A DNA stretch of 64,000 nucleotides from Aureococcus anophagefferens (taxonomy: Eukaryota > Sar > Pelagophyceae > Pelagomonadales > Pelagomonadaceae): NCBI RefSeq assembly GCF_000186865.1, contig NW_008705583.1, forward strand, positions 388,101-452,100. Reading direction: 5' to 3'. Positions 1 to 64,000 of the stretch are shown one piece after another. Position 1 is the stretch's first letter. Each line of letters opens with the position of its first letter. The notes below the pieces were generated by a model, which worked only from the letters and a program-made list of their open reading frames with translations, did not search any database and was not told where the DNA came from. The position numbers and the translations under genes were made by a program.

Positions 1-4
1 GAGC

Positions 5-739
5 ATGCCTCGACGCGGCAAGCCAGCACGGCAGGAGACGCACGCGCCGCCGCCGGACGGCGAGGAGGAGCTCTACGCTTCTCAGCAGTACTGGCGGCAG
101 CGCTACGCCACTTGCGCGCCGGAGACGGACACCTTCGAGTGGTTCTTGGATTGGGAGAGCCTCGCGCCGCTCCTCGACGGCTGCCTCAAAAAGAAGCACG
201 ACGTCCTGGACGTGGGCTGCGGCGCGTCGACGCTGCTCATGGACATGCGCGCCGCGGGCTACGGCGGCCGCCTCGTCGGCGTCGACTACGTCAAAGAGGC
301 GCTCGACGTCGTCCGCGCGGCCGCGGCGGCCGCGCGCGTCGACCTCGTCGTGGGCGACTGCCGGGACCTGGACTTTTGCGACGGCGATTTCGACGCCGTC
401 GTCGACAAGGGCACGGTCGACGCCATGATCTCCGGCGGGCCGGACGCCGTCGTCGCGGCCTGCGCGGAATGCGCGCGCGTGCTGCGGCACGGCGGCCGCT
501 TCGTCGTCTGCAGCCACCACAGAGCCGATGCCGACGGCGACCTCGACGACGACGCCTGGCTCGGCGCCGTCGTCGGCGGCCTCGCGTCGCGCGACGAGGC
601 CGACGCGGCCGCGTGGCGCCTCGACGTCCACGCGCTCGCGGGCGCGGCCGAGGGCGACGCGCCCTGCGTCTACGTCTTCACGAAGTGCCGCAGCCACCGC
701 GGCGCCGGCCTCGAGGTCGAGTTCCACGAGCACGGGTAG
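5..739 (+). CDS. Class I SAM methyltransferase, EEF1AKMT4/METTL13-like
   Basis: A 244-residue protein with a class I methyltransferase fold. An early YWRQRY motif (about residues 29-34) precedes the SAM-binding motif LDVGCGAS (about 68-75), an acidic motif II (VGVDY) and the DKGTVDAM segment. YW-x-RY and DKGT are typical of the METTL13/EEF1AKMT4 group that methylates lysine or the N-terminus of elongation factor 1A. The fold is clear; the substrate is inferred from family resemblance. The ATG lies 4 bp from the window edge, so an upstream exon or start cannot be excluded. The stop is TAG. The next gene starts 205 bp downstream on the same strand. Confidence 0.75.
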   Translation: MPRRGKPARQETHAPPPDGEEELYASQQYWRQRYATCAPETDTFEWFLDWESLAPLLDGCLKKKHDVLDVGCGASTLLMDMRAAGYGGRLVGVDYVKEALDVVRAAAAAARVDLVVGDCRDLDFCDGDFDAVVDKGTVDAMISGGPDAVVAACAECARVLRHGGRFVVCSHHRADADGDLDDDAWLGAVVGGLASRDEADAAAWRLDVHALAGAAEGDAPCVYVFTKCRSHRGAGLEVEFHEHG

Positions 740-870
740 GCCTTGTGTTTTTCTTACCTGGTCCGGGGGGGCAACATCGCAAGTTGAATGGCTGCGAGCA
801 GTCCGATTGCGCGCAATTGCGCATCGATTGCCGCAAACCACGACGGCTGCTACCGATGCGCTGTAGCTAG

Positions 871-944
871 CAATTGCACCGCTGCGCAGCGCCTTGCTGC
901 GGCAATCCAATTGCACCGCTGCGCAGCGCCTTGCTGCGGCAATC
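871..944 (+). repeat. Perfect 37-bp tandem duplication abutting a start codon
   Basis: Two identical 37-bp units (871-907 and 908-944), each beginning CAATTGCACC and ending GCGGCAATC. The second copy ends exactly at the ATG of the tocopherol cyclase-like gene. The unit holds the palindromes CAATTG and GCTGCGCAGC. The duplication probably lies in the 5' leader or core promoter. Confidence 0.9.
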
Positions 945-2042
945 ATGCTCGCGATCGCAGCGCTCATCGTCACCATCGCGAATGCGGCGACGACGCGGCG
1001 GCCGCTGCCCTTCGAGGCGCGGTCGCCGCCGCGCCGGGGCCCCTTCTTCAACGGCTGGTGCCTGCGCGCCATGGACGAGACGGGCTGCTCGGCGACGGCC
1101 ATCGTCGGCTGCTTCTCGCGCGGCGCCCGCGCGGAGCACCTCGTCGCCGTCGCCGCGCGCGCGCGGACGCCGGACGGGGGCTTCGAGACGGCATGCGCGC
1201 AGCGCGTCTACGGCGGCGACGAGTGCCGCCTCGACGGCGCGCCGCGCGGCGCGGGCCCGAGCCTGCGCTTCGAGGCGCCCTGCGGCGTGCTCGCGGCCGA
1301 CGGCGGCGACCTGCGCGCGACGTTCGCGCTGCCCGGCGGCGACGGCCGCGACGTCGCCGTCGACCTCGCGGCCGCGGCGTCGTCGCCCTGGGCCGCGGGC
1401 GGCGGGCCCGAGGGCTGGCTCGGCCGGCGGCTGACGGGCTGGGCCCTGCCCTGCCGCTACGCCGTGCGCTGCGTCGACTCGCCCGCGGTCGCCGCCGCGA
1501 CCGCGGGGTCGTCGCGGTGGGCGAGCTCGTCGGCGCTCCTGCACGCGGAGGCGAACCACGGGCGCTCGTTTCCGAAGCAGTGGGTCTGGTGCCAGGGCGC
1601 GGCCCGCGGCCGCAGCGTGCTCGCCGTCGGCGGCACGTTCCGGGTCGGGCCGCTGCCTTTGGCGGACACGTGGCTCGTCCGCTACGCGTCGCCCGCGGTC
1701 GGCGAGTGGGCCTTCCGCACGACGGATCTGCGGACGACGGCGACGTCGGACCTCGCGCCGCCCGCCGCCGGCCCGGCGACGGCGCGACTGACGCTCGAGC
1801 GGCGCACGCGAGGCGAGCGGCGGATTCTGGACCTCGTCGCGTCCGCGGACGAGTTCCTCCCGGACGCGCTCTTCGTGCCGACGCCCGGCGGCTTCTCCGA
1901 CGACCCGGGCACGCGCGAGGCCCTCGCCGCGACGGTCGCCGTGACCGCGTCGGTCGTCGACGGCGGTCGCCGGCGCGTCGTCGACGAGGCGACCATCGAG
2001 GGCGCGTGCCTCGAGTTCGGCGGCCGCTACGTCGCGCGGTAA
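945..2042 (+). CDS. Tocopherol cyclase-like protein
   Basis: A 365-residue protein starting at the first ATG with a hydrophobic signal-like leader (MLAIAALIVTIANA). Family hallmarks are FNGW near the N-terminus, HAEANHGRSFP followed by WVWCQG in the middle, and a C-terminal CLEFGG. These match the tocopherol cyclase (VTE1) family, which closes the chromanol ring of tocopherols in plastids. The plant enzymes are longer and the HAE-N-G-SFP-W-W core is shared by a wider lipocalin-like family, so the assignment is to the family and not necessarily to VTE1 activity. The leader suggests secretory or plastid routing. Longer reading-frame extensions upstream lack an ATG. Confidence 0.72.
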   Translation: MLAIAALIVTIANAATTRRPLPFEARSPPRRGPFFNGWCLRAMDETGCSATAIVGCFSRGARAEHLVAVAARARTPDGGFETACAQRVYGGDECRLDGAPRGAGPSLRFEAPCGVLAADGGDLRATFALPGGDGRDVAVDLAAAASSPWAAGGGPEGWLGRRLTGWALPCRYAVRCVDSPAVAAATAGSSRWASSSALLHAEANHGRSFPKQWVWCQGAARGRSVLAVGGTFRVGPLPLADTWLVRYASPAVGEWAFRTTDLRTTATSDLAPPAAGPATARLTLERRTRGERRILDLVASADEFLPDALFVPTPGGFSDDPGTREALAATVAVTASVVDGGRRRVVDEATIEGACLEFGGRYVAR

Positions 2043-2124
2043 GAGTCGGTGGTTACATCGGGGGGGCTGGCCGCACGTGTTTTTTTGGGGGGGCGGGGCG
2101 GGGCGGCCGCCCGCGGCTCGCGGC

Positions 2125-3384
2125 CTAGGCCTTGCACTTCTCGGCGATGAGGACGGCGTTGAGCGCGGCGCCGCGGAGGAGCTGGTCGCCGCAGATGAAG
2201 AAGTCGAGGCCCCTGTCGCCGAAGACGTCGTTCTGGCGGATGCGGCCGACCTCGACGTCGTAGTTGCCCGTGGACGTGATCGGCATCGGGTAGAGGCCCG
2301 CGTCCGTGTCGTCGGCGATGGCGAGGCCCGGGAAGCCCGTGAGGGCCTTGCGGGCGGCCTCGGGCGTGACGGGCTTGACGGTCTCGATGGTGATGGCCTC
2401 GGAGTGCGCGCGGAGCGTCGGGATGCGGACCGCCGTGCACGACACCTTCGGCGGCGCCGTGTCGAGTTTCGCGTCCGCGGCCGCGTCGGGGATGGGCGGG
2501 AAGCCGAGGATCTTGCGGCACTCCCAGGTGACCTTCATCTCCTCCTTGGTGTAGCCGTTGGCCTGGAACTTGTCGATGTGCGGGATGACGTTGAACGCGA
2601 GCGGGTGCGCGAACTCCGAATTGGGCACCTTCTCCTTGAAGCGGCCCATGCTGTCGACGTACTTCTCGCCCTCGGTCGACGCCATGGCGACGCCGTCGCG
2701 GAGCTCGGCCATGCCCGCGGCGCCCGCGCCGGACGCGGCCTGGTACGTCGACACGATGACCTTCTTGAGGCCAAACTCCTTGAAGAGCGGGTAGAGCGCC
2801 ATGAGGGCGATGGCCGTCGTGCAGTTCGGGTTCGCGATGACCGAGGCGCCCTCGCACTGGTCGCCGTTGACCTCGGGCACGACGAGGGGCACGCCGTCCT
2901 TGTAGCGGAGCGCGGAGCTGTTGTCGACGACGACGCCGCCCTCGGCGAGCACCGACCCGATCGCGTCCGCGTACTCCTCGGCGAAGTCGCCGGACGCGGC
3001 GAGGAAGACGACGTCGAAGCCCGTGACGGCGTCGACGCTGAACTTCTCCGTCGTGATGTCGCCCCAGTTCGCCGTCGCCACCGTCTTGCCGCCCGACGAG
3101 CCGAAGCAGACGGGAGGCCCGTCGCAGGGGAACTCGCGCGTCTCGAGGCACCCGATGATCTCCGCGCCGACGGCGCCCGTGGCGCCGACGATGCCCACCT
3201 TGAGCGGGGCGCCGCCCGCGGCCATGACCGTCGCGCTCAGGACCCGCACGCCGGCGCTGCGGTACGGCCGGCTCAGCGAGCGCCGCGGGGACGCGAGGGC
3301 CCGGCCCGACAGGGACTGGAAGGCGTCGGCAATGGGGAGCGCCAGGGCCAGCGCGAGGAGGACCTTCTTCATGAACGACACCAT
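2125..3384 (-). CDS. asd: Aspartate-semialdehyde dehydrogenase, plastid-targeted
   Basis: A 419-residue enzyme that reduces aspartyl phosphate to aspartate semialdehyde with NADPH, the branch point to lysine, threonine and methionine. Visible are the nucleotide-binding GATGAVG (about residue 68), the SSGGK loop, the active-site ANPNCTT with catalytic Cys near residue 188, and the RAHSE segment with the catalytic His. The N-terminus is a signal peptide ending ADAF-Q followed by an Arg/Ser-rich transit-like stretch. This is the bipartite leader with an aromatic at +1 or -1 that is typical of stramenopile secondary plastids. There are two possible ATGs (3384 and 3372). It is convergent with the upstream gene, with 82 bp between the stops. 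Confidence 0.93.
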   Translation of the reverse strand: MVSFMKKVLLALALALPIADAFQSLSGRALASPRRSLSRPYRSAGVRVLSATVMAAGGAPLKVGIVGATGAVGAEIIGCLETREFPCDGPPVCFGSSGGKTVATANWGDITTEKFSVDAVTGFDVVFLAASGDFAEEYADAIGSVLAEGGVVVDNSSALRYKDGVPLVVPEVNGDQCEGASVIANPNCTTAIALMALYPLFKEFGLKKVIVSTYQAASGAGAAGMAELRDGVAMASTEGEKYVDSMGRFKEKVPNSEFAHPLAFNVIPHIDKFQANGYTKEEMKVTWECRKILGFPPIPDAAADAKLDTAPPKVSCTAVRIPTLRAHSEAITIETVKPVTPEAARKALTGFPGLAIADDTDAGLYPMPITSTGNYDVEVGRIRQNDVFGDRGLDFFICGDQLLRGAALNAVLIAEKCKA

Positions 3385-4139
3385 GGTAGACTACTGCAGT
3401 AGAAGCAGGAGATCGGCGCCTCGGGCAGTGCGATTGATGGCGCGGTGGCCACCCCCTCAATTCGCTTCAGTGCCATATGCACCACGCCGCGCCGTCGTTG
3501 CGGCCGTCGATTTCATCCACTTTATCAAAAAAGTTACCCCAACGAGCGCGCGAAAACATATCTATCGACGGCTGCCGATTGATCTTTCGTCCGCCCAACT
3601 GCGGACACTAGATCTCACACTGCGGGCTGCCTCCGCGTCGCGCGTCCGCAGCACATGGGCAACCCTATAGCAACTCCTCCTGGCAGCTGCGGCGGACCCT
3701 CACGACGCGGCTCCATCTCGAAAGAGTTGCCATAGCGCATTGTGGTTCTCGAGCGCGGCGGGCTCCACGTCCTGCGCGCTGCGCGGGCCCTAATGATCTC
3801 AGCTTCTGCGCGTCCCCGCGAGGATCAGACTGGGGTTTTGGAATCTCCGCCCCCGAGTTCCTACGGCGATGTAGGCTCGTTTTCTCCCCCTGTGGGCTGG
3901 AACATGCCGAATGCCGTGTCGAAAGTTGTCCGTCCATCGACATCGACGTGCGAAATGCTGCCGAAATCAGGGTTAGTATTGATCGATTAATTCAAGAATC
4001 AATGTTGTTTGAAGAAGTTAATGTATCTCCACTTTGGATGAAGTGGATGAATCGATGCTATATCAAGAGTCCAGGGCGAAGCGCCGCTGAGATGGGCTGC
4101 TTGCGCTCGTAGGAGTTCGCCGCGCGGGATATCTCCGCC
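3385..4139. other. 755-bp divergent intergenic region, no gene seen
   Basis: This lies between the divergent ASADH and coiled-coil genes. Base composition is more balanced than the coding DNA around it, especially 3950-4080. Short open frames exist on both strands but lack domain content or G+C-coding signature. No tRNA cloverleaf or known RNA was recognised. It presumably holds both promoters. Confidence 0.5.
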
Positions 4140-5624
4140 ATGACGGTCGCGGGCCTGCGGAGCGGGTCCGCGGCGACGCCCATCTCGAAGAAGGCGCGGA
4201 AGCCCAAGAAGCGGGGCCTCGGCGGCTGGGGGTCCCTGGCGAGCACGGTGCGGACGCGGAGCGTCGTCCCCGGCCCGCCGAGCGACGGCCTGAGGGAGCG
4301 CTACGACCACGTCATCAAGGAGAACCGGGCCATCCAGCTCAAGCTCCTCCAGAAGGAGGCGGAGCTGCTCTTAATGGATCCGCTGAAGCTCGAGTCGCTC
4401 GAGGGCGAGCTCGAGGAGCGGGACCTCCACGCGCGGCTCACGGAGCTCGCGGCGCGCACGGCGGCCGTCGAGGACCGGGGCGTCGCCGCGGACCGGCGCC
4501 ACGGCCACAACGTCGAGCGCGCGCGGCGGGCCATCCAGGGCGACACGGTCCGGTACCAGCGCGCGGTCATCCGCGACCGCGAGCTCAAGGCCGACATGGA
4601 GAAGCACCGGCGCGAGCTGGGCGTCGTGCGGTCCGAGTGGTTCAGCGAGCGCGACGTGCGGACCATGCAGTGCGCGGACATGGAGCGCAAGATCGCCGAG
4701 AAGATGACCGCGTCGGAGCGGTCGAAGGCGCGCCTGAAGAAGCAGGGCGCGCTCCGCGAGACCTACGGCGCGCAGATCGACGCGCTCAAGCGGGAGAACG
4801 CGGAGATCAAGGCCGTCATCGCCGAGGCCCACGGCTACGTCGACGACAAGCTCCTGGCTGTCCACGACATCGCGGAGCTCCACCGCGCGCGCGAGCACCA
4901 GCCGCCTGGTATTTCTACCCACGCGTCGACGCACTCGTCGCTCACCGACGGCCCGCCGCCGGCGAGCCGGCCCGTGGCCTTTGTGCAGGGCTTCGTGCAC
5001 AAGTTCTGCATGCAGCTCAACGGCATGCTCGCGGCGTCGCGCGGCGCGTCGCGCCTCGTCGAGGAGGAGGAGCTCCAGTCCGCGCAGTCGGAGCGCGCGG
5101 AGCGCATGGCGGCGCTCCGCGAGGCCCACGCGGCGTCGGCGGCGGCGCGGGACGAGGCCGCGGCCGCCGTCGCCGACGTCGACGAGCGCGCGCGCGCCGC
5201 GGAGCGCGCGCGCGCGGACGCGGCCGCCGCGGCCGACGCCGAGGCCGGCAAGCGCGCGAAGGAGCTCGCGGACCTCGCGGCGCAGCGCGACGACCTCGCG
5301 GCCCAGGCCGCGCGCCTCGACGCGGCGCTCGCCGCCATCGCCGCCGCCGACGACGCCGCGGGGCCCCTCGCGGCCGAGGCGGACGCGCTCGCCGCGCACT
5401 TGGCGGAGAAGACGGGCGACGCGCCGCCGACGGCCGAGACGCCGCCCGTGGACCGCGCGGCGCCGGCGCCGCCCGACGCCGCCGTCGCGGACCTCCGGAG
5501 CGAGCTCGCCAAGCTCGAGGACGACGCGGTCCTCGAGGAGCCGGGCGAGATCGACGCGGCACTCGCGCGCGTCGACGCCATGCTCGCGACCCTCGCCGGC
5601 GCGTCGCGGCCCCCGTCCCCATGA
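4140..5624 (+). CDS. Coiled-coil protein of unknown function
   Basis: A 494-residue protein that I do not recognise. After a basic N-terminus (residues 1-50) it is almost wholly helical: a charged heptad-rich coiled coil at about 55-250, a linker rich in Pro/Thr/Ser with FVQGFVHKFC at about 280-290, and a second very Ala/Glu/Asp/Arg-rich coiled coil from about 310 to the end. The layout resembles axonemal, centrosomal or other scaffold proteins, but no specific family motif is visible. A GT...CAG pair at 4909-4988 would be an 80-nt intron, but removing it breaks the frame, so the gene is read as one exon. Confidence 0.6.
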   Translation: MTVAGLRSGSAATPISKKARKPKKRGLGGWGSLASTVRTRSVVPGPPSDGLRERYDHVIKENRAIQLKLLQKEAELLLMDPLKLESLEGELEERDLHARLTELAARTAAVEDRGVAADRRHGHNVERARRAIQGDTVRYQRAVIRDRELKADMEKHRRELGVVRSEWFSERDVRTMQCADMERKIAEKMTASERSKARLKKQGALRETYGAQIDALKRENAEIKAVIAEAHGYVDDKLLAVHDIAELHRAREHQPPGISTHASTHSSLTDGPPPASRPVAFVQGFVHKFCMQLNGMLAASRGASRLVEEEELQSAQSERAERMAALREAHAASAAARDEAAAAVADVDERARAAERARADAAAAADAEAGKRAKELADLAAQRDDLAAQAARLDAALAAIAAADDAAGPLAAEADALAAHLAEKTGDAPPTAETPPVDRAAPAPPDAAVADLRSELAKLEDDAVLEEPGEIDAALARVDAMLATLAGASRPPSP

Positions 5625-5906
5625 GGCGCGCGGGCGGAGGCTTCAGTGGCACGAATGGTCTCTAGTGCGGCGGCCGGCGACTCTGGGGGGAGCGGCCGGC
5701 GGCCGGCGGCATCTACCGCCGAAGTTCCAGGTCCTTCCCAGGCGTAGGCGTAGGCCACTTCGTAGGCCTCGGGCCTCGCAACTGGCCACGCACACCCCAC
5801 CACGTGTCGAAGGGCCAGGACTCGCCGCGATCACCAAAACAACGACGGCACCCCCCGGTTCGCGACGCGATCGAGTTACGGGCGGGGGGAGCGAGGCGGG
5901 CGAGAT

Positions 5907-7661
5907 CTACGAGCGGCGCGGCGGCGCCTTCTTGCGCTGGGGCTTGTTTCCCTGGCTCCGCCGGTTCTGGGGCGGGGCCTTCTTCTCGACGCGGATGTTG
6001 CGGACCTGCTTGAGGCCCATGAAGCCGACGGCGCGCGGCGTGAGCGCCGGGATGTCGACGAGCTTGTAGTCGTCGACGGCCATCGCGTTCGCGCGGTCCA
6101 CGAGCTCCTGCTTGCTCCAGCCGAGGGCCTTGGCCTTGGCGTTCGTGTGGCCGAGCCAGGCGACGTAGGCCTTGTCGCGGACGTCGCGGGCGATGGCCTT
6201 CATGGCCGCGACGGACGCGGCCGCGTCGTCGCCCGCGGGCAGCACCGCCGCCGGGTCCGCGTCGCCGAGGCCCGGCACGTCGCCGAGCATGCCCAGCGCG
6301 TGGCCCTGCTCCCAGTGCTCGAGGACGAGGAGCGCCTCGCCCGATGCGCCCGCGCGGCCCGTGCGGCCCGCGCGGTGCACGAACTGCTCGCGCGAGTCCG
6401 GCGCGCCGAGCTGGACGACGAGCGACACGCCGGGGTAGTCGACGCCGCGCGCGGCGACGTCCGTGGCGACGAGGATCGCGTGGGCCGATGACGCGTCGGC
6501 GTCGCGAAAGGCGTTGGACACGCGCGTCCGGTAGCTCTGCGTCTTCCGCGAGTGGAGCGCCGCGTTGTCGAGGCCCCGCCGGTGGAGGTAGGCCGCCGCG
6601 AGCTCCGCCGACGCCGTCGTCGGGCAGAAGACGACGACCTTGGACCCGCCCTTGCCGCCGCGGTGCGCGTTTAGCGCGTTCGCGAGGGACCCGAGCGCGT
6701 CCGCGCCCCGCGGCAAACTCAGCCGCGAGAGCGCGACGCGCGCGGCCGTCGCGTCGGCGACCGTGGACCCGAGGCCCGCCGCGTCGAGGCGCGCGTGGTC
6801 CCGCTTCACGGCGCCGCTCCGCAGCATGCGGTCCAGATCCGCGGGCATCGTCGCGGAGAAGCAGAGCGTCTGCCGGCTCCGGCTCGACGCGGCGACGATC
6901 TGCGTGAGCTGGCGCTCGAAGCCCTCGTCTAAGAGCCGGTCGCCCTCGTCGAGCACGAGCGTCTGGGCGCCCCGCAGCAGCCGCTCGTCGCCGCCGAGCA
7001 GGTCGCAGAGCCGCCCGGGGGTCGCGACGAGCACGTCGACGCCGGCCTTTAATTTCCGCACGTCCGCGCCCTTGGACGTGCCGCCGACGACGCAGCAGCA
7101 CTTGGCGGGCGTGCCCGCGGCGAGGCGCTCGGCCTGGGCGTGGATCTGCTGGGCGAGCTCGCGCGTCGGCGACAGCACGACGACGCGCGGCCGCCGCTTC
7201 TCCCGGTCGAGCAGGTCGCCCTCGAGGAGCCGCTTCAGCGACGGCACGAGGAAGGCCAGGGTCTTGCCCGTGCCCGTCTGCGCACGCGCGACGATGTCGT
7301 CGCCGTCGGACGCCGGCCCGAAGGCGAGCTCCTGGATGGGCGTCATCGCCGCGTCCTCGCCGAGCTGCTTAAGCACGTTGCGCGCGAGCTTGCCCGGCAG
7401 CGGCAGCGACGCGAACGCCGTGCCCTCGACCGCGGGCGCGTCCGCGGGCGGCGCCGCGGGCGCTTTCGCGGGTGGCTTCGCCGCCGCCTTGAGCTTGGGC
7501 GCCGCGTCGGAGGTGAACTGCGCCGCACGTTTCGCCTGGCGCGACGCCGACGTCGTCGCGAAGAGCGGGCTGAGAGCCGGTCGCGCGACGAGGCGGCGGC
7601 AGCTCTGCAGCGCAGAAGCGCTGCGTAGCGCGCTGATCAAGAGCATGAGGCTGGGACGCAT
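5907..7661 (-). CDS. DEAD-box-family RNA helicase with DEGD motif II
   Basis: A 584-residue ATP-dependent RNA helicase. All core motifs are present in order: Q-motif region, AQTGTGKT (motif I), PTRELAQQ (Ia), TPGR (Ib), LDEGDRLLD (II), SAT (III), VATDVAARGVD (V) and HRAGRTGRAG (VI). Motif II is DEGD instead of DEAD. The first 70 residues form a hydrophobic/Arg-rich leader with cleavage-like SALQS, suggesting a plastid or mitochondrial helicase acting in organellar RNA metabolism or ribosome assembly. The C-terminal tail is basic (KKAPP-x-RR). It is convergent with the coiled-coil gene, with 282 bp between stops. Confidence 0.9.
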   Translation of the reverse strand: MRPSLMLLISALRSASALQSCRRLVARPALSPLFATTSASRQAKRAAQFTSDAAPKLKAAAKPPAKAPAAPPADAPAVEGTAFASLPLPGKLARNVLKQLGEDAAMTPIQELAFGPASDGDDIVARAQTGTGKTLAFLVPSLKRLLEGDLLDREKRRPRVVVLSPTRELAQQIHAQAERLAAGTPAKCCCVVGGTSKGADVRKLKAGVDVLVATPGRLCDLLGGDERLLRGAQTLVLDEGDRLLDEGFERQLTQIVAASSRSRQTLCFSATMPADLDRMLRSGAVKRDHARLDAAGLGSTVADATAARVALSRLSLPRGADALGSLANALNAHRGGKGGSKVVVFCPTTASAELAAAYLHRRGLDNAALHSRKTQSYRTRVSNAFRDADASSAHAILVATDVAARGVDYPGVSLVVQLGAPDSREQFVHRAGRTGRAGASGEALLVLEHWEQGHALGMLGDVPGLGDADPAAVLPAGDDAAASVAAMKAIARDVRDKAYVAWLGHTNAKAKALGWSKQELVDRANAMAVDDYKLVDIPALTPRAVGFMGLKQVRNIRVEKKAPPQNRRSQGNKPQRKKAPPRRS

Positions 7662-7833
7662 CGGTCGACCGAAGTTTTCGCTCGCCCAGCGTGTTCACAG
7701 GCTTGACCTCAACAGCATCGCGTCTTCAACATCGGCGTGCGAGCGTCCAAAGCGAGCTGCCGCAGGAATATCCTTAGCCCGCGACTTCTCCAGGTCGCAC
7801 CGCGCGTCGAGCAACGAAAAAGCGCCGCCACTT

Positions 7834-8628
7834 TTAGCCCTCCACGACGACCGGCGGCGGGAGCGCGGCGTCCACGCGCGCGAGCCACGCGGCGACCTTG
7901 GGGCTGTCGCGGACGACGTCCTCGCGGGCGGGGAGCCCCCCGACGGCGCCGAGGACGCCGAAGACCGTGACGTCCCCCAGATCCGGCGCGTCGCCGCCGC
8001 GGAAGTCGCGGTCGCCGAGCTCCGCGTCCCAGACCGCGAGCTTCTCCATGAGGGCCGCGCGCTCGTCGTCGATGCCGTACTTCTGCTTGATCTTGCCGTG
8101 GGCCATGGACATGCCGAAGGCGCCGACGTGCTTGACGAGGAACGCGTCGAACGGCGAGAACGCGGCGTCGGCGTACGAGAGCGCGAGCTTGCACTCCGCG
8201 TAGGACCGCGTGATGTTCGGGTACATCATCACCGCGAGCTCGGCGAGGGCCCAGGACGCCCAGATCCGCGCCTCGGCGCTCGCGAAGGCGTCGGAGGCCG
8301 GCGGCGCGCGCGCGAGGACCGCGTCGACGATGTCCGCGGATTCGACGACGACGGTCCCGTCGTCGAAGACGGCTATGGGCACCTTGCGGTGCGCCGTCGA
8401 GAAGGCGATCTGCTTCTTCGTCAGCGGGTTCACCTCCGTGTAGGCCAGCGGCAGCGACGCGTGGCGCGCGACGCTCTTCACCGTGTGGCAAAAGGGGCAG
8501 ATCTGGTAGCCCAGCAGGCGCAGGGCCGCGCCAGCGGGCACGCCGGGCACGGCCGCGCTGAGCTGCCGCCGGCCGATGGCGATCGCGACGCGCGGCGGCG
8601 CGATCAAGGCCACGCTGCGCAGCGCCAT
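7834..8628 (-). CDS. PTGES2/GST-like thioredoxin-fold protein
   Basis: A 264-residue protein with an N-terminal glutaredoxin/GST thioredoxin fold carrying the redox motif YQICPFCHTVK (about residues 40-50) and a DGTVVVESADIVD segment that binds glutathione in this fold. An all-helical GST-C half follows. The C-P-F-C motif and overall layout match membrane-associated prostaglandin E synthase 2 and related glutaredoxin-2-like GSTs. The prostaglandin reaction itself is not implied for an alga. I chose the ATG at 8628, which begins a mitochondrial-type presequence. In-frame ATGs at 8682 and 8781 are possible, but the latter leaves only 19 bp after the BOP1 stop. Confidence 0.78.
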   Translation of the reverse strand: MALRSVALIAPPRVAIAIGRRQLSAAVPGVPAGAALRLLGYQICPFCHTVKSVARHASLPLAYTEVNPLTKKQIAFSTAHRKVPIAVFDDGTVVVESADIVDAVLARAPPASDAFASAEARIWASWALAELAVMMYPNITRSYAECKLALSYADAAFSPFDAFLVKHVGAFGMSMAHGKIKQKYGIDDERAALMEKLAVWDAELGDRDFRGGDAPDLGDVTVFGVLGAVGGLPAREDVVRDSPKVAAWLARVDAALPPPVVVEG

Positions 8629-8800
8629 GCTCTCGGCGCCGTGCTGTGGCAGAAGATCGAGGCTGGGCAGCTCGATGCGCATGCGGCTCGTGCCACGGCG
8701 GTGCGTCGTCGGCCTTCGCGCGCGGGCGTCGGACGTCGCCGCCGGCAGGCCTGGACCGGGCCTGGACCGCGTCCCAGACATCGAGGAGAAGCGCCGAGTA

Positions 8801-11109
8801 TTAGAGCGCGTGGTAGAGCTTGACGCCGCCGTCGGCGCCCGCGGAGAAGAGCCAGGGCTGCGTCGGGTGGAACGCGACGTCGAGCGCGCCGAGGCCCGCG
8901 GCCACCTTGTGCGCGTCGAGGATCTTCACGGGCACGACGAGGGGGTTGCGCATGAGGTCGTCGTAGACCATGGCGTGGAAGACGTGGACCTTGCCGTCGT
9001 CCGCGGACGTCGCCATCAACGGGTAGCGCGCGTGGAAGTCGACGGCGCGGAGCGCCTTGTCGTGGTACTTTAGCGTCTTGTAGGCCGAGTCGCCCAGGTC
9101 CATGTCGAACCAGCAGAGCCGCTTGTCGCGCGACCCCACGGCGACGTGGTCGCCGCTCGGGTGCACGCGGAGGCACGAGATCCACTTCGCGCCGCACCGG
9201 AGCGTCTTTACCAACGTCTGCTGCGTGAGGTGGTAGACGCGCACGGCCGTCCGCGTCGCGACGAAGAGGAAGGGCTTCGACGGGTGGAAGGCCGCGGCCT
9301 GCACCGCGCCGCCCTTGTCGCCCCGCTTCAGCGGCGCCTGGGAGTCGCGCGCGGACGTGCGGTGGACGACGCACTGGAGGGACGCCAGGGCCTCGGGGCT
9401 CACGGTCACGAAGTAGTCGCCCTTCGCGTGCCAGGCCACGGTCCGCGCCTGCTTCTCCAGGCCCACCCGTAATCCCGGCCGGTCGCCCGCGAGGGTCTCC
9501 CAGGCCGCGACGCCCTCGCGCGGCTCCGCGTCGCCGTCGGGCCCCGCGAGGAGCGCCGCCGTCAGCTCCGCGTCGCCGCCGCGCGCCGTCTTCGCGTCGA
9601 CGACGTACACCCCGTCGCTGGCGGAGAGCAGGAGCACGCCGTGCTCGGGCCGCGGGTTCCAGGCGAGGGCCGCGAAGGGGCCCGGCGCGAGGTCGCCGCT
9701 CGCGAAGACGCAGCGGCCCGTGTAGACCTCCCACAATCGCAAGCTCCCGGCGCCGTCCGCCGTCGCCTGAGAGAGATATGCCGTCGGATCTTGGCGGGAG
9801 CGAAGGGGGAAAACCGGCGGCCGCCAATGGGTAGTTCCGATCGTCTTCCTCTCGCGGGCTCAAACGAGGTCGCTCCCGCGGTTTTGTCGCGGCGCGCCCC
9901 TTGACCAATTCCCCGCTTCCCCCCTCTCGAAACGAGCGCGGAAAAAAGGACGCGGGTCTCCGCGAGCCACTGGCCGTCGGGCGAGCAGGCCAGGGCGACG
10001 ACGGGCGCGTCGTGGCCGACGAAGTCGCGGCAGAGCGCGTTCGGGAAGGGCTTGAGGTCCTTCGGGTCCGGCAGCTTGGGCACCAAACTCTCCGGGTCGA
10101 TGTTCAGCCGCCGCTTCATCGCGCGCGGGCAGAGGTAGAGGTCCAGGCAGCGCTCGAAGCGCTCCTTGACCGCGTGCTCGTAGGCGCCCACGGCCCGGAG
10201 CGTGTCGTGGCGCTTGGGCACGAGGCCCTCGTGGTCCTCGAGCTCGTCGTCCTCGAGCAGATACTCCTCGGGCGGCCGGTAGGACTCGTCGTGGTTCGGC
10301 AGCGCGAGCTTCGGCGCGGGCACGTGCATGGGCCCCCGGCGCCGCGTCTCCTCCTCCTCGTCGTCGTCGTCGTTCGCCCACATGGACTCGGCGAAGGCGA
10401 GGAAGGCCTCGTCGCCGTCGGGCCGCGCCTTCTCGCGCTTCGCTTTGTTCTCCGCGCGCGTCACGATCGTGCCGTCCCTCAGGCCCTGGACGAGCTTCGC
10501 GACGCGCATGGCCTCCCACTTCGAGGGGAGGAAGCGCCGCTTCGGCTCCGGCGCGGCGCTCAGGGGCATGGCCTCCGTCGCGGACGCGACGACGTCGAGC
10601 GCGTCGCCGTACATTTCCGACTCGCGGTTCGCGAACGCGCCGCCCTTCATGCGCCGGATCTGCTCGAGCTCCCGGGCGCTCACGACGACGTTGCGCCCGT
10701 TGAGCTTGTCGTAGACCGTGAGGGCGCCGCCGCCCTGGGCCTCGAGCGCCTGCGCGAGCGCGTCGCTCGGCGCGTCGGCGACGACCTTGCCGCCGCCCAG
10801 GTCGTAGCCCACGTGGTCGTAGCCCTCGTACCAGTGCAGCGGCACGCGGCCCGTGGCGTTCCCCGCCTCCTCGTCGTCGGAGCTCAGGTCGTCGACGTGC
10901 ATGCCCTTGGCCGTCTCCAGGATGCCCGCGGCGCGCTCGTCGTCGAGCTCGGCCTCGCGGCCGCCGAGGCGCTGCCACCGGCGCGCCTCCTCCTCGTAGC
11001 TCCGCTCGCTGTCGTCGCCGTCGGACTCCGCATCGGACGACGACGGCGGCGACGGCGGCGGCGCGGCCTTCTTGCCGCGGCGGCCGCCCTTCTTGGAGGA
11101 GGAGCTCAT
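8801..11109 (-). CDS. BOP1: Ribosome biogenesis protein BOP1/Erb1 (one intron)
   Basis: Exons are complement(9952..11109) and (8801..9766), giving 707 residues, the usual BOP1 size. The acidic N-terminus is followed by the BOP1NT region: HWYEGYDHVGYDL, PSKWEAMRVAKLVQGLRDG, and a proline-rich stretch ending VPKLPDPKDLKPFPN. A WD40 beta-propeller begins at GHDAPVVALACSPDGQW and continues in exon 2 (SLRLWEV). BOP1 is part of the nucleolar PeBoW complex needed for 27S/32S pre-rRNA processing and 60S assembly. The 185-nt intron (9767-9951, GT-AG, phase 0) lies between propeller strands. Its excision joins WLAETR to ATADGAGSLRLW, where related proteins read WL-x-SG-x-DG-x-LRLWEV. Confidence 0.92.
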
Positions 11110-11283
11110 CGCCTTTTATCGATGGCTTTGCCCGAAGCAACTCTTCAGCCTCGGCCCGCTTGCAGTCAACTTACCGCAGCGGAAGACGATGGAGCCACTG
11201 ATGGAGCCCTCTCTCGGGATGTAGCAGCCTCGCAGCGTTGTGGCTAGGTCCCATCGCAAAAAAGGTGTAACAGCGCGCGAATC
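11110..11283. promoter_or_regulatory. Shared promoter region, BOP1 / selenoprotein
   Basis: A 174-bp gap between the divergent ATGs of BOP1 and the DsbA-like selenoprotein. It must hold both 5' leaders and promoters. No TATA box is obvious. G+C drops relative to the flanking coding sequence. Confidence 0.45.
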
Positions 11284-12441
11284 ATGGCAACGTTCGCGAC
11301 GCGCGAGTCGCCCTTCGTGGAGCCCACGCCGCCGCCCATCCACGCGCCGCGGGGCGTCGCGCCGAGCTGGCGCGTGCTGCCCACGACCGACGACCCGCTC
11401 GAGGGCCAGACCGTGGTCGACGTCGACTTCGTGAGCTGCACGAGCTGACCCCACGGCTACATGGCGAAGCAGAACCTCAACGTCGCCGTCAACGCGCTCG
11501 ACGGGGACAGCCCGCTCGTCTTCCGGATCTGGCGGCGGCCGTTCCAGCTGGACCCGACGCTCGAGAAGACGGCGACGCCGACGCCCGGCGCGACGATCCG
11601 GAGCGTCGCGAAGCGCGACCGGCTCTGGCTCGAGGAGGGCGGCGACGCGCGCGCGTCGTTCGGTGTCGCGACTCGCGTCTACGCGACCCGAGACCGTCCT
11701 TCCCTAGGCGACATGGCGAGCCTTAAGGAGCGCGGCGCGGAGCGCGGCGTCGCGTTCAGCTTCGACGGCGCCGTGACGAACACGCGCGACTCGCTGCGCC
11801 TCGTGCTCTGGGCCCAGAGCCTGGGCCGCAACGAGCAGCTCATGACGGCGCTGGGCTGGCGCCACTTTGGCGCGGACATGGAGATGGCGGACCGGCGCGT
11901 GCTCCTGGACGCGTGCGCCGAAGCGGGGCTTAGCCGGACGAAGGCGCGGCGCATCTTGGACGGCGACGCCTACGGGAGCGAGGTCGACGCGTCCCACGGG
12001 TCGTGGTCCGCCATGCGGCGCGTCAGCGGCATCCCCGTCGTCGTCTTCAGGTGCTACTTCCCGCACATCGACTACGCGCCGTCGCCGGAGCTCCGCTTCG
12101 ACGGCTCCGTCGCCGTGAGCGCCTACGGCGACGCGCTCGCGAAGCTCGAGCGCCTCGCGCGCGAGGCGCCGCGCTGGAACTTCGCCAAAGCGGCGCCGCG
12201 CTACGCCGTCGTCCACGCGCCGGCCTGCGCCGTCCGCGAGAAGCCGTCGACGGCGTCGCCCGTGCTGCGCTGGTATCGGCCGGGCGCGGAGGTGGACGTC
12301 CACGGCGCCGTCGACGGCTGGCTCAAGCTCAAGAAGGAGGCGGGCTGGATGCTGCTGGAGAGCCCGACCTACGGCACGCTCCTGCGGCCCGCGGCGCCGC
12401 CGCCGAGGAAGGGCGGCGTGCTCCGCATCTCCGACCTCTAG
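11284..12441 (+). CDS. DsbA/FrnE-type thioredoxin-fold selenoprotein with SH3 domain (UGA = Sec)
   Basis: Read from ATG 11284 to TAG 12441 the frame is open except for one TGA at 11446-11448, codon 55 of 385. This TGA sits exactly where the active site of DsbA-family proteins lies: VDVDFVSCTS-[TGA]-PHGYMAK. It yields a C-x-x-U redox motif (Cys52, Sec55). Downstream are hallmarks of the FrnE/2-hydroxychromene-carboxylate isomerase-like DsbA fold: RIWRRPFQLDP, a helical insert, and SGIPVVVF (the cis-Pro region). A C-terminal bacterial-type SH3 domain (about residues 307-360) follows. A SECIS hairpin follows the stop. Likely role: thiol-disulfide oxidoreductase or isomerase. There is no signal peptide. 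The alternative, a 42-nt GT-AG intron (11431-11472), would delete the active site and is less likely. Confidence 0.88.
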
Positions 12442-12449
12442 GCCCGCGC

Positions 12450-12515
12450 GCGCGTCGCGCCCATGATGGCGGCCGCGGGGGAAGCGACCCCGCGGGCGCC
12501 GGACACCGCACGCGC
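12450..12515 (+). promoter_or_regulatory. SECIS element in 3' UTR
   Basis: The hairpin starts 9 nt after the stop. The 5' quartet ATGA (12463-12466) faces GGAC with the conserved GA (12502-12503), forming the non-Watson-Crick SECIS core. The helix above it pairs 12468-12480 with 12488-12500 (12 pairs, one G-G mismatch) and is capped by a 7-nt loop GAAGCGA whose AA (12482-12483) is the conserved apical adenosine pair. A basal 6-bp stem (12450-12455 with 12510-12515) closes it. This matches the eukaryotic SECIS that recruits SBP2 and eEFSec for UGA recoding. Confidence 0.85.
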
Positions 12516-12605
12516 AGTAACGCGAACCGACGTCGGGCCCTGGGGCAGCGCCACACGCTTCAAAACGTTTCAACGACACGAGGACCGGACCCGTTTCAAA
12601 CGACC

Positions 12606-13646
12606 TTAGGCGGTCACGTCGACGACGACGCGCCCGCGCACCTTGCCCGCGAGGATGTCCTCGGCGCGCGCGGGGACGTCCGTGAGCGGCACCGTGGTCA
12701 CCGTGGCGGCGAGCTTGCCGCGGTCGAGGTCGCGGTCCAGCCGCGTCCAGACCTCGTCGCGCTCCTCGGGCGGGCTGTTGACGCTGTCGACGCCGAGGAG
12801 GCGCGCGCCGCGGAGGATGAAGGGGAAGACCGTCGTCTCGAAGGAGGCCCCGGCCGCGTTGCCGCACGCTGCCACCGCCCCCCGGGGCTTGAGCTTCGCC
12901 AAAACCGCCGCGAGCACGTCGCCGCCGGCCGTGTCGACGGCCGCGTCAAAGTCCGCGCGCTCCATGGGCTTCGCCGGCGCGTCGAGGCGCCCGATGACGT
13001 GCGCCGCGCCGAGCGCGCGGAGGTAGGCCTCCTCCTCCTCGTGCCGCGACGACGACGCGACCACATTGTGCCCGAGGTCCGAGAGGATGGCGACGGCCAG
13101 CGACCCGACGCCGCCGGCGGCGCCCGTCACGAGCACCGTCGCGTCCGGCGCGTCCAGCGCGCCCGACCGCTCCAGGTGGAGCACGCACTGCATCGCTGTG
13201 AAACCGGCCGTGCCCATGGCCATCGCCGTGTGGTTGTCCATGGAGTCCGGCAGCGCCGTGAGCCACTGCGTCGGGAGGCGCGCGAACTCGGCGTAGCCGC
13301 CGTCGCAGCGCTGGCCCAGGTGGTCGTTGACGCAGACGACGCGCGTGCCCCGCGGGGGCCCGAACGGCACGTCGAACGCGACCTCGCCCGCCAAATTGAT
13401 GCCCGGCACGACGGGGAACTGGGCGACGCCGGGCCGGCCGCAGACGACGAGGCCGTCCTTGTAGTTGAGGCAGCTGTGGGACACGCGCACGGTCACGTTG
13501 CTGTCGGCGATGGGCTGGCTCGGAGACTCGACGACGTCCTCGAAGGTCTCGATGGCCGCGGGGGCGCCGTCGCGCTTGACGAGCGCGCGGTACTGCCTCG
13601 CGGCGCGCGTCGGCGCCGCGGAGCGCCGGAACACGCGCGCGAGCAT
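12606..13646 (-). CDS. AcuI/YhdH-type zinc-free quinone/acryloyl-CoA reductase
   Basis: A 346-residue member of the medium-chain dehydrogenase superfamily. SCLNYKDGL near residue 60, PGINLAGEV, and the NADPH-binding LVTGAAGGVGSLAVAIL (about 155-171) are diagnostic of the YhdH/AcuI group. FPFILRGARLLGVDSV near the C-terminus also matches that group. AcuI reduces acryloyl-CoA to propionyl-CoA with NADPH, a step that detoxifies acrylate from DMSP breakdown. Some members act as quinone reductases, so the substrate is inferred. ATG 13646 starts a basic Arg/Ala-rich presequence (LARVFRRSAAPTRAARQY) suggesting mitochondria. It is convergent with the selenoprotein and 90 bp beyond its SECIS. Confidence 0.85.
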   Translation of the reverse strand: MLARVFRRSAAPTRAARQYRALVKRDGAPAAIETFEDVVESPSQPIADSNVTVRVSHSCLNYKDGLVVCGRPGVAQFPVVPGINLAGEVAFDVPFGPPRGTRVVCVNDHLGQRCDGGYAEFARLPTQWLTALPDSMDNHTAMAMGTAGFTAMQCVLHLERSGALDAPDATVLVTGAAGGVGSLAVAILSDLGHNVVASSSRHEEEEAYLRALGAAHVIGRLDAPAKPMERADFDAAVDTAGGDVLAAVLAKLKPRGAVAACGNAAGASFETTVFPFILRGARLLGVDSVNSPPEERDEVWTRLDRDLDRGKLAATVTTVPLTDVPARAEDILAGKVRGRVVVDVTA

Positions 13647-13780
13647 GGCTGGGTGACGGCGGCGGCGCTCTGCACTCGGCTGTGGACACGCTGTGGCAGC
13701 CAGTCGGCGAGCGGAGCTCCACCAACGCCGCGCCGCCGCCGCGCCAACGCGGCCGCCGCCGCGCGCAACACCGCAACGAT
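13647..13780. promoter_or_regulatory. Divergent promoter, AcuI-like / acidic protein
   Basis: A 134-bp gap between two ATGs pointing outward. It is G+C rich, with no TATA box recognised. Longer frames that invade it on both strands start only at GTG. Confidence 0.4.
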
Positions 13781-14086
13781 ATGGGCCGCGTCGCAAGACG
13801 TAGAGTAAACCGGCTGCGGCGCGTCGCGATCGCGCGCGGCGCGCTGCGCGTCGCCGGCGGCGCCGAGTGGGCCGGCGACGGCCGCGACGGCGCCGAGGTC
13901 TGCGACCCGGCGGACTGGGAGGCCGCCTGCGCGCGCGAGCTCGCGGAGCTCGACGGCGACGCGTCGGCGAGCGACTCGTCGTGGGCGGGCGACGACCGGT
14001 CCGACGCGTCCGACGGCAGCGTCGGCGCGGCCTGGGACGCCGCGGTCGCGGAAGAGATGGCCGCGGAGTTCGGGCCGGCCTTTCCG

Positions 14087-14122
<36 letters not shown>

Positions 14123-14641
14123 TGGGCCCGCGAGTGGGCGACGACGCTGAACGGGCCGGCGGCGGGCGCGAACGGGGCCGACGGCGGCGACTCCGACGGC
14201 GGCGACTCGAGCGACGACTCCGACGGCGACGGCGACGGCGACGGCGACGACTCCTCGGTCGACGAGGTCGCGCTCGCGCGCGAGGCGGTGGGCGCGGCGC
14301 GGGTCGTCGGCGCGGGCAAGCCGCCGCCGCCGGCGACGAAACCGCCGAAGCGGGGCCTCGCGACGGACTTTACGATCGTCGCGCCCGGCGAGGCGAAGCG
14401 GCGGCGCACGGGCGGGCCGCCCCAGCCCCAGCGCGGGTCCGTCGTCCGCGCGCGCGCGGACAGCAAGGAGGACCTGCGCCGGGCGCACCGCGCGGCCAAG
14501 TTCGCCAAGGAGGCCGCGGCGCCGCCGCCCGTGCCGAAGAAGACGATGGCGCACCCCGGGGGCAAGATCACGTCCAACAAGGACGAGGCCACGGCGGCGT
14601 TCCTCGCGCGCAAGGCCGCCATGGCGGAATTCGAGGCGTAA
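13781..14641 (+). CDS. Acidic low-complexity protein, unknown
   Basis: A 286-residue protein that I do not recognise. A short basic N-terminus is followed by a strongly acidic centre with an 11-Asp run (encoded by a GAC repeat at about 14087-14120) and Gly-Asp-Ser repeats. The C-terminal 100 residues are basic with a bipartite nuclear-localisation-like KRRRTGG. The tail PGGKITSNKDEATAAFLARKAAM looks conserved-like and amphipathic. This composition suggests a nuclear chaperone or chromatin/RNA-associated protein, which is inference only. Its TAA lies 2 bp from the stop of the convergent gene. Confidence 0.55.
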
Positions 14642-14643
14642 TC

Positions 14644-17412
14644 TTACACGGGCTTGGAGCCGTGGAGCTCGAACTCGCGCGCGGAGCCGAAGCCGGGGTT
14701 CCCGCGCGCGAACGACGACGAGATCCGCTTCCGCGCGGCGTCGCGCTGCTCCTTCGTGCGGCAGCACGTGCGGTAGCACTGGATGGCGCAGGAGCAGACG
14801 ACGACGACGCCGAGGCCGAGGACGCCCAGCGCGAGCTGCCAGGGGAGCCCGGCATTGTCATTGTCGCTCGACGACGCGAAGGTCGCGTACGCCCCCACCT
14901 CCACGGTCAGCGACACGTTCCGCGCGAAGCACGTCGGCCGGTGGGACTCGGACGCGTGGGCCGCGAGGCAGTTGCCGCCGGCGCCGTCGTAGATGGCCAC
15001 GGCGACGACGTCGCGCGAGTTCGCCGCCGTCGACCGGAAGGTCAGCGTCTTCAAAAGCGCGTCCGCCAAATCCGGCGCCGCGAGGAACGAGAAACTTTGG
15101 TCCGTCGTCCCGTCGCCGTGGCAGCTCCAGCCGTCGTTGCCGAAGCAGTAGGCCGCCGAGTTGAAGTCGGCGCCGGCGAGCAGGTCACCGTCCAGGGACA
15201 GGAGGCTCGAGTACTTGCCCGCGGCTACGTCGACGCGGACCGCGTCGACGTCCAAGTCGTCGTCGCCGACGCCCAGCCCGGCCAGCAGCACCTCGCTCGG
15301 GTAGGCGTCGTCGTCGTCGGCCGCGCCGCCGCCGGCGGCGTAGACCTCGAAGGCCAGCGTCGCCGCGGTCAGCGTCGGCGCGTCGTTGACGTTGCGGACG
15401 GCGACGGGCTGGGCCGCGTCCGGCGACCGCCGCGCCGGCGCGGCGCAGTCGACGGCGGCGTAGGCGATGGCGTCGGGGTCCGCGCCGACGCCGCCGCCGT
15501 CCCAGCGGACCTCGGGCACGTTGAAGTAGGAAGCTTCGCCCACGTAGTCGACGGCCGCGCCGGCGTCGTAGGGGTAACTCGACCGACCCGCGAGCACCGA
15601 GCCAACCGCGAGCGCGCCGTCGCCGCCGGCGGGGTCGTAGAGGACGCCGTGCGCGGGAAGCCTTGTGATTTCAAAACACACATCGGCCCGGGCGTCGCTC
15701 GCGTCCGCGCCGCGGAGCGTCACCGTCGTCGACGCGTAGCCGCGCTCGCCGACCTCCTGCGCGGCCGTCGGCGTGGCCACCGCGGGGCTCGCGACGGCGA
15801 CGCTCACGTTCGCCGTGTAGCCCCGGGCGCCGTGGGGGTCGACGAGCGCGAAGGCGAAGCTGTCGTTGCGGAAGACGCCCGTCGCCGGGTCCATGGTCCC
15901 CGGCGTCACGTTTCCGACGAATTCGAAGAAGACGACGCGGTCCGCGAGGTCGCGGCCGACGGCGTCGAGGCCGTCGCTGCCCGTGAGGCGCACGTCGGCG
16001 CCCGCGCCGAAGACGACGGCGGCGTACAGCGCGTCGTCGACGTCGGCGCCGCCGAGGAGGAGGGATGTTCTGGCTCCCGCGAACGCGAAGAGCGTCTCGT
16101 TCGCCGACGGCGTCGGCGGGTCGTTGACCGCGGCGACGGTCAGCGACACGGACGCCGTCGCCGAGGCGACGCCCGTGACGCCGTCGACGGCGTAGTAGGT
16201 GAACGCCATGGCCGCCGCGGCCCCGAACGCGTCTCGCGGCGGCCGCGCGACGACGCCGTAGCCGTCGGCCGCCGCCACCGCGACCGGCAGATCCGCGCTC
16301 TCGAGCCGCGTCCCGTCGGCGAGATAGAGCTCGCCGACGTCCGGCAGGGACGCGACGTAGGCCGTCGCCGCCGCGCCGCCGTAGGTCGGGTAGGCCTCGT
16401 CGTCGTCGACGTCGGTCGCCGCCAGGCTCACGGATCCCAAGAGGCCGAAGGGCAGCGGCGCGGCGTAGACGCGCGGCGTGCTGTTCACCAGGGCCCCGGC
16501 GTCGCGCTCGCCGTCCTCGTGGATCGTCGCCGCCATGTTCTTGACGACGGGCGGCGAGTTGGGCAGCGCCGCGGCGTAGTTCGCCGCGACTTCGTCCGCC
16601 GTGAGCTTCCGGTCGTAGACGCGGAGCGCGAGCGCGTCGCCGTCGAAGCCGTCGTAGCCCGACGTCGCGCGCCGCGCGACGCCGTCGGAGAAGAGCTCGA
16701 CGACGAACTCGTCGGCGGGCCAGGCCGCGGCGAAGTCGAAGGTGGCGTAGTCGTAGCCGTACATGAAGTTCTTCGAAAAGTCGAGCGCGCCGTCGACGTA
16801 GACGTCGAGCTGCTCGCCCACGGCGACGACGAGGTGGGCCGGCCCGTCGGCGAAATGGTCGAGGAGGCCCGTGTCCGTCGTCCGGCTTAGGCACTCGCCG
16901 GACGTCATCTCGCCGTCGTCGTATGCGGCCTCGCCCTGGAAGACCATCTCGATCTCCAGCTCGTTGCCAACCTCCGAGATGCGCAGCCCCACGTTCCCGT
17001 CGCAGACCGTGTTCGCCGCGTCGCGCGACCCGAGGGCGAAGATGGGCTGGTGCTCGAGTGAGTCGCCCAGCGTCCGGACCTCGAGCCAAAGTTCCACGGT
17101 GATCCCGTCGGAGCCCGCGGCGACCGCGTCCGCGAGCGCCGCCGCCAGCGCCGACGCGTTCCGCGACGACGCCACGTGCACCTCCACGACCTCCTCCTGG
17201 CCGCCGACGCCGACGCCGTCGAGGCACCACGTCGTCGCGTTGTTCCGCTCGAGGGCGCCGAGCAGGTTCGTCGTCGCCGCGTCGGCGAAGGAGCCGGCGA
17301 GGCACTCGGCCCGCGACAGGCCAAAGTCGACGAGCAGGCCGTCCTCGACGACGCTCGCGCCGGCGAACGTGGCGAGCAGGGCGCACAGGCCCCACAACAT
17401 GCGGCCCGCCAT
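14644..17412 (-). CDS. Large secreted/type I membrane protein with LamG-like and cadherin-like repeats
   Basis: About 922 residues. A signal peptide (MLWGLCALLATFAGA) is followed by a concanavalin/LamG-like region (about 60-270; ITVELWLEVRTL, LDVYVDGALDF, DALALRVYDRKLTADEVAANY). Several tandem-95/cadherin-like modules follow, each ending VNDPPTP or VNDAPTL with Asp-rich calcium-type loops. One transmembrane helix lies near the C-terminus (LGVLGLGVVVVCSCAIQCY), followed by a 50-residue basic cytosolic tail. It is likely a cell-surface adhesion or polysaccharide-binding protein, though the ligand is unknown. There are two in-frame ATGs, 17412 and 17400. No introns are needed. Confidence 0.78.
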   Translation of the reverse strand: MAGRMLWGLCALLATFAGASVVEDGLLVDFGLSRAECLAGSFADAATTNLLGALERNNATTWCLDGVGVGGQEEVVEVHVASSRNASALAAALADAVAAGSDGITVELWLEVRTLGDSLEHQPIFALGSRDAANTVCDGNVGLRISEVGNELEIEMVFQGEAAYDDGEMTSGECLSRTTDTGLLDHFADGPAHLVVAVGEQLDVYVDGALDFSKNFMYGYDYATFDFAAAWPADEFVVELFSDGVARRATSGYDGFDGDALALRVYDRKLTADEVAANYAAALPNSPPVVKNMAATIHEDGERDAGALVNSTPRVYAAPLPFGLLGSVSLAATDVDDDEAYPTYGGAAATAYVASLPDVGELYLADGTRLESADLPVAVAAADGYGVVARPPRDAFGAAAAMAFTYYAVDGVTGVASATASVSLTVAAVNDPPTPSANETLFAFAGARTSLLLGGADVDDALYAAVVFGAGADVRLTGSDGLDAVGRDLADRVVFFEFVGNVTPGTMDPATGVFRNDSFAFALVDPHGARGYTANVSVAVASPAVATPTAAQEVGERGYASTTVTLRGADASDARADVCFEITRLPAHGVLYDPAGGDGALAVGSVLAGRSSYPYDAGAAVDYVGEASYFNVPEVRWDGGGVGADPDAIAYAAVDCAAPARRSPDAAQPVAVRNVNDAPTLTAATLAFEVYAAGGGAADDDDAYPSEVLLAGLGVGDDDLDVDAVRVDVAAGKYSSLLSLDGDLLAGADFNSAAYCFGNDGWSCHGDGTTDQSFSFLAAPDLADALLKTLTFRSTAANSRDVVAVAIYDGAGGNCLAAHASESHRPTCFARNVSLTVEVGAYATFASSSDNDNAGLPWQLALGVLGLGVVVVCSCAIQCYRTCCRTKEQRDAARKRISSSFARGNPGFGSAREFELHGSKPV

Positions 17413-17643
17413 TGGCCCCTGAAACTTGCCTGAAATTCTCGAGGGGCTGCAATGGAAACCTTTCCCCTGCTCTTCAACACCGGCACACAAAAGAGGGTAT
17501 CGAATACCCTGTCTTGATGAGAGAACATTCCTCACGCAAGCCCTCCTCGTCGAGAGGCAGCCTCGCAAGCAAGCCCACACCGCAGCCAATTTGCGGTGCT
17601 GACCACACACACCGCAGACGACCGGCAGCCTTCATCGCGCAAA
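17413..17643. promoter_or_regulatory. Divergent promoter, surface protein / PARG
   Basis: A 231-bp gap between outward-facing ATGs with clearly lower G+C than the genes. It presumably contains both transcription starts. No defined element was recognised. Confidence 0.4.
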
Positions 17644-18567
17644 ATGCCAAAGAAGAAGCGCCAGGCCAGCGGCGGCAAAGGCAGCGGCAAGGCGGCACCG
17701 CGGAATGAGACGGCGGCGACCACGATCGCAGCCCTAACCGCCGGAAAGCTGTCCCCAACACACCGCGGCGCCGACGCCGCGGTGCGCCGGCGGATCCGCG
17801 CCGCGATCGAGACGCCGCCCGAGCGGATCGACCGCGCCGCGGTTCCGGCGCGAGGCGGCGCGCGCGGCGGCGGCCCCGCGTTGGTCCTGTTCGACGGCAC
17901 GTCGTTCGAGGCGGCGGCTTATGCCGAGCTGTGGCTCCGGGACCGCGGGCTCGCGCCGGCGCCGTGCGTGCTCGACTTCGCCTCCGACTCGAACGCCGGC
18001 GGCGGGTGGCGCGGCCGCCAGCGCGGGACGCAGGAGGAGGCGCTCTGCCGCGCGTCGTCGCTCGGGCTCGCGCTCGAGCGGTGCCCGGGCGCCTTCGGCA
18101 TCCCGGCCGACGGCGCGCTCTACGTGAGGGAGGTGGCGGTGGTCCGTTGCGACCGCACGGGCGCGTGGCGCGACGCCGACGCCGCCGGCGACTCGCGCGA
18201 CCCGGGGCGCGTCTTCTGGTGCGCCGCGGTCGCCGCGGCGCTCCGCGAGTGCGGCGGCGAGGGCGACCGCCGGCTCGACGCCAAGGTCGGCGGCGTCGCG
18301 GCGGCGGCGGTCGAAGCGGGGCACGCGGCCCTCGTGGGCGGCGCGTGGGGCTGCGGCGCGTTCGGCAACGACGCGGCCGCGGTCGCCGCGGCCTGGGGCC
18401 GGGCCGCCCGGGGCCCCGCCGGCGCCGGCCTCGATCTGCTCGTCCTCGCGCTGCCGCGGGGCGCGGCGCGGGCCGAGTTCGCGCGCGCGCTGCCCGGGGC
18501 CGCCGCCGCCGCCGCGGGCGACGACCCCCGGGACGCGTTCGCCGACAGAGACGCGGCGCCCGTCTAA
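17644..18567 (+). CDS. Microbial-type poly(ADP-ribose) glycohydrolase (DUF2263/TIGR02452-like)
   Basis: A 307-residue macrodomain-type hydrolase. The PARG signature GGG-x(n)-QEE is present (NAGGGWRGRQRGTQEEALCR, about residues 117-136), with the two catalytic glutamates, and the C-terminal GAWGCGAFGND ribose-binding loop is intact. These enzymes cleave ADP-ribose polymers or monomers from proteins in the DNA-damage and stress response. The N-terminus is Lys-rich (MPKKKRQ), which could act as a nuclear signal. ATG 17644 is the first ATG after the divergent promoter. The stop is 2 bp from the convergent ankyrin gene. Confidence 0.88.
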   Translation: MPKKKRQASGGKGSGKAAPRNETAATTIAALTAGKLSPTHRGADAAVRRRIRAAIETPPERIDRAAVPARGGARGGGPALVLFDGTSFEAAAYAELWLRDRGLAPAPCVLDFASDSNAGGGWRGRQRGTQEEALCRASSLGLALERCPGAFGIPADGALYVREVAVVRCDRTGAWRDADAAGDSRDPGRVFWCAAVAAALRECGGEGDRRLDAKVGGVAAAAVEAGHAALVGGAWGCGAFGNDAAAVAAAWGRAARGPAGAGLDLLVLALPRGAARAEFARALPGAAAAAAGDDPRDAFADRDAAPV

Positions 18568-18569
18568 CG

Positions 18570-19247
18570 TTATCGATTCTTCGACACGCTCCGGAGCGAC
18601 GCGCGGAACTCGTCGTAGTCGAGGTCGCCGCGCCGCAGCTTCCCGGCGCGATCCGCGTCGCGCCGCCGGAGCTCGGCCTCCGCGTCGATGGCGTCGGCGA
18701 TGGTCGGGTTGCGCTGGCTCCGCGCGGCGTTGGACGCCGTCATCGCGGCGCCCGACGCTTTGCCCTTCGGCTCCAGCGCCGCGCCGCTCGCGAGCAGCTG
18801 GAGCGCGGCCTGATATTCCCCGTTGTAGCTCGCCGTCCAGAGCGGCGTGCAGCCCTCGCCGTCGAGCGCGTCGACGTCGGCGACGCCCGGGGCCGCGAGG
18901 TACTTGACCACGGGCAGGTAGCCCTCGGCGGCGGCCCAGTGCAGAGCGCTCCAGCCGTCGCCGTCGCGCGAGTCGACGTCCGCGCCCTCGGCTCGCAGCA
19001 GGCGCTTCGCCGCGTCGAGGTCGTACTTCTGGCGCACGCCGGGCTTGACCTTGTCCTTGACGAAGGCGCCGCAGGCGATGCGAAAGTTCTCGTCGCGCTC
19101 CGCCGCCTCCGTCAGGAGCCGCTTGCCGCCGCGCTTCGTCTTGTCCGGCGGCGGCTCGTCGCCCGCCGTCAAATGGGAAAATCTCTCTTCGATCGCCGCC
19201 GCGGCGTCGCGCTCCTGGGCGCGCGCCGCGCGGAACGAGTCGGCCAT
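18570..19247 (-). CDS. Small ankyrin-repeat protein with degenerate EF-hand-like tail
   Basis: A 225-residue protein. The helical N-terminus is followed by two to three ankyrin repeats (DGDGWSALHWAAAEGYLPVVKYL; DGEGCTPLWTASYNGEYQAALQLL). The C-terminus reads DADRAGKLRRGDLDYDEF, spaced like an EF-hand loop but with non-canonical ligands. It is a protein-interaction adaptor of unknown partner. ATG 19247 was chosen because the frame upstream overlaps the divergent PPTase start. Confidence 0.72.
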   Translation of the reverse strand: MADSFRAARAQERDAAAAIEERFSHLTAGDEPPPDKTKRGGKRLLTEAAERDENFRIACGAFVKDKVKPGVRQKYDLDAAKRLLRAEGADVDSRDGDGWSALHWAAAEGYLPVVKYLAAPGVADVDALDGEGCTPLWTASYNGEYQAALQLLASGAALEPKGKASGAAMTASNAARSQRNPTIADAIDAEAELRRRDADRAGKLRRGDLDYDEFRASLRSVSKNR

Positions 19248-19324
19248 TGGTGTCGCGGGCAGCCTGCGAGGCGCGTTGAAGTCGGTTGTTGAAGGCAAGG
19301 AGCATCTCGAGTGGGCAGAGCAAA
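19248..19324. promoter_or_regulatory. 77-bp divergent promoter, ankyrin protein / PPTase
   Basis: Only 77 bp separate the two outward-facing ATGs, so both genes must share a very compact promoter or have transcription starts inside each other's leader. No TATA box was seen. Confidence 0.35.
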
Positions 19325-20368
19325 ATGGGAGCCCTCTGGAGCGGTGAGGACCGCTCCCCACCACCGGACACCTGGCGGCTCGACCACGAGCGGGAGGCGC
19401 GCTGCGCCGGCGAACCTGCCGGCGGCGCCGTTCGCTGGGCCGTGCGGCTGTCGACGTGGCGCGTCGGCGCGCCGCCGCCGCCGCACCGGTCGCGGGAGTT
19501 CGAGTGGCTGCGCACGGCGCTCGTGCGCGAGCCCGCGGAGCGCGACCGCGTGCTCGAATTCAAGTTCGAGGCCGACCGGCGCCGCGCGCTGCTGGCGCGG
19601 CTCCTCGCGCGGCGGTGCTGCGCGCGCGCGCTCGGCGCTCCGGCGACGATCGCGCGGACCGCCGGCGGCAAGCCCTTCGCCGCCGCCGCCGGCGCGCGGC
19701 CCTTCCCGAACTTCAACTTCAACATCTCCCACGAGGGCGACTTCGTCGTCGTCGCGTCGGAGCCGCTGTGCTTGGTCGGCGTCGACGTCTGCTGCGCGGA
19801 TCGAGCGCGGGGGCCGCACCGCGCGCCGCCGGACCTCGAGGAGCTCGGCCACTACGCCGTCGCCTTCTCCCAGGACGAGTGGACCGCCCTCGTGCTCGTC
19901 GGCGACGGCGAGAAACGCTTCGACCACTTCCGCAGCCTCTGGGCCTGCAAGGAGGCCTACGTCAAGGCGCGCGGCGACGGCCTCGCCTTCGACCTGAACC
20001 GCGTGACCTTTTACGCGCTGGCGCGGGGCGGCCGCGGGCCCTTCTCCGCCGCGGCCGTCGTCGTCGACGGCTTCCGCGACGACCGCTGGCGCGTCGACGT
20101 CGAGGCGCTCGACGCGGACCACATCGCCGCGGTCTGCCGGGGCCCCTGCGCCGAGGCGCGCGACGAGGCCGGGGCCTTCGCCGCGACGATGGCCGAGCCG
20201 GACGCGGGCGCGACGATCTCCCGGGCCTGGCGCGCGGCCGTCGCCGAGCCGCGCGCGGCCTTTTCCGTCGTCGGCGCGGACGACCTCGTCCCCGAGGACC
20301 TGAGGCCCGAGCACGCCGCGGTCCGGAGCGCGGGATTCGCGGGGCCCTGGGGCGGCGCGGTTTCCTAA
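19325..20368 (+). CDS. Sfp-type 4'-phosphopantetheinyl transferase
   Basis: A 347-residue enzyme that moves phosphopantetheine from CoA to the serine of carrier proteins (fatty acid, polyketide or aminoadipate pathways). Motifs are GGKPF (CoA binding), FNFNISHEGDFVVVA, VGVDVC with the Mg-binding Asp, and SLWACKEAYVKARGDGL (about residues 202-218) with the WxxKEAxxK signature. The size and layout resemble AASDHPPT. The start was placed at ATG 19325, 77 bp from the divergent ankyrin gene. Its 3' end lies in a local tandem duplication (see repeat 20338-20576). Confidence 0.9.
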   Translation: MGALWSGEDRSPPPDTWRLDHEREARCAGEPAGGAVRWAVRLSTWRVGAPPPPHRSREFEWLRTALVREPAERDRVLEFKFEADRRRALLARLLARRCCARALGAPATIARTAGGKPFAAAAGARPFPNFNFNISHEGDFVVVASEPLCLVGVDVCCADRARGPHRAPPDLEELGHYAVAFSQDEWTALVLVGDGEKRFDHFRSLWACKEAYVKARGDGLAFDLNRVTFYALARGGRGPFSAAAVVVDGFRDDRWRVDVEALDADHIAAVCRGPCAEARDEAGAFAATMAEPDAGATISRAWRAAVAEPRAAFSVVGADDLVPEDLRPEHAAVRSAGFAGPWGGAVS

Positions 20369-20576
20369 TTCTTTTTCGCTGCTGTTTACTAGGCGCTGCC
20401 GTCTACCGGTACGTAGGCGCAGATGCCGGCGCCCGCGACGCGCTCGCACGACGCACTGGCGGGGCAGTCCGCGGGGCCCTGGGGCGGCGCGGTTTCCTAA
20501 TTATCCGAGGTTACTCGGCGTAGGCGCAGATGCCGGCGCCCGCGACGCGGTCGCACGACGCGCCGGCGGGGCAGTC
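20338..20576. repeat. Tandem duplication of a convergent gene junction
   Basis: A 33-bp block (CGCGGGGCCC...CCTAATT) that ends the PPTase gene at 20338-20370 recurs perfectly at 20470-20502. A 57-bp block that encodes the C-terminus of the Notum-like gene at 20520-20576 recurs at 20413-20469 with 3 mismatches. The unit A-A' / B-B' therefore duplicates both gene ends. Copy A is used by PPTase and copy B' by the Notum-like gene, leaving vestigial tails of each in between. Confidence 0.9.
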
Positions 20577-22085
20577 GCCGCTCGCGCACTCGAGGGCGCA
20601 GAGCTTGACGCCCGCGCCGTCGGTGATGGCGCAGGCGGGCGTCGCCGTCGACCCCGGCGGCACGTCGCGGGGGCACGCGCCGTCGGCGCCGCAGCGCGGC
20701 GCGCACGCGGCCTCCAGGCGCACCTCGTCCCAGAGGCAGCCCGCGCGCGGGTCGCCGTAGTGCGTGCGGGGCGACGACGGCGGCGCCACGGGCAGGCAGT
20801 CGTCGTGGCCGCTGGTCTTCGGCGAGCACGGCTGGCCGGCGCAGTCGTCGACGACGAGCCGCGGCGGCGGGGCGCCGCCGAAGAGGATCGCTTCCATCAT
20901 CGACGCCGACGTCCACTCGTCGACGGTCACCTGCCAGAAGATGTCGTCGTAGGCGAGGCCGTGATGGTAGCAGTTCGGGCTGAAGACGTAGACGTCGTCG
21001 CCCGCGGCGGCCCCGAGCGTCCGCGCGGACTCTTCGCGGAACCACGCCATGTATTCGAAGGCTCCGGCGTCGGTCGCGTAGTCGAAGAAGCCGTTCCAGA
21101 ACCCCTGCCACTCGTCGATCTGGTTCTGGAGGAACAGCGTCGGCGCCGTCAGATGCGGGCCCGCGTACTGGCCGAGGAAGCAGCGCCACGCGCCCCACCT
21201 GCCGTAGAACGCCGCGCAGGACGCGTCGGGCGCGCCGTTCGTGTAGACGTGCATGGCCTGCATCTGCTGCGCGAGCGTCTGCCCGCGGCCGAGCCACGCG
21301 TGGCCGTCGCCCGCGTTGAAGCCGTCGGGCGCGCTCGCCGCGGACCCGGCGGCGCACTTGCACTCGTAGGAGTCGGGGCTCTGGCACATGGCGCCGGGCT
21401 GCACGTCGAGGAAGAAGCCGGTGTCGGGCATCGCCAGGTACCGAGCGCCGGGCGCGGCCGCGCGGACGAGGTCCGCGACCCAATCGCCGTTGTTGATCGT
21501 CGCCATGCCGCCCGCCGACCCGCCCGTAAGCAAAAAGTGGGAGGCCCCGTCCAGACCCTCGCTGCGGAGCTCCGCGAGCACGGCCGCGACGATCTCCTTC
21601 CCGCGGAAGTGCCATTTAGATTCGCCCGCGCCGTCGGAGCCCATCGACCTGTTGCCCGCGTGCGAGTCCGACGAGCAGTAGACGAGGAACACTTTGGAAG
21701 CGTTCGCCATCGGGTTCGTCGGCGCGTGCGCCATGAGGCCCGTGTTGTGCTCGCCGTTGAACGTGTCGAACGCGTCCGTGAGATTTTGGAGGTCCTTCGT
21801 GCTCATGAGCGTCCGCTTCTCCGTCGTGTGGTTCGCGAAGTGGTCCCAGCGGACCTGGCAGCTATACGCGTCCCAGCACCACCACCCGCCCTGCTGGTGC
21901 ACGATCCAGGCATCGGAGCTGCCCTTGTAATAGTAATAGGCCGCCGGACTACCATCGTTGCAGACGGCGAGCGGATGCGCCTCCGTGTCGACGAAGCGGA
22001 GCTCGTAGCCCAACGACCTGGGGCCGTTCTGTTGGCCCTGCGCCGCAGCGAACAGGGTAGCGAGTCGCAGCGTCGGGCTGGCCAT
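20511..22085 (-). CDS. Secreted Notum/pectin acetylesterase-family carboxylesterase
   Basis: A 524-residue protein with a short signal peptide. The PAE/Notum core has the nucleophile elbow GGSAGGMA (Ser about 188), NQIDEWQ with the catalytic Asp (about 322), and CYHHG with the catalytic His (about 374), plus the early QQGGWWCWD motif and several paired Cys. Family members deacetylate pectin or, in animals, remove palmitoleate from Wnt. For an alga, an extracellular polysaccharide or lipid ester substrate is more likely. A Cys-rich tail of about 100 residues (CAPRCGAD, CALECASGDC, CDRVAGAGIC) extends beyond the usual domain and may be a binding module. Confidence 0.87.
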   Translation of the reverse strand: MASPTLRLATLFAAAQGQQNGPRSLGYELRFVDTEAHPLAVCNDGSPAAYYYYKGSSDAWIVHQQGGWWCWDAYSCQVRWDHFANHTTEKRTLMSTKDLQNLTDAFDTFNGEHNTGLMAHAPTNPMANASKVFLVYCSSDSHAGNRSMGSDGAGESKWHFRGKEIVAAVLAELRSEGLDGASHFLLTGGSAGGMATINNGDWVADLVRAAAPGARYLAMPDTGFFLDVQPGAMCQSPDSYECKCAAGSAASAPDGFNAGDGHAWLGRGQTLAQQMQAMHVYTNGAPDASCAAFYGRWGAWRCFLGQYAGPHLTAPTLFLQNQIDEWQGFWNGFFDYATDAGAFEYMAWFREESARTLGAAAGDDVYVFSPNCYHHGLAYDDIFWQVTVDEWTSASMMEAILFGGAPPPRLVVDDCAGQPCSPKTSGHDDCLPVAPPSSPRTHYGDPRAGCLWDEVRLEAACAPRCGADGACPRDVPPGSTATPACAITDGAGVKLCALECASGDCPAGASCDRVAGAGICAYAE

Positions 22086-22125
22086 CGGAGAGCGATCCTC
22101 AGCTTCAACATGCAGGAAACATTAA

Positions 22126-23003
22126 TTACCCGCCGCGAAAGTGGCGCGTCGCCCGGCGGCAGTCCGCCGCCGCGCGGAAGGTCGCGTCGTCGTCGCAGTC
22201 CAATTCCGGGCAGCGCGAAGCGAAGGCGCCGTCGAGGCAGCAGGCGTCCTCCGCGTAGCACGCGCACGCGCGGCGCTCGAGGCTCTGCGGCAGCCGCGCG
22301 GCGGCCGTCGCGGCCGGCCGGGCCCGCTCGCGCGTCGTCGGAGCGCCCCGGCCGAACAGGAATGCCAATTCGGCGTCGAGCGCGTCGACGCGGCCGAGGT
22401 GGTCGAGGCCGAGCGCGGGCTTGCCGCGCGGCCGCGTGAGGAAGTGCCACTGCGGTGCGACGTGCTCGAGAGCGCCGGCCGCGACGCGCCCGTCGAATAG
22501 TCGGCTCGCGAAGGCGGCGACGGCGCCCGGCGGGTCCGCGACGTCGCGGCCCATGGCGTAGCGGCCCTGGCGCGCGGCCGCGACGTTGACCCCGCGCTCG
22601 ACGCCAACGAGCTTCGAGCCGTTGCGGAACGTGTAGCCGCGCGCGACGACCTCGAGCTGCCGGACACGAAGCGCTCGAGCGGGTCCCGCGCGAAGGCGAC
22701 GACGCGCGGCTCCGTTCGCGCGACCTGGTGCGCCCACGCGTTGAGCGTCGCGGCGCCCGGGAACCGCCGCGCCGCGAAGGCCTTGAGCGACGACGAGCCG
22801 CCCTTGGCGATCTGCACGAGCGCGACGCTGGCGTTGTTTTGATGGACGAGCACGACGAGGCCCGACGCGCCGGCCTCGCGGTCGAGGCGCGCCGCGCAGC
22901 GCCGGACGAGCGCGAGCCGCGCCTTCGATTGCGCATCGAAACTTGTGTTTGTCGCGTCCAGCAGCCGCAGCGTCGCGACGAGCCACCAGGCTGCGAACGC
23001 CAT
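22126..23003 (-). pseudogene. Sulfotransferase-like gene with a frameshift
   Basis: The first reading frame (from ATG 23003) gives a signal-anchor leader, VQIAKGGSSSLKAF (PAPS 5'-phosphosulfate loop) and VVAFARDPLERFVSG (PAPS 3'-phosphate motif). At about 22655-22662 the coding signal jumps to another frame, which continues LEVVARGYTFRNG...AMGRDV...LDHLGRVDALDAE and ends with a Cys-rich tail at 22126. One missing base at the junction explains it. The only GT..AG pair there is 11 nt apart, so an intron does not work. It is either a recent pseudogene or a sequence error in a Golgi sulfotransferase (Sulfotransfer_2-like) of about 292 residues. Confidence 0.7.
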
Positions 23004-23153
23004 CGCCGTCTATGCTAGCTCTCCCAGCATCACAGCAGCGTCGCAGCCCACCCACCATTTTGTCATGGTCTCATCGCAGCGCAATGTGGCTGCCCCAATT
23101 CGAACCTGTACCTGGGGCTGCCTGTTTATATCCAGTTTTGCAAGCGTATCAAC

Positions 23154-23271
23154 ACGAGCGACCATATCATTCGGAGAGCACCGCTTCCCGTCAGCTCAGC
23201 GAAGTTAAGCCGGATCGAGCTTGGTTAGTACTACGGTGGGTGACCACGTTGGAATCCCGAGTGTTGCTCGT
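23154..23271 (+). rRNA. 5S ribosomal RNA
   Basis: 118 nt with the 5S hallmarks. Terminal helix I is formed by ACGAGC at the 5' end and GCTCGT at the 3' end. The CAGCGAAGTTAAGC segment is box A/loop B. The internal control region TACTACGGTGGGTGACCACG and the GGAATCCCGAGTG 3' strand are present. A T-rich pol III terminator follows. The gene stands alone here between a sulfotransferase and an ABC transporter. Confidence 0.96.
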
Positions 23272-23290
23272 TTCTTTTTTGTCTTTTTTT
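23271..23290 (+). terminator. RNA polymerase III terminator of 5S rRNA
   Basis: Two successive T tracts (TTTCTTTTTT then CTTTTTTT) immediately after the 5S 3' end, the usual pol III stop signal. Confidence 0.85.
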
Positions 23291-23575
23291 GCTCGAATGC
23301 CATCCAAATACGTTCGTCTGACATCGTCCTGGAGGCACCCGGAGACGCGTGTGACAATCGAGCCCCCGTCGCTGGTTGCCTTCGCGCGGCCATTTTAACG
23401 ACCGGCGTGAGGCATCGCCCCACTGCAGCCGAACGCACCGCTGCAGCCGAGCGCACCACTCTGGTCCACACCTTCAGCCGACACCGTCACGACCTCCGCC
23501 CTCGACGACGTCGTGTCCACCCAGCACCCGCGCGAGCGAACGCGCAAGACACCACCGCTGCGCGACGACCCATAT
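23291..23575. other. Intergenic between 5S rRNA and ABC transporter
   Basis: 285 bp with mixed composition. It has a short direct repeat GCAGCCGA(A/G)CGCACC near 23425-23458 and a CATATAT sequence (23571-23577) overlapping the chosen ABC start. No gene was recognised. Confidence 0.4.
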
Positions 23576-25595
23576 ATGTGCCGCCCGCCCATGACGGAGT
23601 CGAAACCGGACGACGCGCCGTCGCCGCGGCGCCTCGCGCTGACCTGCGGCGTCGTCACCCTGCTCGACCTCGTGGTCACCATCGGCCTGTCGCTCTATAA
23701 ACCGCCGCACGCCGTCAACCCCTGCGCCTTCGGCTGGCCCTTTTTCTACGGTTCCAGCACGTCCGACCTCGTCGCGCTCTGCGTCGCGCGCGCGGTCGCG
23801 TCGGCAATCGTATCGAGACGCGTCGGCGCGGAGAAGTTCGAGGCGGGCCGCGCGCACGCCTCCCTCGCCGAGCTGGCCTTCGCCCTGTCCAAGGCCGTGT
23901 CGCGCGCGCTCGGCGCCCGGGGCCGCTCCTGCGACGACGTCACGGAGCTCTTCGACGCGGCCTGCGGGGCCTACGCGTTCTTCGCGTACGCGCAGCCCTG
24001 GGCGCTCTGCCGCTGGCTCCGCGCGAGCGAGGCCGCCGCGGCGCGGGAGCGCGCTCGGAGCTCGGAGCAGAACGGCCTGGCCGTGCCGCTCCTCGGCGGG
24101 GACGCGGACTGCGAGGCGCCCGAGAAGCCGAAGAAGGACGAGCCCAAATCCGACACGCGCGGCACGCTGCGGTCGCTGGTCAAGATCGCGTCCCCCGACG
24201 CGCTCTACTTCTGGGCCGCCATGGTCTTCGCCGTGCTCGCCGCCTTGTCGACGTCGGCCATCTCGCTCTGGACGGGCGACGCGCTCGACGCGCTCATCAA
24301 GTCCGGCGACGGGAAGCGGTTCAAGGCGCAGGTCGCGGAGCTCGCGGTCATCGCGGCCGCGGGCGCCGTCTGCACGGGCTGCCGCGGGGGCCTGTTTTCC
24401 TTCATCGGCGTGCGCATCAACGTCCGGATCCGCGACGCCCTCTTCCGCCACCTGCTGACGCTCGAATTGGCGTACTACGACGAAACCCCCACGGGCGACC
24501 TGAACTCGCGGCTCTCGAGCGACACGTCCAAGGTCGGCGACCAGGTGTCGCTCAACGTCAACGTCTTCGCGCGGACGGCCGTGCAGCTCGTGACGACGCT
24601 GGCCTTCATGTGGCACACGTCGCCGGAGCTGACCTTGGTCGCGTGCTGCTCCGTGCCCGTGATCGGCGTCGCGACGAAGCGCTACGGCGCGCTCGTCTGG
24701 GCGCTGTCGAAGCGCATGCAGAACGAGCTCGCGGGGGCCATGCGCGTCGCCGAGGAGGCCTTCAGCTCCATGGCGACGGTGCGGTCCATGGCCGCGGAGC
24801 CGTCCGTCGCGGCGGATTTCGGCGCCGCGCTCGAGAAGTACCGCCAGGTCGGCGTCCTGCAGGCGTGCGCCTACTCCTGCTGGCAGTCCTTCAACACGGC
24901 GCTGCCGACGCTGATGACCTGTTTGTTGCTGTTCTACGGCGGGCGTTTGGTGGACAAGGGCGAGCTCCGGTCCGGCCGTCTGGTCGCGTTCATGCTGCTG
25001 ACGCAGTCGCTCGCGGACAGCTTCAACACGCTCGCGGACATGTTCTCGAACATCGCCGACGCGCTGGGCGCCGCGGACAAGGTCTTCGTCTTGTTGGACC
25101 GGAAGCCCGGCGCGGACGCGCCGCCGGCGCCGCTGTCGAAGAAGCTCGCGGACGCGCATTGCGCGGGCGAGGTGCGCTTCGAGGACGTCCACTTCACGTA
25201 CCCGGCGCGGCCCGACGCGCCCGTGCTGCGCGGCGTGTCCTTCGCCTGCGCGCCGGGGTCCGTCGTCGCGCTCGTGGGGCCGTCGGGGTCCGGCAAGTCG
25301 AGCTGCCTCGCGCTGCTCCAGCACTTCTACGCGCCGACGCGGGGCCGCGTGCTCCTCGACGGCGACGACGTCGGCAGCCGCGACCACGCCTGGCTCCACA
25401 CGAAGGTCGCCATGGTCGGCCAGGAGCCCGTGCTCTTCGCGCGGTCCATCGAGAAGAACGTCATCTACGGCCTCGAGGGCACGGCCCTCGAGCCCGACGC
25501 GGCCAAGGTCGACGCCTGTCTGCTCGCGGCGAACGCGAAGCCCTTCGTCGACGCGCTGCCCGACGGCAGGGAGACGGACGTCGGCGAGCGCGGCG

Positions 25596-25627
<32 letters not shown>

Positions 25628-25996
25628 GCCATCGCGCGCGCGCTCGCGCGCGACCCTGCGGTGCTCCTCCTCGACGAGGCGACGTCGGCCCTCGACGCCG
25701 AGAGCGAGCGCGCCGTGCAGGACGCGCTCGACGCGCTCATCAAGGAGTGCAACATCACGGTCATGGTCGTCGCGCACCGGCTCTCGACGGTCCGCGACGC
25801 GGACACTATTTGTGTGATGAAGCGCGGCGTGCTCGTCGAGGAGGGCTCCCACGACGAGCTCTTCGCGCGCGACGGCGGCGTCTACGCGGACCTCGTGCGC
25901 CGCCAGGCGAACATCTCCAAGGAGGACTCCCGGTCGCTGCTGAGCACCGCGGGCTCCGAGTCGTCCCTCCCGAGCGCCGCCGCGGGGGCGAACTGA
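23576..25996 (+). CDS. TAP/TAPL-like ABC half-transporter (ABCB family)
   Basis: About 806 residues. An extra N-terminal membrane region (about residues 20-180, several hydrophobic helices) resembles the TMD0 of TAPL-type transporters. A six-helix core follows (about 205-500). The ATPase domain has Walker A GPSGSGKSS (about 568), Q-loop VGQEPVLF, signature LSGGQKQRIAIARAL (about 675), Walker B VLLLDEATSALD (about 695) and the H-loop VVAHRLSTV (about 733). It is expected to homodimerise and export peptides or lipophilic substrates across an endomembrane. ATG 23576 is the first ATG. A second at 23591 is equally possible. It is convergent with the next gene, 40 bp away. Confidence 0.92.
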
Positions 25997-26036
25997 TTGC
26001 GCACTACTAAAACTCCCCTGGTGTCGTTTGGACAAC

Positions 26037-27011
26037 TTACGCCGCGTCCGACTCCTCGAGCTCCGCGGCGAGCTGGACGAGGACCGCGACGGGCGCGGCG
26101 GCGACCCAGCGGGAGACGGCGTCGGGCGTCGCGAGGTCCCGGCTTTCCTCCAGCGTCGCGACGAGGCCCGCGGGCACGCCGAGCGCGCCGACGGCGCGGT
26201 CCAAAGCGCGGAGGTCCGCGGCCGCCGCGGCCGGAAACGCGGCCGTGGCCGTCTTCGCCGCGAGCGCGACGGCGACGAAGGCGCGCGCGTCCGCCGCCGC
26301 CGCCTTCGCGACGTCGCCGCGCGCGATGAGCGCGACCGCGACCGCGACCGCGGCAACGTCGTCGCGCGGCCCGCCGGCGACGAAGGCCTCGACGCACGCC
26401 AAGACCTCGGCGCCGGAACCGGCGAAGCCCGCGAGCTCGAGGAGGCCGGGGAGGCAACCGACGTCCGGCGCGCCGTCGGCGGCGTCGTTGACGAGCAGCG
26501 CGCCGTAGGCGCCGACGAGTTTCGCCGCGGCGCGTCGCGGGCCCGACCGGTCGCGCCGCTCCGACGGGCGCGCCGCGAGCTGGAGCCGGCAGAGCCAGGC
26601 GGCGAGGAACTGCTGCGCAGCGACGCGCAGGCGCGTCACGGCTTCGACGCTGACGGCGCTCGGCGCCGCGCGCGCGAGCACGGCGGCCGCGCGGCCGACG
26701 GCGGCGTCGACGGCCTCGAGGCTTTCCCCGTCGGCGGCCGCGGGCGCGCAGAGCCGCGCGAGCGCCTCGGCGGCGTCGCCGGCGTCGTCGTATTTCGCCT
26801 CCTTGGCCGGCGTCGCCGTGGCGAGCTCCTCGGCGACGAGCGCCTCCCAGCGCGACCGCTTCGAGCTCCCGCGGGCGCCGAGCGACGACCGCAGCTTGCT
26901 CCCCTCGGGCAGCGCGTCGGCGAAGGCCTCGAGGGCCAGCGGCACGTCGGCTTCGCCGAGGCCTTCGGCGGCGAGCCGGCACGCGACGTCGGTGGGAGCG
27001 GAACGGAGCAT
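26037..27011 (-). CDS. Alanine-rich helical protein, unknown
   Basis: A 324-residue protein that I do not recognise. It is predicted almost entirely helical, very Ala-rich, without signal peptide or obvious membrane helix. Regularly spaced Leu/Val patterns suggest an armadillo/HEAT-like or other alpha-solenoid fold. This is inference from composition only. The frame and G+C match the neighbouring genes. Confidence 0.55.
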   Translation of the reverse strand: MLRSAPTDVACRLAAEGLGEADVPLALEAFADALPEGSKLRSSLGARGSSKRSRWEALVAEELATATPAKEAKYDDAGDAAEALARLCAPAAADGESLEAVDAAVGRAAAVLARAAPSAVSVEAVTRLRVAAQQFLAAWLCRLQLAARPSERRDRSGPRRAAAKLVGAYGALLVNDAADGAPDVGCLPGLLELAGFAGSGAEVLACVEAFVAGGPRDDVAAVAVAVALIARGDVAKAAAADARAFVAVALAAKTATAAFPAAAAADLRALDRAVGALGVPAGLVATLEESRDLATPDAVSRWVAAAPVAVLVQLAAELEESDAA

Positions 27012-27148
27012 TGCGCAGCTCTAAGCGCGCTCAAGCGCGGCGCATCGACGCTCGCCAGAGGCAACGAGGACGTACAGTCGACGATGCCAGGCCTGATGCC
27101 GTAGCGCGCGCGCCGCTTTCACGAACGGACCCGCGGAGCCAAAAGAAC

Positions 27149-27577
27149 TTACTTGTCGGGGCGAAATCTCTCGTCGTAGGTGGGCTTGACGACGTGCTTG
27201 CCGCCGTTGTGGAGCATGGCCGCCATCTTCTTGTCCTGCTCCGCGTCGCCGCCGTGCTTCATGTTGTCGAAGTACCTGCGCGGCCGCCGGCTGGGACCCG
27301 TCGGTCGTCAAACATGGCGGCGCGGGCGTCGCGCTTCTGCATGGCCTCGCGCTGGCCCACGTTCTTCCTGATGTTGTGCGAGTACTTGGCCTCGAGGTCC
27401 GCGCGGAGCTCGGCCTCGGTCTTCTGGCCGGGCTTCATGATGGCGTAGAGCACGGCGCCGGGCAGCAGCATGTACATGGACTGGACCACGATCGTCTGCG
27501 GCGGGGCGCGCGGCGGCGTCGGGCGGCGGCGCGGCGCGGCGCGCGGCGCGGCGGCGCACCTTGGAGATCTTCACCAT
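27149..27577 (-). CDS. 108-residue single-pass membrane protein (three exons)
   Basis: Exons are complement(27560..27577), (27314..27495) and (27149..27275), joined by GT-AG introns of 64 nt (27496-27559, phase 0) and 38 nt (27276-27313, phase 2). The three pieces total 327 nt and stay in frame. The product starts MVKISK-TIVVQSMYML, has one hydrophobic helix (MYMLLPGAVLYAIM, about residues 13-26) and then a charged helical tail ending YDERFRPDK. Size and layout resemble small mitochondrial inner-membrane assembly or accessory proteins, but I do not recognise the family. The second intron is unusually short. Without it the frame ends early in an unrelated tail. Confidence 0.65.
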
Positions 27578-27716
27578 GGCTCGCGGCGCGCGGTCGTCGC
27601 GGGACGGCGGCTTCCTCGGGGCGCTGCCGGCGACGCGGGGCGCTCGTGCGAGACGCGCGGCGCGATCGGCGCGCGCCGTCCGGTCGGCGGCGGCGCGCGA
27701 GCGTGGATCCGATTGC

Positions 27717-27752
27717 GAGAGCACGGCGGCTCTCGAGAGCGGCGGTGCTCTC
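27717..27752. repeat. Nested inverted repeat / hairpin
   Basis: An 8-bp inverted repeat GAGAGCAC / GTGCTCTC brackets the 12-bp palindrome GCTCTCGAGAGC. It sits 62 bp from the stop of the GT gene and upstream of the small membrane-protein gene, so it could act in 3'-end formation or as a protein-binding site. Confidence 0.6.
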
Positions 27753-27814
27753 AAAGGCATCGTGAAGAGATGTTGAAGCAGTTATCGGGCGATGGGACTT
27801 CCGCCCTGCCATCC

Positions 27815-29062
27815 TTAGAAGACGAGGTGCGCGAGGGGCAGCGCGCCGAGGAGCACGTGGGTCCCGACGACGTCCCCGGGCGCCGGCGCATCGCACGCGG
27901 CCGCGACGCTCCGGGGCCCGCCGCCGGCCGGGCACGCGGCGAGGCGGTACGCCGCGGCGCAGGGCTCGCAGAGGAAGGTCGCGACCGTGGCGAAGCGCGA
28001 CGCGCCGGCGACGATGGCGTCCGAGGCCGCGAGCAGCAGCATCTCCGCGGCGACGTCGACGGCCGGGCCGTCGAGGCGGCGGCCGCACGGCGCGGCAGCC
28101 GCGGCCGCGTGGCGCGGCGCCGCCGCCGTCGCGACGACCTTGCCCGGGTAGGCCCGCGCGGCCGCGCGCTTCAGCGCCGCCGAGTCCGAGAGCAGGAGCC
28201 AGGTCGCGGGGCCGCCGAGGCGCCGCTCGGCCTCGGCCGCCGCGGCGAAGACGTCCGCGAAATCCGTCGCGTTCGCCTCGTCGCCGCAGGAGAAGACGGC
28301 GTCGTCGAGGGCGCCGCCGTAGGCGTCGCCGCGCAGGTAGCGCGCCGCGCGGACGTGGACGCCGACGACGCGCTCCGGCCTCCGGCCGCCCCAGGGCGCC
28401 GCGGCCGCCGCGGCCGCGCGCGCCGCGGCCGAGGGCTTCAGGGCGGCGCGGAGCGCGCACGCGGAGAGCTCCAGCAGGTCCGCGGACGCCTTCGTCGCGT
28501 TCGCCGCGGCGGCGAACCAGTGGCGCAGCAGGCGGTCCCCGGCGTTGCCCGGCACGACGCGTTCGACGTCCGCGGCGAAGAACGCGTTCGCTGCTCTGCC
28601 GAAGGCCCGCGGGTCGTCGCCGCCGCCGAAGGCGCGCTCGAGGGCGTGGCCCGCGCAGTAGAGGTCCGTCGCCGCGGCGCCGTCGGACGCCACGCGCAGG
28701 GACGCGAGGCTCACGTTTCGGTCCGCGCACGCCGCGTGCGACGTCGGCGACGGCGGCGACGCGACGCGTCGTACGGGGAACGACGGCTCGAGCGCCGCGC
28801 CGACGATGGCGCCGGCGTCGTCCGCCGCGAAGGCGAGGCGCCGCGACGTCAGCATGGCGAGCGCCAGGCTGCCCAGGAAGCCCGACGCCTGGTCGCCGAG
28901 GCCGCCGCCGCCGAAGGAGGCGACGAGGAGTTTGCTGGATGGGTCGACCTGCGGACCTCTGGCGAAGGCGGCGATCTCGCGCCGCACGAGGTCGCAGGCT
29001 GGTGTTTCGATGCGGAACGCGGCGGAACATCGTAGCAGCGCGATGAGGGCTGCACCTCGCAT
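27815..29062 (-). CDS. Secretory-pathway glycosyltransferase, fucosyltransferase-like
   Basis: A 415-residue protein with a short signal peptide (MRGAALIALLRCSAAF). GGGGLGDQASGFLGSLALAML resembles the G-x-G-N/D-Q loop of GT-B fucosyltransferases (GT11/GT23/GT37, NodZ). VVGVHVRAARYLRGD resembles their HxRxGD donor-binding segment. WLLLSDSAALKRA and a C-terminal AAEMLLLAASDAIVAGASRFATVA fit the SD...S-x-F nucleotide-sugar region. It is probably a Golgi/ER enzyme decorating glycoproteins or polysaccharides. The sugar and acceptor cannot be read. ATG 29062 was chosen for the signal peptide. Longer frames overlap the divergent gene. Confidence 0.6.
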   Translation of the reverse strand: MRGAALIALLRCSAAFRIETPACDLVRREIAAFARGPQVDPSSKLLVASFGGGGLGDQASGFLGSLALAMLTSRRLAFAADDAGAIVGAALEPSFPVRRVASPPSPTSHAACADRNVSLASLRVASDGAAATDLYCAGHALERAFGGGDDPRAFGRAANAFFAADVERVVPGNAGDRLLRHWFAAAANATKASADLLELSACALRAALKPSAAARAAAAAAAPWGGRRPERVVGVHVRAARYLRGDAYGGALDDAVFSCGDEANATDFADVFAAAAEAERRLGGPATWLLLSDSAALKRAAARAYPGKVVATAAAPRHAAAAAAPCGRRLDGPAVDVAAEMLLLAASDAIVAGASRFATVATFLCEPCAAAYRLAACPAGGGPRSVAAACDAPAPGDVVGTHVLLGALPLAHLVF

Positions 29063-29182
29063 GATGCCATCGTCTTGCTTCACTTTGGGGGAAATGAATC
29101 CGATGTTGCGGCGGGGCAGCCCAAAGCTTCGGCATGGGAGAGCAGTTCGGCATTTTGGGAGCTTTCTACGCCTAAAAGCATC
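29063..29182. promoter_or_regulatory. 120-bp divergent promoter, GT / dioxygenase
   Basis: A gap between outward-facing ATGs with lowered G+C. It holds both 5' leaders. No specific element was recognised. Confidence 0.4.
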
Positions 29183-29995
29183 ATGGTAGCGGCGCACGCG
29201 CGCCATGTCGCGCCCGGGCGGCCCATCAGGCGGCGGCGGCGACCGGCGACCGCGCCCTTCCTCGTCTTCAAGTCGGCGCTCTCGCGACACGACCTCGGGC
29301 GGTTCCAGCGGTTCGTCCAAGCGCGCGGCATCGCGCTAGAGCCGGCGTCGCACGTGAACGGCGGCGACGAGGCGGCCCGAAAATCCAAGATCTCGTGGCT
29401 CGCGCCGCCGGAGGGCGTGCCGAGCGCCGAGAGCTCCGACGACGACGACGACGACGAGCCGCGCCGCGCGCCGCGCTGGCTCTTCCGAAACCTGCGCCGC
29501 TGCGTGGTCGCCGCCGCCCGGGCCTGGCCACGCGTCGCGGCCGCGGACCTCGCCTACGAGAGCGTGCAGCTGGCGACCTACGGCGTCGGCGGCCACTACC
29601 GCCAGTGGCACCGCGACAACGACGGCGTCGACGACGACGCCGCTCCCCGGGCGTTCTCCGTCGTGGCGCTCCTCGAGGCCTGCGACGCCGGCGGCCGCTT
29701 CGAGGTCCTCCTCCAGCGGCGGGGCCGGCGCCGGCGCCGGCGCGCCGCGCGGCGGTGGGTCCGGCGTCCCGTCCATCTCCGGCCCGGCGACGCCGTCGCG
29801 TTCCCCTCGGCGACGCTCTGGCACCGCGTCTCCCCGGTCTTGGCGGGTCACCGCGCGAGCCTCGTGCTCTGGGCGCGGGAGCGGCGCGGCCTCGACGACG
29901 CCGCGGACGACGACGACGACGACGACGAGTGGAACGCGATCCAGCGCCGCTTCGAGAGCGGCGCGGCGCGCGACGACTTCGACGACGTCGCGTGA
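29183..29995 (+). CDS. 2-oxoglutarate/Fe(II) dioxygenase (prolyl-hydroxylase-like)
   Basis: A 270-residue protein. The double-stranded beta-helix shows YGVGGHYRQWHRDND with the H-x-D iron ligands (about residues 142-144), then LRPGDAVAFPSATLWHRVSPV with the distal His (about 213) and GHRASLVLWA with the 2OG-binding Arg (about 223). This is the P4H/PKHD-type arrangement. It has no signal peptide, so it is probably cytosolic or nuclear. Two Asp runs flank the domain. Substrate unknown. ATG 29183 follows the divergent promoter. Confidence 0.84.
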   Translation: MVAAHARHVAPGRPIRRRRRPATAPFLVFKSALSRHDLGRFQRFVQARGIALEPASHVNGGDEAARKSKISWLAPPEGVPSAESSDDDDDDEPRRAPRWLFRNLRRCVVAAARAWPRVAAADLAYESVQLATYGVGGHYRQWHRDNDGVDDDAAPRAFSVVALLEACDAGGRFEVLLQRRGRRRRRRAARRWVRRPVHLRPGDAVAFPSATLWHRVSPVLAGHRASLVLWARERRGLDDAADDDDDDDEWNAIQRRFESGAARDDFDDVA

Positions 29996-30102
29996 GGATG
30001 GAATTCAGGCCCCCGGGCTCAGTAGGCGCGTGGCGTCCTCGGTTACTTGGGCGGGGCGCGCGTCGAAGGTCGAACGGGGAGCGGGGCCGCGGCGGACTTG
30101 GC

Positions 30103-30642
30103 TCAGAAGGAGACCATTTCCTTCGGGGGCCGCGACGACGTCACGTCCGCGCGTCGTCGGCCGCGCTTGGAGAACATGCCCGAGCCGCCGCCGCGGAGCT
30201 TGCCGTTTCCGTAGCGGTTGAGCTTGACCTTGGCCGTCGCCATCTCCTGCTTCGTGCGGAGCGAGAGCTGGCAGGCGGCCTCCTCCTCGAGGGTCGCCAC
30301 GGGCGTCGGCGCCGGCGCCTCGCCGTCGGCCTCGTCGCCGCTCATGGCGACGTCGTCCTCGTCCTCGTCCTCGTCGTCGTCGTCGCCGGCCTCGTCCTCG
30401 GGGACGAGCTCCTGCGACGGCCGGACGATGGCGTCGTAGTAGGCCTTGCCCAGGTCCACCTGGCCCGCGCCGAGGGCGCCCTTCATGAACTTGAGCGTCT
30501 TCGTGTTCTCGCGGCCCGCGCGCTTCGCGGCCCCGCGCTTCGAGGCGGCGTCGATGTTCGCGCTGCGCACCTTCTCGCCGATGGTCGCGCGCATGTACGA
30601 GCGATGCTTCTTCTTCACCTTCGAGCGCACGGACTTGGCCAT
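30103..30642 (-). CDS. LLP homolog, nucleolar basic protein
   Basis: A 179-residue protein beginning MAKSVRSKVKKKHRS, the characteristic start of the LLP/LLPH family (small nucleolar proteins linked to ribosome biogenesis). The basic N-terminal third is followed by an acidic Asp/Glu tract (about residues 88-105) and a basic C-terminus with KLNRYGNGKLRGGGSGMF. Animal members are about 120-130 residues, and the acidic tract accounts for most of the extra length. The start was chosen at the family-consensus MAKS. Confidence 0.8.
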   Translation of the reverse strand: MAKSVRSKVKKKHRSYMRATIGEKVRSANIDAASKRGAAKRAGRENTKTLKFMKGALGAGQVDLGKAYYDAIVRPSQELVPEDEAGDDDDEDEDEDDVAMSGDEADGEAPAPTPVATLEEEAACQLSLRTKQEMATAKVKLNRYGNGKLRGGGSGMFSKRGRRRADVTSSRPPKEMVSF

Positions 30643-30822
30643 GTTTTCAGGCGACCTCACGTGAGGTGGAGACGCGAGCTTCGGCCCACCCTGCTTATCG
30701 CCTGGGCGGCAATGTCGGCGCCGCTCGCTTTGATGCACTCATGTTGACGCTCACAAAAAGTCCTCCCGCGCAGCCCACCAGGCGCCTCTCGCCGCCGTCG
30801 GCCGGCGCAGCCCCGCGCGAAT

Positions 30823-32034
30823 ATGAAGCTCCTGCCGGCGGGCGACGAGCGGCGGAAGGACATGGCGCGGGGCGCCTTCGTGGGCATGATGCTGCCGAGC
30901 CTGATCCTCGTGATCGTGCTGCTGCGCCAGTTCGGCGCCGACAGCACGGTGACGTCGCGCGACTCCGGCGCGCCGCTGGAGATCCAGGAGCGGCTCCACC
31001 CCATCGTGAAGCGGCCGCCCGTGCGGCGCGTCTACGCCGGGGGCCGCAACAAGACCGTGTCCTTCTCCGCGGCGAACCCGTACAAGCGCGGCAACTTCGC
31101 GCCGCCCTTGCTGCGCGGCAACGGCACGGCGGCGGCGCTCGCCAAGCCCTGGGAGCTCCGCGAGGCCAAGAACGCGAAGCAGCTCGCCAAGGCCGTGGAG
31201 GCCAAGTCGAAGATCGGCAAGGCCATCCTCAAGGCGAAGCAGCGCAAGGAGGAGCAGGCGGCGGCCGCCGCCGGCGCCGCGAACGCGGCCGTCTTCCCCG
31301 CGCCCGCGCCCCTGCGCAAGGCGCAAAAGGTCTTCGACGCCGCGAAGACGGGCAAGGGCTTCGCGCCCGGCGCCGCCGTCGAGCCCGCGGAGGGCGCGAA
31401 GCTCGCGACTTTGAAGAGCTTCACCAACCTCCTCGCGAAGAAGTGCGTGTCGATCGTGGGCTTCTACAACAGCGAGGACGCGGAGATGAGCCGCGAGTTC
31501 GCCGTCATCTGGAACGCCGTCGCGGGCAACGAGGCGACGAAGTTCGGCGCGGCCTACGTCGACGTCGCGACGAAGGGCGGCTTGGAGATCGCCGTGAACG
31601 CGACGGTCGTCCGCGCGGACGGCGACGCCAGGGCCGCCGTCGGCACGCCGGCGATTCTGGAGTACTACGTCCGCGGCGACTCCTCCGTCTTCAAGACGAC
31701 GTACAAGGACGCGCGCGAGGTCGGCGCCGTCGGCGCGCGCGCGGGCAAGGACGCGGCCGCCGCGTCCAAGGACGACGCCGTCGCGGGCGTGACGAAAAAA
31801 CTGGCGAACCACGCCGAGGGCCAGCAGTTTGCCATCTCCAAGGAGGGCTGCTTCCTCAAGCACGCGACCAAGGCCAAGGCCGACGCGGCCGACGCGGCGA
31901 AGAAGGACGCCAAGGCCAAGGCGCAAAAGGCCAAGGACAAGGCCGCGAAGAAGGAGGCGTCGGGCGAGTCGAAGAAGAAGAAGGACAAGAAGGACCTCGA
32001 GGAGAAGGAGGCCGACGCCATGACGACGGCGTAG
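30823..32034 (+). CDS. Type II membrane protein with a CxxC-less thioredoxin-like domain
   Basis: A 403-residue protein. A basic cytosolic start is followed by one membrane helix (about residues 18-36, FVGMMLPSLILVIVLL). A Lys/Ala-rich helical stretch follows, then a region resembling a thioredoxin fold (TLKSFTNLLAKKCVSIVGFYNSEDAEMSREF...AAYVDV...GTPAILEYYVRG, about 195-290) without the CxxC motif. The tail is a long Lys/Ala coiled coil. It may be an ER-lumenal chaperone-like or structural protein, but I do not recognise the family. Confidence 0.6.
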   Translation: MKLLPAGDERRKDMARGAFVGMMLPSLILVIVLLRQFGADSTVTSRDSGAPLEIQERLHPIVKRPPVRRVYAGGRNKTVSFSAANPYKRGNFAPPLLRGNGTAAALAKPWELREAKNAKQLAKAVEAKSKIGKAILKAKQRKEEQAAAAAGAANAAVFPAPAPLRKAQKVFDAAKTGKGFAPGAAVEPAEGAKLATLKSFTNLLAKKCVSIVGFYNSEDAEMSREFAVIWNAVAGNEATKFGAAYVDVATKGGLEIAVNATVVRADGDARAAVGTPAILEYYVRGDSSVFKTTYKDAREVGAVGARAGKDAAAASKDDAVAGVTKKLANHAEGQQFAISKEGCFLKHATKAKADAADAAKKDAKAKAQKAKDKAAKKEASGESKKKKDKKDLEEKEADAMTTA

Positions 32035-32130
32035 GGGCGCGTAAGGCCTCAGTGTGGGAGAGCATCTCGAAACCCCCGGGGAATCTCCGGGCCCCGGTGC
32101 GGCGGTCCGACTCGATCGAGAAGGTTCACG

Positions 32131-35100
32131 ATGGGCCCAAGCCGCTCGTTGGGTAAGCTCTGCGAATCGTCTAGCGAGGACGAGGGCGAAGACATCGAGA
32201 TGTTCTCGCCACCGTCGAAGAAATCGTTCTTCGATTCGTCGAGTGACGACGACTCGGAGTGCGACGAGCCGCCCAAGAAGAAGACAAAGCCTTTCTCTCC
32301 GGCGCAGCCGCGCGTCGACGCGGACGGCGCCGACGCGCCGGCCGACGCGTTCGCCTGCGCGGACCCGGAGGCCCTGACCGCCGCGGAGAGCGACGCGTTC
32401 CTCGCGCGCGCGCTCGCGCGGCGCGGCTTCGGCTTTCCGCCGCTGCCGCACCAGCTCGCGGCGATCCGCTTCGCCGCGGGCGTGCCCGCGGGCTGGCCGC
32501 GGGCGATCGTCGGCGGCGACTGCAACGAGACGATGGCGTCGGCCGCGCTGACGGAGGACCGCCACGCGGTGCTCGGCGACGAGATGGGCCTCGGCAAGAC
32601 GGTCGAGACGCTCGCGGCGTGCGTCCTGCGGCGCGCCGTCTACGCGGCGCGCGCGGGCCGGGCGGCCGCCGCGCGGCGCGGCGCGGCGAGCGTCGCCGCG
32701 CCGCTCGCGGCGGTGATCGTCGCCCCGAACGACGGCGTCCTGCAGCAGTGGCAGCAGCACCTCGCGAAGCTCGAGGCCGCCGTGCACCTCTACGGCGGCG
32801 CGGACCGCGACGCGGCGCTCGAGCGGACGCTCGCGCGCCACGCGGACCACGCGGACCGCGGCGAGCGCGCGCTCTACGTCCTCCTGACGCGGTACACGCT
32901 GATGAACGCCGTGCGCAAGGGCTGCGACTTCAGCTCGCCCCGGAACTGCGCGCTCTTCCCGCGCGCGACGCCCCTGCTCCTCCGCAAGCTCCACGTGCTC
33001 TACCTCGCGAAGCAGAAGCCCGAGGACTTCAAGAAGCAGCTCGAGGACGGCACGCTGGGGCGCCAGGACCCCGACATCGTCTGGTACCACGAGCTGCAGC
33101 GCAAGGGCACGGACGACGAGTCGGCGATCATCCGCGACCTCGTCGCGGAGCACCTACTGCCCGTCGAAAAGCCGACGTTCGACATCGTCTGCGTCGACGA
33201 GGCGCACATGATTCGCAACGACGCGGCGTACTGGGGCCTCGGCGCCGCGCTGCTCGGCCACCACGCGCGGCGTTTCGTCGCGGTCACGGGCACGCCGTTC
33301 AACAATTCCTACGCGAACGTCGCCGCGCTCGTCGGCTTCGGCGACGCGACGCACGAGGCGGCGAGCGTAGACTGGTGGAAGGACGCGATTGTCGATCGCA
33401 AGACGACGCGCAAGAAGAGCACGCGCGAGATCATCGAGTGGACGCGGCGCTGGCGCGTGCACGACGACGGCAGCCCGCGCCACTTCCTCGCGCGGCGCAA
33501 GGAGATCGTCCTGAAAGGCCTGCCGACGAAGACGCAGGGCACCCTGGACGTGCCCGTCGTCAAGGCCCTCGACGCAACGCTGTCGGACGTCGACGCGGCC
33601 ATCGCGGCGCTCGACGCGACGCAGTCGGGCGAATTCAAGGTCTACGCGTTCTTCGAGACGCAGGCCGTCGCCTACTACCGCGAGTTCTGCGGCGTCATGT
33701 TAGCGCTCAGTATGGGGGATCGGACGCCGGGGCTGAAGGCCAAGGCGAACCGGCTCATGAAGCTCATGTGCTGCTACTTTCAGATGGCGCGGTCGTCGTT
33801 GCTGCATCCCGTCGCGCCGCACGGGGGCCGCTCCATCACGCAGACCTTCGTGCCGAAGCGCAAGGCCTACATCCACAACAAGTGCGTCTGCTGCGAGGAG
33901 AACGCCCTGGAGGCGTCGACGTCGATCATGAGCAATCTCCTCAACGGCGTCGACGTGCGACGGAGCCGGTCCCCGAAGACCGACGGCGGCGACGACGACG
34001 ACGACGAGGTCGATCCCCTCCCGGACGCGCCGCCGACCGACGACGGCGACGACGGCGTCGAGGCCGAGGATCCGAAGGAACTCGTCACGCTCCCAAAGGG
34101 CTTTTGCGACATGCGCCACAAGGTCCACCGCCGGTGCTTTCGCGAGCTCGAGGCCGCCGACGTCCTCGACACGCCGGGCGCGTGCCCGCGGTGCGTCGAT
34201 CTGAAGGCGCGTTTGAAGATGGGCGCCCACGCGCCGGGCGAAGCGCCGAAGCTCTACTGCGCCAAGGTCGCGCCCCACTACGGCTTCGCGACGTCGTCTA
34301 AGCTCGAGGCGGCCCTCGACTGGATCAAGGGCAAGTGCCTGCGGCCGGCCGAGGCGGACCGCGAGAAGGTCATCGTCTACTCGTTCTTCAAAAGCTCGCT
34401 GGACCTGATCGAGGCCGTCCTCATCCACGAGCAGGAGGAGTTTGCGGGCTGCGACGCCGTGCGCTACGACGGCGACGTGAGCGCGGAGCAGCGCTTCGCC
34501 GAGCTCGAGCGCTTCAAGACCGCGCCGTCGGTCAACGTGCTCCTGGCGACGGTCGCGACGGCGGGCGTCGGGCTCAACATCGTCGAGGCGAACAACGTGC
34601 TGTTCCTCGATCGCTGGTGGAATCCCACGGTCCACGACCAGGCGATGGACCGGACGCACCGCCTCGGCCAGACGCGGCCCGTCGACGTCCGCTTCCTCGA
34701 CGGCGTCGACACCGTCGACGAGGTCATGCGCGCGATCAACAAATTCAAGTCGGACAACGCCCAGGTGATCCTCGCGTCCGAACCGGAGCTGCCCCGGCTC
34801 GCGACGAAGAGCGTGACCTGGAAGGACACCTCGAAGCTCATCGGGGATGAATTCGCGCGCATCTTCGAGTCCCGCGCGCGCAAACTCGGCATCGAGAAGC
34901 TCATGCAGGCGGACGTCTTCGACAACGTGCCGGACCCGCCCGCGCCCGGCGACCCGAAGGGCCCGCGCGACCGGCGCCAGGTCGACGTCCCGCGGTCGAT
35001 GCAGGCCGACCCCATCCGCGTCGTCCCAAAGAAGATGGAGACCGACGACGAGGACTACGAGCTCGTGGTCGTCGTCCCGTCCGACGAGGCCGCCGCCGCG

Positions 35101-35283
35101 CGCGCGCTCGCGGGGTCGCCCTCGGCGCCCTCCGTCATCGACCTCATCTCCGACGACGACGACGACGACGCCGCGCCGCCCGCCGCGCCGACCCGCGGCT
35201 GGCGATGCCCGGCGTGCACCGTCGTCAACGAGAACCCGGCCTTCCTCTGCTGCGCGACGTGCGGGACCGAGCGGCCGCCCTAA
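32131..35283 (+). CDS. SNF2-family ATPase of the Rad5/Rad16/SHPRH class with internal RING-like domain
   Basis: 1,050 residues. The acidic N-terminus is followed by the SNF2 N-lobe with GDEMGLGKTVET (Walker A, about 148), a VDEAH box (about 355) and TGTPFNNS. A RING-like C-x2-C...H-x-H-x2-C...C-x2-C segment (about 580-690, with an Asp-rich insert) lies between the lobes. The C-lobe contains LLATVATAGVGLNI and RWWNPTVHDQAMDRTHRLGQTRPV (about 826-850). A SUMO-interacting motif (SVIDLISDDD, about 1000) and a RanBP2-type zinc finger (WRCPACTVVNE...CCATCG, about 1024-1047) close the protein. This suggests a chromatin translocase/E3 ligase in DNA repair or SUMO-targeted ubiquitination. Confidence 0.9.
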   Translation: MGPSRSLGKLCESSSEDEGEDIEMFSPPSKKSFFDSSSDDDSECDEPPKKKTKPFSPAQPRVDADGADAPADAFACADPEALTAAESDAFLARALARRGFGFPPLPHQLAAIRFAAGVPAGWPRAIVGGDCNETMASAALTEDRHAVLGDEMGLGKTVETLAACVLRRAVYAARAGRAAAARRGAASVAAPLAAVIVAPNDGVLQQWQQHLAKLEAAVHLYGGADRDAALERTLARHADHADRGERALYVLLTRYTLMNAVRKGCDFSSPRNCALFPRATPLLLRKLHVLYLAKQKPEDFKKQLEDGTLGRQDPDIVWYHELQRKGTDDESAIIRDLVAEHLLPVEKPTFDIVCVDEAHMIRNDAAYWGLGAALLGHHARRFVAVTGTPFNNSYANVAALVGFGDATHEAASVDWWKDAIVDRKTTRKKSTREIIEWTRRWRVHDDGSPRHFLARRKEIVLKGLPTKTQGTLDVPVVKALDATLSDVDAAIAALDATQSGEFKVYAFFETQAVAYYREFCGVMLALSMGDRTPGLKAKANRLMKLMCCYFQMARSSLLHPVAPHGGRSITQTFVPKRKAYIHNKCVCCEENALEASTSIMSNLLNGVDVRRSRSPKTDGGDDDDDEVDPLPDAPPTDDGDDGVEAEDPKELVTLPKGFCDMRHKVHRRCFRELEAADVLDTPGACPRCVDLKARLKMGAHAPGEAPKLYCAKVAPHYGFATSSKLEAALDWIKGKCLRPAEADREKVIVYSFFKSSLDLIEAVLIHEQEEFAGCDAVRYDGDVSAEQRFAELERFKTAPSVNVLLATVATAGVGLNIVEANNVLFLDRWWNPTVHDQAMDRTHRLGQTRPVDVRFLDGVDTVDEVMRAINKFKSDNAQVILASEPELPRLATKSVTWKDTSKLIGDEFARIFESRARKLGIEKLMQADVFDNVPDPPAPGDPKGPRDRRQVDVPRSMQADPIRVVPKKMETDDEDYELVVVVPSDEAAAARALAGSPSAPSVIDLISDDDDDDAAPPAAPTRGWRCPACTVVNENPAFLCCATCGTERPP

Positions 35284-35286
35284 TTC

Positions 35287-36909
35287 TTACGAGCCCACCG
35301 CCGCGCGCCGCTCCGCCCCCGAAACGTCCGGTCGGTCGCCCGCGCCGGCCGCGCGCGCCACCGCCACGCCGAAGAGCGTCGCGCCCTCGACGCGGTCCAC
35401 GTAGACGTGGCAGAAGTCGCCCTCCGCCAGCGCCGTGCCGTCGGGGAGCGCGTCCGGGAAGACGATCTTGCGGTAGCCGTCGTTGCGGCCCGTGACGAAG
35501 GTCCCGTCGGCCCCGGCGGGCGCGCGCTTCGGCGCGCCCTCCACCAACACGAGGTGCGTCTCGCCGACGGCCTCGTGCGACAGTTCATCCCGCCCCGCGC
35601 GGAACGCGGCGATGATCTCGTTGAGGCGCCGGTTCTTGACGTCCGCGGGAACGTCGTCGTCGAGCCGCCGCTGCGCGGGCGTGCGGTCCCGCGAGCTGTA
35701 GGCGAAGAGGAAGGCCATGTCGTAGCGGATGTCCTCGATGAGCGCCACCGTCGCGTCGTGGTCCGCCTCCGACTCGCCGCAGAAGCCCGCGATGAAATCG
35801 CTCGAGAGCGCGACGCCCGGGATCGTCTGTCGCGCGCGGTCCACGAGCGCCCGGTACGCGTCGTCCGTGTAGCCCCGGCGCATGGACCGCAGCACGGCGT
35901 CGGACCCGGACTGGGCCGGCAGGTGGAGCTGCTTGGCGACGTTCGGCGTGTCGGCGACGGCGCGCAGCAGCGCGTCGGGGAAGTCCTTGGGGTGCGGCGA
36001 CGTGAACCGGATCCGCGCGTCCGGCGCGGCCTCCGCCACGGCCACCAGCAGCTCGGCGAAGCGGACGCCGTCCGCCATGCCGTCGCGCTTCGCCGACTTG
36101 ACGAAGGGCACGAAGCCGTCCGAGTACTCGCGCGGCAGGCCCCACGCGCTCGCCGTCTTCGCGTCGTGGTAGGAATTCACGTTCTGTCCGAGCAGCGTGA
36201 TCTCGCGGACGCCGGCGTCGTAGAGCGCCGCCACCTCGTCCAACACCGTCGTCACGGCGCGGCTCCGCTCCCTACCTCTCGTGTAGGGCACGATGCAGTA
36301 CGCGCACGCGTTGTTGCAGCCCCGTTGCACCGAAACAAAAGCGCCGTGGCGCATCGTCGGGTCCGCGCGCGTCGGGAAGACCTCGCCGTAGTCCTCGACC
36401 AGCGAGAGCTTCGTGTCCATCTGGGGGCCCGAGCCGACGTTGCCCAGAAGCCGCGGCAGCTCGCGGTACGCGTCCGGACCGACGACGACGTCCGCGAGCC
36501 CGTTCTCGAAGAGGCCCTCCTCGACGCGCTCCGCCATGCACCCGAGCACGGCGACGGTCTGCCGCGGCCTCCGGTGCGCCGCGAGCTTGACGCCGTGGGG
36601 CGCGCGGCCCCGGAGATCGCGGAGCCGCGTCCAGACCTTGGCCTCGGCCTTGTCGCGGATCGCGCACGTGTTCAGCAGGACGACGTCCGCGGCCGCCGCC
36701 GATGTGGCCTCGCCGTAGCCGCCGTCGAGGAGCAGGCTCCGCACGACCTCCGAGTCGCTCACGTTCATCTGGCAGCCGCGCGTCTCGATGAAGAAGGAGC
36801 TCCCGTTGGACGGCGCGGCCGGGGCGGCGGCGGGCGGCGCGCGCGCCTCGTGCTTGAGCTTCCGGCGCAGCGCCGCCAGGCGCGGCTGGCTGCTGAAGAG
36901 GCGGCGCAT
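35287..36909 (-). CDS. CDK5RAP1/MiaB-type tRNA methylthiotransferase
   Basis: A 540-residue radical-SAM enzyme that adds the 2-methylthio group to i6A37 of tRNAs. The UPF0004 domain has ETRGCQMNVSDSE, NTCAIRDKAE and VLGCMAER with its three Cys. The radical-SAM cluster motif is CNNACAYC (about residues 198-205), followed by LLGQNVNSY and the C-terminal TRAM domain (GRNDGYRKIVF). The N-terminal MRRLFSSQPRLAALRRKLK looks like a mitochondrial or plastid presequence. ATG 36909 was chosen; the upstream extension starts only at GTG. Its stop is 3 bp from the convergent SNF2 gene. Confidence 0.93.
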   Translation of the reverse strand: MRRLFSSQPRLAALRRKLKHEARAPPAAAPAAPSNGSSFFIETRGCQMNVSDSEVVRSLLLDGGYGEATSAAAADVVLLNTCAIRDKAEAKVWTRLRDLRGRAPHGVKLAAHRRPRQTVAVLGCMAERVEEGLFENGLADVVVGPDAYRELPRLLGNVGSGPQMDTKLSLVEDYGEVFPTRADPTMRHGAFVSVQRGCNNACAYCIVPYTRGRERSRAVTTVLDEVAALYDAGVREITLLGQNVNSYHDAKTASAWGLPREYSDGFVPFVKSAKRDGMADGVRFAELLVAVAEAAPDARIRFTSPHPKDFPDALLRAVADTPNVAKQLHLPAQSGSDAVLRSMRRGYTDDAYRALVDRARQTIPGVALSSDFIAGFCGESEADHDATVALIEDIRYDMAFLFAYSSRDRTPAQRRLDDDVPADVKNRRLNEIIAAFRAGRDELSHEAVGETHLVLVEGAPKRAPAGADGTFVTGRNDGYRKIVFPDALPDGTALAEGDFCHVYVDRVEGATLFGVAVARAAGAGDRPDVSGAERRAAVGS

Positions 36910-37298
36910 CCGGTTCGGCAGGGAGCGCTGGCAATCGAGTCCTTCTAGCACATCGCTTTGCTTCCTTGCAAGGCCTTGGAGGTTGCGCTTCAACAGGGGC
37001 CTCAACACAGCCGCTTGCCCTTTAAAAGGGCCGGCGGGATTTGTCACACGCGATAGATGTTAGGCTAAAGCGACACTCGAGCGGGGGGGGGGGGGGGGTC
37101 GAGCGGGCGGTCTACGGGCGGTCGTCGGTGTGAGCGGCGGACGTCGATGAGGCGGGCGAGTGGCGAGCGGCGATTGGCGTCGGTGTCGCGGCGAGCGGCG
37201 ATTGGCGGTCGAGCGGATGTCGATGAGGCGGGCGAGTATGAAGCCGATGTATTTTTCGAACGGGCCGGCGTGTCTTCTCAGCGACGGCTAACGGGGGC
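36910..37298. repeat. Intergenic with G16 run and direct repeats
   Basis: A 389-bp gap. It holds an uninterrupted run of 16 G (37083-37098) and two direct repeats: CGGA(C/T)GTCGATGAGGCGGG at about 37138 and 37214, and GCGAGCGGCGATTGGCG at about 37167 and 37191. No gene was seen. Confidence 0.6.
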
Positions 37299-37653
37299 CT
37301 ATCCGAAGGACTTGGTGGAGCCGCTCTCCTTGCGCTTCTCGCGCTTGCGGTCCTGCTCCTCCTTCTTCTTCGCGGCCTTGTCCTACAAGAAGTTCTGGTG
37401 AGGGGAGGGGCGGGGGGCTATGCGCGACTCGAAGAAGGAGGCCCGACTCAGGGGCGTCGATGCAGGCGCGCCCGCCCGGCGAGACCCGCCCCCGGCGACC
37501 GAGCGCGGGCACTCGATTCCTGTTAGGACGCTGGGCGCGGACGGGATTCGCCTTGGCCTTGTTCTCCTGCTTCTTCTTCTTCTTCTCCGCGTCCGTGAGC
37601 TTGTCGGGGATCTTGTCGCGTCCGCCGCCGGCCTGAGTTTGCTTCGGCGCCAT
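37299..37653 (-). CDS. 64-residue lysine/glutamate-rich protein (two exons)
   Basis: Exons are complement(37543..37653) and (37299..37382), separated by a 160-nt GT-AG intron (37383-37542, phase 0). Both exons are whole codons (37 + 27 + stop). The product begins MAPKQTQAGGGRDKIPDKL, is a highly charged helix rich in Lys/Glu/Asp and ends GSTKSFG. It resembles very small charged nuclear/ribosome-associated proteins in general, but I do not recognise the family. The acceptor context CTTCTTGTAG is strong. Reading through the intron gives a Pro/Arg-rich non-coding-like stretch. Confidence 0.6.
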
Positions 37654-37846
37654 GGTTGCTTGACGACACTCTTTGCGATGTGCAAGCAGCAACGTCACTG
37701 CTCGCCCCCGGCCGCCTGCAGGCGCGTAGTATGGGCTCGTCCTCGGCCGAAATCGCATCGTTTCGAGCGCGGCTTGAATCTACGGGTTCGCACGAGACCC
37801 TGTCCGATGCTGCAACGCGCAGTGTCATTTCGCGCTAAAGTCTGAT

Positions 37847-38280
37847 TCGGATATTCAATTCCATGAAAAGGAGGAACAGATATAGTGCTACCTGATAGAG
37901 TTTCATGTTTAAAGGCAACATATTTTAGAATTTAGACATTAATCGATACTCGTTTACAATGTTTTTCTTTTATTACACATTTGCAACAATTCAGTGTAGA
38001 GTTTCCACATGGATGAGATATGTCTATGAATGCTCTTGTATCATTTATAAAAAATAGAATACAGCCATATCGCACATCATTCCAAAGAGGATTTCCTGTA
38101 ATATAGCCGGTTATGTATCTATAAGCCGTGCTATTAATTGAATCTTTTAAAATTGAGAACAATATTTTGATTTTTTCTTCATTACTTTCCAAAACAACAG
38201 GACTGAAAGACGTTTTGAAATAATCATAATAAAACTCACCACTTATAATGACATTGTTACCTGGTTTTTTCTTTCAAGGC
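37847..38280. other. AT-rich island, probable foreign DNA
   Basis: About 430 bp with roughly 25-30% G+C (13 of 60 bases in 37921-37980, 18 of 60 in 38101-38160), against 70-85% in the neighbouring coding DNA. Both edges are abrupt. No terminal repeats were recognised. It contains the start-less open frame described separately. Likely a captured viral, organellar or other AT-rich fragment. Confidence 0.75.
37932..38273 (-). pseudogene. Start-less ORF fragment in the AT-rich island
   Basis: An open frame of 113 codons ending in TAA with no ATG; an in-frame TGA lies directly upstream (38274-38276). The peptide is aromatic- and Ile-rich (GEFYYDYFKTSF, RYITGYITGNPLW) and ends in a Cys-rich tail (HPCGNSTLNCCKC). 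The codon use is AT-biased, opposite to all nearby genes. It looks like the C-terminal part of a larger foreign gene. I do not recognise the family. Confidence 0.5.
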
Positions 38281-38415
38281 CTGGTTCAATGTGAAGGAAG
38301 TGCCTCGGTGCCTCATAATCGAGTGGCAGCCCCGCAATGTCTGTTGGCAAGCCGTGACCATCGTGCGCCGCTCGGCTTTGGCTCGTGGCTGTTCGGCAGC
38401 ACAAGTGATCACACC

Positions 38416-41158
38416 ATGGCCAAGGAATCGCCGCGGCGCCTGCTCGAGGCCTGCGGGCGCGGCGACGCGGCGCAGGTGCAGACGATCCTGTCGGGCTCGC
38501 GCGTCGACGTCAACGCCGACGAGCGGGGCTGGACGCCGGCCTACGTCGCGGCGCAGAACGGCCACACGGCCGTGCTCAAGGCCCTCATCGGGGCGGGCTG
38601 CGACGTCAACGCGAGCCGCGAGGACGGCGCGGCGCCCGCGCTGATAGCCGCCGAGAAGGGCCACGGGGAGACGCTCGAGGCGCTCGTCGCCGCGGGCTGC
38701 GACGTGGACCACGCCAACGGCGAGGGCTGGACGCCGGCGCTCTTCGCCGCCCAGGAGAACCAGACGGAGGCGCTCGGCGTCCTGTTGCGCGCGGGCTGCG
38801 ACGTGAACAAGGCGGAGAACGACGGCTGGACGCCGACGGCCATCGCCGCGCAGCAGGGGTCGACGGAGGCTTTGGCCATGCTTTTGGGCGCGTCGAGCGA
38901 CCCGAACCGCGCGGCCCACGACGGCGCGACGCCCGTCTACATCGCCGCGCAGCAGGGCCACGTCGGCTGCGTCGACCTGCTATTACGCCACGGCGCGGAC
39001 TGCTCCGCGGCGGCCTACGACGGCGCGACGGCGGTCTACATCGCGGCGCAGAAGAACTTCACGGACGTGCTCCTCGCCCTGCTGCGCGCGGGCGCCGACG
39101 TCGCGGCGGCGACGGCCGCGGGCGCGACGCCCGTCTACATCGCCGCGGAGCGCGACTGCGCGGAGGCGCTGACGATGCTCCTGTCCTACGGCGGCGACTG
39201 CAACGCGGCGAACGCGTCGGGCGCGACGCCCTGCTACGTGGCGGCGCAGAACGGCGCGGCCCGGGCGCTGGCCGTGCTCCTCGCCGCGCGCGCGGACCCG
39301 CGCGCGGCGACGGCGCAGCACGTGACGCCGCTCTTCATCGGGTGCCAGAAGGGCCACGCGGACGTCGTCCGGGCTTTGGTCGCCGCGGGCGCCGACGTCC
39401 ACGCCGTCACGGACTCGGGCGCGACGCTCGTCTACATCGCCGCGGGCGCGGGCCACGCGGACGTCGTCGCCGCGCTCCTGGACCTCGGCGGCGACCCGCA
39501 CCGCGCCAAGGCCAACGGCGAGACGGCGTGCTTCGCGGCGGCGAAGCAGGGCCACGCGGACTGCGTCGGCGCCCTCATCCGCGGCGGCGTCGACGTGAAC
39601 CAGGAGAACGAGGAGGGCTGGACGCCCGTCTACATGGCCGCGTACAACGGCCACGCGAAGGCCCGCGTGGAACTCAAACCTTCAATCCGACTTCAATGTG
39701 AGCATACTCGAACGGTTTGGACCAGACTCTTCGGCCGTGCTTCGAGAACTCGATGAGAGCAATCGATCCGTCCAAAAATCAGCCGCATCGACGTCGATTT
39801 GACCGAGCTAGAGAATTTCAAAGTTTGGTCGGGACGTCCCAAACCAGCGGTCGATTTGCACACAGGCGAAGGCGCTCGGCGCGCTCATCGCGGGCGGCTG
39901 CGACGTGGACCGGCCGAACAAGCTCGGCTGGACGCCGGCCTGCATCGCGGCGCAGCACGGCCACCTCGAGGTGCTCCTGGCCCTCGTGGGCGCGGGCTGC
40001 GACGTGAACCGCGCGGCGCACGGCGGCGCGACGCCCGCGCTGTTCGCCGCGCAGGGCGGCCAGACGCTGGCGCTCAAGGCGCTGATCAAGGCCGGCGCCG
40101 ACGTGAACCTCGCGGAGAACGACGGCTGGTCGCCCGCGTCCCTCGCGGCGCAGAACGGCGAGACGGACTGCCTGCTCGAGCTCATCGCCGCGGGCGCGGA
40201 CGTGAACCTGGCCGCGAACGACGGCGCGTCGCCGCTCTACATCGCCGCCCAGCAGGGCCAGACGGCGGCGCTGAACGTGCTCATCGCCAACGGCGCCCTC
40301 GTCGACGCGGCGACGCGCGACGGCGCGACGGCGTGCCGCGCGGGGCGGCACAAGGGTGATTCAACGTCGCTTCAACGTGAGTGTTCCACGCGAGTGTTCT
40401 AGAAAAAGCGTCCACGCTTCGAGAGCGCTCCGAGGGATGATCGCTCGTCCAAGAATCAGCCGAAACGAGCGGAAAACGACCGAGAGAGGAGCCTTTGAAG
40501 TTGGGAAATTCGCACCCTTGTGCCGCCCAGGTGCTGCGCGGCCGCGGAGAAGGGCCACGTCGACGCGCTCGTGCGCCTCGTGGCCGCGGGCGCGGACGTG
40601 AACCAGGCGGAGAACGACGGCTGGTCGCCCCTCGCCTTCGCGGCGCAGAACGGCCACGCCGACTCCATCGGCGAGCTCGTCGCCGCGGGCGCGGCCGTCG
40701 ACGCCGCGGCGAACGACGGCGCGACGCCGTGCTACATCGCCGCGCAGCAGGGCCAGGCCCACGCCCTCGCCGTCCTGCTGGCGGCCAAGTGCGACGCCAA
40801 CGCGCCGAACAACTACGGCGTCACGCCGCTGCTCATCGCCGCGCAGGAGGGCCGCGTGTCGACGCTCGCGGCGCTCGTCGTCGCCGGCTGCGACGTCAAC
40901 AAGGCGACCTACAACGGCGAGACGCCCTGCTACATCGCCGCCTACAACGGCCACACGGACGCCCTGGCCATCCTCCTCGCCGCGGGCGCCGACGCGGACG
41001 CGGCGAACCAGGACCGCGCGACGCCGGAGACGATCGCGCGGCAGAACGGCCACACGGACGTCGTCGCCACGCTCCGCGCGACGAAGCAGGCGAGCCGCTC
41101 CCGCGTCCGCCGGCTCGGCCGGGAACTCTCCTTCCTCGTCTGCGGCAAGGGCGCGTGA
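38416..41158 (+). CDS. Long ankyrin-repeat protein interrupted by two introner introns
   Basis: Exons are 38416..39654 (or ..39666), 39866..40332 and 40531..41158, giving about 777 residues. Nearly the whole protein is 33-residue ankyrin repeats of the DGATPVYIAAQQGHV-type, roughly 22 of them, with a short basic C-terminal tail. Intron 2 (GT-AG, phase 2) restores an exact repeat (DGATA-CCAAAEKGH). Intron 1 either uses a GC donor at 39655, restoring NGHAKALGAL exactly, or a GT donor at 39667 that adds four residues. It is presumably a protein-interaction scaffold. ATG 38416 follows the AT-rich island by 135 bp. Confidence 0.83.
39655..39873 (+). mobile_element. Introner copy A in the ankyrin gene
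   Basis: The element at 39663-39865 is flanked by a perfect 8-bp duplication GCGAAGGC (39655-39662 and 39866-39873). It ends TTTGCACACAG, supplying the AG acceptor. Its body shares long blocks with copy C (GACTTCAATGTGAGC, GCTTCGAGAACTCGA, CCAAAAATCAGCC, GATTTGACCGAG). G+C is lower than the host exons and stops occur in all frames, as expected for an intron. Confidence 0.88.
40333..40538 (+). mobile_element. Introner copy B in the ankyrin gene
   Basis: The intron at 40333-40530 starts with target copy GTGCCGCG, which provides the GT, and ends CCGCCCAG before the second copy GTGCTGCG (40531-40538; 7 of 8 match). It has near-perfect 18-bp terminal inverted repeats, with the core GGGCGGCACAAGGGTG at the left and its reverse complement at the right. 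The internal part shares TCGTCCAAGAATCAGCCGA and neighbouring blocks with copies A and C at lower identity. Confidence 0.86.
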
Positions 41159-41341
41159 GGAGGGCGCGCGGGGTAAGGCCTGTCGTGGTTCCCCTCCCTG
41201 GTGGGCCTCCTGGTTGAAGCGCTTGTTGCGGCGAAGGTGCCGCAGAGCCTCGGCTCGGCCGCAAAGGCACCACTGCTGCGCTTCGCGCGCGCCGCGCGCA
41301 CCCCCACCTGCACCGCGCCACGCGCCACGCAGCCCCTCGTG

Positions 41342-44300
41342 ATGGGTTCGATGCTCTCCCGCGCCGCGGCTCCGGGCCCGGCCCGCGCCGCGGCTCCGGG
41401 CCCGGCCCGCGCCGTGACTCCGGACGCGGCCGCGGCGCCGCCGGAGAAGCGGCGGCGGTCCGGCGGCGCGGACGCGCTGACGCACGCCGTCGGGTCCGCG
41501 GCGGTCGTCACGAGCGTCCTCTCGTTCTCCGGCTACCTCACCGTCCTGCAGCTGGAGGCCTGCTCCTGGGCGGTGCGCCGGAGCGTGCGCGACGCGGGCG
41601 AGCTCTCGCTGCGCGTGTCGACGGGCCGGCGCCGGGGCCTGCGCACGGTCGCGATCGTCGCGTGCCGCGGCGCGCTCCTCGCCGCGCGGCGCGCGGGCTG
41701 CATCGCCCCGGACCAGCGCGTCGTCACGCTCATCTGGCACAAGTTCAAGCACGCCGACAAGGTGCCGAGCGACATGGCCTACTTCGACGGCTACGCGCTC
41801 GTCCCCTCGCCCCGGAAGCGCGCGGCGCCCGTGCGCGCCGAGGCCGGCGACGGCGTCGACGCGGCGCGGAGCGCGGCCGCGCGCGCGGCGCTCGAGCGGC
41901 AGCACGCGGCGCTGATCAAGACCGGCGTCGTCGTCTTCGACATGTCGGCCTCGCGCCGCGACGCCGCGCCGCGCCGCGACGGCATGAAGCGGCTGAACCA
42001 CGACCGCGTCCTGTCCCACGCGAACGACGACGTCCCGGCGGACCCGGCGCGCGCGGCGCTGCTCGTCGAGGCCCTGGGCCCCCTCGCGACGCGGACCCCC
42101 CTCCGCGACGCGGCGCGCCGCCGCTACCTCACGACGACCGACACCTTCTACGTGTCGAAGCGCGCGCTCGAGGCCGCGCTCGCGCGGTCCGCGGCGGCGG
42201 CGAGCTCCGTCGACCTCGCGGCGCTGCGGCGCCTCGTCGCGCGCTTCGCGTGGCGCACGTTCCTCGAGGACCGCAGCGGCGACGACGACGCGGGCTCGGA
42301 CTACGACGTCGGCGGCCGGGAGCGGCGCAAGTTCCACGTGACGAAGGAGCAGTTCGACGTGCTCTGCCGCGAGGTCGCGACGCCGCGCGGCGACGAGATC
42401 TGGGCCGAGGCCATGGCGGGCCTCCTGCTGCCGCTCGCGCCGATCTGGGTCTCCTCCGAGGACGAGTGGCGCGAGCCGGGCGACGTCCGCGAGGGCGACG
42501 TCGCCGCGCTCGACCTCCCGCCGTCGCTCAAGCCGGCGTGCCTCGCGCTCGCGGCGACGGAGCGCTGCGGCGGCGACCCCGTCGCCGTCTTCTCGCCGGA
42601 CATGGAGAAGCGCAGCGGCGTCCTCGCCACGCACTTCGACGCCTTCGGCACCACGATCTTCCCGGCCCTCGCCGTCCTCGACGACCTCGCGCACCCGCGC
42701 GATGGCGAGGCCGACGGCGCGGCCGGCGCCGCGCGCGTCGAAGCGGCGATCGCTTCCCTGCTCACGGCCGAGCGCCTGCCGCCCCTGAAGGCGGGCGACG
42801 CCGTCCGCGTCCTCGACGATCGGGACGCGGACTGGCGCGAGGCGGGCTTTACCGACGGCCAGTGGTCGGACGCGACCTTCGTCAAGTTTGACGACAGTTT
42901 GACGGCTGTGGTGAAGGTCGGGGACGAAGACGAGGAAGTCCTCTTCGGCGCGATTCAGCGCCGCTATTACGATGCTCCGCCAGCCGCGAAGCTCCTCACG
43001 CTCGCGGTCATGGATGGCCGCAATGACGTCGTCGCGCGCTTGCTCCGGCCCGGGGGCATCGACCACGCGCTCATGTACGCCGTCCCGACGGACGCGAAGT
43101 CGAGATTCGATCCGCGCGCGACGGCCCTCGATCGAGCCATCGCCAAGGGCAACAGCGTCGCGGCCGCGCTCCTCGTGAATCAATACAGCGGAGGCGCGTC
43201 GTTCGTGCCGCACGCCTGCAATTCCGTGCGAAGGGAGAAGCACCTCATGGGCAACTTTAGCATCCGCCTCGAAGGCGAGTTTCTGCGAGCTCTCGGGCTC
43301 CATGATTACCCGAGTCCATCCCTTCTGTTCTCCTCTCACGGTCGTGAATCCGACGCCGTGACGTCGGCGGATGCCGGAGACCTCGTCGGCGTGCGTCGAG
43401 GTTTCGCCGCGTCGGCCGCCCGCGTTCGGCGAGCCGACCTCGTCCACAGTGTCTGGCAACGCGTGCCGGTAACGCGCATCCCAAAGCTGAGCGACGTTGT
43501 CGACGCTGCCGGCGATGCGCGAGTTACAGCGCGTTATGAGCTGGCGCAAGATGTGAATGACGTGCTGAAGGCCGGCGCCGCACGAGGCGACAAGGCGATC
43601 GTCGCCGAAGCACTACTTCAAATCGAGAGCTCTTGCGTCGATGACCCGACGAGCCGGATCATCCTCAAGCGCGGCCTAGAAAACGCGTTTGAAACGTGCG
43701 TCATGGAGGGACATGCGAGCTGTCTCGATTCTCTCCTTGATTCTTCGCTGGCTCAGGAGTACTTGAACGACTGGGGCACTCCAGAGTTGCGGCGCATGCG
43801 AATGATGAAAGCAGCAGCCGTCTTTGGTCACGTCGACGTCTTGAACATGCTGCAACGGCGCGGCATGCAGTTGAGCGATACGTATCTCTCTCTAGCGGCT
43901 AAGCATGGACAAGTCGACGCGGTTGCCGCTTTCTTGGGCGACGCATCCGTGTTGCAGGCCCTGCGCCAGAGTGAGACGAACGCTATTTCAAACGCCATCA
44001 CTTACGGGCGCTTGGACGTTCTCGAAACGCTTCTCTCCGCTGATGGGATCTCGTTGGATTCTAATTCCTCTATGTCGTCTGACATGTTCTTGCAGCTCGC
44101 CGCAACCGAAGGTTTCAAGGACATCATCGAAGCGCTATTGGACCACGGCTTGCCCGTCGACTCTCGAGGATCCGAGACCCATTTGACGGCCCTCGGCATT
44201 GCCGTGAAGCACAATTTCTACGATCTCGCGAAGCTTTTGCTCGAGCGCGGCGCCTCGCTGTGCGCCACGCGGCCCGGAATCTTCAAAGTTCTCGCGTCAG

Positions 44301-44821
44301 TCGTCAATAAGGAGTACATGACCCACGACACAGCTCGTGTCGACATGGCACGCCTCCTCCTCGCCGCGCGACCGGAAGAGTGTACATTCGACGCCCGCGA
44401 TGATTGTCAAGAAGCGGTCCTCTTCGCAACGATCAAAACCGCCTTAACCGGTCGCGAATCGAACTTCTTGCGATTCCTTTTGGAGGAAACCATCGCTTCT
44501 CCGAACGTGCCGTCGTCGGGATTTGGCGGAGCCACGGCTCTTCACTTTGCGATCTGCGATTACTCAAAGGATTGTGCTACGGCTTCGGTAACTGCCCTGG
44601 AGTCCAAGCTCGCGACGATACGCTTACTGATCGAGCATGACGCTGACTTGCACGCCGCTCGGACGACTGAAGTCATCGGAATGTTTGGGATCCCCGCGGG
44701 CATCACACCCTACGAGGCCATAAACCGCTGCCCGCCCGAGCATCGCGCCAAGCTGAAGGAGTTCGTCGACACCTGCGCCCAGCTCCGCGAGACGACGCGT
44801 CCGGAAGAAGGAGCCTCTTGA
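41342..44821 (+). CDS. Ankyrin-repeat protein with F-box-like N-terminal region, paralog 1
   Basis: 1,159 residues. A Pro/Ala leader is followed by an F-box-like helix set (GSAAVVTSVLSFSGYLTVLQLEACSWAVRRSVRD, about residues 45-85), then a large domain of about 500 residues that I do not recognise (GPLATRTPLRDAARRR; SSVDLAALRRLVARFAWRTFL; VLCREVATPRGDEIWAEAMAG). The C-terminal half has degenerate ankyrin repeats (IAVKHNFYDLAKLLLERGAS; ATIRLLIEHDADLHAA). It is paralogous to 46244-49642 along its entire length. G+C falls from about 85% near 41.7 kb to about 47% near 44.1 kb within the ORF. ATG 41342 is preceded by a short intergenic gap after the long ankyrin gene. Confidence 0.75.
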   Translation: MGSMLSRAAAPGPARAAAPGPARAVTPDAAAAPPEKRRRSGGADALTHAVGSAAVVTSVLSFSGYLTVLQLEACSWAVRRSVRDAGELSLRVSTGRRRGLRTVAIVACRGALLAARRAGCIAPDQRVVTLIWHKFKHADKVPSDMAYFDGYALVPSPRKRAAPVRAEAGDGVDAARSAAARAALERQHAALIKTGVVVFDMSASRRDAAPRRDGMKRLNHDRVLSHANDDVPADPARAALLVEALGPLATRTPLRDAARRRYLTTTDTFYVSKRALEAALARSAAAASSVDLAALRRLVARFAWRTFLEDRSGDDDAGSDYDVGGRERRKFHVTKEQFDVLCREVATPRGDEIWAEAMAGLLLPLAPIWVSSEDEWREPGDVREGDVAALDLPPSLKPACLALAATERCGGDPVAVFSPDMEKRSGVLATHFDAFGTTIFPALAVLDDLAHPRDGEADGAAGAARVEAAIASLLTAERLPPLKAGDAVRVLDDRDADWREAGFTDGQWSDATFVKFDDSLTAVVKVGDEDEEVLFGAIQRRYYDAPPAAKLLTLAVMDGRNDVVARLLRPGGIDHALMYAVPTDAKSRFDPRATALDRAIAKGNSVAAALLVNQYSGGASFVPHACNSVRREKHLMGNFSIRLEGEFLRALGLHDYPSPSLLFSSHGRESDAVTSADAGDLVGVRRGFAASAARVRRADLVHSVWQRVPVTRIPKLSDVVDAAGDARVTARYELAQDVNDVLKAGAARGDKAIVAEALLQIESSCVDDPTSRIILKRGLENAFETCVMEGHASCLDSLLDSSLAQEYLNDWGTPELRRMRMMKAAAVFGHVDVLNMLQRRGMQLSDTYLSLAAKHGQVDAVAAFLGDASVLQALRQSETNAISNAITYGRLDVLETLLSADGISLDSNSSMSSDMFLQLAATEGFKDIIEALLDHGLPVDSRGSETHLTALGIAVKHNFYDLAKLLLERGASLCATRPGIFKVLASVVNKEYMTHDTARVDMARLLLAARPEECTFDARDDCQEAVLFATIKTALTGRESNFLRFLLEETIASPNVPSSGFGGATALHFAICDYSKDCATASVTALESKLATIRLLIEHDADLHAARTTEVIGMFGIPAGITPYEAINRCPPEHRAKLKEFVDTCAQLRETTRPEEGAS

Positions 44822-44937
44822 AATCGCCTCTGTTGGCGCTTGAGCACCTGTGCCCCCCCCCCGAAATTTTCGGCGAAAATGTGAAACTCAAATAAGAAGC
44901 GCCTGATGTCTATGGGCGACGCGCGGTCGCGAGTCCC

Positions 44938-46017
44938 TCATGAGGCGGCCGGCACCGTCAGCACGGGCCGGAACCTCTTCTCGTATTCGCCCGCGCGATC
45001 GTCGAGGCACGCCTGGCCGCAGCCGTTGTCCTTCCAGAGGCACTGCGCCTCGGTGAAGCTGGCCGGGTCGGCGCCGCAGGGGTCCGCCGCGAAGGCCTTG
45101 AGCGCGCGGTACCGCGCGAGCGCGCCGCGGTCGACGGCCGCCTCGACGAGCGCCGTCGCGCCGCGCCACAGCGCGTAGTCCTTCGTCTGGTGCCGTTCGA
45201 AGTCGGCGCCGTAGGCCGCGCGCACGCGCGCGAGCTGCGCCGCGCCCGCGGCGACGTGGCGCTCGCCCTGCTCGGCCGCGCCGCGCGCGGACGCGTTCTT
45301 CGCGGAGACGTAGAGGACGTCCGTGAGCGGCACGCCGAGGCGCGCCGCGAGGAGCGTCATGGTCTCGTCGTAGAGCTCGACGGTGCCGACGAGGTCGTAG
45401 GTCGCGAGGAGCCGCGCGGGCGCGTCGTGGGCCTCGGGGCTCGCGTACGAGAAGAGCGGGTCGTGGATTCCGAGGAGGTAGGCGCCGATGTCGCTGTCGT
45501 TGTGGGGCTTGTGCTTCCGCGTGACGCCAAAGTGGAGGTAGTTGGACACGGCGCGCGCGAGCGGCTCGCGCACCTAAGGAAGCGCGTCGGTCGCGCGAGG
45601 CGTTCGCGCGTTGTGACGACGCGGGTCGCGCACGACGGTGAAGAGGAACACTCGGCGCTCGAGCGGCGACGGCACGTGGAGGATGGCCTCGCGGAGTTTC
45701 ATGTGGCTCGCCCAGACCTGCTGGCCGTTGCGGAAGGGGCCGCAGGGCACGGCGCTCGTCTCCGGGGGAGGGCAGTGGTGCTTGCCGGTCTTCCGCGCGC
45801 CGACGAGCCCGTGGCGCGCGGCGACGCGCCGCGCGACGCCCCCCGTCGTGCTGCTCGCGCACTTGGGGAGCTTGACGTAAAAAAGGAGCGACCGCTCGAC
45901 GGCGTCGACGCCGGGCCGCCAGGCCTCGCCCAGCCGCGTGCCCGGACCGCGGGCGCCGGGGTCGTCGCAGCAGCCGGCGTGGAGGAGGAGGAGCAGGCCG
46001 CCGGCGAGGCGGCGCAT
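44938..46017 (-). CDS. Golgi-type sulfotransferase (one intron)
   Basis: Exons are complement(45634..46017) and (44938..45573), giving 339 residues. A signal anchor (MRRLAGGLLLLLHAGCC) is followed by the PAPS 5'-phosphosulfate loop YVKLPKCASSTTGG (about residues 46-59), and the 3'-phosphate-binding VREPLARAVSNYLHFG (about 129-144) is created exactly at the splice junction. A Cys-containing C-terminus follows. It fits Sulfotransfer_2-like enzymes that sulfate glycans in the Golgi. The 60-nt intron (45574-45633, phase 0) contains a stop and is bounded by a perfect 8-bp repeat GTGCGCGA, one copy at the donor and one directly after the acceptor. It lies between the two ankyrin paralogs. Confidence 0.83.
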
Positions 46018-46243
46018 GATGTGCACCGGGAGGGCTCCACCACAGTGACAGATGGGCGATTTACGATCAGTGGCGCGGCCCGGCGCGACGTCACGTCTCC
46101 TCGCCGCCCTGTAAATTTTGGTTTTACCTCAGTGCGATCGCCGACCCGGTCGACCTGGGCGGGCAGACGCTCGCGACCCGCGCGACACTCCACGACCACG
46201 CGCGAAGGTGTCCCAGCGCGGCCGCACTCCTAGTTCGCAAGAG

Positions 46244-49200
46244 ATGGGCGCGATTTTTTCGTTCGCCGTGGCCCCGAGCCCACCGGTCGCCCCGCCACCA
46301 GAGAAGCGGCATCACCCTTCCGACGGCCGCGACGTGCTCACGAACACAGCGGGGTCGGCCGCCGTCGTTACGAGCGTCCTCGAATTCACGGGATGGGACG
46401 CAATCCTGGCTCTCGAAACGCTGTCGTGGGGCTGTCGCCGGAGCGTACGCGACGCGCCCATCTCCTTCCGCGTGGCGACGGACGCGCCCATGACCCGGGA
46501 GTTCCGGCGCATGGTCATCCTAGCGAACCGAGGTGCGCTCCTCGGAGCGCGGCGCGCGGGCTCGCTCGTCCCGGACCAGCGCGTGATCTCGACGATTTGG
46601 CACCGTGGCAAAGGCGCGGAACAAATCCCGGGCGACATGACCTACCGCGCGGGCTACGCGCTCGTGCCGACGCCCCGGAAGCCCGCGGCACCCGTGCGCG
46701 CCGAGCCCGGCGTCGACGTGGCGCGGAGCGTCGCGGCGCGCGCGGCGGTCGAGCGACAGCACGCGGCGCTCGTCAACAGCGGCGTCGTTCGCTTCAACAT
46801 TTCGTCTCCCGTCGGGGACGCCGTCGCCGCGCGCGGCCTGCGCGCGCTCAAGAGCGACCGCATCGGATTTATGGGTGACCCCGAAAATGACAAGCCGGCG
46901 GATCCGGCGCTCGCGGAGGTGCTCATCGAGGCCCTGGGTCCCCTCGCGGAGCGCGCGCCCCTGATTGACGCGGCCCGCCGCAAGTTACTCCCGTATACGG
47001 TTGGGGGATACGTCAAGATGCGGACGCTCGATGCGGCGCTGGCGCGGTCCGCGGCGGCGGCGAGCTCCGTCGACCTCTCCACGCTACGCCGCCTCGTCGC
47101 GCGCTTCGCTTGGCGGACCTACCTCGAGAAACGCGAAAAAGACGGCGTCATCATGTCCTACGTGGACGAACAACAATTCAAGGTGCTCTGTCGCGAGGTC
47201 GCAGCGCCGCGTGCGGACGAGATCTGGGCCGAGGCGACGGCGGGCCTGCTGTTGCCTTTCGGGCTGCACCACGTATCGCCCGAGGACGGCGACTTCCGCG
47301 AGTTCGGCGACGTGCGCGTGGGCGACATCGCCGCGCTCGAACTCGACTCGGCGCTGGTGCTGGCGTGCACCGCGCTCGCGGCCTTGGAGCAGTGCGACGG
47401 GGACCCCGTCGCGGTCTTCTCCGCAGATTTCGACGCGCGTTCGCATGTCCTCAGCCAGTATTATGAGTGCGGCAACCGCCTCTACGTCAGCCTCGCGATT
47501 CTCGACGCGCTCGCCCTTCCGCGCGAGGGAGAGCGCGACGGCGAGGCCGGCGCGAAGCGCGTCGAGGCGGCTATCGCTTCCTTGCTGACGCCGGATCGCC
47601 TACCGGCTCTCCACGAAGGCGAAACCGTCGCGGTTCTTCAGAACTGGCATGAACGGGGTCCGTCCGACGGCCGGTGGTCGAACAATTCGACCTTTGTCAA
47701 AATCAAGGGCGACGGAGTCGCTATAATTAGCGACGCGGGCGTCGAGCGCGATCATATGATTTGCGGCATCCAGCGCATCAACGCGAGCGGCGAGGCTCCA
47801 GCGGCAGCGAGACTCCTCTGCGAGGCCGTCGCGGCGGGCCGCAACGAAATCGTCGTCCGCCTGCTCCGAGGGATGGAGTACGCGTCGATCTACGCCGTGC
47901 AGTTGGACCTCGACGAGCACGCGACCGCTCTCGATCGAGCCATCGACAACGGCAACAGCGTCGCGGCCGCGCTCCTCGCAGCGCAGCATGGACAGAATTT
48001 TCTCCCGCATGCCTGCAACGCCGTCCGCAAAGAGCGGCACCTCAAAAAGACGCTCAGCCTCCGCCTCCAAGGCGAGCTTCTGCGGGCCCTCGGCATTTAC
48101 GACCGCGATACTGTGGATTTCCAAAATCCCATGGCTACTAGATTTGCAACGAGCAAATACGATCCATCGAATGAATCCGCGGAGGTTGCGAGTTTGGCAG
48201 CCGCGGGCGACCTCGTCGGCGTGCGTCGAGCCTTCGCGGCGGCGGTCGCCCGCGCTCGTCGCGCTCGTCGGCTCGCCGCGTTCGTCGAAGGCGCCTTGGA
48301 ATGGATCCCCCAAAGGCTCGACGGACTCCTTGAAGACAAGATCGATTACGTTTTCGACGCCCGCTTTGAAGCGAGTCTCGCTCTGGGGCGAGATATGTGC
48401 GCGGCGCTGCGGCACGGTGCCGCGGCGGGCCGCGCAGAAATCGTCGCTGAAGCGCTGCTTCCGAGACCGGAACTGCTCGAGCATGACTTCGATCTCGGGA
48501 TTGTTACCTATATGGCCTTTCGAACGTGCGTTTTGCAGGGACACGCGGACTGCATCGAGGCGTTTCTTGATTCTCGGGGGGCTCAGGAGCGAATGGAAGG
48601 GTCGGCGCCACCAGATTTCTGGCGCATGAATCAAATGCAGCAAATCGCCGCCGTTTTTGGCCATGTCCCGGTCTTGGCCATGCTGCACCGGCGCGGCGTG
48701 CCGCTCGAGGGCACCGCCTTAACGTTGGCGGCCATGCACGGGCAGGTCGGCGCGTGCGCCGCGTTGCTCCGCGACGAGCACGTTCGCCAGGCTATATGTC
48801 GGGGTGACGACAGTGCCATCGCCCAAGCCATCGCCTACGGGCGGGCGGACGTGTTGGACACGCTCCTTTCCGTGGAAGGCGTGTCGCTCGACCCGGCTTC
48901 TTGGCTGGGCGCGCCGCAGCCCGGCATTTTCATGCAGCTCGCGGCGAAGAACAATTCAATCGACATCATCAAGTTGCTGTTGGATCACGGATTGCCTGTC
49001 GATGCAACGTGCGACCCGCCGGACGCGAACTCCGTGCCCTTTGCGGCTCTGGCCATCGCCACGAAACACAATTTCTACGATCTCGCCAAGCTTTTGCTCG
49101 AGCGGGGCGCCTCCGTGTGCTCTGAAGCTGCAGGCGCTTCGGCTTTCAGATCGTGTATGAACGCCGTGACGAGAGATTATGCGTTGGATCCAACAGCTCG

Positions 49201-49642
49201 CGTGGAAATGTTGCGGCTCCTCGTCAGCGCGCGACCCGATGAATGCACTTTCGACGAGCGAGACGGCTGCCGGGACGCGGTCATCCTCGCGACGGTGCAG
49301 CCCGGATCGGACCTGCTACGATTCCTGCTCGACGAAGCGAACGCTTCTCCGAATCAGACCGATGGTTCTACAGGAGCCACGGCCCTCCACTACGTCATCG
49401 TCGATGATCAGCTGCCCTTGGATCGCAAGCTCTCGGTGCTTGGCTTGCTCATCGACCACGATGCCGAGCTCCACACCGCCCGGACGACCAACAGCAGCGA
49501 GCACGGTTTTCCCGCGGGCGTCACGCCGTACGAGGCTCTGGACTACGCGCCGCCACCGCAGCGCGCCAAGCTGCAGGAGTTCGTCGACGCGCGCGTCGCG
49601 CTCCGCGAGCCGCGCCGGGAGGCCGGAGAGACTCCGTGCTAA
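46244..49642 (+). CDS. Ankyrin-repeat protein with F-box-like N-terminal region, paralog 2
   Basis: 1,132 residues, collinear with 41342-44821: the same F-box-like start (GSAAVVTSVLEFTGWDAILALETLSW), the same unrecognised central domain (SSVDLSTLRRLVARFAWRTYLEKR; VLCREVAAPRADEIWAEA), and the same C-terminal ankyrin-like part (IATKHNFYDLAKLLLERGAS; LLIDHDAELHTARTT). Divergence is clear but even, so this is an old duplication. G+C again declines toward the 3' part. The intervening sulfotransferase lies on the other strand. It is convergent with the PLP gene, 21 bp away. Confidence 0.75.
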   Translation: MGAIFSFAVAPSPPVAPPPEKRHHPSDGRDVLTNTAGSAAVVTSVLEFTGWDAILALETLSWGCRRSVRDAPISFRVATDAPMTREFRRMVILANRGALLGARRAGSLVPDQRVISTIWHRGKGAEQIPGDMTYRAGYALVPTPRKPAAPVRAEPGVDVARSVAARAAVERQHAALVNSGVVRFNISSPVGDAVAARGLRALKSDRIGFMGDPENDKPADPALAEVLIEALGPLAERAPLIDAARRKLLPYTVGGYVKMRTLDAALARSAAAASSVDLSTLRRLVARFAWRTYLEKREKDGVIMSYVDEQQFKVLCREVAAPRADEIWAEATAGLLLPFGLHHVSPEDGDFREFGDVRVGDIAALELDSALVLACTALAALEQCDGDPVAVFSADFDARSHVLSQYYECGNRLYVSLAILDALALPREGERDGEAGAKRVEAAIASLLTPDRLPALHEGETVAVLQNWHERGPSDGRWSNNSTFVKIKGDGVAIISDAGVERDHMICGIQRINASGEAPAAARLLCEAVAAGRNEIVVRLLRGMEYASIYAVQLDLDEHATALDRAIDNGNSVAAALLAAQHGQNFLPHACNAVRKERHLKKTLSLRLQGELLRALGIYDRDTVDFQNPMATRFATSKYDPSNESAEVASLAAAGDLVGVRRAFAAAVARARRARRLAAFVEGALEWIPQRLDGLLEDKIDYVFDARFEASLALGRDMCAALRHGAAAGRAEIVAEALLPRPELLEHDFDLGIVTYMAFRTCVLQGHADCIEAFLDSRGAQERMEGSAPPDFWRMNQMQQIAAVFGHVPVLAMLHRRGVPLEGTALTLAAMHGQVGACAALLRDEHVRQAICRGDDSAIAQAIAYGRADVLDTLLSVEGVSLDPASWLGAPQPGIFMQLAAKNNSIDIIKLLLDHGLPVDATCDPPDANSVPFAALAIATKHNFYDLAKLLLERGASVCSEAAGASAFRSCMNAVTRDYALDPTARVEMLRLLVSARPDECTFDERDGCRDAVILATVQPGSDLLRFLLDEANASPNQTDGSTGATALHYVIVDDQLPLDRKLSVLGLLIDHDAELHTARTTNSSEHGFPAGVTPYEALDYAPPPQRAKLQEFVDARVALREPRREAGETPC

Positions 49643-49663
49643 TAAGGTTAATGGCAACCCCGA

Positions 49664-52147
49664 CTAGGCGCGGCGCTTCCGCAGCGCCGCGAGCGCCGCG
49701 AGCGCCGCGACGGCCGAGCCCGCGAGGACCGGGAGCGCGTGCGTGCGCTTGTCGGAGCGGGCGACGCCCGCGTCGAGGAGGAGGGAGAAGAGGCGGCGGA
49801 GGACGGTCTCGCCGAGGGCGCGGCCCGGGCCCGGGCGCCAGAGGAAGGAGAAGAGGTAGGGCTCGGGGCAGCCGCCGTTGAGGAGGATCGCGGCGAGCGA
49901 GTTCTGCGCGAAGGGCCCCCGGAGCCGCGTCTCCGCGACGCAGGCGACGGCGTCGGCGAGGAAGACGTCGAGGGCCGACCTGTCGCCGTCGATCTTCCGC
50001 AGGCAATGGGGCGTGAGGCTCAGCGCCCAGCCGTACTGGCACTTGTCCGCGTCCTCCGGGTGCAGGTTGTAGAGGAACGCGGTCGAGTGGCCCCGTTTCT
50101 TGAGCCGCGCCGTGAGCACCGACGCCGGCGCGTAGACGGCGAGCACCGTCGAGCCGCGGACGCGGTGCTCGCCGTGGACGACGCGCGCGCCCGCGGCCTC
50201 GAGCGCGCGCTCCGCGCCTTTCACCGCGGCCGCGAGCTCGCGGTACTTGCGATAATAGCCGGCGACGCCGACGAAGAGCACGTCCGCGAGCGCGCGGATG
50301 AGGTGGCCCCGCGTCGGCCGCGCGCCGACGCGGTCGAAGCCCCGGAGGTGGGCGAGCGTGCCCGGCGTGCCGACGACCGTCGACACGCCCTTGTCCGTGC
50401 CCAGGTGCTTGTGCGCGTCGAGCGTCACAATAGTCGGCACGTCGCGACCCACCGTCAAATCGAGGGCGCGGTAGGATTTGGACCCGTCGGCGCCGTCGTT
50501 GTGCACCAAAACGCAGAACGCGAGGCAGCAGTCGTTGATGAACGTCACGGGCTCCAACTTCAGGGGCCTCCGCCGCGCGTTCTCCGCGGCGACGGCGTCG
50601 ACGACGGCGGCGACGTCGTCGCTGATGCCGTCCGTGTAGCTCAGCGTCTGCGCGAAGACCGCGCGGACCGCCGGGTTTTTGAGCGCCTCCGGGAGCCGCG
50701 CGACGTCGAGCGCGCCGCGGTCCTCGAGCCGCTCGAGCGCGAAGCCGAAGCGCCGCTCCGCGCGCTCGACGGCGAGGTGCGGGTTGCCCGTGAGCACGGT
50801 GACGTCCTCGGCCGGCGCGCCCGCCGCGGCCGCGCGCGCGAGCACGGCTTCGAGCGCGAGGTTGATGGACCGCGTGCCGCCGCCCGTCGTCAGCGCCTCG
50901 ACGTCGCGGTCCTTGCCGCCCAGGAAGTGGCGCTGGAAGGCGACGAGCTCGGCCTCGCACCAGGCCCGGTCCCTCGAGGCGTCGTCGAAGACGGACGCGG
51001 CCCAGGCCGCGACGACGTCGACGCGCGCCGCGTCCGCCGGCGCCGCGGCCGCGGCGCCCGCGACGGAGACGACGTCGTGATGCGCGCCGACGCGGGACGG
51101 CTCGAGCGTCGCCGGCTCGTCGGAGCCGCCGGCCCGGGCGAGCGCCGACAGCGCGGCCCAGCCGAGGCACGCGACGCAAAAGTCGACGTAGAGCGGCGTG
51201 GAAGCGCCACTGCCGCCCTCGTTGGGGCTCAGGTACGCCGTCTGCCAGGCGTAGCCCACGTCGAAGTGGGCGTCGCGCAGCGCCACGTCGCGGTAGAGGG
51301 AGAAGCCGCTGAGGAAGAGGCCCTCCTCGATCGACGCGGACCGGACGCCGTCCGGCAGGACGAAGTTGACGGCGTCGTCGCGCGCCGCGAAGATGGCCCG
51401 GAACGACGCGTCGTTCACGTGGACGTGGACCGCGACGCCCGCGCGCCGCGCCTTTGCGGCTATGTCTCCGAGCGCCGGGTCGTCGAAGCCGACGACGACG
51501 CACGCGACGCCGTCCGGGATCGCGTCCGCGGCGGCGACGACGGCGACGCCGAGGCGCTTCGCGACGCCGGCGACGTCCGCGACGTCGCCGACCACGGCGA
51601 CGGTCTTCGACCTCCGCAGCAAGGCATAGCCGTAGAGGCAGAGCGACAGGCTCTCGCGGCCGTCCGTCGCGTAGGACCCGAGCGGGAAGTTGAAGACGTG
51701 CTTCGGGAAGTTGACGAGGTTGCCGATGACGACGGAGTCGAGCACGGCCGGGTGGAGCGGGTTCCGGTTGCGCAGGTCCGGGTTGTGGAGCACGACGTCG
51801 AGGAACGCCGCGAGCCTCTCGCGGTCGCGCGCGTCGAGCGCGGCGAAGCGCGGGCTCGCCGCGTACTCGCGCGCGAGCAGCCTCCCGTTGAGCGCGTGGA
51901 AGTCGTCGGACACGCCGTACTTGTTGCCGGACTCGATCGTCGGCTCCTGCTTCTTCGACGCCCGCAGCGCCTCGGCGAAGAAGGCCTCGACCTCGGCGAC
52001 CTCGAGGCCCTGGCGCCGGAAGTCGAGGGCCAGCCGCAGGTGGCCCGACGCGAGCATGGACTCGCAGGGCAGCTCGCCCAATTGCTTCAGCGCCGCAGGG
52101 ACGAGGCCGATGGCCGGCACGCGCCCGGGGCCGTCGCAGCAGATCAT
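49664..52147 (-). CDS. Two-domain PLP-fold protein, tail-anchored
   Basis: An 827-residue protein. The second half is a fold-type I PLP enzyme of the group II decarboxylase/sphingosine-phosphate lyase type: TGGGTRSINLALE (PLP-phosphate region), FINDCCLAF, and TLDAHKHLGTDKG with the Schiff-base Lys (about 578). The first half (LGSYATDGRESLSLCLYGYALLRR...VHVNDASFRA) looks like a second, degenerate copy of the same fold without an equivalent Lys motif. A C-terminal hydrophobic helix followed by RKRR suggests a tail anchor in the ER, as in S1P lyase topology in reverse. The substrate is not readable. ATG 52147; the upstream frame lacks an ATG. Confidence 0.72.
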   Translation of the reverse strand: MICCDGPGRVPAIGLVPAALKQLGELPCESMLASGHLRLALDFRRQGLEVAEVEAFFAEALRASKKQEPTIESGNKYGVSDDFHALNGRLLAREYAASPRFAALDARDRERLAAFLDVVLHNPDLRNRNPLHPAVLDSVVIGNLVNFPKHVFNFPLGSYATDGRESLSLCLYGYALLRRSKTVAVVGDVADVAGVAKRLGVAVVAAADAIPDGVACVVVGFDDPALGDIAAKARRAGVAVHVHVNDASFRAIFAARDDAVNFVLPDGVRSASIEEGLFLSGFSLYRDVALRDAHFDVGYAWQTAYLSPNEGGSGASTPLYVDFCVACLGWAALSALARAGGSDEPATLEPSRVGAHHDVVSVAGAAAAAPADAARVDVVAAWAASVFDDASRDRAWCEAELVAFQRHFLGGKDRDVEALTTGGGTRSINLALEAVLARAAAAGAPAEDVTVLTGNPHLAVERAERRFGFALERLEDRGALDVARLPEALKNPAVRAVFAQTLSYTDGISDDVAAVVDAVAAENARRRPLKLEPVTFINDCCLAFCVLVHNDGADGSKSYRALDLTVGRDVPTIVTLDAHKHLGTDKGVSTVVGTPGTLAHLRGFDRVGARPTRGHLIRALADVLFVGVAGYYRKYRELAAAVKGAERALEAAGARVVHGEHRVRGSTVLAVYAPASVLTARLKKRGHSTAFLYNLHPEDADKCQYGWALSLTPHCLRKIDGDRSALDVFLADAVACVAETRLRGPFAQNSLAAILLNGGCPEPYLFSFLWRPGPGRALGETVLRRLFSLLLDAGVARSDKRTHALPVLAGSAVAALAALAALRKRRA

Positions 52148-52384
52148 GCTTGCCACGACGACGACGCTGGAGATTAGGCGAGGAGCTCCGGGGAGATGAC
52201 CGAGCTCCTGCAACGCCGCTTCAGCTTGAATGTTGGACTTGTGATTGAAGCTGAGCGCCCCCCGAGGCCCAGGATGTTGCGCTCGACGAGCAGAGCGATA
52301 AAGCCACGCGCGCCTCCCAGTGAAAAAAGGGAGCTTACCGACGGAGCGCGGCCTCTTGGCGGCCGCGGGCTCGACGACGGCGCG

Positions 52385-53939
52385 CTAGTCGGCGCAGGCC
52401 GCGGCGACGGCGCCGGCGACGTCCGCGCCCGCGTCCGCGTAGCAGAGCGCGGCGAGGACCTTGAGGTGGCCGAGCACGTGCTCGTCGTCGATGCCGCGGG
52501 GGCAGGCCGTGCGGACGGCCTCGATCGCGTCGCCGTAGCAGGCCCAGTGCGCGTCGGAGAACGCGCCGACGTCGGTCTTGGCGCCGCGCTCGAGGAGGCC
52601 GTGGAGCGTCTCGCCGTGGGCCGCCGAGACGCGCGCGAAGCGGCCCGCCGTCGCCGCGCGCGCCGCGAGCTCCGCGTCGTAGGCGCTTCGGGCGTCGCCG
52701 AGCGCGTCGTCGCCGCGCGCCGCGAGGAGCCGCGCCTCGAGGAAGCTCAACGTGGCGTCGCGCGAGCTCACGAGCCCCGTCCGGGCCGGCGCGGCGGGCG
52801 CGGCGACGCCGCGCTTGTCGTCGCCGTCGCCCTGGAAGGCGACGACGTAGTCGCGCGCGAAGGACTGGTCCCCGAAGAGCTGGACGTGCGACTTGTTCGT
52901 CTCGCGCTTGACAACGCGGTACTGCTTGGCGAGCGTCTCCGCGGGCGCGTCGAGGTCGCTGTTCTCCATCCAGGACACGGAGTAGAGGTCGCCGAGGCAC
53001 GTGGACAGCGACTTGCCGTCGACCTTCGACTCCGTGCCGCAGTAGCAGCCCCAGGAGCTCTCCATGCCCGACGCGGCCGTCGTCGCGTAGACCTTCGTGT
53101 CGTTCGCGAGCAGGTCGCCGGTGAACATGCTCCCGGACTCGCAGGCCTCGACGTAGACGACGAGGCGGTCGTACATGTCCTGGGAGCGCATGGTCTCGAG
53201 CGCGCCCTGGAGGTCCTTGGCCGTCACGGGCTTCTCGTTCGCGGGCATGGCCACCAGGCCCTTGGCGCCGTGGTCCGCGTAGTAGACGAAGACGTTGTCG
53301 CCCGCCGTCGAGCCGAGCACGCGGCCGCCCGCGGCGTCGGCGTCGCCCGTGAGCACGGCGAGGAAGACGTCGCGGTTCACGTCCTTGCCCGTGTACTCCG
53401 CGACGCAGCCGGCGTAGACGTCGACGCCGGGCACGCCCGCGGCCGTGGGCTTGTTGAAGACCTGGCCCGGGTACGGGTTCATCGCGTTGCCGGCGATGTC
53501 GTCGTACATCATGAGGATGATGTTCGACTCGGGCACGCCGTTCTTCTTCATGATCTGGTACGCGTGGCACGCGTCGGCCTGGTGCCGGTAGTTGGCGAAG
53601 GAGTTGGACCCGGCGACGATGACGGCCCAGTGGTGCTCCGTCGCGTTCGCGCGGACCTGGGCGGGCGTCCGTCGGCGGGCGGGCGGCGAGGGCGCGCGCG
53701 CGGGTTCGCGGGCGGCGCGCGCGCGTGCGTTGGCGGCGATTCGTCGTGATAGGAGTTCGCGCGAGCGCGTTTTCTACGGCGAGCGCGCCGCGCGCGGGCG
53801 GCGGCGAAGAAGAATGGGTGATCTCGAGCAATTTCTTTTTTCGGACGCCGGCGCGGACGCTGTCGAGCTCGCGCGTGCCGAAGGCCGCTGCATCACCGAC
53901 GACGGCCGCGACGAGGCTGAGCTTCACGGCGAACAACAT
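52385..53939 (-). CDS. Legumain (C13 asparaginyl endopeptidase), one intron
   Basis: Exons are complement(53859..53939) and (52385..53656), giving 450 residues. A signal peptide (MLFAVKLSLVAAVVGDAAAF) leads into the protease domain: WAVIVAGSNSFANYRHQADACHAYQ, YDDIA, YYADHGAKG with catalytic His (about 158) and VYVEACESGSMF with catalytic Cys (about 199). A helical C-terminal prodomain follows. Legumains cleave after Asn/Asp in vacuoles and lysosomes and act in GPI-transamidase-like or processing roles. The 202-nt intron (53657-53858, phase 0) is bounded by a perfect 8-bp repeat GTCCGCGC at the donor and after the acceptor. Confidence 0.93.
53649..53858 (-). other. Intron with perfect 8-bp flanking duplication (candidate second introner family)
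   Basis: The legumain intron starts with GTCCGCGC (53851-53858) and is followed, right after CAG, by the same GTCCGCGC (53649-53656). Its 194-nt interior is of introner size but shows no similarity to copies A-C. GGCGTCCG near the left end matches GGCGTCCG in the reverse complement of the right end, a possible remnant of inverted repeats. Confidence 0.55.
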
Positions 53940-54102
53940 CGTGCGTTGCCGGCGCTTGAATGGGCCAATAGGACTGCCACAAAAAGGCTTCGCTAACCTC
54001 AAATTTACCACAGACACCACAAGTCTTGACGTGTGCCGAGGGCTGGTCTCTCGAATTCGCGCGGGAGGAGCGCCTGGAGGAGCGCCTGGAGGAGCACCCA
54101 AA
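53940..54102. promoter_or_regulatory. Divergent promoter, legumain / HACD fusion
   Basis: A 163-bp gap between outward-facing ATGs. It includes three 12-bp tandem units GGAGGAGCGCCT (54064-54099, the last diverged) immediately before the HACD ATG. The rest has lowered G+C. Confidence 0.5.
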
Positions 54103-56183
54103 ATGGCCACAATGGAGAGATTCTGGCTCGCGGTCAACGTCGCCGCGTGGAGCTGCTGGTTGCTCCTCCTCGAGTGGCTCAAGGACGCGCCTTTGGGCGC
54201 GCGCGTCTGGGCGCTGCCGCACCTGCCCGAGCTCGTGGCGGGCCTCGAGGCGATCTGCTGCGTCGAGGTCCTGCGCATGGTCGTCGGCGACCTGCGCGGG
54301 AGCTGGGTGACGGGCCTGCTGCTCCACTACACGCGCGTCGTCGTCATCGCGACGGTGCTGCCGACGGCGAGCGAGGTCCTCGCGCGGACGATCCTCGTCG
54401 CCTGGGCCGCGACGGAGCTCTGCCGCTACCCCTGCTACGTCTTCAAGGGGTCGCCCTTTTTGCTGCGCGTGCGGAGCGCCGCGCCCGTGGTCACGTTCCC
54501 GCTCGGCGCGGGCTCGGAGCTCGTCGCCTGCTACTTCCGGTACCAGGCGAGCGACGGCGCGCTCCGGTCCGCGCTCGGCTTCCAGGTGAGATTGCCCAAC
54601 AATGATAGTCACTTGAGCAACATCTTCGAATTTAGGTCCTGCTCAACGTCTTCGGGTCGCTCTACACCTACCCGAACATGGTCGCGCGGGCGCGGAAGGC
54701 CGTCTTCCCGCCGGCGCCCGAGGTCGTGTCCGGCGTGCAGTTCCCCAAGACGTCGGAGCGCGGCGACCGGTCGACGACGGTAACGGGCAAGGCCGCGTGG
54801 CGGGGCCTCGCGGCGGAGCTCGGGGCGGCGGACGTCGCGCGGGCCATCGACTGGGAGGGCGACTGGCGCGCGAACTACGGCCGCCACGTCGTCGCGGTCG
54901 CGGAGGCGCTCGCCGGCGCGCCCGTCGACGCCGCGGCGGAGGCGTGCGACAAGACGCTCGCGGATTTGTCCGACGCCTTCGAGTTCGTGCGCGACGGCGC
55001 GACGACGACGGGCCTCCGCGCGGCCCTCGCCAGGTACGACGAGCCCAAGCTCGAGACGTTCATCGTCCAGGGCCGCGGCAAGGCGGGCGACGTCGCCGTC
55101 GGCGCGCTTCGCGGCGCGGCGCTCGACGCCAAGTTCGACGAGCTGGCGGCGGCGGGCGAGCTGTCGCCCGACGCCGCGGCGACGCTGAAGAAATTACCGA
55201 AGGACCTGGCGCTCCACGGGCGCTGCTTCGTCGTCTTCGGCGCGTCGTCCGAGGTCGGGCCGTGCCGCCGCCTGCTCGAGCGGGGCGCGACGGTGCTGGC
55301 CGTCGCGCGGAAGAACGTGAAAAAATGGGCAGACCTGATCGCCTACGCGCGGACGACGGCGGGCACGCTCTACGTGCCCGTGGCGCTCGGGAGCGGGCCG
55401 CGCGGCGACCTCGACGCCGCGGTGAACGCGGGCTGCGATTTGCTCCGGGACCTGCCGGAGATCAAGACCTGGCTCGCGGAGGCCTGCTTCGCGCCGCTCG
55501 TCGTGGGCTGCTACACCTACCTCGACGGCGACCGGCACGTGCGCGTCGTCGCGGCCTGCGACGCGATCGCGCAGGCGCTCGTCGCCGAGACGCGCGCCGG
55601 CCGCGACATGGCCTACGCGTACCTCGGGTCGCCGGGCACGGCGCACCGGCGGCCCGCCGAGGCGGCGGCGCGGGCCGACGCGGCCCTCGCGGCGCTGCCG
55701 GCCTGGCAGCGGCTCCTCGTCGCCGCGGGCGCGCTGCGAGTCGCGACGGGGACGACGTTCGACGGTCTGCTGAACCTGCAGGGGCCGAACTACGCGCTCG
55801 CCAAGACGATGCAGATGTGGCGCGCGGCGGCGGCGAAGCACGACCACCACGTCGTCTCCTGCCCCATGGCGCCCGCCGTGCGGACGCGGAGCATGCTCAA
55901 GAGCGCCGCCGTCGCCGCGGCGCTCAAGGGCGGGCCGCGCTTCGGCGCGACGAGCTACTCGCCGGAGTTCGCGTCGGCGGTCATGGCGCTCCTGCTCATG
56001 GCCCACGTCACGGACCCGGACAACGCCCACGCGAGCCCCCACGCGGCCCTGGGCGGCGTCCTCGACACGTTCGCGCGGGACGGCTTCACCGGCGGGCTCT
56101 GGACGTCGCCCTTCGCGCCGGACTCGACCGCGAAGCCCGCGGCCGCCGCGGGGCTCCTGTTCCCGGCGAAGCTCGGGGACTGA
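54103..56183 (+). CDS. 3-hydroxyacyl-CoA dehydratase (HACD/PTPLA) fused to a Rossmann-like domain, one intron
   Basis: Exons are 54103..54585 and 54636..56183, with a 50-nt GT-AG intron (54586-54635, phase 0); 676 residues. Residues 1-180 are a multi-pass PTPLA/HACD protein with AWAATELCRYPCYVF (about 98-112), which carries the family's catalytic Glu and Tyr, and ends LLNVFGSLYTYPNM as HACDs do. HACD removes water in the third step of very-long-chain fatty acid elongation in the ER. About 490 further residues follow, including CFVVFGASSEVGPCRRLLERGATVLAVARKN (about 375-405), a Rossmann-like nucleotide-binding motif. This part is soluble-looking and unrecognised. The fusion is encoded by one uninterrupted second exon. 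Confidence 0.8.
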
Positions 56184-56409
56184 TGTTTTGGCCACGTATA
56201 AGGGCGGCGGCGGTGTAGAGCGGCGGTGGCCGCCGTGTGGGAGGCCTGTCGTCGGTGGTGGCGGCCGCGCCGAGGCCGAGCTTTGCTTCGGAGAGCCGAA
56301 GAGCATCGACCTGTTGCGAGTCATCAGCGCCGTGCACGACGCCGCGCGCGACTCGGGCGCGGACGCCGACGCGAATCAGGAGCGCAGAGACCGCGCACTC
56401 GATACACAA

Positions 56410-57648
56410 ATGGCCGAGCGCCCGCCGCGCCCTCGCAACGTGCTCCTGGCGGAGTTCCCCGGCCTCGACAAGGAGGACGCGTCGCAGGCGCTGCGCGACT
56501 CGGCGGGCGACCTCGACGCGGCGCGGACGCTCCTGCGCCGCCAGCGCGCAGCCGATGACGACCGCCAGCGCGCCGCCGACGAGTCGGGCAACGAGACCGA
56601 CGACTTCGAGCCGCCGCCGCCGCCGCCCGAGGACGACGACGACTTCGTCCCTCCGCCGCCGCTCGCGCGGCCGCCGGCGCCGCCGGCGGACGAGGACACG
56701 GAGGACGAGGACGGCCCCGCGGCCGTCAAGGCGGAGGCGCTCGACGACGACTTCGAGCTCATCGACGACGAGGACGACGACGACGACTTCGAGGACGCCA
56801 TGGCGGACGCCGCGCGGCCGCGGAAGCGGGCCCGCGCGGGAGGCGCGACGCCGAAGAAGCGGCAGAAGCTCTCGGAGGAGGAGAAGGCGTCGCGCAAGGC
56901 CGCGCGGTCCGCGGCGACGGCGGAGCGGCGCGAGGCCAAAAAGCACGAGGAGGCCGAGGCCGCGGAGGCCATGAAGGCGAACCGCGCGGCGATCAAGGCC
57001 GGCGGGAGCAGCGCGAGCTCGCCCCTGGCGCCCTACGCGGGCCAGAGCCAGCTCCTCGGCGAGGTCGGCGACCGCATCAACTTCAGCGGCGTCTTCCTCT
57101 ACCACCGGTCGTCCAAGGCCGCGGAGAACGACTACGGCGTCAAGGTCAACCACCTCTACGCGTTCGTCGTCAACGACACGGACGTCGTCCAGTGGTGGAC
57201 GACGCCGAACAACGACGAGCGCGGGCTCCTCCGCGACGAGGGCGCGGCGGTCGACTTCGCCGGCACGGTCAAGAAGCACGAGCGCTACGAGGGCGTCGAC
57301 ATCACGACGGTGTCGCGGCTCAAGGTGCACGTCGTCGACGGACGCCGCGTCGCGAAGACGCCCAAGGGCAAGGCGCCGCGGCCCAAGGGCGGCGACGGCC
57401 GCGTGCTCGACGGCGACGACGACGACGACGCCGCGCCGGACGCGCCGCCGGACGCGCCGCCGTCGTCGTCCAAGAAGCCGCGAGTCGCCGGCGGCGCGCG
57501 GCGCCAGAAGTCCATGGACAACGCGCTCATCAAGGAGGCGACCGAGGACGCCGACTACGAGGACGCGACGACGCAGGCCGCCGCGGACTCGAACAGCATG
57601 CTCAAGGAGCTCGCGCTCGCGCGCGCGCGGCGCCGCCAGGGCAAGTAG
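56410..57648 (+). CDS. Nuclear-type protein with CUE/UBA-like and OB-fold-like regions
   Basis: A 412-residue protein. The N-terminal segment NVLLAEFPGLDKEDASQALRDSAGDLDAARTLL (about residues 10-42) has the spacing of a CUE/UBA ubiquitin-binding helix bundle. A Pro- and Asp/Glu-rich linker and a basic coiled coil with NLS-like PRKRAR follow. At about 216-310 lies a beta-rich domain (DRINFSGVFLYHR...YAFVVND...VQWWTTP...VDFAGTVKKHERYEG). Its GTVKKHxxYxGVxxT motif resembles OB-fold/zinc-associated modules found in replication- and primase-linked proteins. The C-terminus is basic. The function is inferred only as nucleic-acid associated. The start was chosen at the first ATG giving the CUE-like domain. 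Confidence 0.6.
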   Translation: MAERPPRPRNVLLAEFPGLDKEDASQALRDSAGDLDAARTLLRRQRAADDDRQRAADESGNETDDFEPPPPPPEDDDDFVPPPPLARPPAPPADEDTEDEDGPAAVKAEALDDDFELIDDEDDDDDFEDAMADAARPRKRARAGGATPKKRQKLSEEEKASRKAARSAATAERREAKKHEEAEAAEAMKANRAAIKAGGSSASSPLAPYAGQSQLLGEVGDRINFSGVFLYHRSSKAAENDYGVKVNHLYAFVVNDTDVVQWWTTPNNDERGLLRDEGAAVDFAGTVKKHERYEGVDITTVSRLKVHVVDGRRVAKTPKGKAPRPKGGDGRVLDGDDDDDAAPDAPPDAPPSSSKKPRVAGGARRQKSMDNALIKEATEDADYEDATTQAAADSNSMLKELALARARRRQGK

Positions 57649-57695
57649 GCGCGTTTACACGGAGCTTCGCGCCGGGGGTGAGCGCCGTTGGCATG

Positions 57696-60600
57696 CTATT
57701 GGGAATTCAAGGTGGGGGAGCCACCGCCGTCGGGGGGGCAGATCCGGTCGCCGCGGTCGTCGTCGCGGGCGCCGTCCGCTTCGAGGTCGTCGCGCCGCGG
57801 CTCGACGCGGGTCTCGGGGCGGCATCGCGCGTAGGCGTTCCAGACCGCGGCGGCGACGACGAGGCAGAGGACGAGGCCCAGGGCCGTCGCGAGGCCGCCC
57901 CGCTTGCCGCCGGCGCTTTGCGGCAGGGGCACGAAGCCGATGAGCGGCTGGGACAGCAAAGGCATGAAGCAGAACATCTCCTCGAGCACGACGTCTTGGA
58001 CATCGTCCTGTAAATGAAACAGGCACGAGGACGCGAGCGGCGGCCGCCGGACGGCCGCGGCGTGCGCGCGGCGCACGCCGTCGGAGTCGGACGCGGCGCG
58101 GGCCGCGCGCGCGCCGAGGACGGACGCGCCGGCCGGCGTGTCGCGGAGGTCCGGCTGCCACTGGAGGAGGAAGAACGCCGCGGAGTCCGGCAGGAGCTCC
58201 GGCGCCGCGAAGGGGTACGCGGCGCGCGCCCAGGGCTCCCGGAGGTCGCGGCCGACGAGGGCGACGAGCGCGGGGAGGACGACGAAGGTCACGTAGATGA
58301 CGATGGGCTGGACGACGACGAAGTAGAGGGCCATGGAGAAGGCGCAGCCCTCGAGCCAGACGCGCGACTTGCGCGCGCCGAACTGAGAGCCCGTCGTCAC
58401 GAGGTAGTAGGCCATGTAGGCGCAGATCGCGGCGACGGCGGCGCACGCGGCGGCGTAGGCGCGGTACGACGGGGGCGCCTCGGGCGCCTCGGGCCGCGAC
58501 GCGAGGCGGTCGCCGCAGGTCTCGAGGATGAGGCGCTCCCGGCGCGAGAGGAGCTCCTCGCGCATGCACGCGACGAGATGCGCCTCGCGCTCGCCGCGGC
58601 CCGCGTCGGCCGGGAGCGCGCGGCGCCACTTGGCCGCCTTCCGGATCTTGGCGGCGATCTTCGACGCGGCGCCGGCGACGAAGACTCGTCGCCGCGCGTC
58701 GTGGCGCCAGGCGGCGAGGAGCCGCGCGTCCAGCTCCGAGAGGAGCGCGCGGACGCGCGCGTCGCCGCAGGCCGCCGCGCGCGCCCGCAGCTCGCGGCTC
58801 CGGGCGAGCACCGCCTCGCAGGCGCGCGGCGCGAGCGCCGCGGCGACCTCCCGCACCGTAGGCTCCGGGCCCAGCGGCGGCGCGTCCGCGCGCCGCGCGA
58901 GCCGCGCGTCCATGTCCTCGACGAGCGCGTTGGCCCACTCGCCGAGCCCCTCTGGGGCCGCGAAGGCCTCGGTCACCTCCGCGTCGAGGGGGACGAGGGT
59001 CGCGACGCTCGCCGCGGAGCCGAGGGACTCGCGCGCGGCCGGCGGGTCCTCCGCCGGCGCCCGGAAGACCTCCGAGAGGAACGCGAAAGCGGAGCCCGAC
59101 CCGCCGTTTTGGGCGCAGCAGACCACGCAGGCCGGGGCCTCGGCGACCCCGGCGAGCGCGGGCTCGTCCGCGACGCCCGAGAACGCCTCGTCCTCGGCGC
59201 CGCGGCGCCCCCCCCACGCCGCGGGCGACGCCTCGCCGTCCTTGATGGACCAGGCGCCGGGGGTCACCGGGTCCTCGAAGGCGATTTCGACGTCCTTGGG
59301 CGACGCCGCGCTAAGCTCGCGGCCGGCGCCCTTGGGCGACGCCGCTCCGGCGTCGCGGGCGGCGTCGCCCGGGCGCTCCGCCCACGGCGGCGGCGCGGCG
59401 AGGTAGTTCTCCGCGCAGTACTCGAAGCCCTTGATGAGCGGGAGAATCGCCAGGAAGAGGAGCGCGAGAATGAGGTAGTGCGTCGTGCTCAGGTCGCCGT
59501 GCTCCGGCTCGGCCATGACGCAGGTCCGGGAGCACGCGTCCCACGCGCAGAGCGCGGCGGCCGAGAACGTCGGCGGGCCGTTCCCGGAGAAGACGAGCTC
59601 GCCCCGGAGGAAGGTTTCGAGGGAGGCGCAGGAGGCCTCGGCGAGCTTGAGCGCGCACTCGTCGCGGACGTCCGGGTACACCAGGTTCGTCTCGAAGGCC
59701 ACCGCGTACAAGAAGACCAGGACCTCGAAGCCGCAGCAGCACGCGCGGAACGGCCGCGGCACGCTCTCGCTGTGGAGCGCGTAGAAGCCCCAGAAGGGCG
59801 ACCGGTACGCGAGGCCCCGGGCGTAGCGCTCGCGCCAGGGCCCGAGGACGAGCGCGACCTTCTCCGGGATCGCGTAGGCGCCGCCGCCGCCGCCGTCCGC
59901 GGCCGTGCGCCGGACGTCGTCCGCGTCGCGCGCGTCGAGGCGCGCGCCGACCCAGGCGCCGAGCGCGACGGCGCCGACGAGGGCCGCGAGCGCGTAGAGC
60001 ATGACCGCGGCCCGCGCGAGGTCCGGCGGCTCGAGCAGGTTCTCGAAGTAGACCTCCGACGCGTCGACGACCTTCTCCTCGAGGCTCAGGTCGTCGCCGG
60101 GCGCGCCGTCGTCGTCGGTCGCGACGTCGACGTCGCAGACGCAGGTCGCGGCGCCGTCCGGCGCCGTCACCGTCTCGCAGTCGGACCGCCAGCCCGGCAG
60201 CGTCGCGTTCCAGCGGCTGCACGCGGCGCGCGACGACGGGCAGAAGACCTCGGTCGTGCTCGGCGCGCCGTCGCACGCCACGGAGAGCACGGTCCCGTTG
60301 CCCGGGCACGCGAAGCTCACGTTTCCCGCGAAGCCGCAGGGGCACGACAGGTTCGCGCGCGCGGGCGGTCCCGGCCCGAGGAGGTCGCCGCCGCCGCCGA
60401 CCGCGAGGGCCACGCGCGCGGACCGCGCCGCGGGCGCGGCGCCGAGCGCGCGGCGGCGGCGGCGGCCCGCGCCGCCGTCGGCCCGGCTCAGGCGGAGGCG
60501 CGCCACGCGCCCCAGCAGCGCGCCCCCGGACGCCGCGTGCGGGTCCTCGCCGTAGTCCGCGAGCGACACGTCCGTCGCGGCCCCGAGGTCGTCCGGGAGC

Positions 60601-63600
60601 TCGACCGTCGCGCCGTCCGCGCCGGGCGCCGCGACGGCGCGGGGGCCGGCGGTCGCGTTGGGGCTCAGGCGCTGCGCCGAGGTCCGGAGGTTCGGCGACG
60701 TGATCGACTGCGCGTATTCGCCGGCGACGGCCCCGCGGAGCTGGGCCGCGAGGATGCCGTCGACCGCGGACCCGAGCGCCGCCGCTGCGGACGCGTTCGA
60801 CGACCCGTTGCTCCGCGCGAAGAGGGGGCTCTCGAGCAGGCTCGACAGCGTGTCGCCGAGGCCCGCGGCCGCGACGGCCGTGATGCCGACGCCCGTCGAC
60901 GAGGCCGCGAGGCCGAGCGCCGAGTCCAGCGCCGCGGCCGCCGCCGAGAGGGCGAGCCCAGAGCCGTTGGACGCGACGGACGTCAGCGCCGACGCCATCT
61001 GTTCGACGAGCGACGCGTCGGCGTCGACGCCGCGCGCGACGCGCCCGACGGCGTCGACGAGCGTCGACGTGAGCGCCGCGTCGCCGCGCGCGGCCGCCGC
61101 CGCCGCGACGGCCGTCTGGCAGACCTGCTCCGAGTCGCCGAGCGCGAACGCCGTGTCGAGGAGGCCCGCCGTCACGTTCGCCAGGGCGTCCCCCGCGAGC
61201 CGCGTCGCCGCGACGGCCACGGACGCCGCCGCCTCCGTCGCGCCGCCCAGCGCGTCGGACGCGGCGACGACGAGCGACACGTTCGGCGCGCCCGCGGGGA
61301 GGACGACCCCGCCGAGCGATCCCTCGAGCGTCGGCCCCCGCAGCGTCGTCTCCGTGCCGTTCGTCCGCGTCTTGAACGCGTAGCGCAGCGGCGGGTCCTC
61401 GGTGACCCAGCCGCGCGTCGACAGCGCGAACTGCGTCTCGAGCGCGTAGCCCCGCGCCGGCGACGCGACGAGCGCGCCGGAGGCCGGCGGCCGGGCGACG
61501 TAGAAGCTCACGGACGCCGCGCCGACGGCCGTGCCGCCCTGGAGCGTCGCCTCGAGCCGCAACGCGTAGGTCGCGCCCGCGACGAGCGCGCCCGAGGCCA
61601 GCACGAGGTCGTGCTCGCGGCTTCCGGCCGGACCCGACATCGCGGCGTCGGTCCGCGCCCAGGCGGCGAGCGGCGCGTCGCCCTCGAGCGTGCCTCGGTC
61701 CAGCACCCACGTCGTGTCGAACGCGCGGGACCTGTGTGGAAACCAACCACTGGTTTGGGTGGTCCTGACCAAACTTCAGAACTCTCTATCTCGGTCAAAT
61801 CGAAGTCGATTCGGCTGATTTTTGGACGAATCGATTGCTCTTGTCGAGTTCTCGAAGCCCAGTCGAAGAGCTTGTGTCAAAACATTCGAATACGCTCACA
61901 TTGAAGTCGGGTTGAAGATTTGGTTTCCACACAGCGCGCGACGCGGCGACGTCGCGGCCGAGGCTCGACGGCGACGCGGCGCCGTAGAGGACGACCCTCG
62001 TCGACGCGGCGACGCGCGCGGCGACGGCGGCGTCGATGTCGACCGCCGGCGGGTCGTCGTCGATGAGCTCGTAGGCCACGGACGCGGACGCGCTCCGGCC
62101 GTCCGTCGAGGTCGCGGTGACCGAAATCACGAACCCGCCGCCGCCGAGGTCCGCGCCTCGGAACGACGCCGCGTCCGCCGCGGCCCCGGCCCGCACGACG
62201 GCGTCGCAGGCCGGGTCGTCGCAGCTCCAGGCGAAGGCGAGCCCCGCGGCCGAGCCCGTGTCTTCGTCGTAGGACTCGGCCGCGCTCAGGGCCACAAAAC
62301 CGGCCAGAGGGAGCACGCGGTCGCCGCCGGCGATCGCCGCGACGACGGCGCCGCGTCCGACCGCGAGGGCCACGGTCGACGTCACGTTCGTTCCGGCCGA
62401 GGCGTCGACGGCCGTCGCCGCGAGCGCGTAGTCCGTCGCGGCCTCCAGCGCGTACGCGGGGAGCTTGAAGTAGCGCTGGTCGTTGGACGCGGAGGTCCGG
62501 TCCGTGGCGACGAGGCGACCGTCGTCGAGCACTCGGCTGAGGAGCCACCGGGTCGTCACGGCGCGGCCGGCCATCGGCCGCCCGTCGCAGGAGGTCGCGA
62601 TCGCGTTCGCTCGGACGGAGAGCGCCGCCTGTCGCGTCATCGAGACGAGCGTCCCTCCCACGATCTCGAGATTCGGAGGCGTGTCCGTGCGGACGTGCAC
62701 GCGGAACGCCGCCGACGGCGCGCTCGTGCCCTCGAGGAAATTCGCGAGGACGAGCGTTATCTCGAGGCTGCCGAGGCCGCCGTCGACCATGACGACGAGA
62801 TCCTCGGACGACACCACGAACGAGGGGTTCCCCGCGCCCGCGTTCGCCGCGTCGACCACCGCGGCCAACGTCGCGCGCGTCGCGGCCGTCGCGTTGCTGG
62901 CGTTCGCGACCCAGTCGTCTCGGAAGATGGCCGTCGCGCGCCACGCGTACGTGAACGGGCGACCGCCGCTGCCCGTCGACTGCGACGTCCCGACCGCGAA
63001 GCCTTCGCGCACCGCGGCCGTCGTCGGGCCGTCGAGCAGCGCGACGGGCACGAGCGGCGGGTCGGGGGGCGACGCCGCCGCCGCCGACGCGTTCGCCGGT
63101 CGGTCGCAGTCGCAGCGCTCGACACCGGGGTCGCAGGCGCGCCGCAGGCGCGCCGGACCGCAGCGTGACGTTCGACCGGACCGCAGGCGAGAGCTCGAGG
63201 GCCTCGGAGACGCGCGCGGTCACGGATCGAGCGTCGGACCAGGAGCAGTTCGCCGCCGCGGCGCCCGCAAAGTCCAGGAGCGAGGCGCAGCCGAAGAGCG
63301 CGCCCGTGGCCTCGGAGGCCTGGTCCGTGGGCGCGTCGAAGGCGACGACGACCTCCGCGCCCGTCGACGAAAACGCCGCGCGCGCCACGGCCGGGGCCGC
63401 CGGCACCGCGCCGCGCGCGCGGAGCGCGGCGCAGGGCGTCGCCGTCGGCGCCGCGCTCGGAGCAGCCGTCGTCGGCGCCGCGCTCGGCGCCGGCACGGGG
63501 ACCGCGCTCGGGCCCCCGGCCCGCGGCGTCGGCGCCGGCGTCGGCGCGGTCGTCGGTTTCGGCGACGGCATGGCCGAGGGCGGCAAGCTCGACGGTGAAG

Positions 63601-64000
63601 CCGTCGGCGTTCGCGATGGCGATGATTGTGGCGTAAGAGAAGGAGCCGTGCTTGGTTTTGGCTCGGGCGCGGCGCTCGGCGATGGCTCGGGCGCAACGCT
63701 CGGCGATGGCTCCGGAGCCGCGCTCGGCGAAGGCACGGGCGCGGCGCTCGGCGATGGCTCGGGCGCAAAGCTAGGCGCGGATGACGGCCTTTCCGTCGGT
63801 CGCGGCGTCGGCGCGAACACGGGAGCAGCGCTCGGGTCGCCTGGAATCGGCGTCGGCCAGGGCGTAGGCATCGGCGTCGGTGCCGGCGTCGGTTTCGGCG
63901 ACGGAATGACCGAGGGCGCGGGCGCGGGCAAGCTCGACGGTGACGCCGTCGGCGTTCGCGATGGCGATGATTGTGGCGTATGAGAAGGAGCAGCGCTCGG
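57696..64000 (-). CDS. Giant REJ-domain membrane protein (polycystin-1-like), partial, one introner
   Basis: Exons within the window are complement(57696..61731) and (61943..>64000), so the 5' end lies beyond the window. After Pro/Ser/Ala-rich repeats (63.4-64.0 kb) come a Cys-containing module and a REJ-like region (LPAYALEAATDYALAATAVDAS...GGDRVLPLAGFVALSAAESYDEDTG). A long Ala/Ser-rich GAIN-like stretch follows, then a Cys-rich segment near 60.1-60.35 kb that sits where a GPS cleavage site would be. At least eight membrane helices and a short acidic cytosolic tail complete it. This is the REJ-to-membrane layout of polycystin-1/PKDREJ relatives. The 211-nt intron (61732-61942, phase 2) is an introner. 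The reading frame shifts by one at about 63133-63154, beside an 11-bp tandem repeat. Confidence 0.75.
61724..61942 (-). mobile_element. Introner copy C in the REJ-protein gene
   Basis: The element at 61732-61934 has perfect 13-bp terminal inverted repeats CTGTGTGGAAACC / GGTTTCCACACAG. It is flanked by an 8-bp duplication, GTCGCGCG (read on the minus strand, 61935-61942) and GTCCCGCG (61724-61731), with one mismatch. The first copy provides the GT donor and the right inverted repeat provides the AG. Splicing leaves AASRAFD in frame. It is about 200 nt and clearly homologous to copy A. Confidence 0.92.
63133..63154. repeat. Perfect 11-bp tandem duplication at a frame break
   Basis: GCAGGCGCGCC occurs twice in a row. 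Upstream coding on the minus strand (SNVTLRSG) is in one frame and downstream coding (CDPGVERCDCDRPANAS) is in another, offset by one base. Three copies of the 11-mer would make the frame continuous. Confidence 0.7.
63552..64000. repeat. Nested Pro/Ser/Ala-coding repeats
   Basis: A block starting GTCGGTTTCGGCGACGG at 63552 recurs at 63888, a 336-bp (112-codon) period with few changes. Inside it, 63655-63770 holds about five imperfect 24-bp units GGCTCGGGCGCGGCGCTCGGCGAT that encode EPSPSAAP-type octapeptides on the minus strand. It encodes an extended, probably O-glycosylated stalk of the REJ protein. Confidence 0.85.

Follow-up and report, generated by a model that had tools for sequence, protein, structure and literature searches.

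A FrnE-like DsbA protein of Aureococcus anophagefferens with an SH3b-like tail and a probable selenocysteine at its upstream active-site position

Selenocysteine (Sec)-containing members of the DsbA family are known from several groups of organisms. DSBA ranks with the most widespread algal Sec families, and 82 selenoprotein genes have been counted in A. anophagefferens (PMC7539508); Sec-FrnE is reported from Mamiellophyceae (PMC6627142) and Sec-DsbA from invertebrates (PMC3473315). In DsbA, Sec replaces the upstream Cys, which is able to work without the downstream Cys, and the TGA-containing exon of Sec-DsbA has been misannotated (PMC2874816). Among marine prokaryotic DsbA selenoproteins, DsbA 1 and 2 carry the motif UxxC and DsbA 3 carries UxxV (PMC2398784). 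By comparison, FrnE of Deinococcus radiodurans (5cnw, 5coh, 5co3, 5cp1, 5xwh) contains no Sec, has a CPWC motif with two Cys and, in the aligned chain, lacks an SH3b tail.

Here we analysed a stretch of 64,000 nucleotides of A. anophagefferens DNA (henceforth the window) that holds a gene of this kind (Table 1). It resembles the algal and invertebrate Sec-DsbA/FrnE genes (PMC7539508, PMC6627142, PMC2874816, PMC3473315) in its DSBA domain, in the probable use of Sec at the upstream nucleophilic Cys, in a SECIS-like element after the stop codon and in the loss of the TGA exon from annotation, and it resembles the marine prokaryotic DsbA 1-3 in having Sec first in the motif. Unlike the algal and invertebrate forms described in these papers, it has Gly in place of the second Cys, a Cys at position -3 and an SH3b-like tail, and its UxxG arrangement with Cys at -3 is absent from the prokaryotic forms listed in PMC2398784. 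Section 11 of PMC7539508 does not name a DsbA-SH3 fusion; the fusions given there are SELENOM-pVHL, SELENOM-ShKT and GST-MSRA. The initial annotation had called the architecture as a whole unusual. Given that Sec-DsbA is already a published algal family, only the fused SH3 domain and the shifted Cys merit this description, and the published list of Aureococcus selenoproteins may already include the gene. We consider it highly probable that the gene codes for a DsbA oxidoreductase of the FrnE type with an SH3b-like domain, in which UGA55 is read as Sec with the downstream hairpin as SECIS and which uses the selenolate chemistry proposed below. The algal Sec-DsbA family would thereby gain a fused, rearranged member.

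Table 1 Features of the window gene and active-site motifs of the DSBA genes found in the genome
Feature	Position	Strand	Description	Basis
Coding region with in-frame TGA	11284-12441	+	385 residues as genomic frame; 366 without 11651-11707	
Cys52 codon	11437-11439	+	Three residues ahead of Sec55; candidate resolving thiol; Asp in bacterial-type relatives	Alignment
TGA codon 55	11446-11448	+	Very likely read as Sec; first-Cys (nucleophile) position of FrnE CPWC	Homology, paralogues
Gly58 codon	11455-11457	+	Column of second (resolving) Cys of CPWC	Alignments
Probable 57-nt GC-AG intron	11651-11707	+	Residues 124-142 of genomic frame	Absent from relatives; composition
C-terminal SH3b-like region	12214-12438	+	Residues 311-385	
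SECIS-like core	12463-12504	+	ATGA quartet; 12-pair helix with one mismatch; loop with AA at 12482-12483; GGAC	Structure scan
Motif, window gene			CTS-U-PHG	
Motif, L003			CTQ-U-PHG	
Motif, L004			DTM-U-PNG	
Motif, L007			DPN-U-AHF	
Motif, L038			DMA-U-PWC	
Motif, L039			DIV-U-PFC	
Motif, L040			DPN-U-YWA	
Motif, L041			DLN-U-LWA	

The reading frame extends from ATG 11284 to a TAG at 12439-12441, with an in-frame TAG at 11245 on its 5' side, and its sole interruption is the TGA at codon 55. The sequence bears out the placement of this codon at the DsbA active site, between C-T-S and P-H-G-Y (full context V-S-C-T-S-TGA-P-H-G-Y). The frame had been described as otherwise open for 385 codons, which is correct apart from the TGA, but a likely 57-nt intron inside it would reduce the product to 366 residues. 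As foreseen, a conventional call begins at ATG 11461 (an ORF of 326 aa) and drops the active site. Because the DNA is G+C-rich (the ORF list holds 195 ORFs of at least 100 aa), ORF length by itself is little proof, and the weight lies on homology and codon periodicity. The G+C content of the three codon positions is 0.67/0.57/0.98 5' of the TGA and 0.69/0.54/0.96 across the whole frame. A Pfam DSBA (PF01323) match spans the TGA (residues 47-255; 50.1 bits against a cut-off of 25.6). When the 14 residues on either side of the TGA were compared without gaps with the paralogue L003, the score was reached by 9 of 100,000 shuffles for the 5' segment and by none of 100,000 for the 3' segment, which, together with the Pfam match, upholds the claim that domain homology continues across the codon. 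The 5' segment was weaker against L004 (1,148 of 100,000 shuffles) and the bacterial-type protein P0010 (1,464 of 100,000), whereas the 3' segment remained strong against both (2 and 1 of 100,000, respectively). An NCBIfam search returned just two sub-threshold matches, both to other proteins.

These observations bear on two readings in which UGA55 is not translated. One is that the TGA is a true stop, so that the locus is either a pseudogene or encodes a functional protein that starts at ATG 11461 and has no active site. Gene callers yield exactly such a product, and they do so for four close relatives as well, whose proteins begin at MAKQNL. Against this, coding periodicity and sequence similarity extend 5' of the TGA, and a TGA followed by a SECIS-like hairpin occurs in all eight DSBA loci found (see below), and we regard a true stop as very unlikely. 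The other, raised in the initial annotation, is that the TGA lies inside a 42-nt GT-AG intron (11431-11472) and is spliced out of the mRNA. The GT and AG are indeed present there and 42 nt is divisible by three, yet excision would take out residues 50-63, i.e., the active-site segment aligned to the bacterial CPWC; five relatives (P0002-P0005 and P0020) retain the internal MAKQ; paralogues have a TGA at the homologous site, with no common intron boundaries noted; and the inferred introns of the DSBA family measure 55-62 nt. We thus reject this intron, to which we assign almost no probability.

Returning to the reading of UGA55 as Sec, we compared the active site with that of bacterial homologues. 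The columns of residue 55 and Gly58 were both occupied by Cys in 12 of 12 aligned bacterial-type proteins and in each of 80 bacterial loci (the top 80 among 308 relatives from a scan of genome contigs; all 80 are bacterial records), so that the proposed search for homologues with Cys at residue 55 found them. Given that both columns are Cys throughout these sequences, Sec55 would replace the nucleophilic Cys, while the resolving Cys would have been lost; a nucleophilic role of Sec55 follows from its position in the alignment. The active site had been described as CxxU, which is literally true owing to Cys52, but Sec stands in the first-Cys column and the second Cys is Gly. The segment C-T-S-U should therefore not be taken for a CxxC whose second Cys is Sec: its Sec falls in the column of the first CPWC Cys, and its own Cys is an extra one at -3. 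Among the features that characterise DsbA/FrnE proteins, the DSBA domain was found, with FrnE as the top fold match, as was a Pro before the last core strand (P251, invariant in an 18-row alignment and a candidate cis-Pro); a CxxC with two thiols was not, its place being taken by UPHG with Sec first and Gly second. Judged from its sequence, the gene product has a DSBA domain and a changed active-site motif. A structure model, weak overall (mean pLDDT 59), placed a strand at residues 43-51 before Cys52 and a helix at residues 56-70 directly after residue 55.

Searches of the genome with the protein and with PF01323 found at least eight distinct DSBA loci, and all eight have a TGA at the first-Cys site of CPWC (Table 1). 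The TGA of L007 comes into view only after removal of an inferred intron of 55 nt, and next to the codon L038 has an inferred intron of 60 nt and L039 one of 62 nt; because these introns split or adjoin the codon, the TGA in the three genes depends on intron inference. The Cys at the resolving position is kept only in L038 and L039 (six of eight lack it), and a Cys at -3 occurs only in the window gene and L003, which is 29% identical to it. The gene thus points to a genome whose DSBA genes, as far as found, all use Sec and mostly lack the usual resolving Cys, and in which it becomes directly testable how a DsbA fold works when it has only one selenol or when its partner thiol is displaced.

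On the 3' side of the gene, the SECIS-like core starts 21 nt past the stop codon and 1,017 nt past the TGA, and a fold of 12450-12515 has an additional helix I outside the core. We used an explicit structure scan in place of a covariance model because MAFFT scattered the hairpin columns. The scan criteria were partly post hoc, as the AA requirement was dropped and GTGA was added after known selenoprotein genes had been viewed. With AA required and only ATGA allowed, the scan gave three matches in the window, of which the one at 12463 alone was below -15; dropping the AA requirement gave eight matches over its two strands, each at -20 kcal/mol or better, with 12463 the strongest. A background scan (the window minus 12001-13000 plus other loci, both strands) yielded 16 matches in 276,438 nt, i.e., 0.7% per 120 nt, and none of 2,000 shuffles of 12442-12605 reached -25. 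The region 12442-12540 as a whole folded no better than its shuffles (z -0.72), and Rfam, run on 11000-13000 with E values as high as 10 allowed, gave no match to a SECIS family. The seven weaker hairpins of the window at -20 kcal/mol or better (16199, 24659, 30910 and 50298 on the plus strand; 41727, 25740 and 11843 on the minus strand) are probably chance occurrences in GC-rich DNA.

A hairpin of this design at -20 kcal/mol or better followed all eight DSBA genes and 8 of 9 GPx, Rdx and MsrA genes examined (a count that leaves out a tenth match, C38:206441, which has no locus); after the ninth, L016, the hairpin folds at -17. Of the 16 hairpins, fourteen are close to the next in-frame stop, at 4-65 nt or, in L003, immediately next to it; in L003 the stop that is in frame after the inferred intron (2435-2437) is 25 nt ahead of the hairpin. 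The hairpins of the GPx genes L011 and L015 lie 189 and 428 nt from the next in-frame stop, and a further exon may intervene between stop and hairpin. In L017, an Rdx-family gene with an in-frame TGA is followed by a GTGA-type hairpin at 1834 of -43.7 kcal/mol, a stability which suggests that GTGA quartets may serve in this lineage.

The 49-Mb genome encodes tRNA-Sec, SepSecS and SelD, together with an eEFSec candidate under the curated cut-off (189 against 242 bits) and a KTI12/PSTK-type match in which KTI12 and PSTK were not told apart. An in-frame TGA is also present in ten genomic matches to GPx, Rdx and MsrA; the organism decodes Sec. Four features by which eukaryotic selenoproteins are recognised were found: an in-frame UGA flanked by coding sequence on both sides, Cys homologues at the Sec position, Sec machinery in the organism and a 3' SECIS, the last as an element (ATGA...AA...GGAC) predicted by the structure scan and with no Rfam match. 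With the SECIS-like hairpin, the machinery, seven TGA-containing paralogues and bacterial Cys homologues, the central claim of a DsbA/FrnE-SH3 selenoprotein with an active-site UGA held up.

Two protein searches returned 18 eukaryote-type relatives (P0002-P0006 and P0019-P0031), of which P0019 and P0027 carry transcriptome labels. All 18 start at or after residue 60, which is what a stop at the site in each of them would produce; the truncated starts, several on short contigs, point indirectly to a TGA in these relatives as well. Standard annotation would thus strip the active site from every eukaryote-type relative found. A fungal match (P0032) has CPWC. In a tree of 21 rows that included nine of the 18 relatives, the window gene clustered with P0003, P0004, P0005, P0021, P0006 and others, and L003 adjoined this cluster (92/86); owing to long branches, the places of L003, L007 and L038 are unsure. 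In IMG/VR, 16 stretches fitted a pattern, and none of the 16 encoded a relative.

The alignment of relatives also bears on the length of the product. Residues 124-142 are missing in P0003, P0004 and P0005 and kept in P0002. The corresponding DNA starts with GC, ends with AG behind a pyrimidine-rich run and has a G+C content of 0.68 at each codon position, against the periodic values of the whole frame, and its exact excision yields GGDARDMASLK, as in P0003. Together these features make it likely that the segment is an intron, which, like the SECIS-like hairpin, had gone unnoticed in the initial annotation. We also considered whether it might be a multi-copy introner, and rejected this, as a genome search found its own copy only. 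Among the paralogues, L039 has an inferred 62-nt GC-AG intron (1438-1499) that begins GCGCG like the window segment, and in L007 an inferred 55-nt GT-AG intron (1123-1177) divides the Sec codon between T and GA, with a GTGA-type hairpin at 2113 after the stop.

We propose that the hairpin past the stop codon would act as a SECIS element, allowing the Sec machinery to insert Sec at UGA55, an insertion we infer to be very likely. The selenolate would then lie at the start of helix alpha-1, at the site of the nucleophilic Cys of bacterial FrnE, and would attack disulfides, mixed disulfides or other oxidised substrates. As the usual resolving Cys is Gly, the intermediate would be resolved by Cys52 or by glutathione, which we consider about equally likely. 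One possibility is that the resolving thiol has moved from UxxC to -3 (C-T-S-U-P-H-G), an arrangement found in a pair of distant paralogues, that Sec is used by all DSBA genes found in the genome, of which no more than two in eight retain the normal resolving Cys, and that the SH3b-like tail targets one of the pair to a partner; we put this forward tentatively, at somewhat less than an even chance. Alternatively, the same selenoprotein may be a glutathione-dependent monoselenol enzyme, in which Sec55 has no intramolecular partner and Cys52 is incidental, as in relatives of the kappa-class GST/HCCA isomerase type. Kappa-class GST and HCCA isomerase are not known to contain Sec or to carry an SH3b tail. 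This alternative comes close to an even chance, although a Cys at -3 in common with a paralogue as divergent as L003 (only 29% identical) may be under selection.

The C-terminal region has the SH3b fold, while its sub-threshold Pfam match to SH3b (PF08239, SH3_3; residues 317-355) scored 25.7 bits against a cut-off of 27, with 13.6-26.1 bits in P0002-P0006. If it has the role we guess, the tail would probably dock the enzyme to a partner. The neighbouring genes, both on the minus strand, encode a protein with a BOP1 N-terminal domain (9562-11109) and a zinc-type alcohol dehydrogenase (12606-13796), neither with an evident functional link to the selenoprotein. Among the 120 listed of 687 matches to the BOP1 protein, the nearest with a name come from A. 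anophagefferens (95% over 38% of the query) and Pelagophyceae sp. CCMP2097 (57% over 70%), which fits a pelagophyte source. In L003, the C-terminal part after the inferred intron (about 2098-2436) gave no Pfam match and may be another fused tail.
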